47,323 nt of DNA, taken from an uncultured Spirochaetales bacterium. GTDB lineage: Bacteria > Spirochaetota > Spirochaetia > Sphaerochaetales > Sphaerochaetaceae. This document shows positions 1-47,323 of this stretch, piece by piece (position 1 is the stretch's first letter; every line of letters begins with the position of its first letter). The position numbers and the translations under genes are program-made. The DNA is taken from contig CASFDA010000010.1 in assembly GCA_949293335.1 (NCBI GenBank), positions 66,567 to 113,889 of the forward strand. Reading direction: 5' to 3'. The notes below the pieces were generated by a model. The model saw only the letters and a list, made by a program, of their open reading frames with translations. It searched no databases and had not been told where the DNA came from.

Positions 1-43
1 ATCGTTTCTATAGCAGAGAGCAAGTTACATTGCATCCCTTTAT

Positions 44-79
44 CAAAAAAATCTCCTCCCGTCACTATAACAGGAGGAG
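44..79 (-). terminator. Intrinsic terminator of tRNA-Leu
   Basis: Read on the minus strand, CTCCTCC (73-79) pairs perfectly with GGAGGAG (53-59) across a 13-base loop. A run of seven T follows (45-51). It lies just past the 3' end of the minus-strand tRNA-Leu and is in the right orientation to end that transcript. Confidence 0.75.
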
Positions 80-88
80 TAGAGTAAG

Positions 89-172
89 TGCGGTCGACTG
101 GACTTGAACCAGCATAGCCTTTCGACCACTAGCACCTCAAGCTAGCGTGTCTACCAATTCCACCACGACCGC
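89..172 (-). tRNA. tRNA-Leu (anticodon GAG)
   Basis: Class II tRNA with a long variable arm. The 7-base acceptor arms GCGGTCG and CGACCGC pair perfectly, the D-loop region reads GGTAGACACG, and the T-loop reads GGTTCAAGTCC. The anticodon loop CTTGAGG gives anticodon GAG, reading CUC/CUU leucine codons. The discriminator base is A at 89. CCA is not encoded, so it must be added by tRNA nucleotidyltransferase. A promoter and a terminator flank it, so it looks like a single-gene unit. Confidence 0.95.
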
Positions 173-191
173 TTTTTTGCTGTCCTTTGGT

Positions 192-220
192 ATTTTGCAC
201 TTTTCACTATAGTCGGTCAA
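192..220 (-). promoter_or_regulatory. Candidate sigma70-type promoter for tRNA-Leu
   Basis: On the minus strand TTGACC (215-220) and CAAAAT (192-197) are separated by exactly 17 bases. The expected start of transcription near 185 is about a dozen bases before the tRNA. This is a pattern match only. Confidence 0.55.
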
Positions 221-289
221 GCTGTTTTAGGAAAAAATATCATGTTTCTTTGTTTTTAAATTGTGAGTTGCGTTTCTTTTTCAATGCAA

Positions 290-318
290 TTGACGATTGG
301 AATTGGAATAAATAATAT
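290..318 (+). promoter_or_regulatory. Candidate promoter for feoAB-MATE
   Basis: TTGACG (290-295) and TAATAT (313-318) are 17 bases apart, 26 bases before the feoAB start codon. I see no convincing 19-bp Fur box nearby, although the gene's function would suggest iron control. Confidence 0.4.
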
Positions 319-343
319 GCTCTCGAGAGGGATATGAAAGAAA

Positions 344-2692
344 ATGAAGCTATCTGAACTTGCTATAGGAAAAGATGCGGTCATTGAAAGTGTAGATACC
401 CCGGATGTCGCTCTTAGGAAGCATATACTGGAGATGGGTCTTACTCCAGGTGTTGAAGTGACGATGATGAAGATCGCACCGATGGGTGATCCGATGGAAA
501 TAAGGGTCAGGGGATATGAACTGACGCTCAGGAAAGAAGACGCATCATATATCACACTGACAAATATTCATGACATGCATCCCATCCCCGATGAAGTCAA
601 GAAGAAGTATATAGATGCTGTTGCCCACCCGATGATGGGGGAGGGAGAGAAAAAGAAAAGCAAGACAGCCAATACAGGCAAGGTGCTTTCATTTGCTCTT
701 GTCGGGAACCAGAATTGCGGAAAGACGACATTGTTCAATCAGCTGACAGGATCTAATCAGCATGTTGGCAACTTCCCTGGAGTCACTGTTTCCCGTAAGG
801 ACGGAACTGTGAGGGGTGACAAGAACATGGTGGTTACTGACCTTCCTGGAATCTATTCTCTATCTCCATATACTCCAGAAGAAAGAGTGACTCGTGATTT
901 CCTTATAGAAAACCGTCCTGATGCGATTATCAACATAATAGATGCGACAAATATCGAGAGGAATCTGTATCTCACTACAGAACTCATGGAGCTCGGGATT
1001 CCGATGGTGATAACCCTCAATATGATGGATGAGGTGAGAGAAAACGGAGGAACGATAGGGATCAACCAGCTTGAAAGTTCTCTTGGTGTTCCTGTTGTTC
1101 CTATAAGTGCCAGCAAGAATGAGGGGATTGATGAGCTTGTTGCCCATGCAAAAAACGTGGCATTGAATCAGAGTGTTCCGATCAGAAATGATTTCTGTCT
1201 TCCTGATGGGGATGACAAAGGTGCGGTCCACAGGGCAATCCATGCCATTTCGCATCTTATATCTGACCATGCCGACGCAATTGGTTATCCTTGCCGTTTT
1301 GCTGCCACCAGCATTGCTGACGGAGACGAGGAGATGATGGACACGCTCGGTCTCGATGAAAACGAGAAGGAGATGATAGCGCACATCGTGAAGGAAATGG
1401 AAACAGAGAGCGGTAAGGACAGGATGTCTGCCATAGCTGATATGCGCTTCCTTTTCATTGATACGCTCTGTCAGCTCTGTGTCGTGAAGCCACACGAGAG
1501 CAAAGAGCACATGAGAAGCCAGAAGATGGATAGGCTCCTTACCGGAAAGTACACGGCAATTCCAATGTTCGCCATCGTTATGGGATTTTCATTCTACCTG
1601 ACATTCGGACCTATTGGTGGAACACTGTCCTCTCTATTGGAAATCTTCATTGCCTTTATCACGGAAAATGTCGATAGAGCTCTTTCCGCATTTGGCCTTA
1701 ATCCTGTTGTCAAGTCACTGATAATTGATGGAATTTTCACTGGTGTCGGTTCCGTGCTGAGCTTCATGCCGTTCATTGTTGTGCTGTTCTTCTTCCTGTC
1801 AATTCTTGAAGATACCGGCTATATGGCACGCATCGCGTTTGTGATGGATAAGCTCTTGCGCAAGCTCGGACTTTCCGGACGGTCTTTTGTCCCCATGCTG
1901 GTTGGCTTCGGCTGTTCGGTTCCTGCGATCATGGCAACCCGTACACTTCCATCTGACAGGGACAGGAAAATGACAATACTGCTGGTCCCTTTCATGAGCT
2001 GTTCCGCAAAGCTTCCGATCTACGCGCTCTTCACTGCGGCCTTCTTTTCAGAGCATAGGGCACTTGTGATGGTAAGCCTCTATTTCATAGGAATAATAGT
2101 CGGACTTGTCTTTGCTCTCATACTCGGAAAGACATCGTTCAAGGGCGAACCCGTTCCCTTTGTAATGGAACTCCCGAATTACCGTTTCCCTTCTATGATA
2201 AACGTGGTGCGTCTTATCTGGGAAAAGGTGAAGGACTTCATCACGAGGGCATTCACGATCATATTCGTTGCAACGATAATAATCTGGTTCCTCCAGACAT
2301 TTGATTTCCGTCTCAATGTCGTATCTGACTCCCGTGACAGCCTTCTGGCAATGATCGGATCGCTTATTGCCCCGATATTCGCTCCTCTCGGGTTTGCGGA
2401 CTGGCGGATCTCGACTGCGCTCATCACAGGCTTTACCGCAAAGGAGAGTGTGGTAAGTACACTCACTATTCTCCTTGGAGGAAGCGTATCTGCATTGCCA
2501 GAGCTTTTCACAACGGCTTCGGCCTTCACATTCCTCATTTTCTCGCTTCTCTATACCCCGTGCATTGCGGCAATCAGTGCCGTCAAGAGTGAGGTAGGGG
2601 GACGGTCCGCTGCCTTTGTTGTCATCATGCAGTGTCTCATTGCATGGATTGTTGCCTTTGTTTTCCACAGTGTGCTGATGATGGTGTTGTAG
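344..2692 (+). CDS. feoB: Fused FeoA-FeoB ferrous iron transport protein
   Basis: This is an inner-membrane Fe(II) transporter driven by an N-terminal GTPase-like domain. Residues 1-75 form a FeoA-type SH3-like domain (conserved EMGLTPG at 30-36), which is a separate small protein in most bacteria. After a basic linker comes the G domain: G1 GNQNCGKTT at 121-129, G3 DLPG at 166-169, G4 NMMD at 226-229 and a G5-like SAS near 255. The C-terminal half is a polytopic membrane domain with the FeoB gate motif GCSVPAIMATR and a conserved PCIAAI segment. At 782 residues it equals FeoA plus a full FeoB. The ATG at 344 follows GAGAGGG at a rather long 12-base spacing. The MATE gene starts 1 base after the stop codon, so the two are probably co-transcribed. 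Family assignment is secure; iron regulation is inference. Confidence 0.95.
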   Translation: MKLSELAIGKDAVIESVDTPDVALRKHILEMGLTPGVEVTMMKIAPMGDPMEIRVRGYELTLRKEDASYITLTNIHDMHPIPDEVKKKYIDAVAHPMMGEGEKKKSKTANTGKVLSFALVGNQNCGKTTLFNQLTGSNQHVGNFPGVTVSRKDGTVRGDKNMVVTDLPGIYSLSPYTPEERVTRDFLIENRPDAIINIIDATNIERNLYLTTELMELGIPMVITLNMMDEVRENGGTIGINQLESSLGVPVVPISASKNEGIDELVAHAKNVALNQSVPIRNDFCLPDGDDKGAVHRAIHAISHLISDHADAIGYPCRFAATSIADGDEEMMDTLGLDENEKEMIAHIVKEMETESGKDRMSAIADMRFLFIDTLCQLCVVKPHESKEHMRSQKMDRLLTGKYTAIPMFAIVMGFSFYLTFGPIGGTLSSLLEIFIAFITENVDRALSAFGLNPVVKSLIIDGIFTGVGSVLSFMPFIVVLFFFLSILEDTGYMARIAFVMDKLLRKLGLSGRSFVPMLVGFGCSVPAIMATRTLPSDRDRKMTILLVPFMSCSAKLPIYALFTAAFFSEHRALVMVSLYFIGIIVGLVFALILGKTSFKGEPVPFVMELPNYRFPSMINVVRLIWEKVKDFITRAFTIIFVATIIIWFLQTFDFRLNVVSDSRDSLLAMIGSLIAPIFAPLGFADWRISTALITGFTAKESVVSTLTILLGGSVSALPELFTTASAFTFLIFSLLYTPCIAAISAVKSEVGGRSAAFVVIMQCLIAWIVAFVFHSVLMMVL

Positions 2693-2693
2693 A

Positions 2694-4070
2694 ATGTCCA
2701 GATCATATGAAATTGACATGGTCTCCGGACCACTGCTGCCGAAGGTTCTCTTCTTTTCACTTCCTCTGATGCTCTCTGGTATCCTCCAGCTCCTTTTCAA
2801 TGCTGCGGATATCATTGTCGTCGGTCAGTTCACAGGCAGCAATGCGATGGCCGCAGTAGGGGCTACGAGCAGTCTGAATACCCTGATCGTCAACATATTT
2901 CTCGGCCTCTCGATCGGAAGTTCGATTCTCATGTCACGATATTTTGGTGCACGTGACAATGAGAACATGTCTGATCTGGTGCATACATCAGTACTCCTCG
3001 CTGCAGTATCAGGTATTCTTCTTGTTTTTGTAGGGCTTTTGTTCGCACCTCTCTTCCTCACCTGGATGGGTACGCCAGAGGAGGTCCTGCCTCTTTCTGT
3101 ACTTTACATGCGGATAGTCTTTCTCGGAATGCCTGCACTCCTTCTCTATGACTTTGGTGCAGGAATACTGAGAGCTATAGGAGATACGCGCAGGCCTCTG
3201 TACTTCCTTTTCTTTTCGGGAATTGTGAACGTAGTTCTCAACCTTCTTCTTGTCATCGTGTTCTCCCTCGGTGTCGCCGGAGTCGCCATTGCAACAATCA
3301 TCTCACAGTACATCTCATCCTTTCTTGTGATGAGGACGCTCATGAAAGAAGATGGTGCATATCACCTTGAACTGAAGAAGCTCCACATGTCAGGTAGGAA
3401 AGTAGTCCAGATATTCCGCATCGGTATTCCTGCCGGCGTCTCCGGGGCCGTCTTCTCGATCTCCAATGTCCTGATACAGTCGTCGATCAACTCTTTTGGT
3501 CCGATTGCCATGGCAGGCAATGCCGCCTCTAGCAACATAGAGGGTTTTGTCTACACTGCGATGAACTCGCTCTATCAGGCAGCAATCACATTCGTCAGCC
3601 AGAACGTTGGTGCAGGAAAGAAAGAAAGGATAATCCCTGTTTTCAGGACGACGCTCTTTCTGGTGATTGCAGTCGGACTTCTCCTTGGAGGTCTGGCTAC
3701 ATTCTTTGCCTCTTTCCTTCTTTCAATATACTCATCAGACCAGAACGTGATTGCGTATGGAATGGAGAGGTTGCACATAATATGCCTGACATATTTTCTA
3801 TGTGGAATGATGGATGTCGCATGCGGTATAAACAGGGGAATGGGGTATTCTGTCACGCCGACAGTCGTCTCGCTATTTGGTGCATGCATATTGCGCGTCA
3901 TCTGGATTTTCACAATCTTCAAAGTTCATCATTCGCTTTTCATCCTTTATCTCTCTTATCCTGTTTCCTGGATAGTGACCTTCCTTCTGCATCTTTTCTT
4001 CTTCATCCTTTACTACAGGCGTCTCGGAACAAAAGAAAGGGGATATGTTCACGGGCATGGCGTCAAGTGA
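2694..4070 (+). CDS. MATE-family multidrug/cation antiporter
   Basis: A 458-residue membrane protein with about twelve hydrophobic segments in two similar halves. It has the typical MATE opening: a short polar N-terminus ending in PKVLFFSLPLMLSG, then LFNAADIIVVGQF. MATE exporters use an H+ or Na+ gradient to expel drugs or metabolites; the substrate cannot be read from sequence. Its start is 1 base beyond the feoB stop, which implies translational coupling. The pairing with iron uptake may be fortuitous. The subfamily resembles the NorM/DinF-like exporters common in Firmicutes and spirochaetes. Confidence 0.9.
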   Translation: MSRSYEIDMVSGPLLPKVLFFSLPLMLSGILQLLFNAADIIVVGQFTGSNAMAAVGATSSLNTLIVNIFLGLSIGSSILMSRYFGARDNENMSDLVHTSVLLAAVSGILLVFVGLLFAPLFLTWMGTPEEVLPLSVLYMRIVFLGMPALLLYDFGAGILRAIGDTRRPLYFLFFSGIVNVVLNLLLVIVFSLGVAGVAIATIISQYISSFLVMRTLMKEDGAYHLELKKLHMSGRKVVQIFRIGIPAGVSGAVFSISNVLIQSSINSFGPIAMAGNAASSNIEGFVYTAMNSLYQAAITFVSQNVGAGKKERIIPVFRTTLFLVIAVGLLLGGLATFFASFLLSIYSSDQNVIAYGMERLHIICLTYFLCGMMDVACGINRGMGYSVTPTVVSLFGACILRVIWIFTIFKVHHSLFILYLSYPVSWIVTFLLHLFFFILYYRRLGTKERGYVHGHGVK

Positions 4071-4108
4071 TGGCAACCCACTAGACATAACAATTCAGAG
4101 ATGTTATA

Positions 4109-4163
4109 AAAGGTGACGTTGCAAGTATGCGCTTGAATGAAAGCAGAATGCAACATCACCTTT
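4109..4163 (+). terminator. Long hairpin between MATE gene and tRNA-Met
   Basis: AAAGGTGACGTTGC (4109-4122) pairs with GCAACATCACCTTT (4150-4163) with a single C-A mismatch and a 27-base loop. Only a weak T-rich tail (ATTT) follows. It probably ends or attenuates the feoAB-MATE transcript. The tRNA-Met gene begins 5 bases later, so it could equally be a processing site for a read-through transcript. Confidence 0.5.
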
Positions 4164-4167
4164 ATTT

Positions 4168-4240
4168 GGCGAGATAGCTCAGTAGGTAGAGCAACCGGCT
4201 CATATCCGGTCGGTCGGGGGTCCGAGTCCCTCTCTCGCTA
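4168..4240 (+). tRNA. tRNA with anticodon CAU (tRNA-Met, elongator-like)
   Basis: The cloverleaf is complete: acceptor GGCGAGA with TCTCGCT (first pair a G-U wobble), D-arm GCTC/GAGC, anticodon stem ACCGG/CCGGT around loop CTCATAT, and T-arm GGGGG/CCCTC. The anticodon is CAT. Pair 1-72 is G-U, not the C-A mismatch of an initiator, which points to elongator tRNA-Met. A lysidine-modified tRNA-Ile2 also has a CAU anticodon and cannot be excluded by eye. The discriminator is A and CCA is not encoded. Confidence 0.9.
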
Positions 4241-4248
4241 TCCCAATG

Positions 4249-4273
4249 AAGCAGGTTCATGCCTGCTTTTTTT
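4249..4273 (+). terminator. Intrinsic terminator of tRNA-Met
   Basis: AAGCAGG (4249-4255) pairs perfectly with CCTGCTT (4262-4268), and a run of T continues to 4273. It lies 9 bases past the tRNA 3' end. Confidence 0.85.
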
Positions 4274-4291
4274 ATTAATTAGTTTTGATAT

Positions 4292-4843
4292 TCAGGCCAG
4301 GCTCTTTCTCTCGCTTGAGAGGAATGGTGCCCATGGTCCCAGATTTGTCTTCTCCTCAGCCTTTGCCGCTTCGAGTTTCTCCTCGTATTCCCTTATCTTT
4401 GAGCCAATCATTCCAAGTCCTCTTATAGGACCTTCCTCATAGACAAGTGATGATAGATCATATTCGGCGAATCCCATGGCATGGCTTCTGTCCCCGATGG
4501 TCAGGAACGCTTCATTCACAGCCTTGAACAAGCATTTTTCTCCCTTCTCATCTGTTTCCTCCGCAGCTAGCTCTATCATCTTCATTACTCTTTCCGCATC
4601 ACTGCGTGTTGTGTTGCCCTGTGCCCATTGCCAGGCGATATCAACACCTTTTTCCAGTATGTATGAGTTTGAATATCTTCCAGTAAGATAGGCGACAGGC
4701 TCCTTGATCAGCAGAAAACTCCAGAGAATAAGTGTTTTATGACTTGATTTCTCGACTTCCCCAAAGAGATTCTGGAGAAGATCATCATTCCTCTTGAAAA
4801 GAGGTGTGTACCCTTTTCTGAACCTTTCTTCCATGCTCTCCAT
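4292..4843 (-). CDS. Unrecognised 183-residue soluble protein
   Basis: I do not recognise this gene with confidence. It encodes a soluble, alpha-helical-looking protein of 183 residues, without signal peptide or membrane segment. The body has a tryptophan-rich patch (AWQWAQG), helices rich in Ala/Glu, and a charged, coiled-coil-like C-terminus (KIREYEEKLEAAKAEEK). The rhythm of the AWQW and SHAMGFAEYDL segments faintly recalls putative immunity proteins of the Imm5-like type, but this is a weak impression. The upstream ATG at 4843 has no Shine-Dalgarno sequence. A second ATG three codons in (4834) has GGAG close before it and may be the true start. The gene stands alone between tRNA-Met and the SPFH operon. 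A 10-base palindrome ACTTTAAAGT lies right at its 5' end. Confidence 0.6.
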   Translation of the reverse strand: MESMEERFRKGYTPLFKRNDDLLQNLFGEVEKSSHKTLILWSFLLIKEPVAYLTGRYSNSYILEKGVDIAWQWAQGNTTRSDAERVMKMIELAAEETDEKGEKCLFKAVNEAFLTIGDRSHAMGFAEYDLSSLVYEEGPIRGLGMIGSKIREYEEKLEAAKAEEKTNLGPWAPFLSSERKSLA

Positions 4844-4960
4844 ACTTTAAAGTTAAGCCTCAATTGAGTACCGGTCAAACAAATATGTGCATGTACATCC
4901 AAAGTACAGATAGGAGGAGATTATCTGAATTCGATAAAGTGATTATTTCAATTAGTCTTG

Positions 4961-4997
4961 ATTGTAAAGAAACTTGAGGGACAGGTCATCCTGTCCC
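4961..4997 (-). terminator. Terminator of the hflKC-like operon
   Basis: On the minus strand GGGACAGG and CCTGTCCC form a perfect 8-bp stem with an ATGA loop (4978-4997). A T-rich tail (CAAGTTTCTTTAC) follows. It starts 10 bases after the stop of the downstream SPFH gene. Confidence 0.7.
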
Positions 4998-5006
4998 CCG
5001 GTATTG

Positions 5007-5993
5007 TCATCTCGTACCATCCTGCGAGTAGAGGTAATCGAAGTATGTCATGTCTGTCGAGAGGATCATGTCGGTCTTCCCGAGAGAAGAACGGTATGAT
5101 TCAAGTTCTGTCCAGAGACGGAAGAAATCTGGGTTCTTCTCGTATGCATTGCTGTAGATCTCGGTTGCTTCCGCATCTGCCTTTCCCTTTATGCTCTCAC
5201 TCTTTGCATAGGCTTCGCTGAGGATTCGCATCTTGTCGTTGTCTGTCCTTCCTTGCCATGATGAGAGCTGCCCCCTTCCATAGGATCTGTATGCCTCCGC
5301 AATCTGATTCCTTTCCTTGATCATGCGATCGAAAACACTGGCAGTAAGATCATCCGAGTATCTTATCTGGCGGATTATTATGTCCTCAAGCGATATTCCG
5401 TAAACTTCAGTAAGAGGTGCGGCCTTCTCGAACATCATCGTGGATAACCGGTCTCTTCCGATGTATATCTCCTGCTGACGTGCATCGGTTTCAGTGAGAT
5501 TCCTCAATGTCTCCCTGTCCTGCTCGCTCTCTACGTCCCCGATATTCTCTTCCACACGCATCTCGTTGATCCTGTTCGTGCTCCTTACAGCTTCGTTCAG
5601 GAAGTTCTCGCTGATGACAGTACGAATAGTCGAGTCGAGTATGTCATTCAGTCTTGAAATGCCGCCCTGCACGGTATTCACTGTCTCATAGAACTTCACT
5701 GCGTCTGTAATTCTCCAGCGGGCAGTCGCATCCACCCATATGAACTGGTTTTCCTTTGTCGGGATCCTCTGGGCATCTCCGTTCCAGGAAAGCAGCTTTG
5801 TCGTGTACTTGATTACATTGTCGACAACAGGCATCTTGAAAGAAAGTCCTGCGCTCTCATCGACCTTGACGATACGTCCAAAGCGTGTGATGACTGCCAT
5901 CTGTCCCTCTTCAAGAATATAGAAGGGGCCGAGGAACAGTATTACAGCAAATACAACGAGAAGTGTGATCAATGTCGTTACTACTTTCTTCAT
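5007..5993 (-). CDS. hflC: SPFH/prohibitin-domain membrane protein, HflC-like
   Basis: A 328-residue protein with one N-terminal membrane anchor (about residues 4-24), a band-7/SPFH domain (about 25-210, opening with EEGQMAVITRFGRI) and a charged, coiled-coil C-terminal region rich in Glu and Lys. In other bacteria HflC and HflK form a cage around the membrane protease FtsH and restrain its activity. No ftsH lies in this window, so the partnership here is inference. The start codon overlaps the last 4 bases of the upstream hflK-like gene, and GGAGGT precedes it at a good distance. Together these show coupled translation. Confidence 0.85.
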   Translation of the reverse strand: MKKVVTTLITLLVVFAVILFLGPFYILEEGQMAVITRFGRIVKVDESAGLSFKMPVVDNVIKYTTKLLSWNGDAQRIPTKENQFIWVDATARWRITDAVKFYETVNTVQGGISRLNDILDSTIRTVISENFLNEAVRSTNRINEMRVEENIGDVESEQDRETLRNLTETDARQQEIYIGRDRLSTMMFEKAAPLTEVYGISLEDIIIRQIRYSDDLTASVFDRMIKERNQIAEAYRSYGRGQLSSWQGRTDNDKMRILSEAYAKSESIKGKADAEATEIYSNAYEKNPDFFRLWTELESYRSSLGKTDMILSTDMTYFDYLYSQDGTR

Positions 5994-6973
5994 CTGGCAC
6001 CTCCGAGATCCTTGAACGGAATGAATGAGCCGACGTTCTTGTCTATGAGCGTCAGTGCTCCCTCCCTGTTGTTGATGACATCCTCCACAGCTTCTATATA
6101 TAGTCTCGTTGATGTGACATCCGGTGAGTTCTCGTACGCTTCAAGCATTGAGGAAAAGCGTGATGCGTCTCCCTTTGCCCTGTTGACTCTGTCTGCGGCA
6201 TATCCTTCTGCCTGGAGGATGAGCATTTCAGCCTCACCCTCTGCTGCCGGAATTTCTTTGTTGTAGAGTTCCTTTCCTTCGTTGATCAGCCTGTTCATGT
6301 CCTGAATTGCCTTGTTCACGTCCTCAAAGGCATCCTGAACGTCACCTTCAGGGGGAACTATGTTCTGAAGTTTCACAGTCACGAGCTTTATTCCCATGCC
6401 ATACCGGTCGAAGATCTCCTGCATCATTTTCTGCGCTTCGTATTCGATCTGTGTCCTCTCGCTTGTCATGATGGCGAGTATTGGAAGATCTCCGACAAGC
6501 TGGTTCATCACGCTTTGCGAAATGTCCCTGATGGTTGTCACTTTATCCTCTACATTGAAAAGCCATGCCTGCGGATCAGTTATGTAATATTGCACGATCC
6601 ATTCGACGTCTACGATGTTGAGGTCTCCTGTCAGCATCCTCGATTCATTCTGGTTCTCGATGCTTCCAAGGAGAGCTGACCCTCCGATATCACTTGCCTT
6701 GTATCCGAATGTCTCTGTGACAACCCGCTGCGTCGGGATGTTGATGTTCTTCTCGATTCCGAATGGCAGCTTTGTCTGGAGTCCGGGCCCTACGGTACGC
6801 ACATACTTGCCGAATCTGAGAACTACGGCATTCTCGGTCTGGTCCACGACGAAAAAGGAGGTTGCCGCGCAGAGGAGCAATGCCGCTACGACAAGAACGA
6901 TCAGGACCAGACGTCCCGATATCCTCCATTTCAGTCTGAATCTTTTATTTTTGTTGCCTTCTTGGTTTTCCAT
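5990..6973 (-). CDS. hflK: SPFH/prohibitin-domain membrane protein, HflK-like
   Basis: This is the first gene of the SPFH pair, with 327 residues. A short basic N-terminus (NKNKRFRLKWR) is followed by one membrane helix (about residues 21-43), then FFVVDQTENAVVLRFGKY, the typical HflK start of the SPFH domain. The second half contains a region with RINEGKEL/AEGEAEMLILQAEG-like repeats that normally forms the oligomerising coiled coil. The Gly- and Pro-rich N-terminal extension of enterobacterial HflK is absent. It is transcribed divergently from metG. The Shine-Dalgarno sequence is weak (GGTGAA next to the ATG). Confidence 0.85.
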   Translation of the reverse strand: MENQEGNKNKRFRLKWRISGRLVLIVLVVAALLLCAATSFFVVDQTENAVVLRFGKYVRTVGPGLQTKLPFGIEKNINIPTQRVVTETFGYKASDIGGSALLGSIENQNESRMLTGDLNIVDVEWIVQYYITDPQAWLFNVEDKVTTIRDISQSVMNQLVGDLPILAIMTSERTQIEYEAQKMMQEIFDRYGMGIKLVTVKLQNIVPPEGDVQDAFEDVNKAIQDMNRLINEGKELYNKEIPAAEGEAEMLILQAEGYAADRVNRAKGDASRFSSMLEAYENSPDVTSTRLYIEAVEDVINNREGALTLIDKNVGSFIPFKDLGGAR

Positions 6974-7027
6974 TTCACCATTCTAGCAAAGATGTTCCAT
7001 TGCGTCTTTGTTTTCTCTCTGTGCAAC

Positions 7028-7056
7028 TTGAAAACATGTACTCTTGGGGATATGCT
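7028..7056 (+). promoter_or_regulatory. Candidate promoter for metG
   Basis: TTGAAA (7028-7033) and TATGCT (7051-7056) are separated by 17 bases, about 30 bases before the metG start. The strand-opposed hflK promoter must lie in the same 114-base interval; I could not place it. Confidence 0.4.
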
Positions 7057-7087
7057 CAAAAGGGTATTTTGATTTAGGAGAAATGCA

Positions 7088-9322
7088 TTGAAGAAACGAT
7101 TGATAACTTCAGCTTTGCCATATGTGAACAATGTCCCTCATCTGGGAAACCTCATGCAGGTCCTCTCTGCCGATGTGTTTGCGCGATTCTGCAGGCTCAA
7201 GGGGTATGAGACACTGTATATCTGTGGAACCGATGAATATGGAACCGCTAGCGAGACAAGGGCCCTGAAGGAGGGTGTCTCACCTCGTGAGCTCTGTGAC
7301 AAATATCACAAGATCCACAGAGAGATCTACAAGTGGTTCAATATCTCTTTTGATTATTTCGGCAGGACAAGTACGGAAAAGCAGACAGAGATCGTGCAGC
7401 ATATCTTTTCTCTTGTAGATAAGAATGGATATATCGATGAAAAGGAGCAGATGCAGCCTTACTGCCCGAACTGCCAGCGCTTTCTGGCCGACAGGTATGT
7501 TGTCGGCAAATGCCCTTCCTGCGGAGGAGAGCATGCCAGGGGGGATCAGTGCGACGACTGCGGAACTTTATTAAACCCTTCTGAGCTTGTTGACCCGAAG
7601 TGCTCGGTTTGCGGAACTACGCCAGTTATGAAAAGCACGAGACATCTTTTTCTGAATCTTCCCAAGATCCTCCCTCTGCTTACGAAGTGGATGGAGAAGG
7701 CCTCCAAGGATGGTTTCTGGGCGAAGAATGCTGTGCAGATGACGAATTCCTGGATCCGCGATGGCCTTCAGGAGAGATGTATCACCAGAGATCTGAAGTG
7801 GGGTATTCCTGTGCCGAAACCGGGATACGAGGACAAGGTGTTCTATGTCTGGTTCGACGCTCCTATCGGATATATCTCGATCACGGCAAACTATACGGAT
7901 GACTGGAAGAGATGGTGGTATGATCCGGAGAATACGGAACTGTTCCAGTTCATAGGAAAGGACAACATCCCGTTCCATACTGTCATCTTCCCCGCAACTG
8001 AGCTTGCTACCGGGGAGAAGTGGACGATGCTCCATCACATGTCCTCCACAGAGTATCTCAACTACGAAGGTGGAAAGTTCAGCAAGGAAAGGGGAATAGG
8101 TGTTTTCGGCAACGATGCTGAGGCAACTGGAATCCCTGCAGATGTATGGCGCTTCTATATGTTCTACAACAGGCCGGAAAAGAGTGATTTCACTTTCACG
8201 TGGAAAGATCTCCAGGACAAAGTGAACAAGGAGCTGATCGGAAATCTCTCGAACCTCGTGAACAGGACACTCTCATTTATCCTCCGCTTCTTTGACGGGA
8301 GGATCTGTGACTTTGAGATTGACGAGGAGATCTGGAAGAGTGTGAGGGAATATGAAAAAAGGATAGACGAAGCATTTGAACGTGCAGATGAGAAAGATGC
8401 TATCCGCCTCCTGTTCGAGCTTTCAGACGTAGGCAACAGAGTATTCCAGAACTCTGAACCATGGAAACTGAGGACAGAGGATCCGGAGAAGGCGAAGAAA
8501 ATACTTGCAACCCTTTATTTCCTCATCAGGGATCTGGGAATCCAGCTATTCCCGTATTGCCCAGAGAGCGCAGAAAAGATCCTTGGCTTCATCGGACGAA
8601 AAGACAGTACGTGGGCTGATCTTGGAAAGACCGATGGCGATGTCGTCGTAGAGAAAGTCGAGCTCCTTTTCAAGAAACTTGAGGACAAGGAGATCGAGGT
8701 TCTCAAGGAAAGATATTCCGGAAGCCAGGAAGAGAGGAAGAGCGCTGAGAGTAATAAAAAAAGCAGCAAAGGAGAAAAAGAGAAGATGTCAAAAGAAATT
8801 GACTATAGCAACATGAGCATTTCAGAGCAGTTTGCCCATCGCGTGATCCTTAAGGTCGCGCATATCGATAGCCTGGAGCGTCACCCGAACGGCGATAAGC
8901 TCTATATCCTCAATCTCTCAACGGGGGATGGAGAGACCCGCCAGATTGTAAGTTCTATTGTTCCTTTCTATAAGGAAGAGGAGCTTCTGGGACATAATAT
9001 CGTGATTGTAAGCAATCTCAAGCCAGCGAACTTCAGGGGTGTAAAAAGTTATGGAATGCTGATCGCAGCCTCAGACAAGGATGACACAGAGCATAATACA
9101 TGCGAGGTCATCTTTGCTGACGACATGCCAGTTGGAGCTGTGATGAAGTATGAAGGGGAAGAGGAGAATGTCGAGAAGATCACTACTTATCTCAAGCCTG
9201 AGCATTTCTTCCAGATGCCGATGAAGGTCATCGATGGTTTCGTCACGATCGAGGGAAAGAGAATCGGGTACGAAGGGAAATACCTCAAGGTAAATAAGTA
9301 CGTAGACGGGAACGTCGGCTGA
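7088..9322 (+). CDS. metG: Methionyl-tRNA synthetase with C-terminal tRNA-binding domain
   Basis: Charges tRNA-Met with methionine using ATP. The class I signature HLGN is at residues 18-21, and the second signature appears as KFSKE at 330-334 (consensus KMSKS). The connective-peptide insert carries four CxxC knuckles (Cys 126/129, 142/145, 155/158, 172/175), the two-zinc type. After the anticodon-binding helices and a lysine-rich linker (about 555-580), the last 160 residues form a Trbp111-like OB-fold domain (HPNGDKLYILNL, PANFRGVKSYGML) that dimerises the enzyme and grips tRNA. The start is TTG at 7088, placed by AGGAG at 7076-7080. An ATG five bases upstream opens only a two-codon frame. 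The stop codon directly abuts the convergent murD stop. Confidence 0.97.
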   Translation: MKKRLITSALPYVNNVPHLGNLMQVLSADVFARFCRLKGYETLYICGTDEYGTASETRALKEGVSPRELCDKYHKIHREIYKWFNISFDYFGRTSTEKQTEIVQHIFSLVDKNGYIDEKEQMQPYCPNCQRFLADRYVVGKCPSCGGEHARGDQCDDCGTLLNPSELVDPKCSVCGTTPVMKSTRHLFLNLPKILPLLTKWMEKASKDGFWAKNAVQMTNSWIRDGLQERCITRDLKWGIPVPKPGYEDKVFYVWFDAPIGYISITANYTDDWKRWWYDPENTELFQFIGKDNIPFHTVIFPATELATGEKWTMLHHMSSTEYLNYEGGKFSKERGIGVFGNDAEATGIPADVWRFYMFYNRPEKSDFTFTWKDLQDKVNKELIGNLSNLVNRTLSFILRFFDGRICDFEIDEEIWKSVREYEKRIDEAFERADEKDAIRLLFELSDVGNRVFQNSEPWKLRTEDPEKAKKILATLYFLIRDLGIQLFPYCPESAEKILGFIGRKDSTWADLGKTDGDVVVEKVELLFKKLEDKEIEVLKERYSGSQEERKSAESNKKSSKGEKEKMSKEIDYSNMSISEQFAHRVILKVAHIDSLERHPNGDKLYILNLSTGDGETRQIVSSIVPFYKEEELLGHNIVIVSNLKPANFRGVKSYGMLIAASDKDDTEHNTCEVIFADDMPVGAVMKYEGEEENVEKITTYLKPEHFFQMPMKVIDGFVTIEGKRIGYEGKYLKVNKYVDGNVG

Positions 9323-10600
9323 TTAAATCTCTTCGACGAGATGACGGAACGTATCACCCCGGTTGAACTCATTCTCGAAATGTTCGAGGGAAGAGGAGCC
9401 GGGAGAGAGGAGCACTATCTGGGTGCTCCCTTTTTCTTTGTAGAAGCTCTCTGCTTCGCTTCGTGCGGCAGAGAGCGCATCCTTCATGCTGTCATACGGC
9501 CCGTGGTATCTTCTCTTGCTCTTGTCGAGCATCGGTATGAGCTTTTTCGTGAATGAACCTGAAAGTAGAGTGATCGAGGAGACATAGCGGAATGCCTGCT
9601 TCATAGTATTCTCATCAAGCTCTCCTCTTTTGTCTGTCCCCCCGCAAATGAGGTGGATCGATACTTCTCCCATAGTGCGGACCGCGAATACGACGCTTTC
9701 CGGAATAGTGGAGGCACTGTCATTGATATAAAGTATGCCGTTCTTGATGGCAATCTGCTCGAGTCTGTCAGGAACGCCCTTGTAACTCTTCAGTGCTTTT
9801 ATGATTTTCCTTCTTGGAATCCTGAGGGCCCTGAGCGTTTCGTAGCAGCTGGCTTCCGGAGAAGGGTAGACATATGGATTGAAATGAGATGGAATGGCAG
9901 CGAATTTCTTCCTGTCTCCCTTCTGCCTCACAATTTCTTTTTTTAGGCTCCTGTCCGCTATGATTTTCCCGACATCCTGCCTCAGGAGGATTCCGAACTC
10001 TTCCTTTATTTCCTCTTTCTTCGTCTGAGTCGTGATCAGTATCGCAGAGAGCCTTGGCCAGTTCCGGTCAAGAAACATATGTGTGTCTCCGATCTGCCAG
10101 TTTGCCATCGCAATCACGATGTGCGTATAGCTTCTATCTCCTCCGGATGCAAGTTCGGATAGAATATGGAACCCAGATTTTCCGATTCCCCCGCAGCTTG
10201 TAGCCCTGTATCCAAGGGCATTGAGTGCATGAGTTAGGATCGCCGCACTTGTAGTCTTTCCCTTGCTGCCGACGACCACAATGAAAGAAATATTCTTGGT
10301 AAGCGGGCTTTCAAGCAGGGCTGCAAGATCGTTTGTGATTGCATGTGCCTTTTTGATCACGCTGTATTTCAAAGGCACAGATGGAGCCTTTACAACAATG
10401 TCATATTTCTCTATTTCCTGAAGCACATGCTCATCGAAACTGATGTCTATTCCCTTCCCGTCGAGCTTGTCAATCAGGCTTTGGACTTGGGATTTCTTCC
10501 TTGTCTCATAGATTGTGACTTTGTGCCCTGCGTTGTTGTAATACTCTGCTGCTTCAGCTCCAGAACCATGAGGTCCGAAACCGATTACCAAAACATTCAT
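9323..10600 (-). CDS. murD: UDP-N-acetylmuramoyl-L-alanine:D-glutamate ligase (MurD)
   Basis: Cytoplasmic enzyme that adds D-Glu to UDP-MurNAc-L-Ala in peptidoglycan precursor synthesis, with ATP. From the ATG at 10600 it has 425 residues: a Rossmann-like N-terminal domain (MNVLVIGFGPHGSG), a P-loop GSKGKTT at 111-117, and the Mur ligase C-terminal domain with GGTDKRGE and SPGSSSLEHFENEFNRGD. The last corresponds to the canonical SPACASFDQFKNFEQRG block of MurD. The reading frame extends 14 codons further upstream, but that stretch is hydrophobic and outside the family pattern. Neither start has an obvious ribosome binding site. The central SxGxP motif is altered (KAPSVPLKY). It stands alone, away from any mur/fts cluster, and meets metG tail-to-tail with no spacer. 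Confidence 0.88.
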   Translation of the reverse strand: MNVLVIGFGPHGSGAEAAEYYNNAGHKVTIYETRKKSQVQSLIDKLDGKGIDISFDEHVLQEIEKYDIVVKAPSVPLKYSVIKKAHAITNDLAALLESPLTKNISFIVVVGSKGKTTSAAILTHALNALGYRATSCGGIGKSGFHILSELASGGDRSYTHIVIAMANWQIGDTHMFLDRNWPRLSAILITTQTKKEEIKEEFGILLRQDVGKIIADRSLKKEIVRQKGDRKKFAAIPSHFNPYVYPSPEASCYETLRALRIPRRKIIKALKSYKGVPDRLEQIAIKNGILYINDSASTIPESVVFAVRTMGEVSIHLICGGTDKRGELDENTMKQAFRYVSSITLLSGSFTKKLIPMLDKSKRRYHGPYDSMKDALSAARSEAESFYKEKGSTQIVLLSPGSSSLEHFENEFNRGDTFRHLVEEI

Positions 10601-10731
10601 GTAAGAAAATATAGCCCAGGTTGCAATCAATGGCAAAAACAATATATTGCGGATGCCCTAGTGATCTTTTACTATTCATTATTCGTGGTGAGCTTCTTTT
10701 TCTCCTGACGCAGTTTTTCCGCATATGCTTC

Positions 10732-10760
10732 TTGACTAACATCATTTAAGTAAACATAAT
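10732..10760 (+). promoter_or_regulatory. Promoter of the small ribosomal protein gene
   Basis: TTGACT (10732-10737) and CATAAT (10755-10760) are 17 bases apart, close to the sigma70 consensus. The predicted start near 10767 leaves a leader of about 36 bases with a strong AAGGAG at 10788-10793. Confidence 0.65.
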
Positions 10761-10802
10761 CGGAAAGGTAATTACAAAATCTAATCTAAGGAGAAGCGCG
10801 CT

Positions 10803-10892
10803 GTGCCTTGTGGAAAGAAAAGAAAGAAGCATAAGATTGCTACACACAAGAGAAAGAAGAGACTGAGAATGAATCGACATAAGAAGAAATAA
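10803..10892 (+). CDS. 29-residue basic ribosomal protein (AURKAIP1/COX24, mS38-like)
   Basis: A tiny gene starting with GTG at 10803 and ending in TAA at 10890-10892. The product begins MPCGKKRKKHKIATHKRKKR and ends RHKKK; about 60 percent of residues are Lys, Arg or His. This matches the short bacterial proteins annotated as AURKAIP1/COX24-domain proteins, related to mitochondrial mS38 and to small-subunit ribosomal proteins of Bacteroidota. Support for expression is unusually complete: a promoter 17-spaced at 10732-10760, AAGGAG nine bases before the GTG, and a strong terminator at 10918-10948. It is a monocistronic unit that length-limited gene callers would miss. The assignment to the ribosome is from family knowledge. 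Confidence 0.88.
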   Translation: MPCGKKRKKHKIATHKRKKRLRMNRHKKK

Positions 10893-10910
10893 TCTCTTTC
10901 TTGTTGTTTT

Positions 10911-10971
10911 AACTAAGGGCCGCTGGAGATTTCAGTGGCCTTTTTTTTCACCAACTATAGAGTAGAGCGAG
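10911..10971 (+). repeat. Left copy of imperfect direct repeat bracketing the helicase island
   Basis: This segment aligns with 14497-14561 over its whole length. Shared blocks are AACT-AAGGG, ATTTC, GTG, CCTTTT, TTTC-CCAA and GAGTAGAG, with a diverged terminator loop and small gaps between them. It contains the functional terminator of the small ribosomal protein gene. See the finding on the island. Confidence 0.6.
10918..10948 (+). terminator. Intrinsic terminator of the small ribosomal protein gene
   Basis: GGCCGCTG (10918-10925) pairs with CAGTGGCC (10933-10940) with one G-U pair and a 7-base loop, followed by eight T (10941-10948). Confidence 0.9.
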
Positions 10972-11191
10972 AAATGCCCCTTCAAGTTGGACTAAGGTGT
11001 AGTCAACATCTGAGACAATGCTTTTCTTTTATTTGTAGCTTTTTGTGTTTAATATTTGCGAAAAAAAAATAGGGGTTTGAAAAAATCTCTAAAAGTCAAA
11101 TAAAATCCATGTTGTTTGTATCTGTTTCTTAGTTCAGCTCTGAAAATAATATAAATAATCATGTATACTCAGGCATATTTTGAGGTATCGG
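10949..11191. other. AT-rich non-coding stretch before the helicase gene
   Basis: About 240 bases with no open frame of note. The sequence is much richer in A and T than the flanking housekeeping genes, with runs such as nine A near 11061. The first 50 bases resemble the leader of the BASS transporter gene at 14.55 kb, possibly including a broken copy of its first codons. It must contain the helicase promoter, which I could not place with confidence. Confidence 0.5.
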
Positions 11192-13909
11192 GTGAATAGA
11201 ACAGAGTGTCTGATATTCCTTAAGAATCAGGAACGGACTGAGAGCATAGTATCCATATTCAAGGATAAGAAGACGGGTTTATTTCATGTGCGTTTTGCTG
11301 GCTCTGAGGAGAAGGAATACAGTTATAGACCTGATGATGTGAGGATATATAAGCCCGAAATCCTCAATCCTGATTTCTATACAGTAGATCTTGATGGAAA
11401 ACCGTTCTCTGGGCTTAGTGCAATATACAGATATGCGGATGCCGGATACTGGTACCTTGAGCGGAGAGATCAGCACTATCTTATAAGTGACAACAGACTG
11501 AAAACCACTCATTCGGCATTGGAGAATAAGAATGCTTCGACTGTCCTTTCATATTTAAAGGAAGTTTCTTTTATCAGCCCAATAAAGGATGAAGATGGAA
11601 ATAGAATACTCTCAAAGCGATACAAACAGATATCTTTTGTTGATGAGGACTCAGTGCTTGGCTGTTATCTTTCAGAAAGCAATGGATTCTCGACATCTTC
11701 CGTTCCGTCCCTCGTCATCTATCCGTTTGGTACAAACAAAAGCCAGAAGAAAGCAGTCATCAACGCCTTGTCCAATAAGATCAGTGTGATTCAAGGGCCT
11801 CCAGGAACGGGAAAGACACAGACGATCCTGACTATCATTGCGAATCTCATTTTGCAGAAGAAGACCGCTGAAATAGTCTCAAACAACAACTCGGCAGTTG
11901 ATAATGTCAAAGAGAAACTTGATAGATACGGACTTTCATTTCTTCTTGCATCCCTTGGCAGTGCTGATAACAAAGAAAAATTCATATCCTCACAGAGTGG
12001 TACTTATCCAGATATAGCGGCATGGAAAATGGATGATGCAGAGATAGAATCCTTGGGAACAGAAATCTGTGAGATAAGCACATCTCTGGATAGCTATTAT
12101 GAGATTCTGGAGGATAGACAGAGAAAGCAATCAGAGCTTTCTGAGCTTGAGACAGAGAGCAACCATTTCTCTTCTTCTATCGCAACGAAATCGGATACAA
12201 GTAAGAAAGAGTTATCTTCAGCTCGGCTAATGGAACTGATACAGGAATACAGCCTCTATTTTGACAAGTATGAAAATTTCTCCTTGTTCAGACGAATTGT
12301 TGCAGTGCTAATTCAGAGGAGCTTGAGCTGGAATGATTCCGGCAATTTGGGAATCCATATCATACAGCAACTTCAATGGAGATATTACTGCAGAAGAAGG
12401 AACGAACTTAAAGAAGCGATAGGAGCATTAGATGACCAAATTGTGCAATTTGATATGAGAGGAAAAGAGAAAAGGCTTTCGGAATTGTCCTTGCAACTGC
12501 TGAAAAGCATTCTGTATAAAAGGCTGAAGGCCAAATCCTCTCGTCCTGTATTCTCTGAGGAAGATTTATGGAAGAATCCGAAAGAAGTTCTTGCTGAATA
12601 TCCCATAGTCACAAGTACTGCATTCTCATCTTCTTCATCTCTTGGAAACGTAATGTATGACTATGTAATCATAGATGAGGCTTCCCAATGCGATATTGCC
12701 ACAGGGTCTCTTTCTCTTCTTTCGGCAAGAAATGCTGTAATTGTAGGAGATACAAGGCAACTACAGAATGTCGTGACTGAAGAGGATAAACAATACTCCG
12801 AATCAGTTTTCAGGAAATATTCTATCAATGAAGCCTACAAATATTCACGGTTCTCTTTTCTTGCTTCTGTTTCTGCTCTTTTCCCAGATATCCCTTCTGT
12901 AATGCTTATTGAGCATTATCGATGTCAGCCTAGGATAATAGGTTTCTGCAATGAGAAGTTCTATGCAGGCAATCTTGTTTTAATGTCAGAAGATAAGAAA
13001 AGGAGTGATGAGTTGGGCCTGTTTCTTACTGCGGCTGGATATCATAGCAGAGAGCATTCCAATCTTAGACAGGCAGAAATGATTGCTAAGGAGCTTCTTC
13101 CGACTCTCACGGAAGAAGCTGGAAGCATTGGCATCATCACTCCGTATCAGAACAATGTAAGGCTTATAAGAGATACGATCAAACGAGATGATATAAAGGT
13201 GGATACTATCCATAGCTTTCAGGGGCGGGAGATGGATACCATCATCTTCTCCACCTCCGATGACATAGTAACTGATTTCTCCGATTCACCAATGTTGATA
13301 AATGTAGCGGTGTCACGAGCGAAGAAACATTTCATACTTGTTGCCTCCTCAGATCCGCAGCCAGCAAAAAGCAATATCAATGATCTTATCTCATACATTT
13401 CTTATAACAACTTCAAGCCTGTACGATCAGGTATAGTCTCGATTTTCGATATGCTTTATGAACAATCAACATCGGCTAGAATCGCATTCCTTTCAAAGCA
13501 TAGAAGAATATCAGAGTTTGACTCTGAGAATCTTATGTATTCGGCATTATTGAATCTTGTTGAATCGAAGATGTTCAGGGAATACGGATTCAAAGTTGCA
13601 TCCCATTATCCAGTAAGATATCTATTTCATGATACAGAGCTCCTAACCAATGAAGAAAGGCTTTATCTATCGCGTACTGGAACCCATGTTGATTTCCTGA
13701 TTTACAGGGCAATAGGCAAAAGCCCTGTTACTGCGATTGAAGTAGATGGATTCCATTATCACAAAAAGGGCAGCAAACAGTATGAGCGCGACATGATGAA
13801 GGATTCTATCTTTTCAAAGTATGGGTTATCTCTTCTTCGGTTCAAAACAAATGGCAGTGGAGAAATCGAGCAGATAAAGACCTTCCTTAGTCAATATGTC
13901 GTCTCTTAA
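11192..13909 (+). CDS. UPF1/DNA2-like superfamily 1 helicase with C-terminal nuclease-like domain
   Basis: A large single gene (905 residues from GTG 11192; a TTG at 11180 is an alternative). GAGGT sits 5 bases before the GTG and decides for it. Numbered from the TTG: a 180-residue N-terminal region without known motif; helicase motif I GPPGTGKT (206-213); a coiled-coil insert (about 285-450); motif II DEAS (499-502); motif III GDTRQL (523-528); motif IV EHYRCQP (578-584); motif V DTIHSFQGRE (675-684); motif VI VAVSRAKK (709-716). The C-terminal 120 residues contain D838, E854-V-D856 and a downstream K/R pattern like DUF2726/PD-(D/E)XK nucleases. Helicase-nuclease fusions of this shape are frequent in defence islands, but no partner gene is present. 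The AT-rich composition and bracketing repeats suggest acquisition. Confidence 0.85.
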   Translation: MNRTECLIFLKNQERTESIVSIFKDKKTGLFHVRFAGSEEKEYSYRPDDVRIYKPEILNPDFYTVDLDGKPFSGLSAIYRYADAGYWYLERRDQHYLISDNRLKTTHSALENKNASTVLSYLKEVSFISPIKDEDGNRILSKRYKQISFVDEDSVLGCYLSESNGFSTSSVPSLVIYPFGTNKSQKKAVINALSNKISVIQGPPGTGKTQTILTIIANLILQKKTAEIVSNNNSAVDNVKEKLDRYGLSFLLASLGSADNKEKFISSQSGTYPDIAAWKMDDAEIESLGTEICEISTSLDSYYEILEDRQRKQSELSELETESNHFSSSIATKSDTSKKELSSARLMELIQEYSLYFDKYENFSLFRRIVAVLIQRSLSWNDSGNLGIHIIQQLQWRYYCRRRNELKEAIGALDDQIVQFDMRGKEKRLSELSLQLLKSILYKRLKAKSSRPVFSEEDLWKNPKEVLAEYPIVTSTAFSSSSSLGNVMYDYVIIDEASQCDIATGSLSLLSARNAVIVGDTRQLQNVVTEEDKQYSESVFRKYSINEAYKYSRFSFLASVSALFPDIPSVMLIEHYRCQPRIIGFCNEKFYAGNLVLMSEDKKRSDELGLFLTAAGYHSREHSNLRQAEMIAKELLPTLTEEAGSIGIITPYQNNVRLIRDTIKRDDIKVDTIHSFQGREMDTIIFSTSDDIVTDFSDSPMLINVAVSRAKKHFILVASSDPQPAKSNINDLISYISYNNFKPVRSGIVSIFDMLYEQSTSARIAFLSKHRRISEFDSENLMYSALLNLVESKMFREYGFKVASHYPVRYLFHDTELLTNEERLYLSRTGTHVDFLIYRAIGKSPVTAIEVDGFHYHKKGSKQYERDMMKDSIFSKYGLSLLRFKTNGSGEIEQIKTFLSQYVVS

Positions 13910-14496
13910 TTGATAATAGAAATTGTGCAAAGACATTCGAATATAAGGGAATGCACAGCATCACGTACAGCATGATGCTGATTTGGGTTGTGTCAGATGA
14001 ATATTGAAGCAAGAACATAGAATATCTCTGATAGCTTCTTTGTTATCATCTTATGATTGGTTTTCTATTGTTCCCTAGGTTTGAAATGAATTACTTTGTG
14101 ATCTGTAGTTACTCATAAAAATTATTTCATCTCATTTTTGTCTTATATCTGCAACTATTGATATGAGAGAAAAGGTCATGTCTTAACTCTTCTTACATAT
14201 TCTGATCGTAATAGGTTGATGATACATTCTGGTCTGGAGTTACTGTGTCCGCATATTGTATTCGTGGATTGCTTCAAAAAAAACGGAATTGTCTATAGTA
14301 AGTCTAGGAATGGCAAGGTCTAGACAGTGGAAAGATGGAGATATTCTTTTTCACACTGGATAGAAAAATATGCTATGGGTATGTAAATTCAGAATCAGAG
14401 GACAGAACAAAACTGCGATAGGGGAATACAGCGACTATTAAAATAAAGATGAAACCAAAAGTATCAAAGAGAAGATAGATTTAGCACTTTAAGCCC
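13910..14496. other. Non-coding AT-rich stretch with possible gene remnants
   Basis: About 590 bases without an intact gene. Short interrupted frames can be read, for example a plus-strand stretch near 14290-14390 giving SKSRNGKV, a stop, then TVERWRYSFSHWIEKYAMG. This looks protein-like but has no start and several stops. I cannot name a parent family. The composition matches the helicase gene rather than the flanking genes, so this is best read as decayed DNA of the same acquired segment. No terminator for the helicase gene is evident. Confidence 0.4.
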
Positions 14497-14561
14497 AACT
14501 CAAAGGGTTCATACTATTTCTGTGACCTTTTCTTTTTTTCGCCAATTGGAGTAGAGTGTAG
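14497..14561 (+). repeat. Right copy of imperfect direct repeat bracketing the helicase island
   Basis: Diverged copy of 10911-10971. It keeps the AAAGG/CCTTT base of the terminator stem and the T-rich tail, but the upper stem no longer pairs well, so terminator function is doubtful. The copy ends about 20 bases before the BASS transporter start codon. Confidence 0.6.
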
Positions 14562-14579
14562 CAAGGGAGTTTTCTCGTC

Positions 14580-15536
14580 ATGCCACTATTTTCATCTCAG
14601 TTCAATAAAGTGGATAAGGCTTTATCTGCAGTAATGCCTTTCATGACCGTGACAGGGGTCCTCTTAGGCCTCCTGCTGGGCGATAGTGTCCGTAATTTCA
14701 CATTTCTCGTGAGTCCTTTCTTTGCAGTTCTTACATTCAGCAACAGCCTCGGGGTGACTGTCGATGATTTCATGAAGGTCATAAGGAAGCCGAAAAGCAT
14801 ACTGATATTCCTCATTCTTGCATATTTCGTCATTCCGTTTTTCATGCATTTTTTATCTGTCCTCGTCTTCTCCTCATCTTCTCCTGTGACGCTGGGTTTC
14901 GTGCTCCTTTACTCGATTCCGACAGCGGTGGTATCCGTAGTCTGGAGTTCCCTGAATGGCGGGAACAGGGCACTGAGCCTCACTTTGCTCATCATTGCGA
15001 CATTCTTGTCCCCTATATCAACACCGCTCACGATAAGGGTTCTCGCAGGATCTTCTGTAGAGTTTGATGTCCGCGGCATAGTCATGTCTCTTCTCTTCAT
15101 GATCCTCATTCCTTCGTTTCTCTCGATATTCCTCGGGAAGGTATCTGACAATAAGATCCCGGAACTTCTTTCTCCTTATCTGAGGCCTATTTCCAAGATA
15201 CTCCTTGTAATGATTGTCGCCCTGAACATCAGCCAGGTGAGCGATGAGTTCATAAACTCACTTGGGGTTGAGTACTTAAAAATGGCGCTGTCAGTCGCAA
15301 CCTTTACGATCCTCGCATTCACTTTCTCTTTCTTCGTCTCTCATGCGCTCCATCTTGAGAACGAGAATGCTGTCTCTGTGGCATTCGCATCCAGCCTGAG
15401 GAATATAAGCGCGACACTTGTACTGGCTATCAACTACTTTCCTCCTGCTGTCTCGATTCCTGTCATCTTCGGCATCGTCATGCAACAGGTCACCTGCGCA
15501 TTTACAGCAAGAATTATTTTGAAACATGTCGGATAG
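14580..15536 (+). CDS. BASS-family (bile acid:sodium symporter-like) transporter
   Basis: A 318-residue inner-membrane protein with nine to ten hydrophobic helices. Late in the sequence it carries the conserved crossover region AFASSLRNISATLVLA, corresponding to the GLRN/E-type signature of bacterial BASS and related Na+-coupled organic anion transporters. The substrate cannot be inferred; bacterial relatives carry bile acids, pantoate, pyruvate or arsenite. The ATG at 14580 follows AAGGGAG at a long spacing of about 11 bases. It is monocistronic and bounded downstream by a perfect 12-bp hairpin. Confidence 0.85.
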   Translation: MPLFSSQFNKVDKALSAVMPFMTVTGVLLGLLLGDSVRNFTFLVSPFFAVLTFSNSLGVTVDDFMKVIRKPKSILIFLILAYFVIPFFMHFLSVLVFSSSSPVTLGFVLLYSIPTAVVSVVWSSLNGGNRALSLTLLIIATFLSPISTPLTIRVLAGSSVEFDVRGIVMSLLFMILIPSFLSIFLGKVSDNKIPELLSPYLRPISKILLVMIVALNISQVSDEFINSLGVEYLKMALSVATFTILAFTFSFFVSHALHLENENAVSVAFASSLRNISATLVLAINYFPPAVSIPVIFGIVMQQVTCAFTARIILKHVG

Positions 15537-15563
15537 ATACTATTTTATAGTTAAAATAGTATC
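15536..15563. terminator. Perfect 12-bp AT-rich hairpin between convergent genes
   Basis: GATACTATTTTA (15536-15547) and TAAAATAGTATC (15552-15563) pair without error around a TAGT loop. It begins on the last base of the BASS stop codon. It lacks a T-run, so it is more likely an mRNA end-stabilising or weak bidirectional terminator for the convergent BASS and lyase genes. Confidence 0.6.
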
Positions 15564-15616
15564 AAATCCATAAATTTAATGTATTGCTACAATGCCTGAG
15601 GGGTATGAATTAGTTG

Positions 15617-17062
15617 TCAGAGACTGTCTTTGAAGTCCTCTCTGAATGCCTTGACAAGCTTATCCTGCCACGGAGAGGTCTCTTCGAGCCTGCCGAAGAA
15701 GAATCTGAGGGAGGATGGTTCCTCAACGAATCTCAATCCACCGACGATGTCTCTGTGGTCATATAGCCATTTGATCCTGTCAACTGCATACTTTACTTGG
15801 GAAAGAGTGAATACCCTTCTTGGAAGCGCGAGGCGCAGAAGTTCTACACTGGCAAGATGCTCTGATCCGTCTTCTTCCCTCTGTTCGGATATCGTTCCTC
15901 TTTCCATTCCACGTATCCCGCCTGCGATGTAGAGAGCCGCGGCAAGGGCACCTGCCGGGTATTCTTCCTGCCTGACATGAGGGATGAACCTTGATGCGTC
16001 AAGATGGCAACCGAGTCCTCCTGCCGGTGTCACGACAGGAACGCCCAGCTTCACAAGTTCATCTGTCATGTATTTTATGAATAGCGGTCCCTGTGAAATC
16101 ACGCTCTCGTCCATGGTCTCGTCAAGGCCTACCGTCATGGCCTCCATCTCCCTCACGCTCATTCCTCCGTATGTGAGGAAGCCTTCGAACATAGGAACAA
16201 GCTCCCTCATCTTCAGATAGAGGTTCCTGTCATGGAGAGAGATTCCGCCACCGCGCGCGAAGCCCAGCTTCCTCGCGGAGAAGTAGATGATGTCCATCTT
16301 CTCTGCAATTTTCTTTGTTATGTCCTTTATCGAAAGACCCTTTGCGCTCTCTTCCCTGGTCTTGATGAAGTAGAGGTTGTCCTGCAGCAGGCTTGCATCC
16401 AGTACGACAAGCTTTTTGTATTTGTGGGCAATATCTGCAACAGAGATGATGTTCTCAAGGGAAAGGGGCTGTCCTCCAATGAGATTGGTTCCAGCTTCGA
16501 TCCTGACAAAAGGAATCCTCTTTCCCTCTTTCTTCATCAGATCTTCAAGCTTCTCGAGATCAAAGTTCCCTTTGAACGGGTTGTCGCTTGTAAGGCGCAC
16601 CCCCTCGTCCGTAATCAGTTCCACGACAGAACCCCCGAGCCTGGTTATATGTGCCTTGGTAGTCGTGAAGTGGTAGTTCATCGGGATTATCGAACCTTTT
16701 TCGACGAATGTCATTGCGAGTATGTTCTCTGCAGCTCTGCCCTGATGGGAGGGGAGGAAGTATTTTGTTCCGAATATCTCTTCCAGTTTGTTTTCCAGGC
16801 GCGTGAATGTCGCACTTCCTGCGTAACTGTCATCTGCAATCATCATTGCGGCAAGCTGTCTGTCGCTCATTGCGTTTACTCCGCTGTCTGTGAGCATGTC
16901 AAGGAAGATATCCTTGTTCTTGAGCAGGAACGTATTGTTCCCTGCTTCCCTTATCGCTTCGGCCCTTCTCTCGACAGGAACCAGATCAAGCTTCTGCACT
17001 ATCCTGACTTTGTGCAGTTCGAGAGGGATGTCCTCTCCTGTATAGAATGAAATATCCGCCAT
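15617..17062 (-). CDS. tpl: Tyrosine phenol-lyase-like PLP beta-eliminating lyase
   Basis: A fold type I PLP enzyme of the tryptophanase/tyrosine phenol-lyase family with 481 residues. These lyases split tyrosine to phenol, pyruvate and ammonia (or tryptophan to indole). Visible landmarks are HQGRAAE (106-112, PLP phosphate Arg), SYAGS with Tyr80, FTTT (132-135), Asp222, Lys265 in SARK (PLP lysine) and GMERG (385-389). Arg388 in MERG and LRFF at 452-455 match tyrosine phenol-lyase; tryptophanase has a hydrophobic residue and LRHF there. One oddity: the family Arg three residues after the PLP aspartate (DATR/DSAR) is Leu225 here (DASL). Substrate is therefore not certain. The start follows GGGAGGAACT. 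No permease or leader peptide (TnaC) is present. Confidence 0.82.
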   Translation of the reverse strand: MADISFYTGEDIPLELHKVRIVQKLDLVPVERRAEAIREAGNNTFLLKNKDIFLDMLTDSGVNAMSDRQLAAMMIADDSYAGSATFTRLENKLEEIFGTKYFLPSHQGRAAENILAMTFVEKGSIIPMNYHFTTTKAHITRLGGSVVELITDEGVRLTSDNPFKGNFDLEKLEDLMKKEGKRIPFVRIEAGTNLIGGQPLSLENIISVADIAHKYKKLVVLDASLLQDNLYFIKTREESAKGLSIKDITKKIAEKMDIIYFSARKLGFARGGGISLHDRNLYLKMRELVPMFEGFLTYGGMSVREMEAMTVGLDETMDESVISQGPLFIKYMTDELVKLGVPVVTPAGGLGCHLDASRFIPHVRQEEYPAGALAAALYIAGGIRGMERGTISEQREEDGSEHLASVELLRLALPRRVFTLSQVKYAVDRIKWLYDHRDIVGGLRFVEEPSSLRFFFGRLEETSPWQDKLVKAFREDFKDSL

Positions 17063-17246
17063 AGTTCCTCCCTTTTTATTCTTTTAGTTTCATCAGCTGT
17101 CTTTTCCAAGTCAAACAAATGTTTTCTTTTTTTTCTCAAGTGTTTGCTGTGTTATGTCAGGGACGGCAAATTTAAGTTCTTTAAGAAAAAAGTTTTAGAA
17201 AAGTTTACAGGTACTTCAAATTGTTTTCCATTTCTGATTGAATACT

Positions 17247-17813
17247 ATGCTTGTGAGATTAATTAGCCATATCATCATAGCCAAACATCTGGCAAAAGTG
17301 CTCGGAATGCGAGGAATAGAGAGGTATACATTCATCTTCGGTTCAATAGAACCGGATGTTGCCATGTTTACTTATCTTCGAGGGCTTTCGAAGGGCAGGG
17401 GAGTCAATGGTCATAGATTTGACAATGTCTACCAGTGCATTCCAAAGTTGTTCCGTCTTACGGAAAAGAGTCAGAGGGCCCTCTCTTATGCATACAGGCT
17501 CGGGCGGCTATGCCATTATGTGATCGATTCTTTCACTTTCCCGCACAATACATGTTTTTCGGGAACCCTTTCCGAACACATGATTTATGAGAGGAAGCTC
17601 CATAACTACCTTGTCTCGAACATAGACAGGATACTCCGTGCCGCTAACGGTGTATTCATCTTCTCCCCGTCAAGGTTCACATCATTCCACGATGAATATC
17701 TGACATTGGAACATGATCCTGAAAGCGATGCCCACTTTGCCCTCATTGCATCTCTCTCTGCGGCTTTGTCATTCAGGGGAGAGGCGAGTCTTTTGCACAG
17801 GGTTGCCAACTGA
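17247..17813 (+). CDS. Zinc-dependent phospholipase C-like protein
   Basis: A protein of 188 residues (ATG 17247; a TTG three codons upstream is possible). The His/Asp/Glu pattern of the zinc-dependent phospholipase C / S1-P1 nuclease fold is visible: an N-terminal SHIIIAKHLA helix, GSIEPDV, GHRFDN, then LGRLCHYVIDSFTFPHN (the HxxxD helix) and EHMIYE. Members bind two or three zinc ions and cleave phosphoesters. There is no signal peptide, which is unusual for secreted phospholipases and suggests a cytoplasmic role, as in other uncharacterised relatives. No clear ribosome binding site precedes either start. Its stop is 1 base from the stop of the convergent membrane protein gene. Confidence 0.75.
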   Translation: MLVRLISHIIIAKHLAKVLGMRGIERYTFIFGSIEPDVAMFTYLRGLSKGRGVNGHRFDNVYQCIPKLFRLTEKSQRALSYAYRLGRLCHYVIDSFTFPHNTCFSGTLSEHMIYERKLHNYLVSNIDRILRAANGVFIFSPSRFTSFHDEYLTLEHDPESDAHFALIASLSAALSFRGEASLLHRVAN

Positions 17814-17814
17814 G

Positions 17815-18360
17815 TCAGAAAGCATATCCGACAGCAAGCGATACTCCCCACCTGATCCTTTTCTCATTGAGATTCATAATTGAGTAGTTGTCAGGCTCTA
17901 TTATCGTGAACGGAAGGATGTTGTATCCAAGAAATCCATTCAGATTCAGACTCAGATGATTGCTTACGATCACCTCCATGTTCATGGCAGCCGCAAGTGT
18001 GAATACATTGATGTAGGTCTTGCTGCTTTCACTCTCTTCTGGCGTGAAAGTATATATCAATCCTCCTCCGAGCCTGAAATTGAACACACCTCCAATTCCC
18101 AGTCTGTAATAGTTGAGGAAGTCTACTTCCAGTCCAGTGTTTCCATCCGTGACATTGAAAAATGCGCCTGCTCCAAGTCCCAGTGAGTATGATCCCAGGT
18201 CAAGCATCAGATTTGCCTTGAGCGGGATGTTGTGCTTCGCGCTATTTTCCGTATTCTCGAGGTTGAGATCCTGTATGTATCCGCTTTCAAGTGTAATGTT
18301 CGATGCGTAGATCGACATCGAAAGTAATATAACCAGAAGTGTGAGCAGTGTTTTTTTCAT
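17815..18360 (-). CDS. Small outer-membrane beta-barrel-like protein
   Basis: A 181-residue exported protein. Residues 1-19 are a clear signal peptide (MKKTLLTLLVILLSMSIYA). The mature part alternates polar and hydrophobic residues in short stretches with many Gly, Tyr and Asn (YSLGLGAGAFF, YYRLGIGGVFNFRLGGGL), and it ends in a terminal Phe (LAVGYAF). These are the hallmarks of a porin-like barrel of about eight strands inserted by BamA. Function is unknown; small spirochaetal outer membrane proteins of this sort are common and poorly conserved. GAGGT precedes the ATG. It is a single-gene unit, divergent from livJ. Confidence 0.75.
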   Translation of the reverse strand: MKKTLLTLLVILLSMSIYASNITLESGYIQDLNLENTENSAKHNIPLKANLMLDLGSYSLGLGAGAFFNVTDGNTGLEVDFLNYYRLGIGGVFNFRLGGGLIYTFTPEESESSKTYINVFTLAAAMNMEVIVSNHLSLNLNGFLGYNILPFTIIEPDNYSIMNLNEKRIRWGVSLAVGYAF

Positions 18361-18554
18361 TTGTACCTCATTTCAGATGATATCATCGCAGGTGAAAATA
18401 AGTGAACTTCAAAAGAATGCAAAGGGAAACTTGAATCATCAGAGTCTTCCCAATCGGATGCTGTTCAAGTGAGAAGTTCCACTTTTTTCTTTTTCTATCT
18501 TTTTCTTTACTTTAAAGTTAAATCATTCTTTGTGAAATTTTTGTAGAATGTTAG

Positions 18555-18583
18555 TTGAATATTTATTCACTTTTATGTATAAG
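18555..18583 (+). promoter_or_regulatory. Candidate promoter of the liv operon
   Basis: TTGAAT (18555-18560) and TATAAG (18578-18583) are 17 bases apart and 38 bases before the livJ start codon. A 10-base palindrome ACTTTAAAGT sits about 40 bases upstream of the -35 hexamer and could be an operator. Confidence 0.6.
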
Positions 18584-18621
18584 TACAGCATTAAACTGCT
18601 TTTTCCTATTCGGAGGTTGTT

Positions 18622-19794
18622 ATGAGAGGAAAGAAAATTTTCATGGTCTTGGCAGTTCTTGCAGTCTGCTTTGCCGCATTTGCAGGCGGTAGCGCTGACA
18701 GCGGAAGCGATACTTACAAGATCGGTTTCATCGGACCACTCACCGGAGATAACGCCAACTACGGAATCAGGTGTTCCAATGCAGCCCGACTTGCTATCGA
18801 TGAAATCAATGCCAATGGTGGTGTTAATGGCCATCAGCTAGTCCTTATTGCCGAAGACAGCCAGGGAACTGTCGAGAGAGCAATTGCAGCATATGAGAAG
18901 CTGGCATATTCAGATAACGTATGCGCGATTATCGGACCTGTTTTCACCTCTCCTGCACTAGCAGTAGGCCAGAGGTGCTGTGAAGATGGCATTGTCATGA
19001 TCACTCCAAGTGCAACACACAAGGATGTTACAGCAGCTGGCGAGTATATATTCAGGACTGTTCCTTCCGATGCTCTCCAGTCAGAGGTCGCAGCTCATTA
19101 CTTCTATGAGGTACTTGGCTACAGGAACATCGCGACTATCTACGCTATGAATGACTATTCCCAGGGTCTTGCACAGGGTCTTGTCGATTACTTCACACCA
19201 CTTGGCGGAAATGTCGTGGACGAGCAGACATTCATGGTTGGAGACAGGGACTTCCGCACACAGCTTACTGCTATCCGTTCCCTTGATCCTCAGCCAGATG
19301 CAGTCTATATGCCTGACTACACAGTAGAGATGGCACAGATCCTCGAGCAGAGAGCCCAGCTCGGAATCGATCTTCCGTTCCTCTCTTCAGATGGATTCAG
19401 CGATCCTGAGATCTATAATCTCGCAGGTGACTATACAAACGGTGTTATCTATGTAGGTCCAGCACAGGCCCAGACTTCAGAGAAGTACAGCAACTTCCTT
19501 GCTAACTATGCTGCTGCTTACAATGAAGATACTCCAGACTCTTTCAGCACAAACAGCTATGATGCGACATACATCATCGCTGAGGCTATCGAGAGGGCAG
19601 GATCTGCCGATAGAGCGGCTATCCGCGATGAAGTTGCAGCCACAAAGGATTTTGAGGGTGCAAATGGAACCATCAACTTCGCACCGAACGGTGACCTTGT
19701 CGCAAGTCAGGGTGTCTACGAAGTTGTAGATCAGACACCAGTTTATCTTGGTGCATTCCAGGTTCAGGACGGCCATATCGTTAAAGTAGATTAA
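18622..19794 (+). CDS. livJ: Branched-chain amino-acid ABC transporter, periplasmic binding protein
   Basis: A 390-residue type I periplasmic binding protein of the Leu/Ile/Val-binding family. A signal peptide covers residues 1-21 (cleavage after AFA likely). A spirochaetal lipobox reading (LAVC, Cys16) is possible but less good, because Val precedes the Cys and the mature end would be hydrophobic. The mature protein opens with YKIGFIGPLTGDNANYG, the typical LivJ start, and has GGVNGHQ and the ligand-region SATHKD and DGFSDPE. It captures an amino acid in the periplasm and delivers it to LivHM. It leads the operon, with CGGAGG before the ATG, and is separated from livH by a strong hairpin that probably gives it excess expression. 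Confidence 0.93.
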   Translation: MRGKKIFMVLAVLAVCFAAFAGGSADSGSDTYKIGFIGPLTGDNANYGIRCSNAARLAIDEINANGGVNGHQLVLIAEDSQGTVERAIAAYEKLAYSDNVCAIIGPVFTSPALAVGQRCCEDGIVMITPSATHKDVTAAGEYIFRTVPSDALQSEVAAHYFYEVLGYRNIATIYAMNDYSQGLAQGLVDYFTPLGGNVVDEQTFMVGDRDFRTQLTAIRSLDPQPDAVYMPDYTVEMAQILEQRAQLGIDLPFLSSDGFSDPEIYNLAGDYTNGVIYVGPAQAQTSEKYSNFLANYAAAYNEDTPDSFSTNSYDATYIIAEAIERAGSADRAAIRDEVAATKDFEGANGTINFAPNGDLVASQGVYEVVDQTPVYLGAFQVQDGHIVKVD

Positions 19795-19813
19795 TCGCTT
19801 TTCGATTTCAATG

Positions 19814-19853
19814 ATGAAATCTGCTGGGAAGAGGACTTCCCGGCAGATTCATT
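19814..19853 (+). promoter_or_regulatory. Strong hairpin between livJ and livH (mRNA processing/attenuation)
   Basis: ATGA-AATCTGCTGGGAAG pairs with CTTCCCGGCAGATT-CAT around an AGGA loop: about 17 pairs with one wobble and a one-base bulge. No T-run follows, so full termination is unlikely. Such hairpins after binding-protein genes usually protect the upstream mRNA or partly attenuate the permease genes. Confidence 0.7.
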
Positions 19854-19884
19854 TGTATATTCTAAGTATTACCGGAGGAATCTG

Positions 19885-20805
19885 GTGAGCACACTGATTC
19901 TTTATCTGCAGTACATCGTCAATGGAATAACGCTCGGGGCCATATATGCCCTTATCGCGCTTGGCTATACAATGGTGTACGGTATCCTTAAGTTCATTAA
20001 CTTTGCGCACGGCGACATCCTGATGGTTGGAGCCTATGTCGGTCTCCTTATCTTCCAGGCTCTTATGGGAGACGCGCCAAGTCCTTTCTGGCTCATGACT
20101 TCATTTCTGATTGCCATGCTGCTGAGCGCAGTGCTATGTGCGATCCTCGGAATGCTGATAGAGCGGGTGGCATACAAGCCGCTGAGAAATGCCAACAGGC
20201 TTGCCCCTCTTCTTTCTGCAATCGGAGTGTCATTCATACTCTCAAACGGAGCTGCCTGGATCTTCGGAACGCAGTCAAGGCGTTTTCCTTATCCGTTTGT
20301 AAATACACCTACAAGCATCTTCGGAATCACGATCACGCCGCATCAGATACTTATCGTCGTAGTGGCTGTAGTGATGATGGTTGCCCTTACTCTCTTTGTG
20401 AACAGGACAAGGATGGGCAAGGCAATGAGGGCAACGAGTCTTGACCAGCCCACAAGTGAACTTATGGGAATAGATGTCAACAAGGTCATTTCCCTTACAT
20501 TCGCAATTGGTTCTGCACTTGCTGCAATTGGAGGTATCCTCGCCGCTTTTGATTTCCGTGTCTATCCGTCAATGGGTACGATGACAGGACTCAAGGCGTT
20601 CGTTGCAGCAGTAATCGGTGGAATTGGAAATATACAGGGAGCTATGTTCGGCGGTATCCTTCTTGGCCTTCTTGAGTCTGTAGGAGCTCCTCTTTTGCAT
20701 ATTCCGTCAGCGCTGAAGGATACGATTGCGTTCGTTATCCTGATCATAATCCTTCTGGTCAAACCAGATGGCATACTCGGCAAGAACGAGAGGGAGAAGG
20801 TCTGA
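19885..20805 (+). CDS. livH: Branched-chain amino-acid ABC transporter permease LivH
   Basis: A 306-residue inner-membrane permease with about eight helices. The N-terminus shows NGITLGAIYALIALGYTMVYG, the hallmark of LivH, followed by FAHGDILM. The central loop has the EAA-like region around SLDQPTSELMGIDVNK that contacts the ATPases. It forms the transport channel with LivM. The GTG start at 19885 is fixed by GGAGG (19874-19878). The stop overlaps the livM ATG by one base (TGATG), so the two permeases are translationally coupled. Confidence 0.95.
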   Translation: MSTLILYLQYIVNGITLGAIYALIALGYTMVYGILKFINFAHGDILMVGAYVGLLIFQALMGDAPSPFWLMTSFLIAMLLSAVLCAILGMLIERVAYKPLRNANRLAPLLSAIGVSFILSNGAAWIFGTQSRRFPYPFVNTPTSIFGITITPHQILIVVVAVVMMVALTLFVNRTRMGKAMRATSLDQPTSELMGIDVNKVISLTFAIGSALAAIGGILAAFDFRVYPSMGTMTGLKAFVAAVIGGIGNIQGAMFGGILLGLLESVGAPLLHIPSALKDTIAFVILIIILLVKPDGILGKNEREKV

Positions 20806-21707
20806 TGCTGAATTTTTTCCAACTTATCATAATATACGCAGGCATATATGCACTGATGGCTATCGGACAGAACTGCATCACCGGATATACGGGAATGCTT
20901 AGTCTCTGTCATGCAGGTTTTTTCTGCATCGGAAGTTACGTTACGGCCATAATGTGCAAGACTTTCGGTTTTTCTTTCTGGCTTACTCTCCCGGTGGCTG
21001 CAATTCTCGCGGGGTTTGTCGGATTTCTTATTGGTGTTCCTACCCTCAGGCTCAAGGGGGACTATCTCTGTATCGCTACCTTGGGCCTTGGTGAGATCAT
21101 CAGGAATATTGCCACCAATCTAAATCCTGTCGGTTATCAGTCGATACCACGTGCGACGCTGTTTGGATATCAGTTTTCCGCTCGTGGAAAACTGCAGTTC
21201 ATCCTTCTGGTATGGGTCTTCGTATTGCTTTTCTATTTCCTTTTCCAGAGGCTTGCACATTCAAGGATCGGAAGGGCCCTTACTGCAATCAGGGAAGATG
21301 AGATTGCGGCTGTGAGCAATGGCATCGATGTCACGAAATACAAGATCGGTTCGTTTACTGTAGGTGCTGCTGTTGGTGGTGTTGCCGGATGTTTCATGGC
21401 AGCTTATACAGCGACAGTAAATCCAGGGACATTCACGTTCATGGTATCTGTCATGGTACTCTGCATGGTCGTTCTTGGTGGAATGGGAAATGGAGTAGGC
21501 GTTATTCTCGGGGCATTCATAATCCAGTTCATCTCGTATTTCCCGCAGCTTTTCAATCTTACGAGCATAATTCCAGCTCAGGCCCAGCAGATCCTCTACG
21601 GCCTCATTCTTGTTGTCATGATGATCTGGAGACCTCAGGGATTGCTCGGAAGGGATAAATTCCGTTACGGAGCCGAGAAGAAAAGGAAGAAGGGAGGTGC
21701 GGTGTGA
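20805..21707 (+). CDS. livM: Branched-chain amino-acid ABC transporter permease LivM
   Basis: A 300-residue permease, the partner of LivH. The typical LivM pattern is present: IYALMAIGQNCITGYTGMLSLCHAGFFCIGSY near the N-terminus, RLKGDYLCIATLGLGEIIRN in the middle and an IREDEIAAVSNGIDVTKYK coupling loop. The C-terminus GLLGRDKFRYGAEKKRKK is basic and cytoplasmic. The ATG overlaps the livH stop, and its own stop overlaps the GTG start of livG by three bases (GTGA). Confidence 0.95.
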   Translation: MLNFFQLIIIYAGIYALMAIGQNCITGYTGMLSLCHAGFFCIGSYVTAIMCKTFGFSFWLTLPVAAILAGFVGFLIGVPTLRLKGDYLCIATLGLGEIIRNIATNLNPVGYQSIPRATLFGYQFSARGKLQFILLVWVFVLLFYFLFQRLAHSRIGRALTAIREDEIAAVSNGIDVTKYKIGSFTVGAAVGGVAGCFMAAYTATVNPGTFTFMVSVMVLCMVVLGGMGNGVGVILGAFIIQFISYFPQLFNLTSIIPAQAQQILYGLILVVMMIWRPQGLLGRDKFRYGAEKKRKKGGAV

Positions 21708-22486
21708 GAATTCTTGAAACTGTACATCTTTCCAAGATCTTCGGTGGTGTTGTTGCTGTAAACGATGTGGATTTCGTAGTTGAAAAGGGGCTTGTGAACG
21801 GACTTATCGGTCCTAATGGAGCGGGGAAGACCACGCTTTTTAATCAGATTACCGGAATGGATAAGCCGACAAAGGGACAGATCCTCTTCAATGGAAATGA
21901 TATTACAGGCCTTCCCGCATGGAAGATCAGTAGACTTGGTATTGCCCGTACTTTCCAGAACATAAGGCTCTACAAGGAGCTTACTGTAGTCGAGAACGTG
22001 ATGATGGGGCTCCATTTCAAGGTTGGTTCAGATCCTTTCAAAGGACGATTTGTCCAGATGCTCAAGAGCTATGTGAACGCTCCTAAGGAAAATAGGGAAG
22101 TTTACAACAAGGCAATGGAATGGCTTTCCTTCTTCGGCCTCGAGAAAGATGCCCAGGAATTTGCGGGAAGCCTTCCTTATGGAAACCAGAGGGAGCTTGA
22201 GATTGCAAGAGCACTGGCATCGGGACCTTCCCTTTTGTTTCTTGATGAGCCTGCAGCGGGCATGAACCCTGCAGAGACAGACCATCTGATGGAGACAGTC
22301 GAGAGGATCCGCAAGCTTGGGGTCACGATCGTCCTGATCGAGCATGACATGAAGCTTGTAATGAACATCTGCGACCAGATCACTGTATTGAGTTTCGGAC
22401 AGAAGATCGCACAGGGAACGCCTGAGGAGATCAGGCATGATCCAGCTGTCATAGAAGCATATCTCGGTGCCCCGGAGGAGGAATGA
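21704..22486 (+). CDS. livG: Branched-chain amino-acid ABC transporter ATPase LivG
   Basis: A 260-residue nucleotide-binding subunit. Walker A GPNGAGKTT is at 36-44; the LivG-type RTFQNIRLYKELTVVENV Q-loop region, a signature-like LPYGNQRELEIARAL and Walker B LLFLDEPAAGMNP follow. The classical LSGGQ is replaced by LPYGNQ, which is normal for LivG. It powers LivHM together with LivF. The GTG start lies within the livM stop and follows GGGAGG. The protein ends with a short C-terminal extension typical of Liv ATPases (EAYLG). Confidence 0.95.
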   Translation: MRILETVHLSKIFGGVVAVNDVDFVVEKGLVNGLIGPNGAGKTTLFNQITGMDKPTKGQILFNGNDITGLPAWKISRLGIARTFQNIRLYKELTVVENVMMGLHFKVGSDPFKGRFVQMLKSYVNAPKENREVYNKAMEWLSFFGLEKDAQEFAGSLPYGNQRELEIARALASGPSLLFLDEPAAGMNPAETDHLMETVERIRKLGVTIVLIEHDMKLVMNICDQITVLSFGQKIAQGTPEEIRHDPAVIEAYLGAPEEE

Positions 22487-22487
22487 G

Positions 22488-23228
22488 ATGAGTGAGATGT
22501 TGAAGATAGATAATATCGCAGTCAGCTATGGAAGCATCGAAGCCCTCCACGGTGTATCGATGAGCGTTGAAGAGGGGGCGATCGTTTCTCTCATCGGAGC
22601 TAACGGAGCGGGAAAGAGCACTCTTCTCAAAGCCATAGTGGGGCAGGTTCCGCTTACACGGGGATCCGTCACTTTCGCCTCTGAGGAAATCTGCAAAGGA
22701 AAGCATTCCAAAGGGCATTCTCTTCCGACACATGAGATTGCAAAGAAGGGGATTGCTCTTGTTCCTGAGGGCCGTCATGTCTTTGCGGATATGACAGTTG
22801 AGGAAAACCTGGACATGGGGGCATTCCTTGTCAGGGATCCTGCTGTTATTTCCCGCAAGAAGGAGGAAATGTTTGACTTTTTCCCGATTCTCGGAACAAG
22901 GAGAAAGCAGAAGACGAGATCTCTTTCAGGCGGTGAGCAGCAGATGATGGCGATTGCAAGGGCTCTGATGAGTTCTCCCCGCCTCCTCCTTCTCGATGAG
23001 CCTGGCCTTGGTCTTGCTCCTCTCATCGTCCAGGATATCTTCCACAAGATCAGGAAGATAAATGAAGATGAGAAGGTCACTGTATTCCTTGTGGAGCAGA
23101 ATGCAAATATGGCGCTCAAGAATTCGACGGTGGGGTATGTCATGGAGAATGGTTCCATTGTGCTCTCTGCTCCAAGTTCTGAGTTGCTGGTGAACGAGAA
23201 AGTCAAGAAGGCATATCTTGGTACCTGA
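22488..23228 (+). CDS. livF: Branched-chain amino-acid ABC transporter ATPase LivF
   Basis: A 246-residue nucleotide-binding subunit. The ATG at 22488 was chosen because AGGAGG (22476-22481) precedes it at 6 bases and the protein then aligns with LivF. A GTG seven codons upstream lacks support. Walker A is GANGAGKST at 37-45; the signature LSGGEQQM and Walker B LLLLDEPGLGLAPL follow, and the conserved LVPEGRHVF is present. It has an insert of about 12 residues near 65-75 (KGKHSKGH) before the Q-loop region. It forms the ATPase heterodimer with LivG. Confidence 0.95.
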   Translation: MSEMLKIDNIAVSYGSIEALHGVSMSVEEGAIVSLIGANGAGKSTLLKAIVGQVPLTRGSVTFASEEICKGKHSKGHSLPTHEIAKKGIALVPEGRHVFADMTVEENLDMGAFLVRDPAVISRKKEEMFDFFPILGTRRKQKTRSLSGGEQQMMAIARALMSSPRLLLLDEPGLGLAPLIVQDIFHKIRKINEDEKVTVFLVEQNANMALKNSTVGYVMENGSIVLSAPSSELLVNEKVKKAYLGT

Positions 23229-23285
23229 TTGTTTTTTCTCCACAAATGAAAACTATCAAGATAGAATTGTATCTGGAGGAAGATA

Positions 23286-23930
23286 ATGACAGTTGAATAT
23301 AGAATGACGCTCAATCCGGTGACGATCAATCCGGAAGCAAGTGTTGTAGAGGCTTCTACTCTGATGAAGAAGGAGAAGGTGCATCGCCTTCCTGTCCTCG
23401 ACAGCGACAAGAAACTTGTGGGGGTTATTTCAGAGAAGGACATTCTTTTTGCAACTCCTTCTCCTGCTTCAAGCCTTTCGATACATGAGATGGCATACCT
23501 TCTTGCGAAGCTCACAGTAGGATCTCTGATGACAAAAGATCCCGTGACAATCACAAAGGATGTTCCAGTGGAGGAGGCTGCTAGGATCATGGTTGATCAG
23601 GATCTTTCCTGCCTTCCTGTAGTGGATGATGGCACTCTTGTAGGAATTGTCTCCAAGAGTGATCTTTTCAAGATCCTCATCGAGCTTTTCGGAGCACGGA
23701 GCATGGGTGTTAGGGTAACGTTCTACCTCGACGAGAAGAAAGGTCAGATTTCGAATATTTCGAAAGCCCTTTCCGAGAACGATCTCGATATTATTGCTTT
23801 CGGGACTTTCATGGGAACAAACCCATCAAACAGGCTTTGTACGATGAAGGTTGACTCAACAGACATGGAAAAAGTCCTCTCTATTCTGAAGCCTTTCGTG
23901 AAATCGATCGAGGACATCAGGGTTTCTTGA
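23286..23930 (+). CDS. CBS-pair protein with C-terminal ACT-like domain (AcuB-like)
   Basis: A 214-residue soluble regulator-type protein. CBS repeat 1 spans about residues 1-60 (RMTLNPVTINPEASVVEA, LVGVISEKDI) and repeat 2 about 77-132 (LMTKDPVTITKDVPVEEA, LVGIVSKSDL). Together they form a Bateman module that usually binds adenine nucleotides. Residues 140-214 resemble an ACT domain (RVTFYLDEKKGQISNISKAL), which usually binds amino acids. AcuB-like proteins share this layout. It lies 57 bases after livF with its own GGAGGAAG ribosome binding site, so it may be the last gene of the liv operon. A role in sensing imported branched-chain amino acids is inference. Confidence 0.8.
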   Translation: MTVEYRMTLNPVTINPEASVVEASTLMKKEKVHRLPVLDSDKKLVGVISEKDILFATPSPASSLSIHEMAYLLAKLTVGSLMTKDPVTITKDVPVEEAARIMVDQDLSCLPVVDDGTLVGIVSKSDLFKILIELFGARSMGVRVTFYLDEKKGQISNISKALSENDLDIIAFGTFMGTNPSNRLCTMKVDSTDMEKVLSILKPFVKSIEDIRVS

Positions 23931-23937
23931 ATTTTAT

Positions 23938-24151
23938 CAAAAAATATCGAGAAGACTCCATATCTCTATAGAATGGAGATGAATCGTATGGTATACCTCA
24001 ATTAGTTGCTTGCAGGGCAGGAAAATCTCTGCACGTATGTGTGACGCATATGTACTCCGGTGGAGCTAACGTAAGACTTGAGTAGGTTTTCCTGAGAAAG
24101 CAGCTGGCGCTGAAGCCGGAAGCCCGCTCTTCTTAAGTGTGGGTAGTTCAC
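23938..24151 (+). ncRNA. Orphan omega-RNA/HEARO-like RNA or IS200/IS605-type non-autonomous element
   Basis: A gene-free stretch of about 214 bases, densely folded when read on the plus strand. Elements in order: a hairpin CTCCAT/ATGGAG (23956-23978); an 11-bp long-range stem CAGGAAAATCT/AGGTTTTCCTG (24018-24028 with 24084-24094); within it a 9-bp hairpin with TGA loop (24033-24053) and CTCC-GGT-GGAG (24055-24065); then CTGGC/GCCGG (24104-24119); and a terminal hairpin CCCGC...GTGGG (24123-24143) followed by TAGTTCAC. The ending GAAGCCC-hairpin-GGGTAGTTCAC is what I recall for right ends of IS200/IS605 elements, and hence for TnpB/IscB guide-RNA scaffolds. No tnpA, tnpB or iscB is present. 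The left boundary is a guess: TTTAT at 23933-23937. The RNA would read straight into the rarA 3' end. Confidence 0.55.
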
Positions 24152-26364
24152 TTCGTGATTTGATGGACGCGCTTCCATTCATTTTGGGAGGGCGTTTTTT
24201 TCTTTTTCAGGCCGCTGTTTGTCCCTTTTATGACTGCTATTTCGCTTCTCCAGTCGACTTCTCGGTCTGCAAGCGATGAGATGAATGCATCTTTGAATTT
24301 CTCATCCACGAACTTCGAGTAGCTTCTCTCCCACCAGGATCTGACGCTCTCTTTTGAGAGGTACCTCTTTTCCATGCTCTTTTCTATCCTGATGCTTACA
24401 GATTCGAAGTGACTTGCAATCAAGTTTTCAAGATCTGTCTCATCCCAGCGAGAAAGAGGATTGTCCGAATAGATCCTCTCCTCGGCTTTCTTCAGCTCAG
24501 CAGAAATCTCGCCATCAGTGAGTTCAGATAGCCGCGTGCTCTTTTTTGGGATTGTCTCAAGGAGCAGAAGCTTGCCATCCTTTTCAAGGTGTCTCTTGAT
24601 CTCTGAAAGGAGTTTCCCGCTCTTTTCCAGACGAGTGAGGACGTTTTTTCCTGTGATTACTGAAAAATACAGATCATCATCTATTTCGGAAAAGGCCTTC
24701 TCGTCACTTTCTGATATGATCACTTCCGGCTTTTCAACTTCCTCGAACTCCCTTGCAAAGTGTTCTATGACCTCCTTGTCCTCCTTATTACGTACAAAAG
24801 CCATGGAGAGCCCTTCCGGATTCAGGCGCATCAGCGGCCAGAGGAGAAGACCTCTTGATGCATTGAGCGTAAGTGTGTTCGAGTATCTCTTGATCTCAAG
24901 GTCTGACAAGAGTTCTGATCTGAGTCTTCTCATCAGAGCGCTCTTTTCTCCCATAGCACGCTCGATCCAGATCTCCTTCTCCCTGTTTTTCGGAGAGTGC
25001 GTCAGTTCTTCTTCCCATTCGTCCTCTGTCACAGATTCAAGCTGTACTTCCCTTTTTTCAAGTACCTTGTCCCTGATTGTCTTCTCATACCCCTGACTGG
25101 ATGGAATATAGAAGACCTTTCCCTGCAGTCCGGTCGGCAGATATTGCTGGCTTACCCAGTGGTCTCGGTATGCGTGGGGATACAGGTACCCTTCCCCGTG
25201 TCCGAATCCCTCTTTGTCCCTGCTTGCATCCTTCAGGTGGTTCGGGACATCTCCATCTTTTTCCTCCTCGAGGCTCTTGAGCGCATCGAAGAAGGCCATC
25301 GAGGAGTTGCTCTTTTCGCATGTTGCGAGATATAGGGCGGCAAGAGCGAGGTGATAGCGTCCTTCAGGAAGTCCTACGCGGTCGAATGCTGCAGCTGCAC
25401 TCTCGACGTACGTAAGTGCAAAAGGGTCGGCAAGTCCGACATCCTCGCAGGCAAGTATCAGCATGCGCCGGAATATGAAGCGGGGATCTTCGCCAGCTTT
25501 TACCATCCTGCTGAGCCAGTACATGGATGCATCGGGATCAGAACCGCGCAGGCTTTTGATGAATGCGCTTATGACATCGAAGTGGTAATCACCCTCCTTG
25601 TCATACAGTACAGCTTTCTGCTGTATCGACTCTTCGGCGATTTCACGTGTGATGTGTATTACCTCACCATCTTTCGGAGGAAAGTTTTCGCCGGTTGTCT
25701 CAACAGCAAGTTCCAGGGCGTTCAATAGTGATCTGGCATCTCCTGCGGAGACCTCGATCAGATGTTTTTTCGCATCATCATCGATCACCACATTGTATTT
25801 TCCATAACCCCTTTCTTTGTCGGAAAGGGCATCTGAGAGAATCCTTTCAAGATCTTTCTCTTCCAGTTTCCTGAGCTGGAATATCCTTGAGCGGGAGACG
25901 AGAGCGGCATTCACTTCAAAGTAGGGGTTCTCTGTTGTTGCCCCGATGAGTATCACAGTTCCGTTCTCCACCCATGGCAGCAGCGCATCCTGCTGTCTCT
26001 TGTTCCACCTGTGCACCTCATCAATGAAAAGGATTGTCTTCTTCCCATACAAGTCGAGCCTTTCCTTAGCATCATGAATTTCCGCATCAAGCTCCTTTAG
26101 TCCTGCAAGGACAGCATTCATTGTGGAGAAATGACTTTTTGTAGTGTTTGCAATGACGCGGGCAAGTGTTGTTTTCCCTGTTCCAGGAGGACCGTAGAGA
26201 ATTATCGATGAAAGCTGGTCCATCTGTATGGCTCTTCTCAGGAGTCTTCCTTTGCCGACAATGTGGTCCTGCCCGACGTATTCATCGAGCGTCCTTGGTC
26301 TCATCCGCGAAGCCAGAGGCTCTCCTGAGAGCTCTTTTTTTCTTGTACTTTCAAAAAGATCCAT
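24148..26364 (-). CDS. rarA: RarA (MgsA) AAA+ ATPase fused to a C-terminal domain of unknown function
   Basis: A 738-residue protein. Residues 1-420 are a RarA/WHIP-type clamp-loader-like AAA+ ATPase acting at stalled replication forks: RMRPRTLDEYVGQDH at 20-34, Walker A GPPGTGKTT at 58-66, Walker B ILFIDEVHRW at 111-120, sensor GATTENPYF, and the C-terminal tetramerisation region with YPHAYRDHWVSQQYLP. Residues 430-738 are an extra domain with short Rossmann-like pieces (LYFSVITGKNVLTRL, DGKLLLLETIPKKS) suggesting a degenerate methyltransferase. Spirochaetes commonly carry this fusion. The last residues (KRVHQITK) and the stop codon lie at the boundary of an omega-RNA-like element whose terminal TTCAC supplies the TGA. 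The start overlaps the upstream lipoprotein stop by one base. Confidence 0.9.
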   Translation of the reverse strand: MDLFESTRKKELSGEPLASRMRPRTLDEYVGQDHIVGKGRLLRRAIQMDQLSSIILYGPPGTGKTTLARVIANTTKSHFSTMNAVLAGLKELDAEIHDAKERLDLYGKKTILFIDEVHRWNKRQQDALLPWVENGTVILIGATTENPYFEVNAALVSRSRIFQLRKLEEKDLERILSDALSDKERGYGKYNVVIDDDAKKHLIEVSAGDARSLLNALELAVETTGENFPPKDGEVIHITREIAEESIQQKAVLYDKEGDYHFDVISAFIKSLRGSDPDASMYWLSRMVKAGEDPRFIFRRMLILACEDVGLADPFALTYVESAAAAFDRVGLPEGRYHLALAALYLATCEKSNSSMAFFDALKSLEEEKDGDVPNHLKDASRDKEGFGHGEGYLYPHAYRDHWVSQQYLPTGLQGKVFYIPSSQGYEKTIRDKVLEKREVQLESVTEDEWEEELTHSPKNREKEIWIERAMGEKSALMRRLRSELLSDLEIKRYSNTLTLNASRGLLLWPLMRLNPEGLSMAFVRNKEDKEVIEHFAREFEEVEKPEVIISESDEKAFSEIDDDLYFSVITGKNVLTRLEKSGKLLSEIKRHLEKDGKLLLLETIPKKSTRLSELTDGEISAELKKAEERIYSDNPLSRWDETDLENLIASHFESVSIRIEKSMEKRYLSKESVRSWWERSYSKFVDEKFKDAFISSLADREVDWRSEIAVIKGTNSGLKKKKTPSQNEWKRVHQITK

Positions 26365-27068
26365 CAGCTGTAATCCTCCCAGAATACGCTATAGGGAGAG
26401 TCCTTGTCTTCTAGCGGTGCATTCTTCAGCATTGTCTCTGCGCTTATAAGGAGGTCAAATATCCTTTTGAACAGGAAATTGATCAGTTCGTCTTTTTCTA
26501 TTCCCTTTGCTTCGGCAAGAGTTGTCCCGTATCCTGATAGGGAGAGGTTGTCGTAGTTCCTTTTCACGATCCCGAGCTCGAGGAGGAAAGATGATAATGC
26601 CTCCTCACTCTTTTCTTTGTTCTTTTCGTAGCTGTCATTGAGCACAGAGAGGACGTAAGGGCCTCTGATGCGCTCATATTCCCTTGCGATCGAATTATCT
26701 GAAGAGACGAATACAACAGGGTTTGTCATGACAAATGCGCTGTCTGATCCGATTGCACTGAACGCATCGGAGAGCATGACATTTGCCAGATCCTCTACGC
26801 ATTTTACATATTCACTTTCCATTCTGTCATAAAGAGGCAGATATGCGCCATACGCTTTTGTGTCATCGCTCAGGAGAAGGAGCACTTCGTCAGAAGAGAG
26901 GGGAGAGTTGTCCTCAGCAATCTTGAATGCATCCTGCTGAAGTATCGAAACAGCCTCTTCGATTCTCTTGAACTGCTCGTCATCAAGCACTCTTGTCCGC
27001 TTTTCACTGCTCATGCAGGAGGTGATCAACAAAAGCGTGATGAGAAGAAATAAAAACTTCCTGCCCAT
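26364..27068 (-). CDS. Predicted lipoprotein of unknown function
   Basis: From the ATG at 27068 this is a 234-residue lipoprotein: signal peptide MGRKFLFLLITLLLITSC with the lipobox ITSC (Cys18). The frame is open 12 codons further upstream, but that would bury the signal peptide. The mature part is helical and acidic (LLLELGIVKRNYDNL) with no motif I know. The gene ends on the first base of rarA's start codon (TGATG), so it is probably the first gene of a two-gene operon. Why a surface or periplasmic lipoprotein would be coupled to a replication-fork ATPase is unclear. Confidence 0.8.
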   Translation of the reverse strand: MGRKFLFLLITLLLITSCMSSEKRTRVLDDEQFKRIEEAVSILQQDAFKIAEDNSPLSSDEVLLLLSDDTKAYGAYLPLYDRMESEYVKCVEDLANVMLSDAFSAIGSDSAFVMTNPVVFVSSDNSIAREYERIRGPYVLSVLNDSYEKNKEKSEEALSSFLLELGIVKRNYDNLSLSGYGTTLAEAKGIEKDELINFLFKRIFDLLISAETMLKNAPLEDKDSPYSVFWEDYS

Positions 27069-27268
27069 ACTGAAAATATAATCGAGTGTCTCAAAGTAAT
27101 GCAAGGTTGGAAAGCTTTCAGGAAGGGGAGGGGAATCAGCTCCTTTGCTCTATTCGTGAATTCCATGAACCTGATGTGTAGATAGTGGAAAGTTTTCCTG
27201 TTCTCCGGCAGCCTCGTTTTGCCTTTGTTCTGATTTGTGTTATATTCACTATAAGGTAGGAGAATTAA

Positions 27269-27970
27269 ATGAAAGACGATTCAATCCTTCAAAGCGCTAC
27301 GCTACGTGAGAACGTTCTTTTGAAGAACGTCTATCTTTGGCTCGTTCTGGGTCTTGTTGTCTCTGCTGTCGTAGGCTATGCAGTGAGCATTTCCCGGACT
27401 CTGCAGATCATGATTTACGGGAATGCATTCTCACTTATTTTCATCGTGATTGCTGAGTTCGCTCTGGTCTTCTTCCTTTCAGCCCGTCTCGAGACGATGA
27501 AAGCAAGCAGTGCCGTTATTTCATTCATCGCATATTCTGTCCTCACAGGCTTTACTCTAGGTTCTGTATTCCTCCTTTTCGCACCAAGCGCGATCGCCAA
27601 GGCATTCCTGTCTTCAGCTGGGGTATTCATCGGTGCAGCGTTGTATGCGACATTTACAAAGCGTGATGTACGCTCCTGGGGACGCTATCTGTTCATGGGG
27701 CTCTGGGGACTTATCTTCGCATCCCTGATCAACATGTTCTTCCGTTCAAGCATGCTGGATTTTGGTATTTCCATTCTTGGTGTCGTGATATTCACATTCC
27801 TCACAGCATGGGATACGAGGAGGATACTGGATATCAACAGGAACTACGGCCCGATGATGACGAACGATGAACTTACGAAGATAGGAATCATGGGAGCATT
27901 GGAGCTCTATCTTGATTTCATCAACATCTTCCTTTACCTCATCAGAATTTTCGGAAGCCGTGACAACTGA
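27269..27970 (+). CDS. Bax inhibitor-1/YccA-family membrane protein
   Basis: A 233-residue protein with seven hydrophobic helices. It has the usual short polar N-terminus followed by LKNVYLWLVLGLVVSAVVGY, the mid-protein YSVLTGFTLGSVFLLF and AALYATFTKRDVRSWG, and a C-terminal FTFLTAWDTRRI plus ALELYLDFINIFLYLIRIFG. The paired acidic residues in the last segments match the di-aspartyl pH sensor of BI-1 family calcium-leak channels such as B. subtilis YetJ; E. coli relatives are YbhL and YccA. YccA interacts with FtsH and HflKC in E. coli, and HflKC-like genes occur in this window, but not next to it. TAGGAG precedes the ATG. The stop overlaps the start of the next gene. Confidence 0.9.
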   Translation: MKDDSILQSATLRENVLLKNVYLWLVLGLVVSAVVGYAVSISRTLQIMIYGNAFSLIFIVIAEFALVFFLSARLETMKASSAVISFIAYSVLTGFTLGSVFLLFAPSAIAKAFLSSAGVFIGAALYATFTKRDVRSWGRYLFMGLWGLIFASLINMFFRSSMLDFGISILGVVIFTFLTAWDTRRILDINRNYGPMMTNDELTKIGIMGALELYLDFINIFLYLIRIFGSRDN

Positions 27971-28628
27971 GGAAAACGTACTATATGTCGATGACGATTT
28001 TCTGATCGTCTACAAGGAGAGCGGACTTGACAGTGTTCCCCTGAAAGGGAAGGATGGTCCGACTCTCCTTTCTTCTTTCTCGCCAATCTACCCGGAAATT
28101 GCATCGGGATTCGGAAGGAATTACTGGGAAGGGGGTGTCCTGCACCGCCTTGACAGAGGTACATCGGGGCTTGTCCTCATTGCCCGCAATAAATCTTTCT
28201 ATGACAAGATCTCATCTCTCCAGGCTTCTGGAGGGTTCTTGAAAAAATATGTTGCATTGACAGATGAAAGCAATAATCTCCTCGAAGGCTTTCCTCCCTC
28301 GCCCTCTGATCTCAGGAAAGGCACCCTCATAAGATCAGGGTTCAGAGCTTACGGATGCGGACGCAAGAGCGTTCGCCCGACACTTGAAGGAATGCGCAGC
28401 TTTGATGGAAAGGTCTATGAGACAAAGCTGATGGATGTGGTGGAGAACCGCGTGTACGTGGAAATAGAAAGGGGGTTCAGGCATCAGATCAGGGCACATC
28501 TTGCTTGGCTCAAGCACCCGATAACTGGAGATGAGCTTTATGGAGGGCGGAAAAGCGAAAGGCTGATGCTGGAGAGTTATTCCATCTCGTTTTCTGGTTT
28601 TTCCTTCTCCATAGAAAGCCGGATCTGA
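27960..28628 (+). CDS. RluA-family rRNA/tRNA pseudouridine synthase
   Basis: A 222-residue protein from a GTG at 27960; the open frame extends 16 codons further, into the preceding gene. The conserved catalytic block GGVLHRLDRGTSGLVL has the catalytic Asp (residue 65). VYVEIERGFRHQIRAHLAWLKHPITGDELYGG is the typical RluA C-terminal RNA-binding motif. There is no N-terminal S4 domain, so it belongs to the short RluA group. The exact uridine target cannot be told. The start is uncertain because GGAAG lies only 2 bases before the GTG. It overlaps the BI-1 gene by 11 bases, and its stop directly abuts the convergent xseB stop. Confidence 0.88.
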   Translation: MTTEENVLYVDDDFLIVYKESGLDSVPLKGKDGPTLLSSFSPIYPEIASGFGRNYWEGGVLHRLDRGTSGLVLIARNKSFYDKISSLQASGGFLKKYVALTDESNNLLEGFPPSPSDLRKGTLIRSGFRAYGCGRKSVRPTLEGMRSFDGKVYETKLMDVVENRVYVEIERGFRHQIRAHLAWLKHPITGDELYGGRKSERLMLESYSISFSGFSFSIESRI

Positions 28629-28847
28629 TCATTCTTCTTCGATTTTCTCTGTCTTCAGGATCGGATCATCACTCTCGCTTGTGACTTTCTCAACCCTCCG
28701 TTCGAGTTCCTCCAGTGACTTGGAGAGCTTTTTCTCGATTCTGGAAGCCTCCTCAAATAGTTTTATCGCTTCCTCAATTGGCGTATTCTCGTCCTTTAGC
28801 TTCTCGCTCAGCTGCTCAAGTTTCTTCAGATCTTCCTCAAATGACAT
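28629..28847 (-). CDS. xseB: Exonuclease VII small subunit
   Basis: A 72-residue helical protein with the XseB pattern: SFEEDLKKLEQLSEKLKDENTPIEEAIKLFEEA, then a charged helix. It associates with XseA to form the single-strand-specific exonuclease VII. A GAAGGAGAT ribosome binding site lies within the end of xseA, and the two frames overlap by 11 bases, which shows coupled translation in the order xseA-xseB. Confidence 0.93.
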   Translation of the reverse strand: MSFEEDLKKLEQLSEKLKDENTPIEEAIKLFEEASRIEKKLSKSLEELERRVEKVTSESDDPILKTEKIEEE

Positions 28848-30243
28848 CTTCTATCTCCTTCACTTCGAGTTTCATGCTTCCCCGCATCACCCTGAGTCTC
28901 ACTTCATCACCTTTTTCAAGAAGGGAGGCATCCCTTATCACGTTCCCTTTTTCGTCTTCTGCTATCGCATAACCGCGGGAAAGGATACGAAGTGGAGAAA
29001 GTGATTCGACTTCCCGTTCCAGGTATTTTGTTTTCAGTCTCGCTTCGCCAAGCCTGTTCTCCATTTCTTTCCTGTTGCTTTTTCCATTGTAGCAGAGTTT
29101 CTCCCTGTATCCTTTGAGTCGGGCGATGATGGTACTCTTGTCGCTCTTATGCATCAACAGGAAAGTATTGGCCCTTTGCGGAAACAAGGTTATGTACTGA
29201 TATATGTCTTCCCTGTATCTGTCCACTTCAATAGTCAGGGAAGAAAGACGATTTGAGATTTTACTCTTTGCGCTGTTGAATTTCTCAAGGCGCATCGATG
29301 CATCTGAAAGACGCCTTGCAATCAGATAGGATGTGATTGTTATCCCTTTCAGCTTTCTCTCTTTCTTGTAAAGCTTTTCTCTGATCGCCGTAAGTATCTC
29401 CCTCTTTATACCAAGGAGCCTCTCCCTTCTCCTCATGTTCTCTTCTGTCACGATCTCTGCTGCCGCCGATGGTGTAGATGCCCTCAGGTCAGCGACGAGA
29501 TCTGAAAGAGGATTGTCCTGTTCATGTCCGATAGCACTGATTACTGGAATCCTGCTTTCGTGAATCGCCTCGATCACAAGACGTGACGAGTAGGGCAGGA
29601 GATCCTCTTCTGATCCTCCTCCTCTTGCGACAATGAGAACATCTATCAGGGAGGAGAACATGTTTGCATTCCTTATCCTGTTTGCAATCGATTCATCTGC
29701 ACCATCACCCTGTACCATCGATGGGAAAAGTATTATGTTCACCCCCGGAGCCCGTCGCTTAGTGATCTGGAGTATGTCATGTATGACCGCGCCTGTGTCA
29801 GAAGTAACAACTCCGATTGTATTTATCTCTTTTGGAATCGGTTTCTTGACATCGGGATTGAAGTATCCGAGGCTCTGGTAATACTCTTTCCTCTTTTCAA
29901 TCTCCTGACGCAGGTCACCCTCTCCTTTTCTTTCGAGAGTTTTGACGTTGAAGGAGAGGCTTCCCCCTTTTGCCCAGAATGACAGGTTGCCCCTGACGCG
30001 GACAAATTCTCCGTTCTCAAGTGGCTCGGTACGCCAGTTGTCACTTCTGAAGAATGTGCAGGAAATTACGCTTCCGTCCTTGTCCTTCAGATAGAAATAC
30101 CAATGCTTCGAAGAATTTATCTTGTAGTTTGTGACTTCTCCTTCGACTGAAAGGCCATAGAAAAGTTCGTCGACAGTAGAGGAGATGATCCTGTCGAGTT
30201 CGCTTACGGAAAATACCTTGTCTGCAAGTGGATTGTTCAGCAT
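28837..30243 (-). CDS. xseA: Exonuclease VII large subunit
   Basis: A 468-residue catalytic subunit that degrades single-stranded DNA from both ends. The N-terminal OB-fold spans about residues 1-110 (SVSELDRIISSTVDELF, VEGEVTNYK, HWYFYLKD). The conserved catalytic core contains IGVVTSDTGAVIHDI, LIVARGGGSEEDL and LRASTPSAAAE, followed by a long coiled coil that binds XseB. The start at 30243 follows the T-rich tail of the ferredoxin terminator, with no Shine-Dalgarno sequence. Translation is either weak or depends on read-through, and where its own promoter lies is not clear. Confidence 0.95.
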   Translation of the reverse strand: MLNNPLADKVFSVSELDRIISSTVDELFYGLSVEGEVTNYKINSSKHWYFYLKDKDGSVISCTFFRSDNWRTEPLENGEFVRVRGNLSFWAKGGSLSFNVKTLERKGEGDLRQEIEKRKEYYQSLGYFNPDVKKPIPKEINTIGVVTSDTGAVIHDILQITKRRAPGVNIILFPSMVQGDGADESIANRIRNANMFSSLIDVLIVARGGGSEEDLLPYSSRLVIEAIHESRIPVISAIGHEQDNPLSDLVADLRASTPSAAAEIVTEENMRRRERLLGIKREILTAIREKLYKKERKLKGITITSYLIARRLSDASMRLEKFNSAKSKISNRLSSLTIEVDRYREDIYQYITLFPQRANTFLLMHKSDKSTIIARLKGYREKLCYNGKSNRKEMENRLGEARLKTKYLEREVESLSPLRILSRGYAIAEDEKGNVIRDASLLEKGDEVRLRVMRGSMKLEVKEIEDVI

Positions 30244-30244
30244 A

Positions 30245-30272
30245 AAAAGAAAAGGGTACCCTGCGGTACCCT
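30245..30272 (-). terminator. Terminator between ferredoxin and xseA
   Basis: On the minus strand AGGGTACC and GGTACCCT pair perfectly around a GCAG loop (30253-30272), followed by TTTCTTTTT. The T-rich tail runs up to the xseA start codon. Confidence 0.8.
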
Positions 30273-30291
30273 CACTTAGGCCTGAAGAGAC

Positions 30292-30459
30292 TTACTCCTC
30301 AACGATAGCTCCAGTCGGGCATACGCTTGCGCAAGTTCCGCAAGAGATGCAGACATCTGGATCGATGGAATATGTGTCGCCCTCTGAAATTGCTCCAACT
30401 GGGCACTCACCCTGACATGTTCCGCATGCTACGCATGTTTCTGTGATCTTGTAAGCCAT
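30292..30459 (-). CDS. 2[4Fe-4S] ferredoxin (clostridial type)
   Basis: A 55-residue protein with two classical iron-sulfur cluster motifs: CVACGTCQGEC with CP at 9-20 (Cys 9, 12, 15, 19) and CISCGTCASVC with CP at 37-48 (Cys 37, 40, 43, 47). It is a low-potential electron carrier for anaerobic metabolism, for example pyruvate:ferredoxin oxidoreductase or hydrogenase. No redox partner is adjacent. Expression is well supported: a 17-spaced promoter (30505-30533), AGAGGAG before the ATG and a strong terminator. It is monocistronic. Confidence 0.95.
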   Translation of the reverse strand: MAYKITETCVACGTCQGECPVGAISEGDTYSIDPDVCISCGTCASVCPTGAIVEE

Positions 30460-30504
30460 GTTATTACTCCTCTTTGGATTTTTTCATCCAGTAGCTTGCA
30501 TATA

Positions 30505-30533
30505 AGTATAAAATTCCAGCTTTTCATCGTCAA
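30505..30533 (-). promoter_or_regulatory. Promoter of the ferredoxin gene
   Basis: On the minus strand TTGACG (30528-30533) and TATACT (30505-30510) are 17 bases apart. The ferredoxin start codon lies 46 bases downstream. Confidence 0.7.
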
Positions 30534-30711
30534 TTGAATATCTTTTGCAGAGATGGAAAATCCATTGTCTGAATATTTACATTTATGATATGAAAATATC
30601 ATCTTATTGATATCAAATGATGTGTTTTTTTTCTATCTGATGGATTAAAAATGCTGATGGAATTCTCTTTTTCATGTCTTTTTCATGCTTGATGACATTC
30701 TTTCTTTTTCC

Positions 30712-30740
30712 ATGACTTAACGAATCAACTTATGTATAAT
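30712..30740 (+). promoter_or_regulatory. Promoter of topB giving a leaderless transcript
   Basis: A perfect -10 hexamer TATAAT (30735-30740) has ATGACT (30712-30717) 17 bases upstream. The GTG start codon of topB begins only 7 bases after the -10, where transcription itself should start. No Shine-Dalgarno sequence fits in between. Confidence 0.65.
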
Positions 30741-30747
30741 CGCTCTC

Positions 30748-32976
30748 GTGAAAAAACTTGTTATTGCAGAAAAACCATCGGTTGGAAGGGAGATAGCCAG
30801 GACCCTTTCACTAAGTTTCAGGAATAAAGGATATATCGAGGGATCGGATTATATTGTCACATGGGCACTCGGACATCTTGTCGAACTGGCAGAACCCAGT
30901 CATTACAGTCCTGAGTACAGAAGATGGACACTCTCATCACTTCCGATGCTCCCTGAGAAGCTTGATGAGGTTGTCATAGAAGATACGAAAGAGCAGTTCG
31001 ATGTCATCTCAGATCTCCTGAAAAGGAGTGATGTCTCATCTGTCGTCATTGCAACGGATGCAGGAAGGGAAGGAGAACTGGTTGCGAGATGGATTCTGAA
31101 GATGGCAGATTATAGAGGTGTGTGTGAGCGTCTCTGGATCTCAAGCCAGACTGAACTTGCGATAAAGGAAGGGTTTTCATCCCTTCGTCCGAGTTCTGAT
31201 TACGATACCCTCTACAAGGCCGCTGAATGCAGGGCAATGGCTGACTGGTATGTGGGAATGAATGTCACGCGCGCTCTTACATGTTTTTATGATGCGAAGC
31301 TTTCTGCCGGTCGTGTACAGACACCGACATTGTCATTGATCACAAAGCGCGAGGATGAACGGGATGAGTTTCTTGGGTCCTGTTACTATACAGCAAGGGG
31401 AGATTTTTCCCTCTTCAGCGCCTCATATTATCCTGAAGAGAACACAATTCGATTCAAAAGCGACGAAGTGAAGGATGCCATTTCTGCGCTCTCTGATGCC
31501 AAAGGTGTCATCAAGAGCCTGACGGAAGAGGAAAAGAGAGTGGAAATCCCACTTTGCTATGACCTCACGGAACTTCAGCGGGATGCGAATGCCTCTCTTG
31601 GCTTTTCTGCCAAAGAGACACTTGATACGTTGCAGAATCTCTACGAAGTCCATAAGGTGGTTTCGTACCCGAGGACGGATTCTAGATATATTTCAAAAGA
31701 CATTGTGCCGACTCTCAGATCAAGGCTGATGGCTATCAGGGATACAGTATTCGGCATTCAGGTTGATGAGTACCTCTCATCCGGCTTCAGGGAAGATAAC
31801 CCAAGATTTGTGGATGACGGGAAGGTAAGTGACCACCATGCGATCATACCAACAGAGAAGAAGGTGGATGTTTCCAAATTCTCTCCGGAGGAGGAAAAGC
31901 TCTGGCGCCTTATCGCAATGCGTTTCCTTGAGGTACTTGGAAATGACTACAGGTACAAGACGACGACTGCAGTAATCGATGTGGAAGGTTATGCATTCAA
32001 GACACGAGTTGTCACTCCAATTGAAAGAGGATACAGGAATGTCTCGATCTCTTCAGGAGAAAGGAGTACCGATCCTGATGTCGATTCGGGAGATGCCAGC
32101 TTTGCGATCCTCTCAATGAAGGAGGGGGATGAGGTTGTTCTCAAGTCGGTCAAGGTGAGAAAGCACTCAACGGAGATGCCTGAGCGATACACAGAGGGAA
32201 GCCTTCTCTATGCGATGGAACATGCAGGACGGCTGGTTGAGGATGATGAGCTTCGCGAGAATCTCTCTGGCGGACTTGGTACCCCTGCGACCAGAGCGGA
32301 CATAATTGAGAAACTTATTCAGAACAGGTATGTCGAGAGGGATGGGAAATATCTTGTTCCTACAGAAAAGGGCAGAGAGCTCGTACGACTCTCTCCCGAG
32401 ATCCTCCGCAGTCCTGAGCTTACCGGGAAATGGGAGAAGAGACTTGAGGACATCAGGGGAGGATGCGAAGATCCTGATACCTTCATGAAGGATATCAAGA
32501 GGATGGCAAGCGATCTTGTCCTCGAAGTCGAGAAGAGCAAGCTGAAGTTCGCACCTTCTTTCAAAGAGAGCAAGAAGTGTCCTTATTGTGGTTCTGACAT
32601 GATGAGGACAAAAGATCCGGATGGTTCGATCCATTACATCTGCCAGACCCTTTCATGCCAGTATGAGGAGAGGGAAGTCAAAGTGAAGATCTCCTCAGGA
32701 ACACAGGCCCAGACAGTCAGCCAGAAGATGGCTGACGGGAAAGTGCGCATCATCAGGCGTAAGGGCGATGTGAAGATTCCTTCTGTCTATGAGACGAAGA
32801 TTGAAGTCGTCAGGGAATCAAAGCGGAAGGGAAGGAGTGAGAGGGTTGAGAGGCACAGGGAAGAGAAGAAGAACTTCACATCGGGGTTTGGCGATCTTTC
32901 TGGTGGCACTATGGCCGATTTCTTCAAGAAAAGTCTTGAGAAAAATAACGAGAGGAAGGAGAGGAAGAGGAAGTAG
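30748..32976 (+). CDS. topB: DNA topoisomerase III
   Basis: A 742-residue type IA topoisomerase that passes single strands to decatenate DNA and resolve recombination intermediates. The TOPRIM domain has Glu8 (LVIAEKPSVG) and ATDAGREGE at 102-110. The catalytic tyrosine is Tyr307 in VSYPRTDSR. Other TopB landmarks are AGRVQTPTLSLI and GLGTPATRADIIEKL. The C-terminus has one four-cysteine zinc knuckle (Cys 611, 614, 632, 637) and a basic tail ending in KNNERKERKRK. The GTG start at 30748 is the only one that keeps the VIAEKPSVG N-terminus. It follows the promoter directly, so the mRNA appears leaderless. Thioesterase and nrdG genes follow at 41 and 1 bases. Confidence 0.95.
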   Translation: MKKLVIAEKPSVGREIARTLSLSFRNKGYIEGSDYIVTWALGHLVELAEPSHYSPEYRRWTLSSLPMLPEKLDEVVIEDTKEQFDVISDLLKRSDVSSVVIATDAGREGELVARWILKMADYRGVCERLWISSQTELAIKEGFSSLRPSSDYDTLYKAAECRAMADWYVGMNVTRALTCFYDAKLSAGRVQTPTLSLITKREDERDEFLGSCYYTARGDFSLFSASYYPEENTIRFKSDEVKDAISALSDAKGVIKSLTEEEKRVEIPLCYDLTELQRDANASLGFSAKETLDTLQNLYEVHKVVSYPRTDSRYISKDIVPTLRSRLMAIRDTVFGIQVDEYLSSGFREDNPRFVDDGKVSDHHAIIPTEKKVDVSKFSPEEEKLWRLIAMRFLEVLGNDYRYKTTTAVIDVEGYAFKTRVVTPIERGYRNVSISSGERSTDPDVDSGDASFAILSMKEGDEVVLKSVKVRKHSTEMPERYTEGSLLYAMEHAGRLVEDDELRENLSGGLGTPATRADIIEKLIQNRYVERDGKYLVPTEKGRELVRLSPEILRSPELTGKWEKRLEDIRGGCEDPDTFMKDIKRMASDLVLEVEKSKLKFAPSFKESKKCPYCGSDMMRTKDPDGSIHYICQTLSCQYEEREVKVKISSGTQAQTVSQKMADGKVRIIRRKGDVKIPSVYETKIEVVRESKRKGRSERVERHREEKKNFTSGFGDLSGGTMADFFKKSLEKNNERKERKRK

Positions 32977-33017
32977 ACTTCTTTTCCTTTTTTCCCGAAG
33001 ATCTTATTCTTTGTTCC

Positions 33018-33434
33018 ATGGAACTAATATTCAGAAGCCGTGTCTATTTCTCTGACACGGATGCAGGTGGAATTGTTTATCACGGAAAATACCTCGACTT
33101 TGCAGAACATGCGAGGACAGAACTGCTGAGGACTCTCCTCCCTTCGCTGAGCCAGAATGCGTTGAAGGAGACAGAGAAGATGATCTTTGTCATAAAGGAG
33201 ATAAACATTGTCTACGAGAAGCCTGGATATCTTGATGACGAGATCACAGTCAGGACAAAAGTCCTCAAGGTCCAGCGCTTCAGCGTTCTTCTCGAACAGA
33301 CCATTTCCCGCGGGGACGATGGGGATGTGCTTGCGAAACTCACTGTAAAGGCCGCTACGATCAACAGCCTGACGAAGCAGATCATGATGGTTCCGGATGA
33401 GGTGATCGCAACGCTCAGGGCCTCGATGGATTAA
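33018..33434 (+). CDS. YbgC/FadM-type acyl-CoA thioesterase
   Basis: A 138-residue hot-dog-fold protein. The signature DTDAGGIVYHGKYLDFAEHARTE at residues 13-35 has the catalytic Asp15 and the His of the 4-hydroxybenzoyl-CoA thioesterase type. In Tol-Pal gene clusters YbgC acts on short acyl-CoA or acyl-ACP, but no tol genes are present here. It sits between topB and nrdG with tight spacing (1 base to nrdG), so it is probably co-transcribed. The substrate is unknown. Confidence 0.88.
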   Translation: MELIFRSRVYFSDTDAGGIVYHGKYLDFAEHARTELLRTLLPSLSQNALKETEKMIFVIKEINIVYEKPGYLDDEITVRTKVLKVQRFSVLLEQTISRGDDGDVLAKLTVKAATINSLTKQIMMVPDEVIATLRASMD

Positions 33435-33435
33435 T

Positions 33436-34131
33436 ATGCGCATCTCTGGACTGAATAAGCTCACACTTGTGGATTACCCTTCGAAGATGGCTGCAATTGT
33501 CTTCTTCGGAGGCTGTGATTTCCGTTGTCCTTTCTGCCATAATGGCGATCTCGTGCTCCATCCGTCATCAATTCCAGAAATACCACAGGAGGAGGTGTTT
33601 TCTTTCCTTGAAAAGAGGAAAGGACTCCTCGATGGCGTTGTCATCTCAGGGGGAGAACCTACGTTGGAGCCAGATATTGCCCCATTTATCTCAAGGGTGA
33701 AGGAGATGGGTTTTCTTGTGAAGCTCGATACGAACGGATCCCGCCCGGATGTGCTTTCTTCCCTCATTTCATCATCACTCGTGGATTATGTGGCGATGGA
33801 TGTGAAGAACTCGTTTGACCGCTACGCAGAGACAATAGGTTTTCCCTTCTACGACACCAGATCTGTCAGAACGTCCCTCTCCCTGCTTCTCGAAGAAAAC
33901 TGTGACTATGAGTTGAGGACGACTTGTGTCCGCGAACTTCATGATGAAGAAAGTTTTTATAAAATAGCGTTGGATGTAAAAGGTGCCAAACGCTACTATC
34001 TGCAAAACTTTGTTCCTAATGAAAATACGATCAGGAAAGGTTTTTCTCCCGTCTCACGGGAAGCACTTCTAAAATATAGTGAAATACTTAGAAACAGTAT
34101 CGGAAATGTAAGTATTCGTGATATCAAGTAG
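33436..34131 (+). CDS. nrdG: Anaerobic ribonucleoside-triphosphate reductase activating protein
   Basis: A 231-residue radical SAM enzyme that generates the glycyl radical on NrdD. The cluster-binding motif CDFRCPFC (Cys 27, 31, 34) follows VFFGGC. GGEPTL and DTNGSRP are the usual downstream radical SAM elements. It is longer than enterobacterial NrdG (about 154 residues) and matches the long NrdG/PflA-like form common in anaerobes. It starts 1 base after the thioesterase stop. The nrdD gene follows after 105 bases containing its own regulatory sites. Confidence 0.92.
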   Translation: MRISGLNKLTLVDYPSKMAAIVFFGGCDFRCPFCHNGDLVLHPSSIPEIPQEEVFSFLEKRKGLLDGVVISGGEPTLEPDIAPFISRVKEMGFLVKLDTNGSRPDVLSSLISSSLVDYVAMDVKNSFDRYAETIGFPFYDTRSVRTSLSLLLEENCDYELRTTCVRELHDEESFYKIALDVKGAKRYYLQNFVPNENTIRKGFSPVSREALLKYSEILRNSIGNVSIRDIK

Positions 34132-34177
34132 CGCTATATATGGTGTAAGCAAAATTTTATTCCACTTTATATTGCGT
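34131..34177 (+). promoter_or_regulatory. Two tandem NrdR-box-like operators before nrdD
   Basis: GCGCTATATATGGTGT (34131-34146) and CCACTTTATATTGCGT (34162-34177) match the NrdR-box consensus ACACTATATATAGTGT at 13 and 12 of 16 positions by my count. Their starts are 31 bases apart, about three helical turns, which is the spacing known for NrdR box pairs. The second box contains the TATATT that could be the -10. No nrdR gene is in the window. Confidence 0.65.
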
Positions 34178-34236
34178 TATCCCCTTGCGTGAAGAATGAA
34201 TGGGTGTTATGCTGTTCCTCACGTGAAGGAGATAGT

Positions 34237-36612
34237 ATGTATAGAGTTTCCAAAAGAGACGGAAAAGTTGTTGATTTCAATATTACAAAGATAGTTGACG
34301 CAATCAGGAAGGCATTCGAGGCAACAGGTGTCGAGTACAACGATAACGTGCTTGATTTCATTGCGTTGAAGGTTACCTCGGACTTCCAGGACAAGATAAA
34401 GGATGGACTTGTACAGGTAGAATCTATCCAGGACTCTGTTGAGAAGGTCCTCGGCGAGGCCGGATACGCCCCCGTCGCCAAATCTTATATCCTCTACAGG
34501 AAGCAGAGAGAGAAGGCGAGGAACATGCGTTCGACAATCCTTGACTACAAGAATGTTGTCGACAATTACCTCAAGCTCAATGACTGGCGTGTAAAGGAGA
34601 ATTCCACGGTAACATACTCAGTCGGAGGCCTCATCCTCTCCAATAGTGGCGCAATCACTGCAAACTACTGGCTCAGCGAGGTCTATGATGAGGAGATTGC
34701 CAACGCACACAGGAATTGTGACATACATCTCCATGATCTCTCTATGCTCACAGGCTACTGTGCCGGCTGGTCGATCAAGCAGCTGATACAGGAAGGGCTT
34801 GGTGGAATTCCTGGAAAGATCACATCTTCTCCTGCAAGCCATCTCTCGACACTCTGCAATCAGATGGTCAATTTCCTCGGCATCCTGCAGAACGAATGGG
34901 CTGGTGCACAGGCCTTCAGTTCCTTTGACACATACCTTGCTCCTTTCGTTAAGAAGGACAACCTTTCGTACAGGGAAGTGAAGAAGAGCCTCGAGTCGTT
35001 CGTATATGGCGTCAACACTCCATCAAGATGGGGTACGCAGGCACCATTTTCAAATATCACGCTCGATTGGGTGTGTCCTGAGGACATGAAGGATACTCCA
35101 GCTATCGTCGGAGGAAAGGAGATGGACTTCACCTATGGCGATTGCCAGAGGGAGATGGACATGGTCAACAAGGCCTTCATCGAGATCATGATCGAAGGTG
35201 ATGCGAACGGAAGAGGGTTCCAGTATCCGATCCCGACATACTCGATCACTAAGGATTTCGACTGGTCTGAGACAGAGAATAACCGCCTTCTTTTCGAGAT
35301 GACAGCCAAGTATGGAACCCCGTATTTCTCGAATTACATCAACAGCGATATGAAGCCGAGCGATGTACGCTCGATGTGCTGCCGCCTCCGCCTTGATCTG
35401 AGGGAGCTGAGGAAGAAGACAGGTGGATATTTCGGTTCCGGTGAGTCCACAGGATCTATTGGAGTCGTTACTATCAACCTGCCGCGCATAGGATATCTTT
35501 CAAAGGATGAGGCTGACTTCTTCCACCGCCTTGACAAGATGATGGACATCTCGGCCCGTTCTCTCAAGAGGAAGAGGGAAGTGATCACAAAGCTTCTCGA
35601 AGAGGGTCTCTATCCATATACGAAGAGATATCTGGGATCGTTTGACAACCATTTCTCCACGATCGGCATCGTTGGAATGAACGAGGCATGCCTGAATGCG
35701 AAGTGGCTCGGACTTGATCTTACTCACAAAGAGGCAGATGACTTTGCCGTGAAGGTCCTCAACCACATGAGGGAGCGCCTCGTGAAGTATCAGGAGGAGT
35801 ATGGTGATCTGTACAATCTGGAGGCAACTCCGGCAGAGAGCACTTCATATCGTTTTGCAAAGCATGACGTGGAGAAATACCCTGATATCATCACAGCATC
35901 GAAGAATGGGGATGCTCCTTACTATACGAACTCGACCCATCTTCCTGTCGGGTATACAGATGACATCTTCACTGCACTCGACATTCAGGATCGTTTCCAG
36001 ACGCTATATACTTCCGGGACAGTATTCCACGCATTCCTTGGGGAAAAGCTTCCTGACTGGAGGAGCGCTGCAAAGCTCGTGAGGAAGATTGCAGAGAACT
36101 ATGAGCTTCCTTATTACACGATCAGTCCGACATACTCGATCTGTGCAAACCATGGGTATATCACAGGAGAGGTGTACAAGTGCCCGGTCTGCGGAGAGGC
36201 AACAGAGGTATGGTCGAGGATCACTGGCTATTATCGTCCGGTCAAGAACTGGAATACAGGAAAGGCTGAGGAGTTCAAGGAGAGAAAGACCTACAATATC
36301 GGTACGAGCGTCCTCACACATGAGAGGAAGAGTCTTGACGAACCTCTCCGGAAGAGCGTTGAGAAACTTTCTGGCAAAGATAGCGTAATGCTCTTCACGA
36401 CATCCACATGCCCGAACTGCAAGATAGCAAAGAGCCTTCTTGACAAGGCTGGAGTAGAGTACGAGGTGATCGATGCGGAGAAGGTTCCTGAGCTTGCTGT
36501 GCGCTATCAGGTGATGCAGGCACCTACTCTTGTGATCGCACGTGAAAATGGGGATGACACCTCCTACGTCGGAGTTTCGGAAATCAAGGGATTCATTTCC
36601 CTCGCCATATGA
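34237..36612 (+). CDS. nrdD: Anaerobic (class III) ribonucleotide reductase with fused glutaredoxin-like domain
   Basis: A 791-residue protein that reduces ribonucleoside triphosphates to deoxy forms without oxygen. The start at 34237 (MYRVSKRDGK) follows GAAGGAGAT; the open frame runs 16 codons further but lacks support. Residues 1-90 form an ATP-cone that senses ATP/dATP. The large barrel domain follows. Near the C-terminus are one CxxC (Cys 649/652) and the glycyl radical motif RITGY with Gly664. The last 80 residues are a separate redoxin domain with CPNC at 725-728 and a cis-Pro APTLV. The fused redoxin suggests that the active-site disulfide is reduced in cis, as in thioredoxin/redoxin-dependent NrdD forms, rather than by formate. 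Expression is probably controlled by NrdR. Confidence 0.93.
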   Translation: MYRVSKRDGKVVDFNITKIVDAIRKAFEATGVEYNDNVLDFIALKVTSDFQDKIKDGLVQVESIQDSVEKVLGEAGYAPVAKSYILYRKQREKARNMRSTILDYKNVVDNYLKLNDWRVKENSTVTYSVGGLILSNSGAITANYWLSEVYDEEIANAHRNCDIHLHDLSMLTGYCAGWSIKQLIQEGLGGIPGKITSSPASHLSTLCNQMVNFLGILQNEWAGAQAFSSFDTYLAPFVKKDNLSYREVKKSLESFVYGVNTPSRWGTQAPFSNITLDWVCPEDMKDTPAIVGGKEMDFTYGDCQREMDMVNKAFIEIMIEGDANGRGFQYPIPTYSITKDFDWSETENNRLLFEMTAKYGTPYFSNYINSDMKPSDVRSMCCRLRLDLRELRKKTGGYFGSGESTGSIGVVTINLPRIGYLSKDEADFFHRLDKMMDISARSLKRKREVITKLLEEGLYPYTKRYLGSFDNHFSTIGIVGMNEACLNAKWLGLDLTHKEADDFAVKVLNHMRERLVKYQEEYGDLYNLEATPAESTSYRFAKHDVEKYPDIITASKNGDAPYYTNSTHLPVGYTDDIFTALDIQDRFQTLYTSGTVFHAFLGEKLPDWRSAAKLVRKIAENYELPYYTISPTYSICANHGYITGEVYKCPVCGEATEVWSRITGYYRPVKNWNTGKAEEFKERKTYNIGTSVLTHERKSLDEPLRKSVEKLSGKDSVMLFTTSTCPNCKIAKSLLDKAGVEYEVIDAEKVPELAVRYQVMQAPTLVIARENGDDTSYVGVSEIKGFISLAI

Positions 36613-36626
36613 TTTTTTCCTATTGG

Positions 36627-36665
36627 TGTTTTCCACCTGATGCGCCTTGCAAGAGGTGGAAAACA
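36627..36665 (+). terminator. Perfect 12-bp hairpin after nrdD
   Basis: TGTTTTCCACCT (36627-36638) and AGGTGGAAAACA (36654-36665) pair without mismatch around a 15-base loop. Only a modest T-rich tail (TCGTTATTATT) follows. The loop holds the -35 of the tRNA-Pro promoter. Confidence 0.7.
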
Positions 36666-36675
36666 TCGTTATTAT
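36647..36675 (+). promoter_or_regulatory. Candidate promoter of tRNA-Pro
   Basis: TTGCAA (36647-36652) and TATTAT (36670-36675) are 17 bases apart. The predicted start near 36683 is 5 bases before the mature tRNA. It overlaps the nrdD terminator hairpin. Confidence 0.5.
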
Positions 36676-36687
36676 TGACTAGGTCAA

Positions 36688-36761
36688 CGGGCAATAGCGC
36701 AGGGGTTTAGCGTACAAGTCTGGGGGACTTGGGGTCGGCGGTTCAAATCCGCCTTGCCCGA
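36688..36761 (+). tRNA. tRNA-Pro (anticodon GGG)
   Basis: Acceptor CGGGCAA pairs with TTGCCCG, anticodon stem CAAGT/ACTTG encloses the loop CTGGGGG (anticodon GGG), and the T-arm is GGCGG TTCAAAT CCGCC. The discriminator is A at 36761 and CCA is not encoded. Confidence 0.95.
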
Positions 36762-36768
36762 AAAATGG

Positions 36769-36816
36769 GGGTGTTTTTCTCATTTCTCATAAAAATGAGA
36801 GAAATGCCCTTTTTTC
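36769..36816 (+). terminator. Terminator after tRNA-Pro
   Basis: GGGTGTTTTTCTCATT pairs with AATGAGAGAAATGCCC over 16 positions, three of them G-U, with a 9-base loop, followed by TTTTTTCTTTTT. It lies just before the V-ATPase operon, so read-through or an overlapping promoter must feed that operon. Confidence 0.75.
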
Positions 36817-36834
36817 TTTTTGGAGGTGCAGGCG

Positions 36835-37173
36835 ATGCAGAATAAAGTCATAGACGAGATACTCAAAGTCGAGGATGAGGCGGAAAGTATCGTTGATGAG
36901 GCCGAGAAGAAGGCTCGGGACATCGTCTTTTCTGCCCAGAGTGAAAAGAAGAGGTATATAGAAAGCGAGCTCGAGAGAGTGAGGAAGGAAGGGGAGATGG
37001 CTATCAGGGAGGCCAACAACACGCTCGACGAGCACCTCAAGGAATATGAAGAGATGCGTAACGAGATCGAGAAGAGGGCCAATGAGATCTCTCCGGAAGT
37101 CCTGGAGAATGCATCCGGCCGTGTTCTGGACCGCATCTTGAGCGTGGATGGTGAATATGGGCAAAGTAGGTGA
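36835..37173 (+). CDS. V/A-type ATPase subunit H (G-like stalk peptide)
   Basis: A 112-residue, almost wholly helical and charged protein (EVEDEAESIVDEAEKKA and similar), as expected for the peripheral-stalk subunit called H in archaea or G in eukaryotes. This subunit pairs with subunit E as a right-handed coiled coil. The ATG at 36835 is chosen because GGAGGT lies at a correct distance; a TTG five codons upstream lies on top of that site. It is the first gene of the ATPase operon and overlaps the next gene by 17 bases. The identity rests on shape and position more than on conserved residues. Confidence 0.75.
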   Translation: MQNKVIDEILKVEDEAESIVDEAEKKARDIVFSAQSEKKRYIESELERVRKEGEMAIREANNTLDEHLKEYEEMRNEIEKRANEISPEVLENASGRVLDRILSVDGEYGQSR

Positions 37174-38254
37174 TTACGCATTCATCAATGCAAAGCTCCG
37201 TGCCCGTCTGGGTTCGATGAGGGAAAGTCATCTTTTCGATGAGATGATCAAGGCTCCGAGCCTCTCTGAAGCTGTGTCCCTGTTAAAGGATACGAGGTAT
37301 TCCCATCTGGTGGAGGTTTACGAGGAGACAGGAGATCTGGAGCAGGTTGAGCTTGCCATCCTCGAAGAGGAGATTGCCACATACAGGGAGATCGGTTCGT
37401 TTTTGAAGGGGGAAGGGAAAAGCATGGTCTTCACCCTTCTTGAAAAGGTTGAGAGTGATAACCTGAGAAACGCTTTCAGGCTGTGGTACTCATCACAGAT
37501 CAGGAAGCACAGCATGAGCTATCGTTCTGCCTATATATATAAAGGAAAGATAGTAAACGATATAGATTACGAGAAACTGATCAATTCCCGGACATATGAG
37601 GATGTCCTTTCCTCGATAAATAGGACTCCGTATTATCAGGTGTTCAGAAAATACGATATCGAAAGTCTCACATCAGGTGGCCTTTTCTATATTGAGATCG
37701 ATCTTGATCATCTCTATTTTTCCCACCTTTTCGAGGCAACAGAAAATCTTTCGAGCGAAGATAAGGAAGTCGCATATAAACTCTATGAGGTGGATGTGGA
37801 TCTGAAGAACATTCTCCTCTATATAAGATATGCCTTTTACCATCATCTTCCGCCATCAAGCCTAAAGAACGTACTTATCCCATATGGTTATATATACAAG
37901 CGGATGGAAAAGAGCGATATCTTCTCAAATTTCCCGAATGCAGAGGAAAAGGTTCACGAGATCGTATCCCTACGTTATGGCGAGATCCTTACGGACATCG
38001 ATGGAATAAGGAAGGCAGATGACGACCTCACAGGTGAAGAGGAGAATGCCGAGCATATCCTTTCTATCGAGAACTACTTGGCAAAGACACGCAAAAAGGA
38101 GTATTCGAAAATACTCAGAGGTGATCCGTTTACTATCGGAGTAACCTTGTCATACCTCTATTCCTATAAGGATGAGGAACGTATTCTTCGCGCAATCCTG
38201 AGTGCGAAGTTCTACAAATGGGATGATGAAAGGATTAGGGAGGCACTTACATGA
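37157..38254 (+). CDS. V/A-type ATPase subunit C (V0 d/AC39)
   Basis: A 365-residue soluble, helical protein matching the AC39 family: GDYAFINAKLRARLGSM at the N-terminus, repeated three-helix units and a C-terminal ILRAILSAKFYKWDDERIREAL. It forms the funnel-shaped socket that links the central rotor (D/F) to the membrane K ring. An alternative ATG three codons upstream (37148) exists; the chosen one fits family starts. The stop overlaps the start of the subunit I gene by four bases (ATGA). Confidence 0.88.
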   Translation: MGKVGDYAFINAKLRARLGSMRESHLFDEMIKAPSLSEAVSLLKDTRYSHLVEVYEETGDLEQVELAILEEEIATYREIGSFLKGEGKSMVFTLLEKVESDNLRNAFRLWYSSQIRKHSMSYRSAYIYKGKIVNDIDYEKLINSRTYEDVLSSINRTPYYQVFRKYDIESLTSGGLFYIEIDLDHLYFSHLFEATENLSSEDKEVAYKLYEVDVDLKNILLYIRYAFYHHLPPSSLKNVLIPYGYIYKRMEKSDIFSNFPNAEEKVHEIVSLRYGEILTDIDGIRKADDDLTGEEENAEHILSIENYLAKTRKKEYSKILRGDPFTIGVTLSYLYSYKDEERILRAILSAKFYKWDDERIREALT

Positions 38255-40230
38255 ACATGTTCACCCGCAAGATGCGGATGCTGACAGCCGTTGTTCTCGA
38301 TGAGGACAAGGACAAGGTTGTGAAGATGCTCCTTGAGAAGGGGGTCCTGGATTTCGTTCATCTCAATGCTCTGGATAAGGATCAGATGAAGAAACTATCC
38401 ACGCACAAGGTGACGATGAACAGCCAGATCCTTTCTGACTATCGTGTCAGGCTCGAGGGGTTTTTCCGCCAGAGTGGCGAGAATCTGCCGCTTCTGACAG
38501 CTGACGATCTGGAGAAGCTTCCTGATCTCGATACAGATGAGCTGAGACGCTATCTGGATAAGTTCTCCTCGTCTCTTCAGGATGTGAGGAACAGGCAGCA
38601 GAGTGTGAACCAGCGTCTTCTGCTTGAAGAGGAGATGCTGAAGTATCTCAATGAGAAGAAAGGGGAATACATCGAGACTCACGTCGGTTCTGTCCAGTCC
38701 AGGAAAGATGATTTTTTAAACCGACTTTCTCCGCTGGGAGCTGTCACGATCGAGGATGGGGATAACATTGTAGTTCTTTCCCTCAGGCGCGATGGAAGCA
38801 AGATCGAGGAGATTCTCGACAAGTTCTCTTTTGTCGAAAATCCTGATGCAAAGGCCCAGAACAGAGGCAGCGAGGGAGTCAAGAGGGAACTCGAGAACAG
38901 GATCGCAAAAGACAGGGAGAGTCTGGGAAATCTCCGCCTTGAATTCAAGGATAGGATCGATGAGAGGAAGGATGAGCTCGAGAGATACTGGAAGAGCGTG
39001 CGTCTTCACGAGCTTGCAGAGAGCGTAGAGTCATATTTTTCCTATACGAAGAACACGACGTTATTCTCAGGCTGGGTCCCGCTTGATTCTGCTGATGAGA
39101 TCATAGACTCGATAAAGAGCATCACTAATGGACGTTGCATTCTGGATATCAGGGAACCGGAAGATGTCGAGAGGAGCCGCATCCCAGTGTCCATCAAGTC
39201 ACCGGCATTCCTCAGGCCATTCGAGCATCTTGTGAATAATTATGGAATTCCTGAGTACGGATCTATAAACCCGACTCCGTTTACAGCAGTTGCGTACATC
39301 CTGATGTTCATGCTCATGTTCGCTGACTTCGGACAGGGCTTCGTGCTTTTGCTTGTTGCCATCATCGGAAAGAGCTGGTACAAGAAGCATCCGATGGCAA
39401 AGGATGGGCTGATCAGCCGCTATTTGTGCTCGCTGCTTCTTTATCTCGGACCGGCATCGATGATAGGTGGTTTACTTTTCGGTTCTACTTTCGGCTACCA
39501 GATCATACCTGCTTTGTGGTTTGATTATCATGGAGTTGTGAACGGGCATGGCGGAAACGGATTTGTTAATGATGTTTACGATATTCTTGGCATCTCAATC
39601 AAATTCGGTATTGCAGTCATTTCGCTCGGTCTGGTACTCAACTGGATAAACCTGGTCAGGAAAAAGAGGTATTTTGAGCTCATATTCGACAAGTATGGTC
39701 TTGTCGGAGGTGCTCTGTATGCAATTGGCGTGTATGTCGGCTTTGCTTTTGTCTCGTCCGGCTATCGCTCTATCGAGATGCCTGTTTGGATGTCATATGC
39801 GATTGTTTTCCTCGTGATATTGATCTTTGTAAAGGAACCTGTGCACTTCGTGCTATTGAAGAGAAGGGGAGAGAGTGAGAGCGTCTCTCAATTGATTCTC
39901 AATACAATAATGGAATCCCTTATCGAGATCCTCGAGATATTCAGCGGCTTTCTTGCGAATACACTCTCATTTTTACGTGTTGCAGGTCTTGGAATTGCGC
40001 ACGTCTCGCTTATGACGGCTTTCAGGGACATGGCTGGAATGACAGATATACTCATCTTCCAGATCCTGATCATGATCGCCGGCAATCTGCTTGTCATCGT
40101 TCTGGAAGGGCTGAGTGCAGGAATCAATTCGCTCAGGCTCAACTATTACGAGTTCTTCACAAAGTATTTCACTGGCCGCGGCCTTGCCTATTCCCCGATC
40201 GGGCTATCTGGCAGGCTGAGGGCGAGCTAA
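38251..40230 (+). CDS. V/A-type ATPase subunit I (a-like stator and ion channel half)
   Basis: A 659-residue protein in two parts. Residues 1-about 340 are cytoplasmic with coiled coils (MFTRKMRMLTAVVLDEDKDKVVKML, then helical hairpins). About 340-659 is the membrane domain with seven to eight helices, including MLMFADFGQGFVLL, the GLLFGSTFGYQI region and the late SFLRVAGLGIAHVSL containing the essential Arg. It carries ions past the K ring and anchors the peripheral stalks. It is translationally coupled to subunit C, and K follows after 21 bases. Confidence 0.94.
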   Translation: MNMFTRKMRMLTAVVLDEDKDKVVKMLLEKGVLDFVHLNALDKDQMKKLSTHKVTMNSQILSDYRVRLEGFFRQSGENLPLLTADDLEKLPDLDTDELRRYLDKFSSSLQDVRNRQQSVNQRLLLEEEMLKYLNEKKGEYIETHVGSVQSRKDDFLNRLSPLGAVTIEDGDNIVVLSLRRDGSKIEEILDKFSFVENPDAKAQNRGSEGVKRELENRIAKDRESLGNLRLEFKDRIDERKDELERYWKSVRLHELAESVESYFSYTKNTTLFSGWVPLDSADEIIDSIKSITNGRCILDIREPEDVERSRIPVSIKSPAFLRPFEHLVNNYGIPEYGSINPTPFTAVAYILMFMLMFADFGQGFVLLLVAIIGKSWYKKHPMAKDGLISRYLCSLLLYLGPASMIGGLLFGSTFGYQIIPALWFDYHGVVNGHGGNGFVNDVYDILGISIKFGIAVISLGLVLNWINLVRKKRYFELIFDKYGLVGGALYAIGVYVGFAFVSSGYRSIEMPVWMSYAIVFLVILIFVKEPVHFVLLKRRGESESVSQLILNTIMESLIEILEIFSGFLANTLSFLRVAGLGIAHVSLMTAFRDMAGMTDILIFQILIMIAGNLLVIVLEGLSAGINSLRLNYYEFFTKYFTGRGLAYSPIGLSGRLRAS

Positions 40231-40251
40231 TTTAAATTAGGAGGGTCTAAA

Positions 40252-40596
40252 ATGACCGGAATCGGATTCAAGAGGAATGTAAAACTTTCATTTCTTCTAA
40301 CACTCATGCTTCTTTTGGGAACAGCGTTCATCTATTCTCCGACTCTTTCGGCTGCAGCTGATGCTGTCGCTACAGGCTCAAGTGATGTCGCATGGGTGTG
40401 CTTCGCCGCCGCTCTTGCATTCGGTCTTGGAGCAATCGCTGCAGGCATTGCTATCTCAAGCGTAGGAGCTGCTGCTATGGGAGCTATCTCTGAAAAGCCA
40501 GAGATCGCATCGAATGCTCTTATCTTCATTGGTCTGGCAGAGGGTCTTGTTGTCTTCGGATTCATCATCGCTCTTATGATTTTGGGTAACGCCTGA
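40252..40596 (+). CDS. V/A-type ATPase subunit K (c-ring proteolipid)
   Basis: A 114-residue proteolipid. Residues 12-35 are a hydrophobic, signal-like segment ending in an Ala-rich stretch, as in the pre-protein of the Thermus ring subunit. Two ring helices follow: about 47-78 (FAAALAFGLGAIAAGIAISS) and 86-112 (LIFIGLAEGLVVFGFIIALM). Glu97 is the ion-binding carboxylate. The extra ligands of Na+-specific rings (a Gln in helix one, Ser/Thr after the Glu) are not apparent, which hints at proton coupling; this is inference. TAGGAGGG precedes the ATG. Confidence 0.9.
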   Translation: MTGIGFKRNVKLSFLLTLMLLLGTAFIYSPTLSAAADAVATGSSDVAWVCFAAALAFGLGAIAAGIAISSVGAAAMGAISEKPEIASNALIFIGLAEGLVVFGFIIALMILGNA

Positions 40597-40612
40597 TACG
40601 GAATAGAGAAAA

Positions 40613-40912
40613 ATGGAATATTACGTCATTGGTGATGATGACACGGTCCTCGGCTTTTCTCTCGTCGGGGTTTCCGGAGAAGCTGTACATACGAAAGAAG
40701 ATGCGAAAAGCGCCTGGTCTGAGGCTCTTGAGCACCATGAGTACGCAGTCATCATTATCACTGAGGATGTGGCAGACATGATACGTGAGACTGTCGATAG
40801 ATTCCTCTTTTCTGAATCTTTCCCCCTGGTTGTGGAAATCCCAGAGAAAGGTGGAAAGTTCAAGAGGGATCTGAGAGAACTAACTAATGAGGCTATTGGG
40901 GTATCCATATGA
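40613..40912 (+). CDS. V/A-type ATPase subunit F
   Basis: A 99-residue protein of the F (eukaryotic Vma7) family: YYVIGDDDTVLGFSLVGVSG at the start, then AVIIITEDVADMIRE and FPLVVEIPEKGG. It sits on the central stalk with subunit D and regulates ATPase coupling. Spacing is 17 bases after K, and its end overlaps the subunit E start by four bases (ATGA). Confidence 0.92.
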   Translation: MEYYVIGDDDTVLGFSLVGVSGEAVHTKEDAKSAWSEALEHHEYAVIIITEDVADMIRETVDRFLFSESFPLVVEIPEKGGKFKRDLRELTNEAIGVSI

Positions 40913-41535
40913 GTGATGAGAAGAACAGGCTTGTCGAAGGCATTCTCGATGAGGCCCGTACAAAGGCGGGAAAGATCATCAAGGAGGCTGAGGACGAAGC
41001 TCGTCTGATCGCAGAAGAGGGCTTCGAAGAAGCCATGAAACAGGTTGAGTCAGAAAAGAGGAGCTTCCGCCTTCGTGAACATCAGATCGCATTGAGGGAA
41101 GAGAGCGCCAAACGCAGTATTGACAGGCTTTCAGAGCTCAAGAACATGGATACAGCCTATCAGCTTGTATCTGAGGAAGTGGAAAGGAAGATCGCTAAGC
41201 TTGCAGAAAGCGGAGAGATCTCTCCTTATCTTGTTTCCTGGATTGTCGAAGCGGTGGTAGGCCTCGACAAAAAGAGTGCAACAGTCTCTTATTCTGTCCA
41301 GGCACCGGTTACAGAGGAGATGCTTAGAGAAGCTGAAGAGAGGGTGGAGAAGATCACTGGGGGCAGCGTAACACTCACTCTTGCTGACAAGAAGATCCGT
41401 GAAATCGGGGTTGTCGTCACATCCTTTGATGGAAAGGTCGCATATGAGAACACCTACTCCGTCAGGGTAAGGCGCTATCTGAAGGACATCAGGAAGATTA
41501 TACAGGAAGAAAATGCAAGGCAGAATAATAGGTAG
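40909..41535 (+). CDS. V/A-type ATPase subunit E
   Basis: A 208-residue peripheral stalk subunit. The N-terminal half is a long charged helix (ILDEARTKAGKIIKEAEDEARLIAEEG), the heptad-like partner of subunit H. The C-terminal half is a globular alpha/beta domain ending in VAYENTYSVRVRRYLKDIRKII, typical of subunit E. It overlaps the start of the subunit A gene by 23 bases. Confidence 0.88.
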   Translation: MSDEKNRLVEGILDEARTKAGKIIKEAEDEARLIAEEGFEEAMKQVESEKRSFRLREHQIALREESAKRSIDRLSELKNMDTAYQLVSEEVERKIAKLAESGEISPYLVSWIVEAVVGLDKKSATVSYSVQAPVTEEMLREAEERVEKITGGSVTLTLADKKIREIGVVVTSFDGKVAYENTYSVRVRRYLKDIRKIIQEENARQNNR

Positions 41536-43297
41536 GGTGAAGAGGGTCAACGGCCCTGTCATCCTTGTCAAAGGAATTACGGATGCCCAGATGATGGAAC
41601 TTGTGCACGTGGGCGAAAGTGGCCTCGTCGGTGAGATCGTGAAGCTCAACGCGGGAGAGGCGACAGTTCAGGTGTACGAGGATACCACTGGAATAGCTCC
41701 GGGAGATAATGTCTATGGTTCTGACATGTCCCTCTCTGTGGAGCTTGGCCCTGGGCTGATTGGAAACATATACGATGGAATACAGAGGCCTCTTGAGGAT
41801 ATCAGGGAAATCAGTGGTGATTTCATCTCAAGGGGAATCAGCGTTGATGCGATAAGCCATGAGAAGAAATGGCATTTTGTCCCATCCAAGGTCGCTGGAG
41901 ACGAGGTCTCTTGCGGATCAGTGATAGGAACTGTGGAAGAGACTGACAGGGTTATGCACAAGATCATGGTCCCGCCAGGATATGACAAATCATACGTAGT
42001 TGTCTCCATCGCAAGTGAAGGGGATTATACAGTCACTGAAGAGATCGCAAGGATCACAGACAAGGACGGAAAGACATTTCCCCTCACGATGAGGCAGTAC
42101 TGGCCCATCAGGGTACCACGGCCTGTCAAGGAGAGGCTCAATCTCTCGACCCCGCTGATTACAGGACTGCGCGTCATCGATTCTCTTTTTCCTCTTGCAA
42201 AGGGTGGAACTGTCGCGATACCGGGTGGCTTCGGAACAGGGAAGACCATGACGCAGCACTCAATCGCGCAGTGGTGTGATGCAGATATCATCGTCTACAT
42301 CGGCTGTGGCGAGCGGGGAAATGAGATGACAGATGTACTGAGGGAGTTCCCGCATCTGGTTGACCCGAGGACAGGGCAGTCGCTGATGCACAGGACGATT
42401 CTCATCGCAAATACATCCAACATGCCTGTATCTGCACGTGAGGCGAGCATCTATACAGGAATAACGATGGCTGAGTACTACAGGGATATGGGCTATAATG
42501 TCGCGATCATGGCAGACAGTACGTCCCGTTGGGCTGAGGCATTGCGTGAGCTCTCTGGAAGAATGGAGGAAATGCCAGCAGAAGAAGGTTTCCCTGCATA
42601 CCTTCCTACAAGAATCGCACAGTTCTATGAGAGGGCCGGACACATGCTCTCTCTCGGAGGCTTTGATGGTTCTGTCTCGATAATAGGTGCTGTCTCCCCT
42701 CCTGGAGGTGACTTTTCTGAGCCAGTGACCCAGCATACCAAAAGGTTTGTCCGTTGTTTCTGGGGACTTGACCGTTCGCTTGCCTCCGCACGTCACTATC
42801 CTGCCATCTCATGGCTTGACAGCTATAGTGAGTATGTCGATGAGGTAAAGAAATGGTGGGGCGAAAAGAGCAATGACCTCTGGTATGAGAACCGAAAGAG
42901 GATAATGGAGCTCCTGCAGAAGGAAGTCAGGCTCGAGCAGATTGTCAAGCTCGTTGGAAACGATGCCCTTCCAGATAGCCAGAACTTCATACTTGAAGTC
43001 TGCTCTCTCTTCAAGACTGCATTCCTGCAGCAGAATGCGTTTGATGAGATCGACCGCTATTGCGAGGTTGAGAAGCAGGTCAAGATGCTCAATCTGATAT
43101 TGCATTACTATGACCTTGGGGAGGATGCGATAAGCAAGGGTGTCCCAATGGTCAAGATCAAGAGACTTTCAGTTGTCTCTGATATCGCAAGGATGCGTTT
43201 CGTCATTCCGAATGGAAAGAGCGAGGAAGTTGACAAGCTTTCCCTCAAGCTCGAACGTTCGATGATGCAGCTAGGGAGTTTGTATGGAGAAGAGTGA
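41513..43297 (+). CDS. V/A-type ATPase catalytic subunit A
   Basis: A 594-residue catalytic subunit. P-loop GGFGTGKT is at 238-245, preceded by [12 protein letters not shown]; the arginine-rich [13 protein letters not shown] and [14 protein letters not shown] motifs are intact. The non-homologous region found only in A-type subunits (about 115-190, [18 protein letters not shown]) is present, which separates it from F-type beta. It forms the A3B3 head. CAGGAAGAA precedes the ATG, which lies inside the end of the E gene; its own end overlaps the B gene by 14 bases. Confidence 0.97.
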
Positions 43298-44705
43298 TGA
43301 GAAGCTGTTTGCAGGCAGCGACAAAACCCTTTTGAAGGGACGTGAGTACAAGGGCGCAAGCCGTATTGACGGATCCCTGGTCTATATGAGGCATACTCAT
43401 CCCGTAGGATATGGCGAGCTAGTCGAACTGAAGGGACCTGACGGAAAGACGAGGACAGGACAGGTTCTCGACACATCTGACGATGCTGTCTGTGTTCAGG
43501 TCTTTGAAGGGACAGACGGACTTTCCCTCCCTGGAACGAGCATGAAGTTCCTCGGTGAACCTCTTACTCTGGGTGTCTCAGAGAAGATGCTCGGGCGTGT
43601 CATGAACGGACTGGGAAAGAGCAGGGACGGTGCGCGCTCTGCACAGTCTGCTGACGAACGGGATGTCAATGGCTCTCCGATCAACCCGACGGCTCGTGAA
43701 TACCCGCGTGATTTCATACAGACTGGCATTTCTGTCATTGACGGCATGACAACACTCATCCAGGGGCAGAAGCTTCCTATCTTCAGTGGAAACGGACTTG
43801 CACATAACCAGCTTGCCGCCCAGATCGTAAGACAGGCTAAGGTCAGGGGAGGAAAGAGTGACTTTGCCATCGTCTTTGCCGCAATGGGCGTCAAATACGA
43901 TGTTGCCAAGTTCTTCATTGACAGCTTCGAGGAAACTGGAGCCCTCGATAACGTGGCCATGTTCCTCTCTCTTGCTGATGACCCTTCGATCGAGAGGACG
44001 ATCACGCCGAAGACAGCTCTGACTCTCGCTGAACACCTTGCATTCGACAAAGGCAAGGAAGTCCTTGTTATCATGACTGATATGACCAACTACTGTGAGT
44101 CTCTACGAGAGATCTCCACGCTCCGCGGCGAGATCCCGTCAAGAAAGGGCTATCCAGGGTATCTGTATTCCAATCTTGCTGAGATTTACGAACGGTCTGG
44201 AAAGATTTCAGGAAGGCCGGGTTCGATTACCCAGTTGCCTATCCTCACGATGCCAAACGATGATATCTCACATCCTATTCCTGACCTGACAGGATATATC
44301 ACTGAAGGCCAGATAGTATTTGACAGGGAGATGAACGGCAGGGGAATCTATCCGCCTATCAATTGTTTGCCCTCGCTTTCGCGACTCATGAAAGATGGTA
44401 TCGGAGAAGGGATGACAAGAGATGATCATCCGCACCTTTCGAATCAGCTCTTTGCGTCGTATTCACATGTCAAGGATGTAAGGAACCTCGCGTCGGTCAT
44501 AGGAGAAGAGGAACTTTCCGAGACTGACCACAAGTACATGGAGTTCGGAGAGTTCTTCGAGAAGAAGTTCGTATCCCAGCGTTTTGATGAGGATAGGACT
44601 ATTGAGGAGACGCTTGATCTCGGATGGGATGCTCTTTCAATTCTTCCTGCAGAGGAGCTTGAGAGGCTTACAGAAGAGGAGATCAACGAACACTACAAGG
44701 GATGA
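43284..44705 (+). CDS. V/A-type ATPase regulatory subunit B
   Basis: A 473-residue non-catalytic head subunit. It lacks a P-loop, as expected, and has [33 protein letters not shown], then [68 protein letters not shown] and [14 protein letters not shown], all hallmarks of subunit B. It alternates with A in the head and contributes the arginine finger. Start and end are closely packed with A and D. Confidence 0.97.
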
Positions 44706-44708
44706 CAG

Positions 44709-45371
44709 ATGGATACTAGTTTGGCACCTACGAGAAGTAATCTCATGAAAGTCAAGGACGAGCTTGAGTTCAGCAGGCTCGGCTATGACCTGCTTGATCA
44801 GAAGAGGAGCATTCTGGTCAGCGAACTGCTTACACTCGTCGACCAGGCTGTCGATTATCAGAACAGGGTTGAAAATACTCTCATTGCTGCCGACAGGACT
44901 CTCGAAAGTGCTATAATGCATATGGGAAGGCTGAAGGTTGCCAACTTGGCCGGAGCTGTAAATATCTCTTCTTCCATATCGCTTGGAGAGAGGAAGGTAA
45001 TGGGCGTTGTCCTTCCGAAAGTGGATACAGCGTTCTCAGGTAACGGACCATTCTTTTCTCCCGAGGGTACCAGCATGCTTTCGGAGATGGCACTTGGAAA
45101 GTACAGGCAGGCTCTGGAGCTGATGGGTAGGATGGCTGAGCTGAAGGTCTCGATCATGAGGCTTTCCAGGGAAGTCAAGAAGACGATCAGGAAGGTGAAT
45201 GCGCTTGAGAAGCTCGTCATCCCTGATAAAGAAGAGACAGTAAGGTATCTTGCAGAGAGGATAGAGGAGCAGGAAAGGGAATCTTTCATTCAGCTCAAGG
45301 CTGTCAAGGACAGACTTTCAGGGAATGCACCTGAAGATGAAAAGGAGGATGCGGATGGATTGTCCGTTTAG
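44709..45371 (+). CDS. V/A-type ATPase central stalk subunit D
   Basis: A 220-residue protein with long N- and C-terminal helices that form the rotor axle. The N-terminus LAPTRSNLMKVKDELEFSRLGYDLLDQKRSILVSEL is diagnostic of subunit D. A C-terminal helix with LEKLVIPDKEETVRYLAERIEEQERESF follows. It starts 3 bases after the B stop, and its end overlaps the next gene's start by 17 bases. It is the last structural subunit of a complete nine-gene set. Confidence 0.95.
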   Translation: MDTSLAPTRSNLMKVKDELEFSRLGYDLLDQKRSILVSELLTLVDQAVDYQNRVENTLIAADRTLESAIMHMGRLKVANLAGAVNISSSISLGERKVMGVVLPKVDTAFSGNGPFFSPEGTSMLSEMALGKYRQALELMGRMAELKVSIMRLSREVKKTIRKVNALEKLVIPDKEETVRYLAERIEEQERESFIQLKAVKDRLSGNAPEDEKEDADGLSV

Positions 45372-45840
45372 AAAGATACTTGTGTATCTGGACGGCTCGG
45401 AAGGGGCTATGAGTGCATTGATGTATTCGATCATGCTCGCAAAATCCACCGAGGCATCGTTGCATGTGGTCTATGTAGTCAATACCAAGGCCCTTGGAGA
45501 TCTTCTTTCGAGTCATATTTTCATTGATCAGGAGAAGGTCGAGTATCAGGAGGATCTGAAGAAGGATGCTATAAGGCATCTGAAACATGCCAAGAAACTT
45601 GCTGATCTGAAAGGAATTGATATTGATACAGTACAACTTGAAGGATCACCGCATGCTGTGGTATTGAAGTATATAAAAGAACATGCTATCGATTTATTGA
45701 TACTTGGTTCTGTGAACAAGATCCGTTCTAGAAGGGATGAGCTCACGAGCGAGAATGACAGGATGATGAGGACTTCTCCTTGTCCAGCCCTGATAGTAAA
45801 AGACAATGACCAGATCTGGTCGATGTTCGAAGAGGAGTGA
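45355..45840 (+). CDS. UspA-like universal stress protein
   Basis: A 161-residue protein of the Usp fold: FRKILVYLDGSEGAMSALMYSIMLAK at the N-terminus and DLLILGSVNKIRS, then SPCPALIVKDND at the end. The ATP-binding pattern Gx2Gx9G(S/T) is incomplete (only the first LGS is clear), so it may belong to the non-ATP-binding UspA subgroup. The ATG at 45355 is fixed by AAAGGAGG at 6 bases; an upstream frame of 10 codons is ignored. It overlaps the end of the subunit D gene, so it is part of the ATPase operon. A regulatory link to the ATPase is inference. Confidence 0.85.
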   Translation: MDCPFRKILVYLDGSEGAMSALMYSIMLAKSTEASLHVVYVVNTKALGDLLSSHIFIDQEKVEYQEDLKKDAIRHLKHAKKLADLKGIDIDTVQLEGSPHAVVLKYIKEHAIDLLILGSVNKIRSRRDELTSENDRMMRTSPCPALIVKDNDQIWSMFEEE

Positions 45841-45841
45841 T

Positions 45842-46294
45842 ATGGGTTTATTGGATTCGTTGAAAAAAGAGTATTGCTTCTATCCTATCATCGGCACTGA
45901 CAAGCACTCTGTGCTTGCAGATTTGGTGAAGAAGTTTTCTTCAGCTCTCGGGTACTCGGAAAAAGAGGAGCTCGAGATGCTATCTGCTGTTGAGAATAGG
46001 GAAGCTCTCGGATCGACCGGACTGGAACAGGGTGTTGCCATTCCCCATGCGAAGATGGCTTCACTTGAAAAGCCTCTTGTAGCAGTTGGTGTTCTGAAGG
46101 ATTCGGTTGACTATGGCTCTGTGGATGGCAAGCCGACTAAAGTGCTGTTCCTTGTACTCGGTTCTGACGAATATCCGAATGAGCACGTGCAGGTACTTGC
46201 CGAGATTGCAAAACTTGTGAAGAACAGTTATTTCCTGATGAGGATCATGAATACTACGAGTCAGAAAGATCTTGTGGATCTGTTTTTCGATTGA
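45842..46294 (+). CDS. PTS EIIA (fructose/PtsN-type) domain protein
   Basis: A 150-residue single EIIA domain. The phosphorylation site is His69 in EQGVAIPHAK. GSTGLEQG before it and KVLFLVLGSDEYPNEHVQVLAEIAKLV after it match the EIIA-fructose/nitrogen family. No EIIB, EIIC, HPr or EI is nearby, so a regulatory rather than a sugar-transport role is likely, as for PtsN. The ATG at 45842 overlaps the region just after the UspA stop (GAGGAGTGATATG). It ends the ATPase operon before a strong terminator. Confidence 0.87.
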   Translation: MGLLDSLKKEYCFYPIIGTDKHSVLADLVKKFSSALGYSEKEELEMLSAVENREALGSTGLEQGVAIPHAKMASLEKPLVAVGVLKDSVDYGSVDGKPTKVLFLVLGSDEYPNEHVQVLAEIAKLVKNSYFLMRIMNTTSQKDLVDLFFD

Positions 46295-46303
46295 TAATGA
46301 ATA

Positions 46304-46330
46304 GGGGGCTCATCGCCCCCTTCTTCTTTA
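46304..46330 (+). terminator. Terminator of the V-ATPase operon
   Basis: GGGGGC (46304-46309) and GCCCCC (46315-46320) pair perfectly around a five-base loop, followed by TTCTTCTTT. It also separates the convergent LUD-protein gene, but the tail suits the plus strand. Confidence 0.85.
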
Positions 46331-46337
46331 ATAGAGA

Positions 46338-46973
46338 TCAATATCCGAGATCTTCATCGACCAGAAGTATCGTGATTCTGTCTTTTATGCGCTGTTTTGA
46401 CATGATCACGGCAGTGGAACAGAGCGGGTCGCCGCACTTTGCCTTGCACATCAGATGCTCTTCATCCATCTCCGGGCACATGCATGCATCATGCGAAGCG
46501 CAGTAGCCATCGGTTTTCAGTCTCTTTGCATTCTGTGGAGTTGCTACAGTGTTGAGCCTGTAGATCGCTTCCTTCATGTTCTTCACTATTTTGTTTCGGC
46601 CGACGACAAGGATCACGTTCTTCGGACCGTAGATGACAGCAGCAACTCGATTTCCTGTTGCATCTACAAGATAAACTTCTCCATGTTCTGTTATCGCATT
46701 TGCCGATGCGAAATAATAATCGGCAAAGAAAGCATCGTGGAATGCTTTTTCCTTATCTATTCCCGGTGCGTACCGATCGATAAAATCGTAATCTCCGCTT
46801 CTCAGGAGGGCGAGGATTCCGCTCTGGTCAAGAGTTACAGAACCACCTGATGCACATAGACTCATTCTTGGAACTGTTTTCTTTATATAATTAACTGCTT
46901 CTTTCGAGTCTTTCACTTCAACAACCACGAAGTTGTTTCTTTTCAGATTGTTTTTAAGGGTTTCGTTTATCAT
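46338..46973 (-). CDS. LUD-domain (LutC/YkgG-like) protein with cysteine-rich tail
   Basis: A 211-residue protein of the LUD family: ETLKNNLKRNNFVVVEVKDSKEAVNYI, SLCASGGSVTLDQSGI, FFADYYFASANAITEHGEVYLVDATGNRVAA and GPKNVILVVGRNKIV. Family members take part in lactate oxidation (LutABC) or have unknown roles. Here it stands alone, without lutA or lutB. The last 60 residues add six cysteines (CASHDACMC, CKAKC, DPLC), which could bind a metal or an iron-sulfur cluster. No Shine-Dalgarno sequence precedes the ATG, but TAAAAT lies 7 bases upstream, so the mRNA may be leaderless. Confidence 0.85.
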   Translation of the reverse strand: MINETLKNNLKRNNFVVVEVKDSKEAVNYIKKTVPRMSLCASGGSVTLDQSGILALLRSGDYDFIDRYAPGIDKEKAFHDAFFADYYFASANAITEHGEVYLVDATGNRVAAVIYGPKNVILVVGRNKIVKNMKEAIYRLNTVATPQNAKRLKTDGYCASHDACMCPEMDEEHLMCKAKCGDPLCSTAVIMSKQRIKDRITILLVDEDLGY

Positions 46974-46979
46974 ATTTGA

Positions 46980-47059
46980 TATTTTAAAACGTTATTTTGA
47001 AAAAAAGCAAAAAAGTTTTGGAGGAAATATTGACAGGGAGGTGAGGAAAGGGGTAATGT
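46980..47059 (+). promoter_or_regulatory. rRNA operon promoter with AT-rich upstream element
   Basis: A perfect -35 TTGACA (47030-47035) is preceded by about 45 bases of A- and T-rich tracts resembling an UP element. The -10 is poor; TAATGT at 47054-47059 (18-base spacing) is the best I see. The placement is therefore incomplete. Confidence 0.5.
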
Positions 47060-47066
47060 GTCATAG

Positions 47067-47093
47067 CGCCGCAGGGAAGCGGCGATGTTTTTT
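47067..47093 (+). terminator. Terminator-like hairpin at the start of the rRNA leader
   Basis: CGCCGC (47067-47072) and GCGGCG (47079-47084) pair perfectly around AGGGAA. ATG and six T follow (47088-47093). No plus-strand gene lies upstream that would need it, so within the leader it could be an attenuator or antitermination target. Confidence 0.5.
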
Positions 47094-47128
47094 GAACGAA
47101 GAGCGAAGGGAAAGGGAAGCCATAAGAA

Positions 47129-47259
47129 GGGAAGCGGTGCGAGCTTCCCGGTCAATTCGGAACACGGTGAAGAGAAGGTATGGATCGAGCCATGTTCGTG
47201 GAATGCTGGGAGAGAGAATAACAATCTGGAAGATAGCCCCGCGCCTCGTTGCGCGGGGA
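47129..47259 (+). other. Structured rRNA leader with two perfect hairpins
   Basis: GGGAAGC/GCTTCCC (47129-47149, 7-base loop) and CCCCGCGC/GCGCGGGG (47238-47259, 6-base loop) are both perfect. The second ends 5 bases before the mature 16S 5' end. They are probably processing or antitermination structures of the pre-rRNA. I do not see a standard boxA. Confidence 0.55.
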
Positions 47260-47264
47260 GACCA

Positions 47265-47323
47265 TGACGGAGAGTTTGATCCTGGCTCAGAACGAACGCT
47301 GGCGGCGCGTCTTAAGCATGCAA
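47265..47323 (+). rRNA. 16S ribosomal RNA, 5' end (runs off the window)
   Basis: The universal AGAGTTTGATCCTGGCTCAG begins at 47272, so by E. coli numbering position 1 is about 47265. It continues AACGAACGCTGGCGGCG, then CGTCTTAAGCATGCAA, which is the reading I associate with spirochaete 16S genes. Only about 59 bases are in the window. Confidence 0.97.

Follow-up and report, generated by a model that had tools for sequence, protein, structure and literature searches.

A protein-less IS200/IS605-derived mini-element with a complete tnpB-type guide-RNA scaffold in an uncultured Spirochaetales bacterium

In the window, by which we mean the whole 47,323-nt stretch of DNA analysed here, the 214 bp from 23938 to 24151 are almost certainly a mini-element derived from a tnpB-bearing element of the IS200/IS605 type, with a complete omega-RNA scaffold. 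The family to which this copy belongs probably consists of mobile, protein-less elements of ~180–220 bp from which the tnpB frame of an IS200/IS605-type element has been deleted; this grading is a joint one, in which the observations are weighed together with the conditional steps of the trans mechanism proposed below. What appears to be new, within the open-licence literature searched, is a diversified lineage of such minis that retains the whole guide-RNA gene, apparently under selection as judged from sequence comparison. More tentatively, we propose that the minis might be SINE-like, self-propagating guide-RNA genes that would parasitise TnpA for movement and TnpB for attack on empty sites.

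A mobile mini-element between a CBS-domain gene and rarA

The element lies in the 3' untranslated region and on the strand of the upstream CBS-domain gene (23286..23930, +), and its far end reaches into the rarA-family AAA ATPase gene (PRK13341 family; 24148..26364, minus strand). Comparison of copies and empty sites places its first base, a C, at 23938 and its last, the final C of GTAGTTCAC, at 24151, so that the boundaries proposed in the first-pass annotation proved exact to the base; its description as gene-free was likewise borne out, as no ORF of at least 60 aa is found within the 214 bp on either strand, and a transposase gene would not fit into this length. Immediately outside the element stands TTTAT (23933..23937, +), a target or transposon-adjacent motif, which precedes most of the 62 distinct left ends (exactly in 38, with TCTAT and TTTAC as variants) in flanks that are otherwise unrelated.

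Three empty or restored sites indicate that insertion takes place directly 3' of this short fixed motif, precisely and without target duplication. The empty CBS-rarA junction in G001 aligns gap-free with the joined flanks of the window copy, G018 has the empty form of an insertion found ahead of a CBS gene in G025, and a mini within an ATPase gene in G067 (G067:C13:916-1057, L204; ..VIIDEIQRVPELL..) splits a frame that joining the flanks at TTTAT|CCTGAA restores exactly, from which we take this last insertion to be recent. In the window, insertion replaced the final Thr codon and the stop of rarA, both of which persist in G001 (natural end ..ITKT*), and the right end of the element, TTCAC, now gives the gene its TGA stop (24148-24150, minus strand). 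The earlier description of the element as welded to rarA is therefore literally correct, although the junction appears to be incidental.

The element is also not alone in its genome. A sequence search of G000, the genome to which the window belongs (1.92 Mb, 35 contigs), returned full copies of the 214-bp element on contigs C33 (96%) and C13 (97–98%, with an internal duplication), to which a covariance-model search added a diverged mini at C13:261077. Further minis are present in the congeners G028, G067, G063, G025, G009 and G004, the named congeners being MAGs labelled uncultured Spirochaetaceae bacterium. Minis of G000 and of these six share a common anatomy, namely TTTAT, left hairpin, tnpB –10, complete scaffold and a right hairpin ending in GTAGTTCAC, and the family occupies several unrelated loci. 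Because the 214-bp unit recurs elsewhere in the genome and in congeners, its presence at 23938-24151 is beyond chance. Covariance model R1, which describes the scaffold, has 13 matches in G000 and matches in 35 of 48 congeners. The first-pass annotation had called the element an orphan and suggested looking in the same genome for further copies and for tnpA or tnpB; both searches were productive, the first as just described and the second by revealing two tnpA frames, both intact, and numerous copies of tnpB, whole or fragmentary, and the epithet has to be dropped. A search for phage or plasmid carriage of the mini-element gave no match.

Two further minis lie ahead of CBS genes, in G025 (G025:C36:23803-24020, L024), just before the ribosome-binding site, and in G004 (G004:C39:6578-6692, L026), with the window mini behind a homologous gene. 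Three insertions beside one gene family are odd and probably a coincidence; we rejected a common CBS association because the G025 and G004 minis were inserted separately, on the opposite side of the gene, and the G018 site is empty. Behind rarA, 26364-27104 of the window (minus strand) encodes a 246-aa protein with a lipoprotein-like start (LLLITSCMSS) and no Pfam or NCBIfam match.

Derivation from a tnpB-bearing element

Both ends of the mini point to its parentage. The left-end subterminal hairpin, CTCCAT..ATGGAG (23956..23978, +), a putative TnpA recognition hairpin, resembles hairpins at the left ends of tnpB-bearing elements (G009 C58, G000 C8 and others), and the subterminal palindromes at the two ends are related to those of tnpB elements. 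In G009 C58 and G001 C21, left and right ends homologous to those of the mini surround a 449-aa TnpB (PF01385, PF07282; NCBIfam guided_TnpB above cut-off), in agreement with the IS200/IS605-type right end that had been recognised at the outset. The last 142 nt of the mini in the window (24010..24151, +), matched by model R1, align with the last tnpB codons plus right end of these elements, the region where the TnpB omega-RNA (reRNA) is encoded. Together with the conserved structure described below, this homology identifies the segment as a TnpB-type guide-RNA scaffold, as the first-pass annotation had suspected, made of the former tnpB 3' end and the right end.

The distance between left hairpin and scaffold is bimodal, 14–17 nt in the minis versus about 1,210–1,260 nt in tnpB-bearing elements. 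A few independent deletions are intermediate (90–305 nt), and in each of these the right end survives together with at least most of the scaffold. One such case is a second tnpB element in G000 (G000:C5:66538-66865; L121:739-1066), shortened independently to a left end, ~90 nt, a complete scaffold and a right end.

In the minis, TATGnTATAAT comes very soon after the left hairpin, and the scaffold comes next. The –10 box, read from an alignment of 12 minis and from tnpB upstream sequences, is TATAAT in 7/12 and TATACT in 3/12, with TATGG or TATGn just before it, and is TATACC in the window copy (23992..23997, +). By position and sequence it is homologous to the –10 ahead of tnpB in full elements, where the same TATGnTATAAT occurs (e.g. 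CTGATATGATATAATGAATTATG); the –10 of tnpB thus now sits directly on the guide-RNA scaffold.

Fold of the scaffold and its maintenance

Taken as a single sequence, 23938-24151 folds modestly better than its shuffles (z = –2.0; 7/200; opposite strand, z = –0.4), so that the case for structure rests on comparison. Of the compact multi-stem RNA originally described, a conserved multi-helix fold stands; the 11-bp long-range stem had to be given up as a conserved structure, since it is missing from the fold of the diverged minis, in which a different fold covaries. This fold begins with hairpins HP1 (24011..24033, +; 7 pairs) and HP2 (24034..24052, +; 6 pairs), each paired in all cells of nine distinct minis and each with two pairs altered on both sides. 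A multiloop with inner helices follows (24056..24120, +; 98% of cells paired), closed by TCCGGT / GCCGGA (24056-24061 with 24115-24120) and nearly invariant among tnpB-bearing elements, and then the right-end hairpin (24123..24143, +), present in the covariation-supported fold and followed by GTAGTTCAC.

Across the nine minis, standard pairs occupy 95.4% of pair cells, and pairing falls to 31–49% when the 3' partners are slid. The covariation score is 0.270 against 0.195 ± 0.017 in shuffles, none of 500 being as high, and nine pairs are altered on both sides against a shuffled mean of 4.6. Because the shuffle control leaves the relatedness of the minis in, and the structure was partly read from the same sequences, we give the both-sides count, and the agreement of the mini-derived structure with that from the tnpB-bearing set, more weight than the percentages. 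Conservation of the pairs could in part serve recognition of single-stranded DNA.

On a maximum-likelihood scaffold tree, 11 minis stand apart from every one of the 13 elements that bear tnpB or are intermediate. This split recurs in 92% of bootstrap trees (support 90/84), which we regard as moderate support. The minis differ by up to ~30%, with long internal divergence, and contain frame-breaking indels. Their separate grouping and long divergence suggest that they probably diverged after coding function had been lost, and the guide-RNA gene as a whole appears to have been under selection in this lineage. The window copy, which has one broken inner pair and a weakened –10, may itself be decaying, though its family is not.

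Possible use in trans, and alternatives

A putative guide of ~20 nt of host DNA, TTCGTGATTTGATGGACGCG (24152..24171, +), directly follows the right end; if a guide is used, it would begin just after 24151, where it had been predicted. The five bases before it at the donor are TTCAC instead of TTTAT (two mismatches), an arrangement expected to spare the donor from attack. A guide adjoining the right end and a donor free of the motif-plus-guide target are what the sequence of a TnpB omega-RNA locus should present. A search of the genome for TTTAT plus guide as a self-target elsewhere found none, the guide matching its own flank only. Just past it lies an intrinsic-terminator-like hairpin with a T run (24172..24197, +), one of 2 in the scanned region versus 0.7 expected from shuffles.

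Let us assume that the mini is excised in single-stranded form by a Y1 transposase (TnpA) whose gene lies elsewhere, and that the same enzyme inserts it 3' of TTTAT. At the new site, transcription of the scaffold would start at its own –10 or come from read-through; in the window copy, it might start a few bases before 24010 or enter from the CBS gene. The neighbouring host sequence would become the guide, here 24152-24171 ahead of the terminator-like hairpin. TnpB of another element would then bind the mini RNA and act on TTTAT plus guide, that is, on the empty site, which would favour retention and copying of the mini. As worded, with observed and conditional steps taken jointly, we find this explanation somewhat better than even; that a TnpB supplied in trans acts on empty sites with the mini RNA is, taken by itself, a possibility we raise with some reserve. 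The first-pass annotation had considered a minimal element moved in trans: mobility is evident from copies at unrelated loci and precise empty sites, and TnpA is the enzyme we infer.

The supply of both proteins in G000 deserves attention. None of the tnpA loci examined is flanked by mini-type ends, with at most a weak left-end-like hairpin near two of them (14.6 and 10.9 bits), and linkage of tnpA to mini ends was rejected on this ground. Searches of G000, G028 and G067 did not find the TnpB whose ends match best (the G009 C58 type, with a 91% identical counterpart in G001); the TnpBs of these three are ~60% identical to it, and the G000 assembly contains no single complete frame of its clade. 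Many G000 contig ends (among C5, C8, C9, C12, C13, C21, C25, C28 and C33) stop inside copies of one tnpB gene, which makes tnpB copy number and integrity unreadable from this assembly. All TnpBs of the clade that we read (L017:1301-2650, L127:759-2093 and other loci) have a Q aligned with the RuvC-II glutamate, with QDE or QDD in place of the canonical ED and thus an E or D two residues on; cleavage is therefore uncertain, and nuclease activity should not be assumed.

Palindrome-associated transposable elements (PATEs) were described in Haloquadratum walsbyi (PMC3119063), and by the definition published there 23938-24151 is a PATE. As described in this and a second account (PMC7290912), PATEs resemble the minis in being gene-free, in having near-terminal palindromes, a short target motif, no terminal inverted repeats and no target duplication, and in their IS605-type origin through core deletion. 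An unlikely though serious alternative is thus that the mini is a plain PATE, a dead-end or TnpA-mobilised deletion derivative with the omega-RNA segment as passenger, retained solely through overlap with the right end or for the help that its fold as single-stranded DNA gives to TnpA. PATEs are known IS605 derivatives, a single PATE-like copy in Halanaerobium hydrogeniformans likewise retains the right end and 58 nt of tnpB (PMC7290912), the window copy is mutated in –10 and fold, and the best-matching TnpB is missing from the genome. However, the right-end hairpin accounts for the last ~35 nt only, leaving ~110 nt of upstream scaffold with compensatory pairs across highly diverged minis, and the –10 keeps a fixed place. 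Moreover, terminal-only PATEs of 52 bp exist in Haloquadratum (PMC3119063), which suggests that elements of this sort can exist without a scaffold.

If the TnpB clade is nuclease-impaired, as QDE or QDD at RuvC-II in every member seen might imply, the RNA could instead guide binding or repression without cleavage, or titrate TnpB as a decoy. We consider this improbable, since the acidic residue two positions on could substitute and the tnpB elements are multicopy and mobile, in keeping with an active nuclease. Still less probable is the domesticated guide RNA raised in the first-pass annotation, or a regulatory RNA, serving the CBS/rarA locus: the rarA stop supplied by the element and the minis ahead of CBS genes in G025 and G004 would fit, but the orthologous G001 site is empty, no element follows the CBS genes of the other congeners examined, members of the family occupy unrelated loci, and the guide matches only its own flank. 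The suggested kinship with HEARO, that is, an IscB omega-RNA, and with it 6S, a riboswitch or any other Rfam family, we regard as negligible in spite of a superficially similar right end; the Rfam scan gave no match at gathering thresholds and only chance-level ones at E<=10, and the parent gene is tnpB, not iscB.

We therefore return to trans use of the scaffold by TnpB. Unlike PATEs as portrayed in the available parts of PMC3119063 and PMC7290912, which cover ends and deletions and not a conserved guide-RNA gene, the minis keep the whole omega-RNA scaffold and a –10 box, and across their diversified, non-coding lineage the fold is upheld by compensatory changes. With IS200/IS605 and IS1341-type tnpB-only elements (e.g. 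ISDra2) they share homologous ends, target-adjacent motif, guide position and a scaffold made of tnpB 3' end plus right end; they differ in having no tnpB frame, so that the nuclease would be needed in trans. Standalone, trans-acting omega-RNAs were reportedly proposed for IscB by Altae-Tran in 2021. Those too are guide-RNA loci without a nuclease gene beside them, but the minis are TnpB-type and form a discrete mobile element whose ends and empty sites are mapped. Our searches of the open-licence literature turned up no account of a protein-less element carrying a TnpB guide RNA.

TnpB is thought to prevent loss of IS605 elements by cutting the empty donor site. A plasmid gene-drive version of such TnpB-based retention has been described (PMC11870625). 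If protein-less elements exploit TnpB in trans, homing would become a shared genomic resource, and non-autonomous copies could spread to their parents' cost; if the SINE-like reading is true, every insertion would write a new guide and drive its own retention in trans. The mini family also offers a natural test for selection on a guide RNA apart from its nuclease gene, since the minis are free of the coding constraint by which omega-RNA evolution is usually confounded.

Two copies in G000 have features of their own. In the C13 mini (G000:C13:274859-275139; L018:2860-3140), which adjoins a tRNA gene, 62 bp of the HP1/HP2 region are internally duplicated in tandem. The C33 mini (G000:C33:100488-100645; L019, about 2489-2646) lies within the T run of a terminator, and the stretch before this terminator is partly conserved in congeners (..GGTTGCCGCTGGAATCCAGCGGTTTTTTTAT), possibly as a non-coding RNA or leader.
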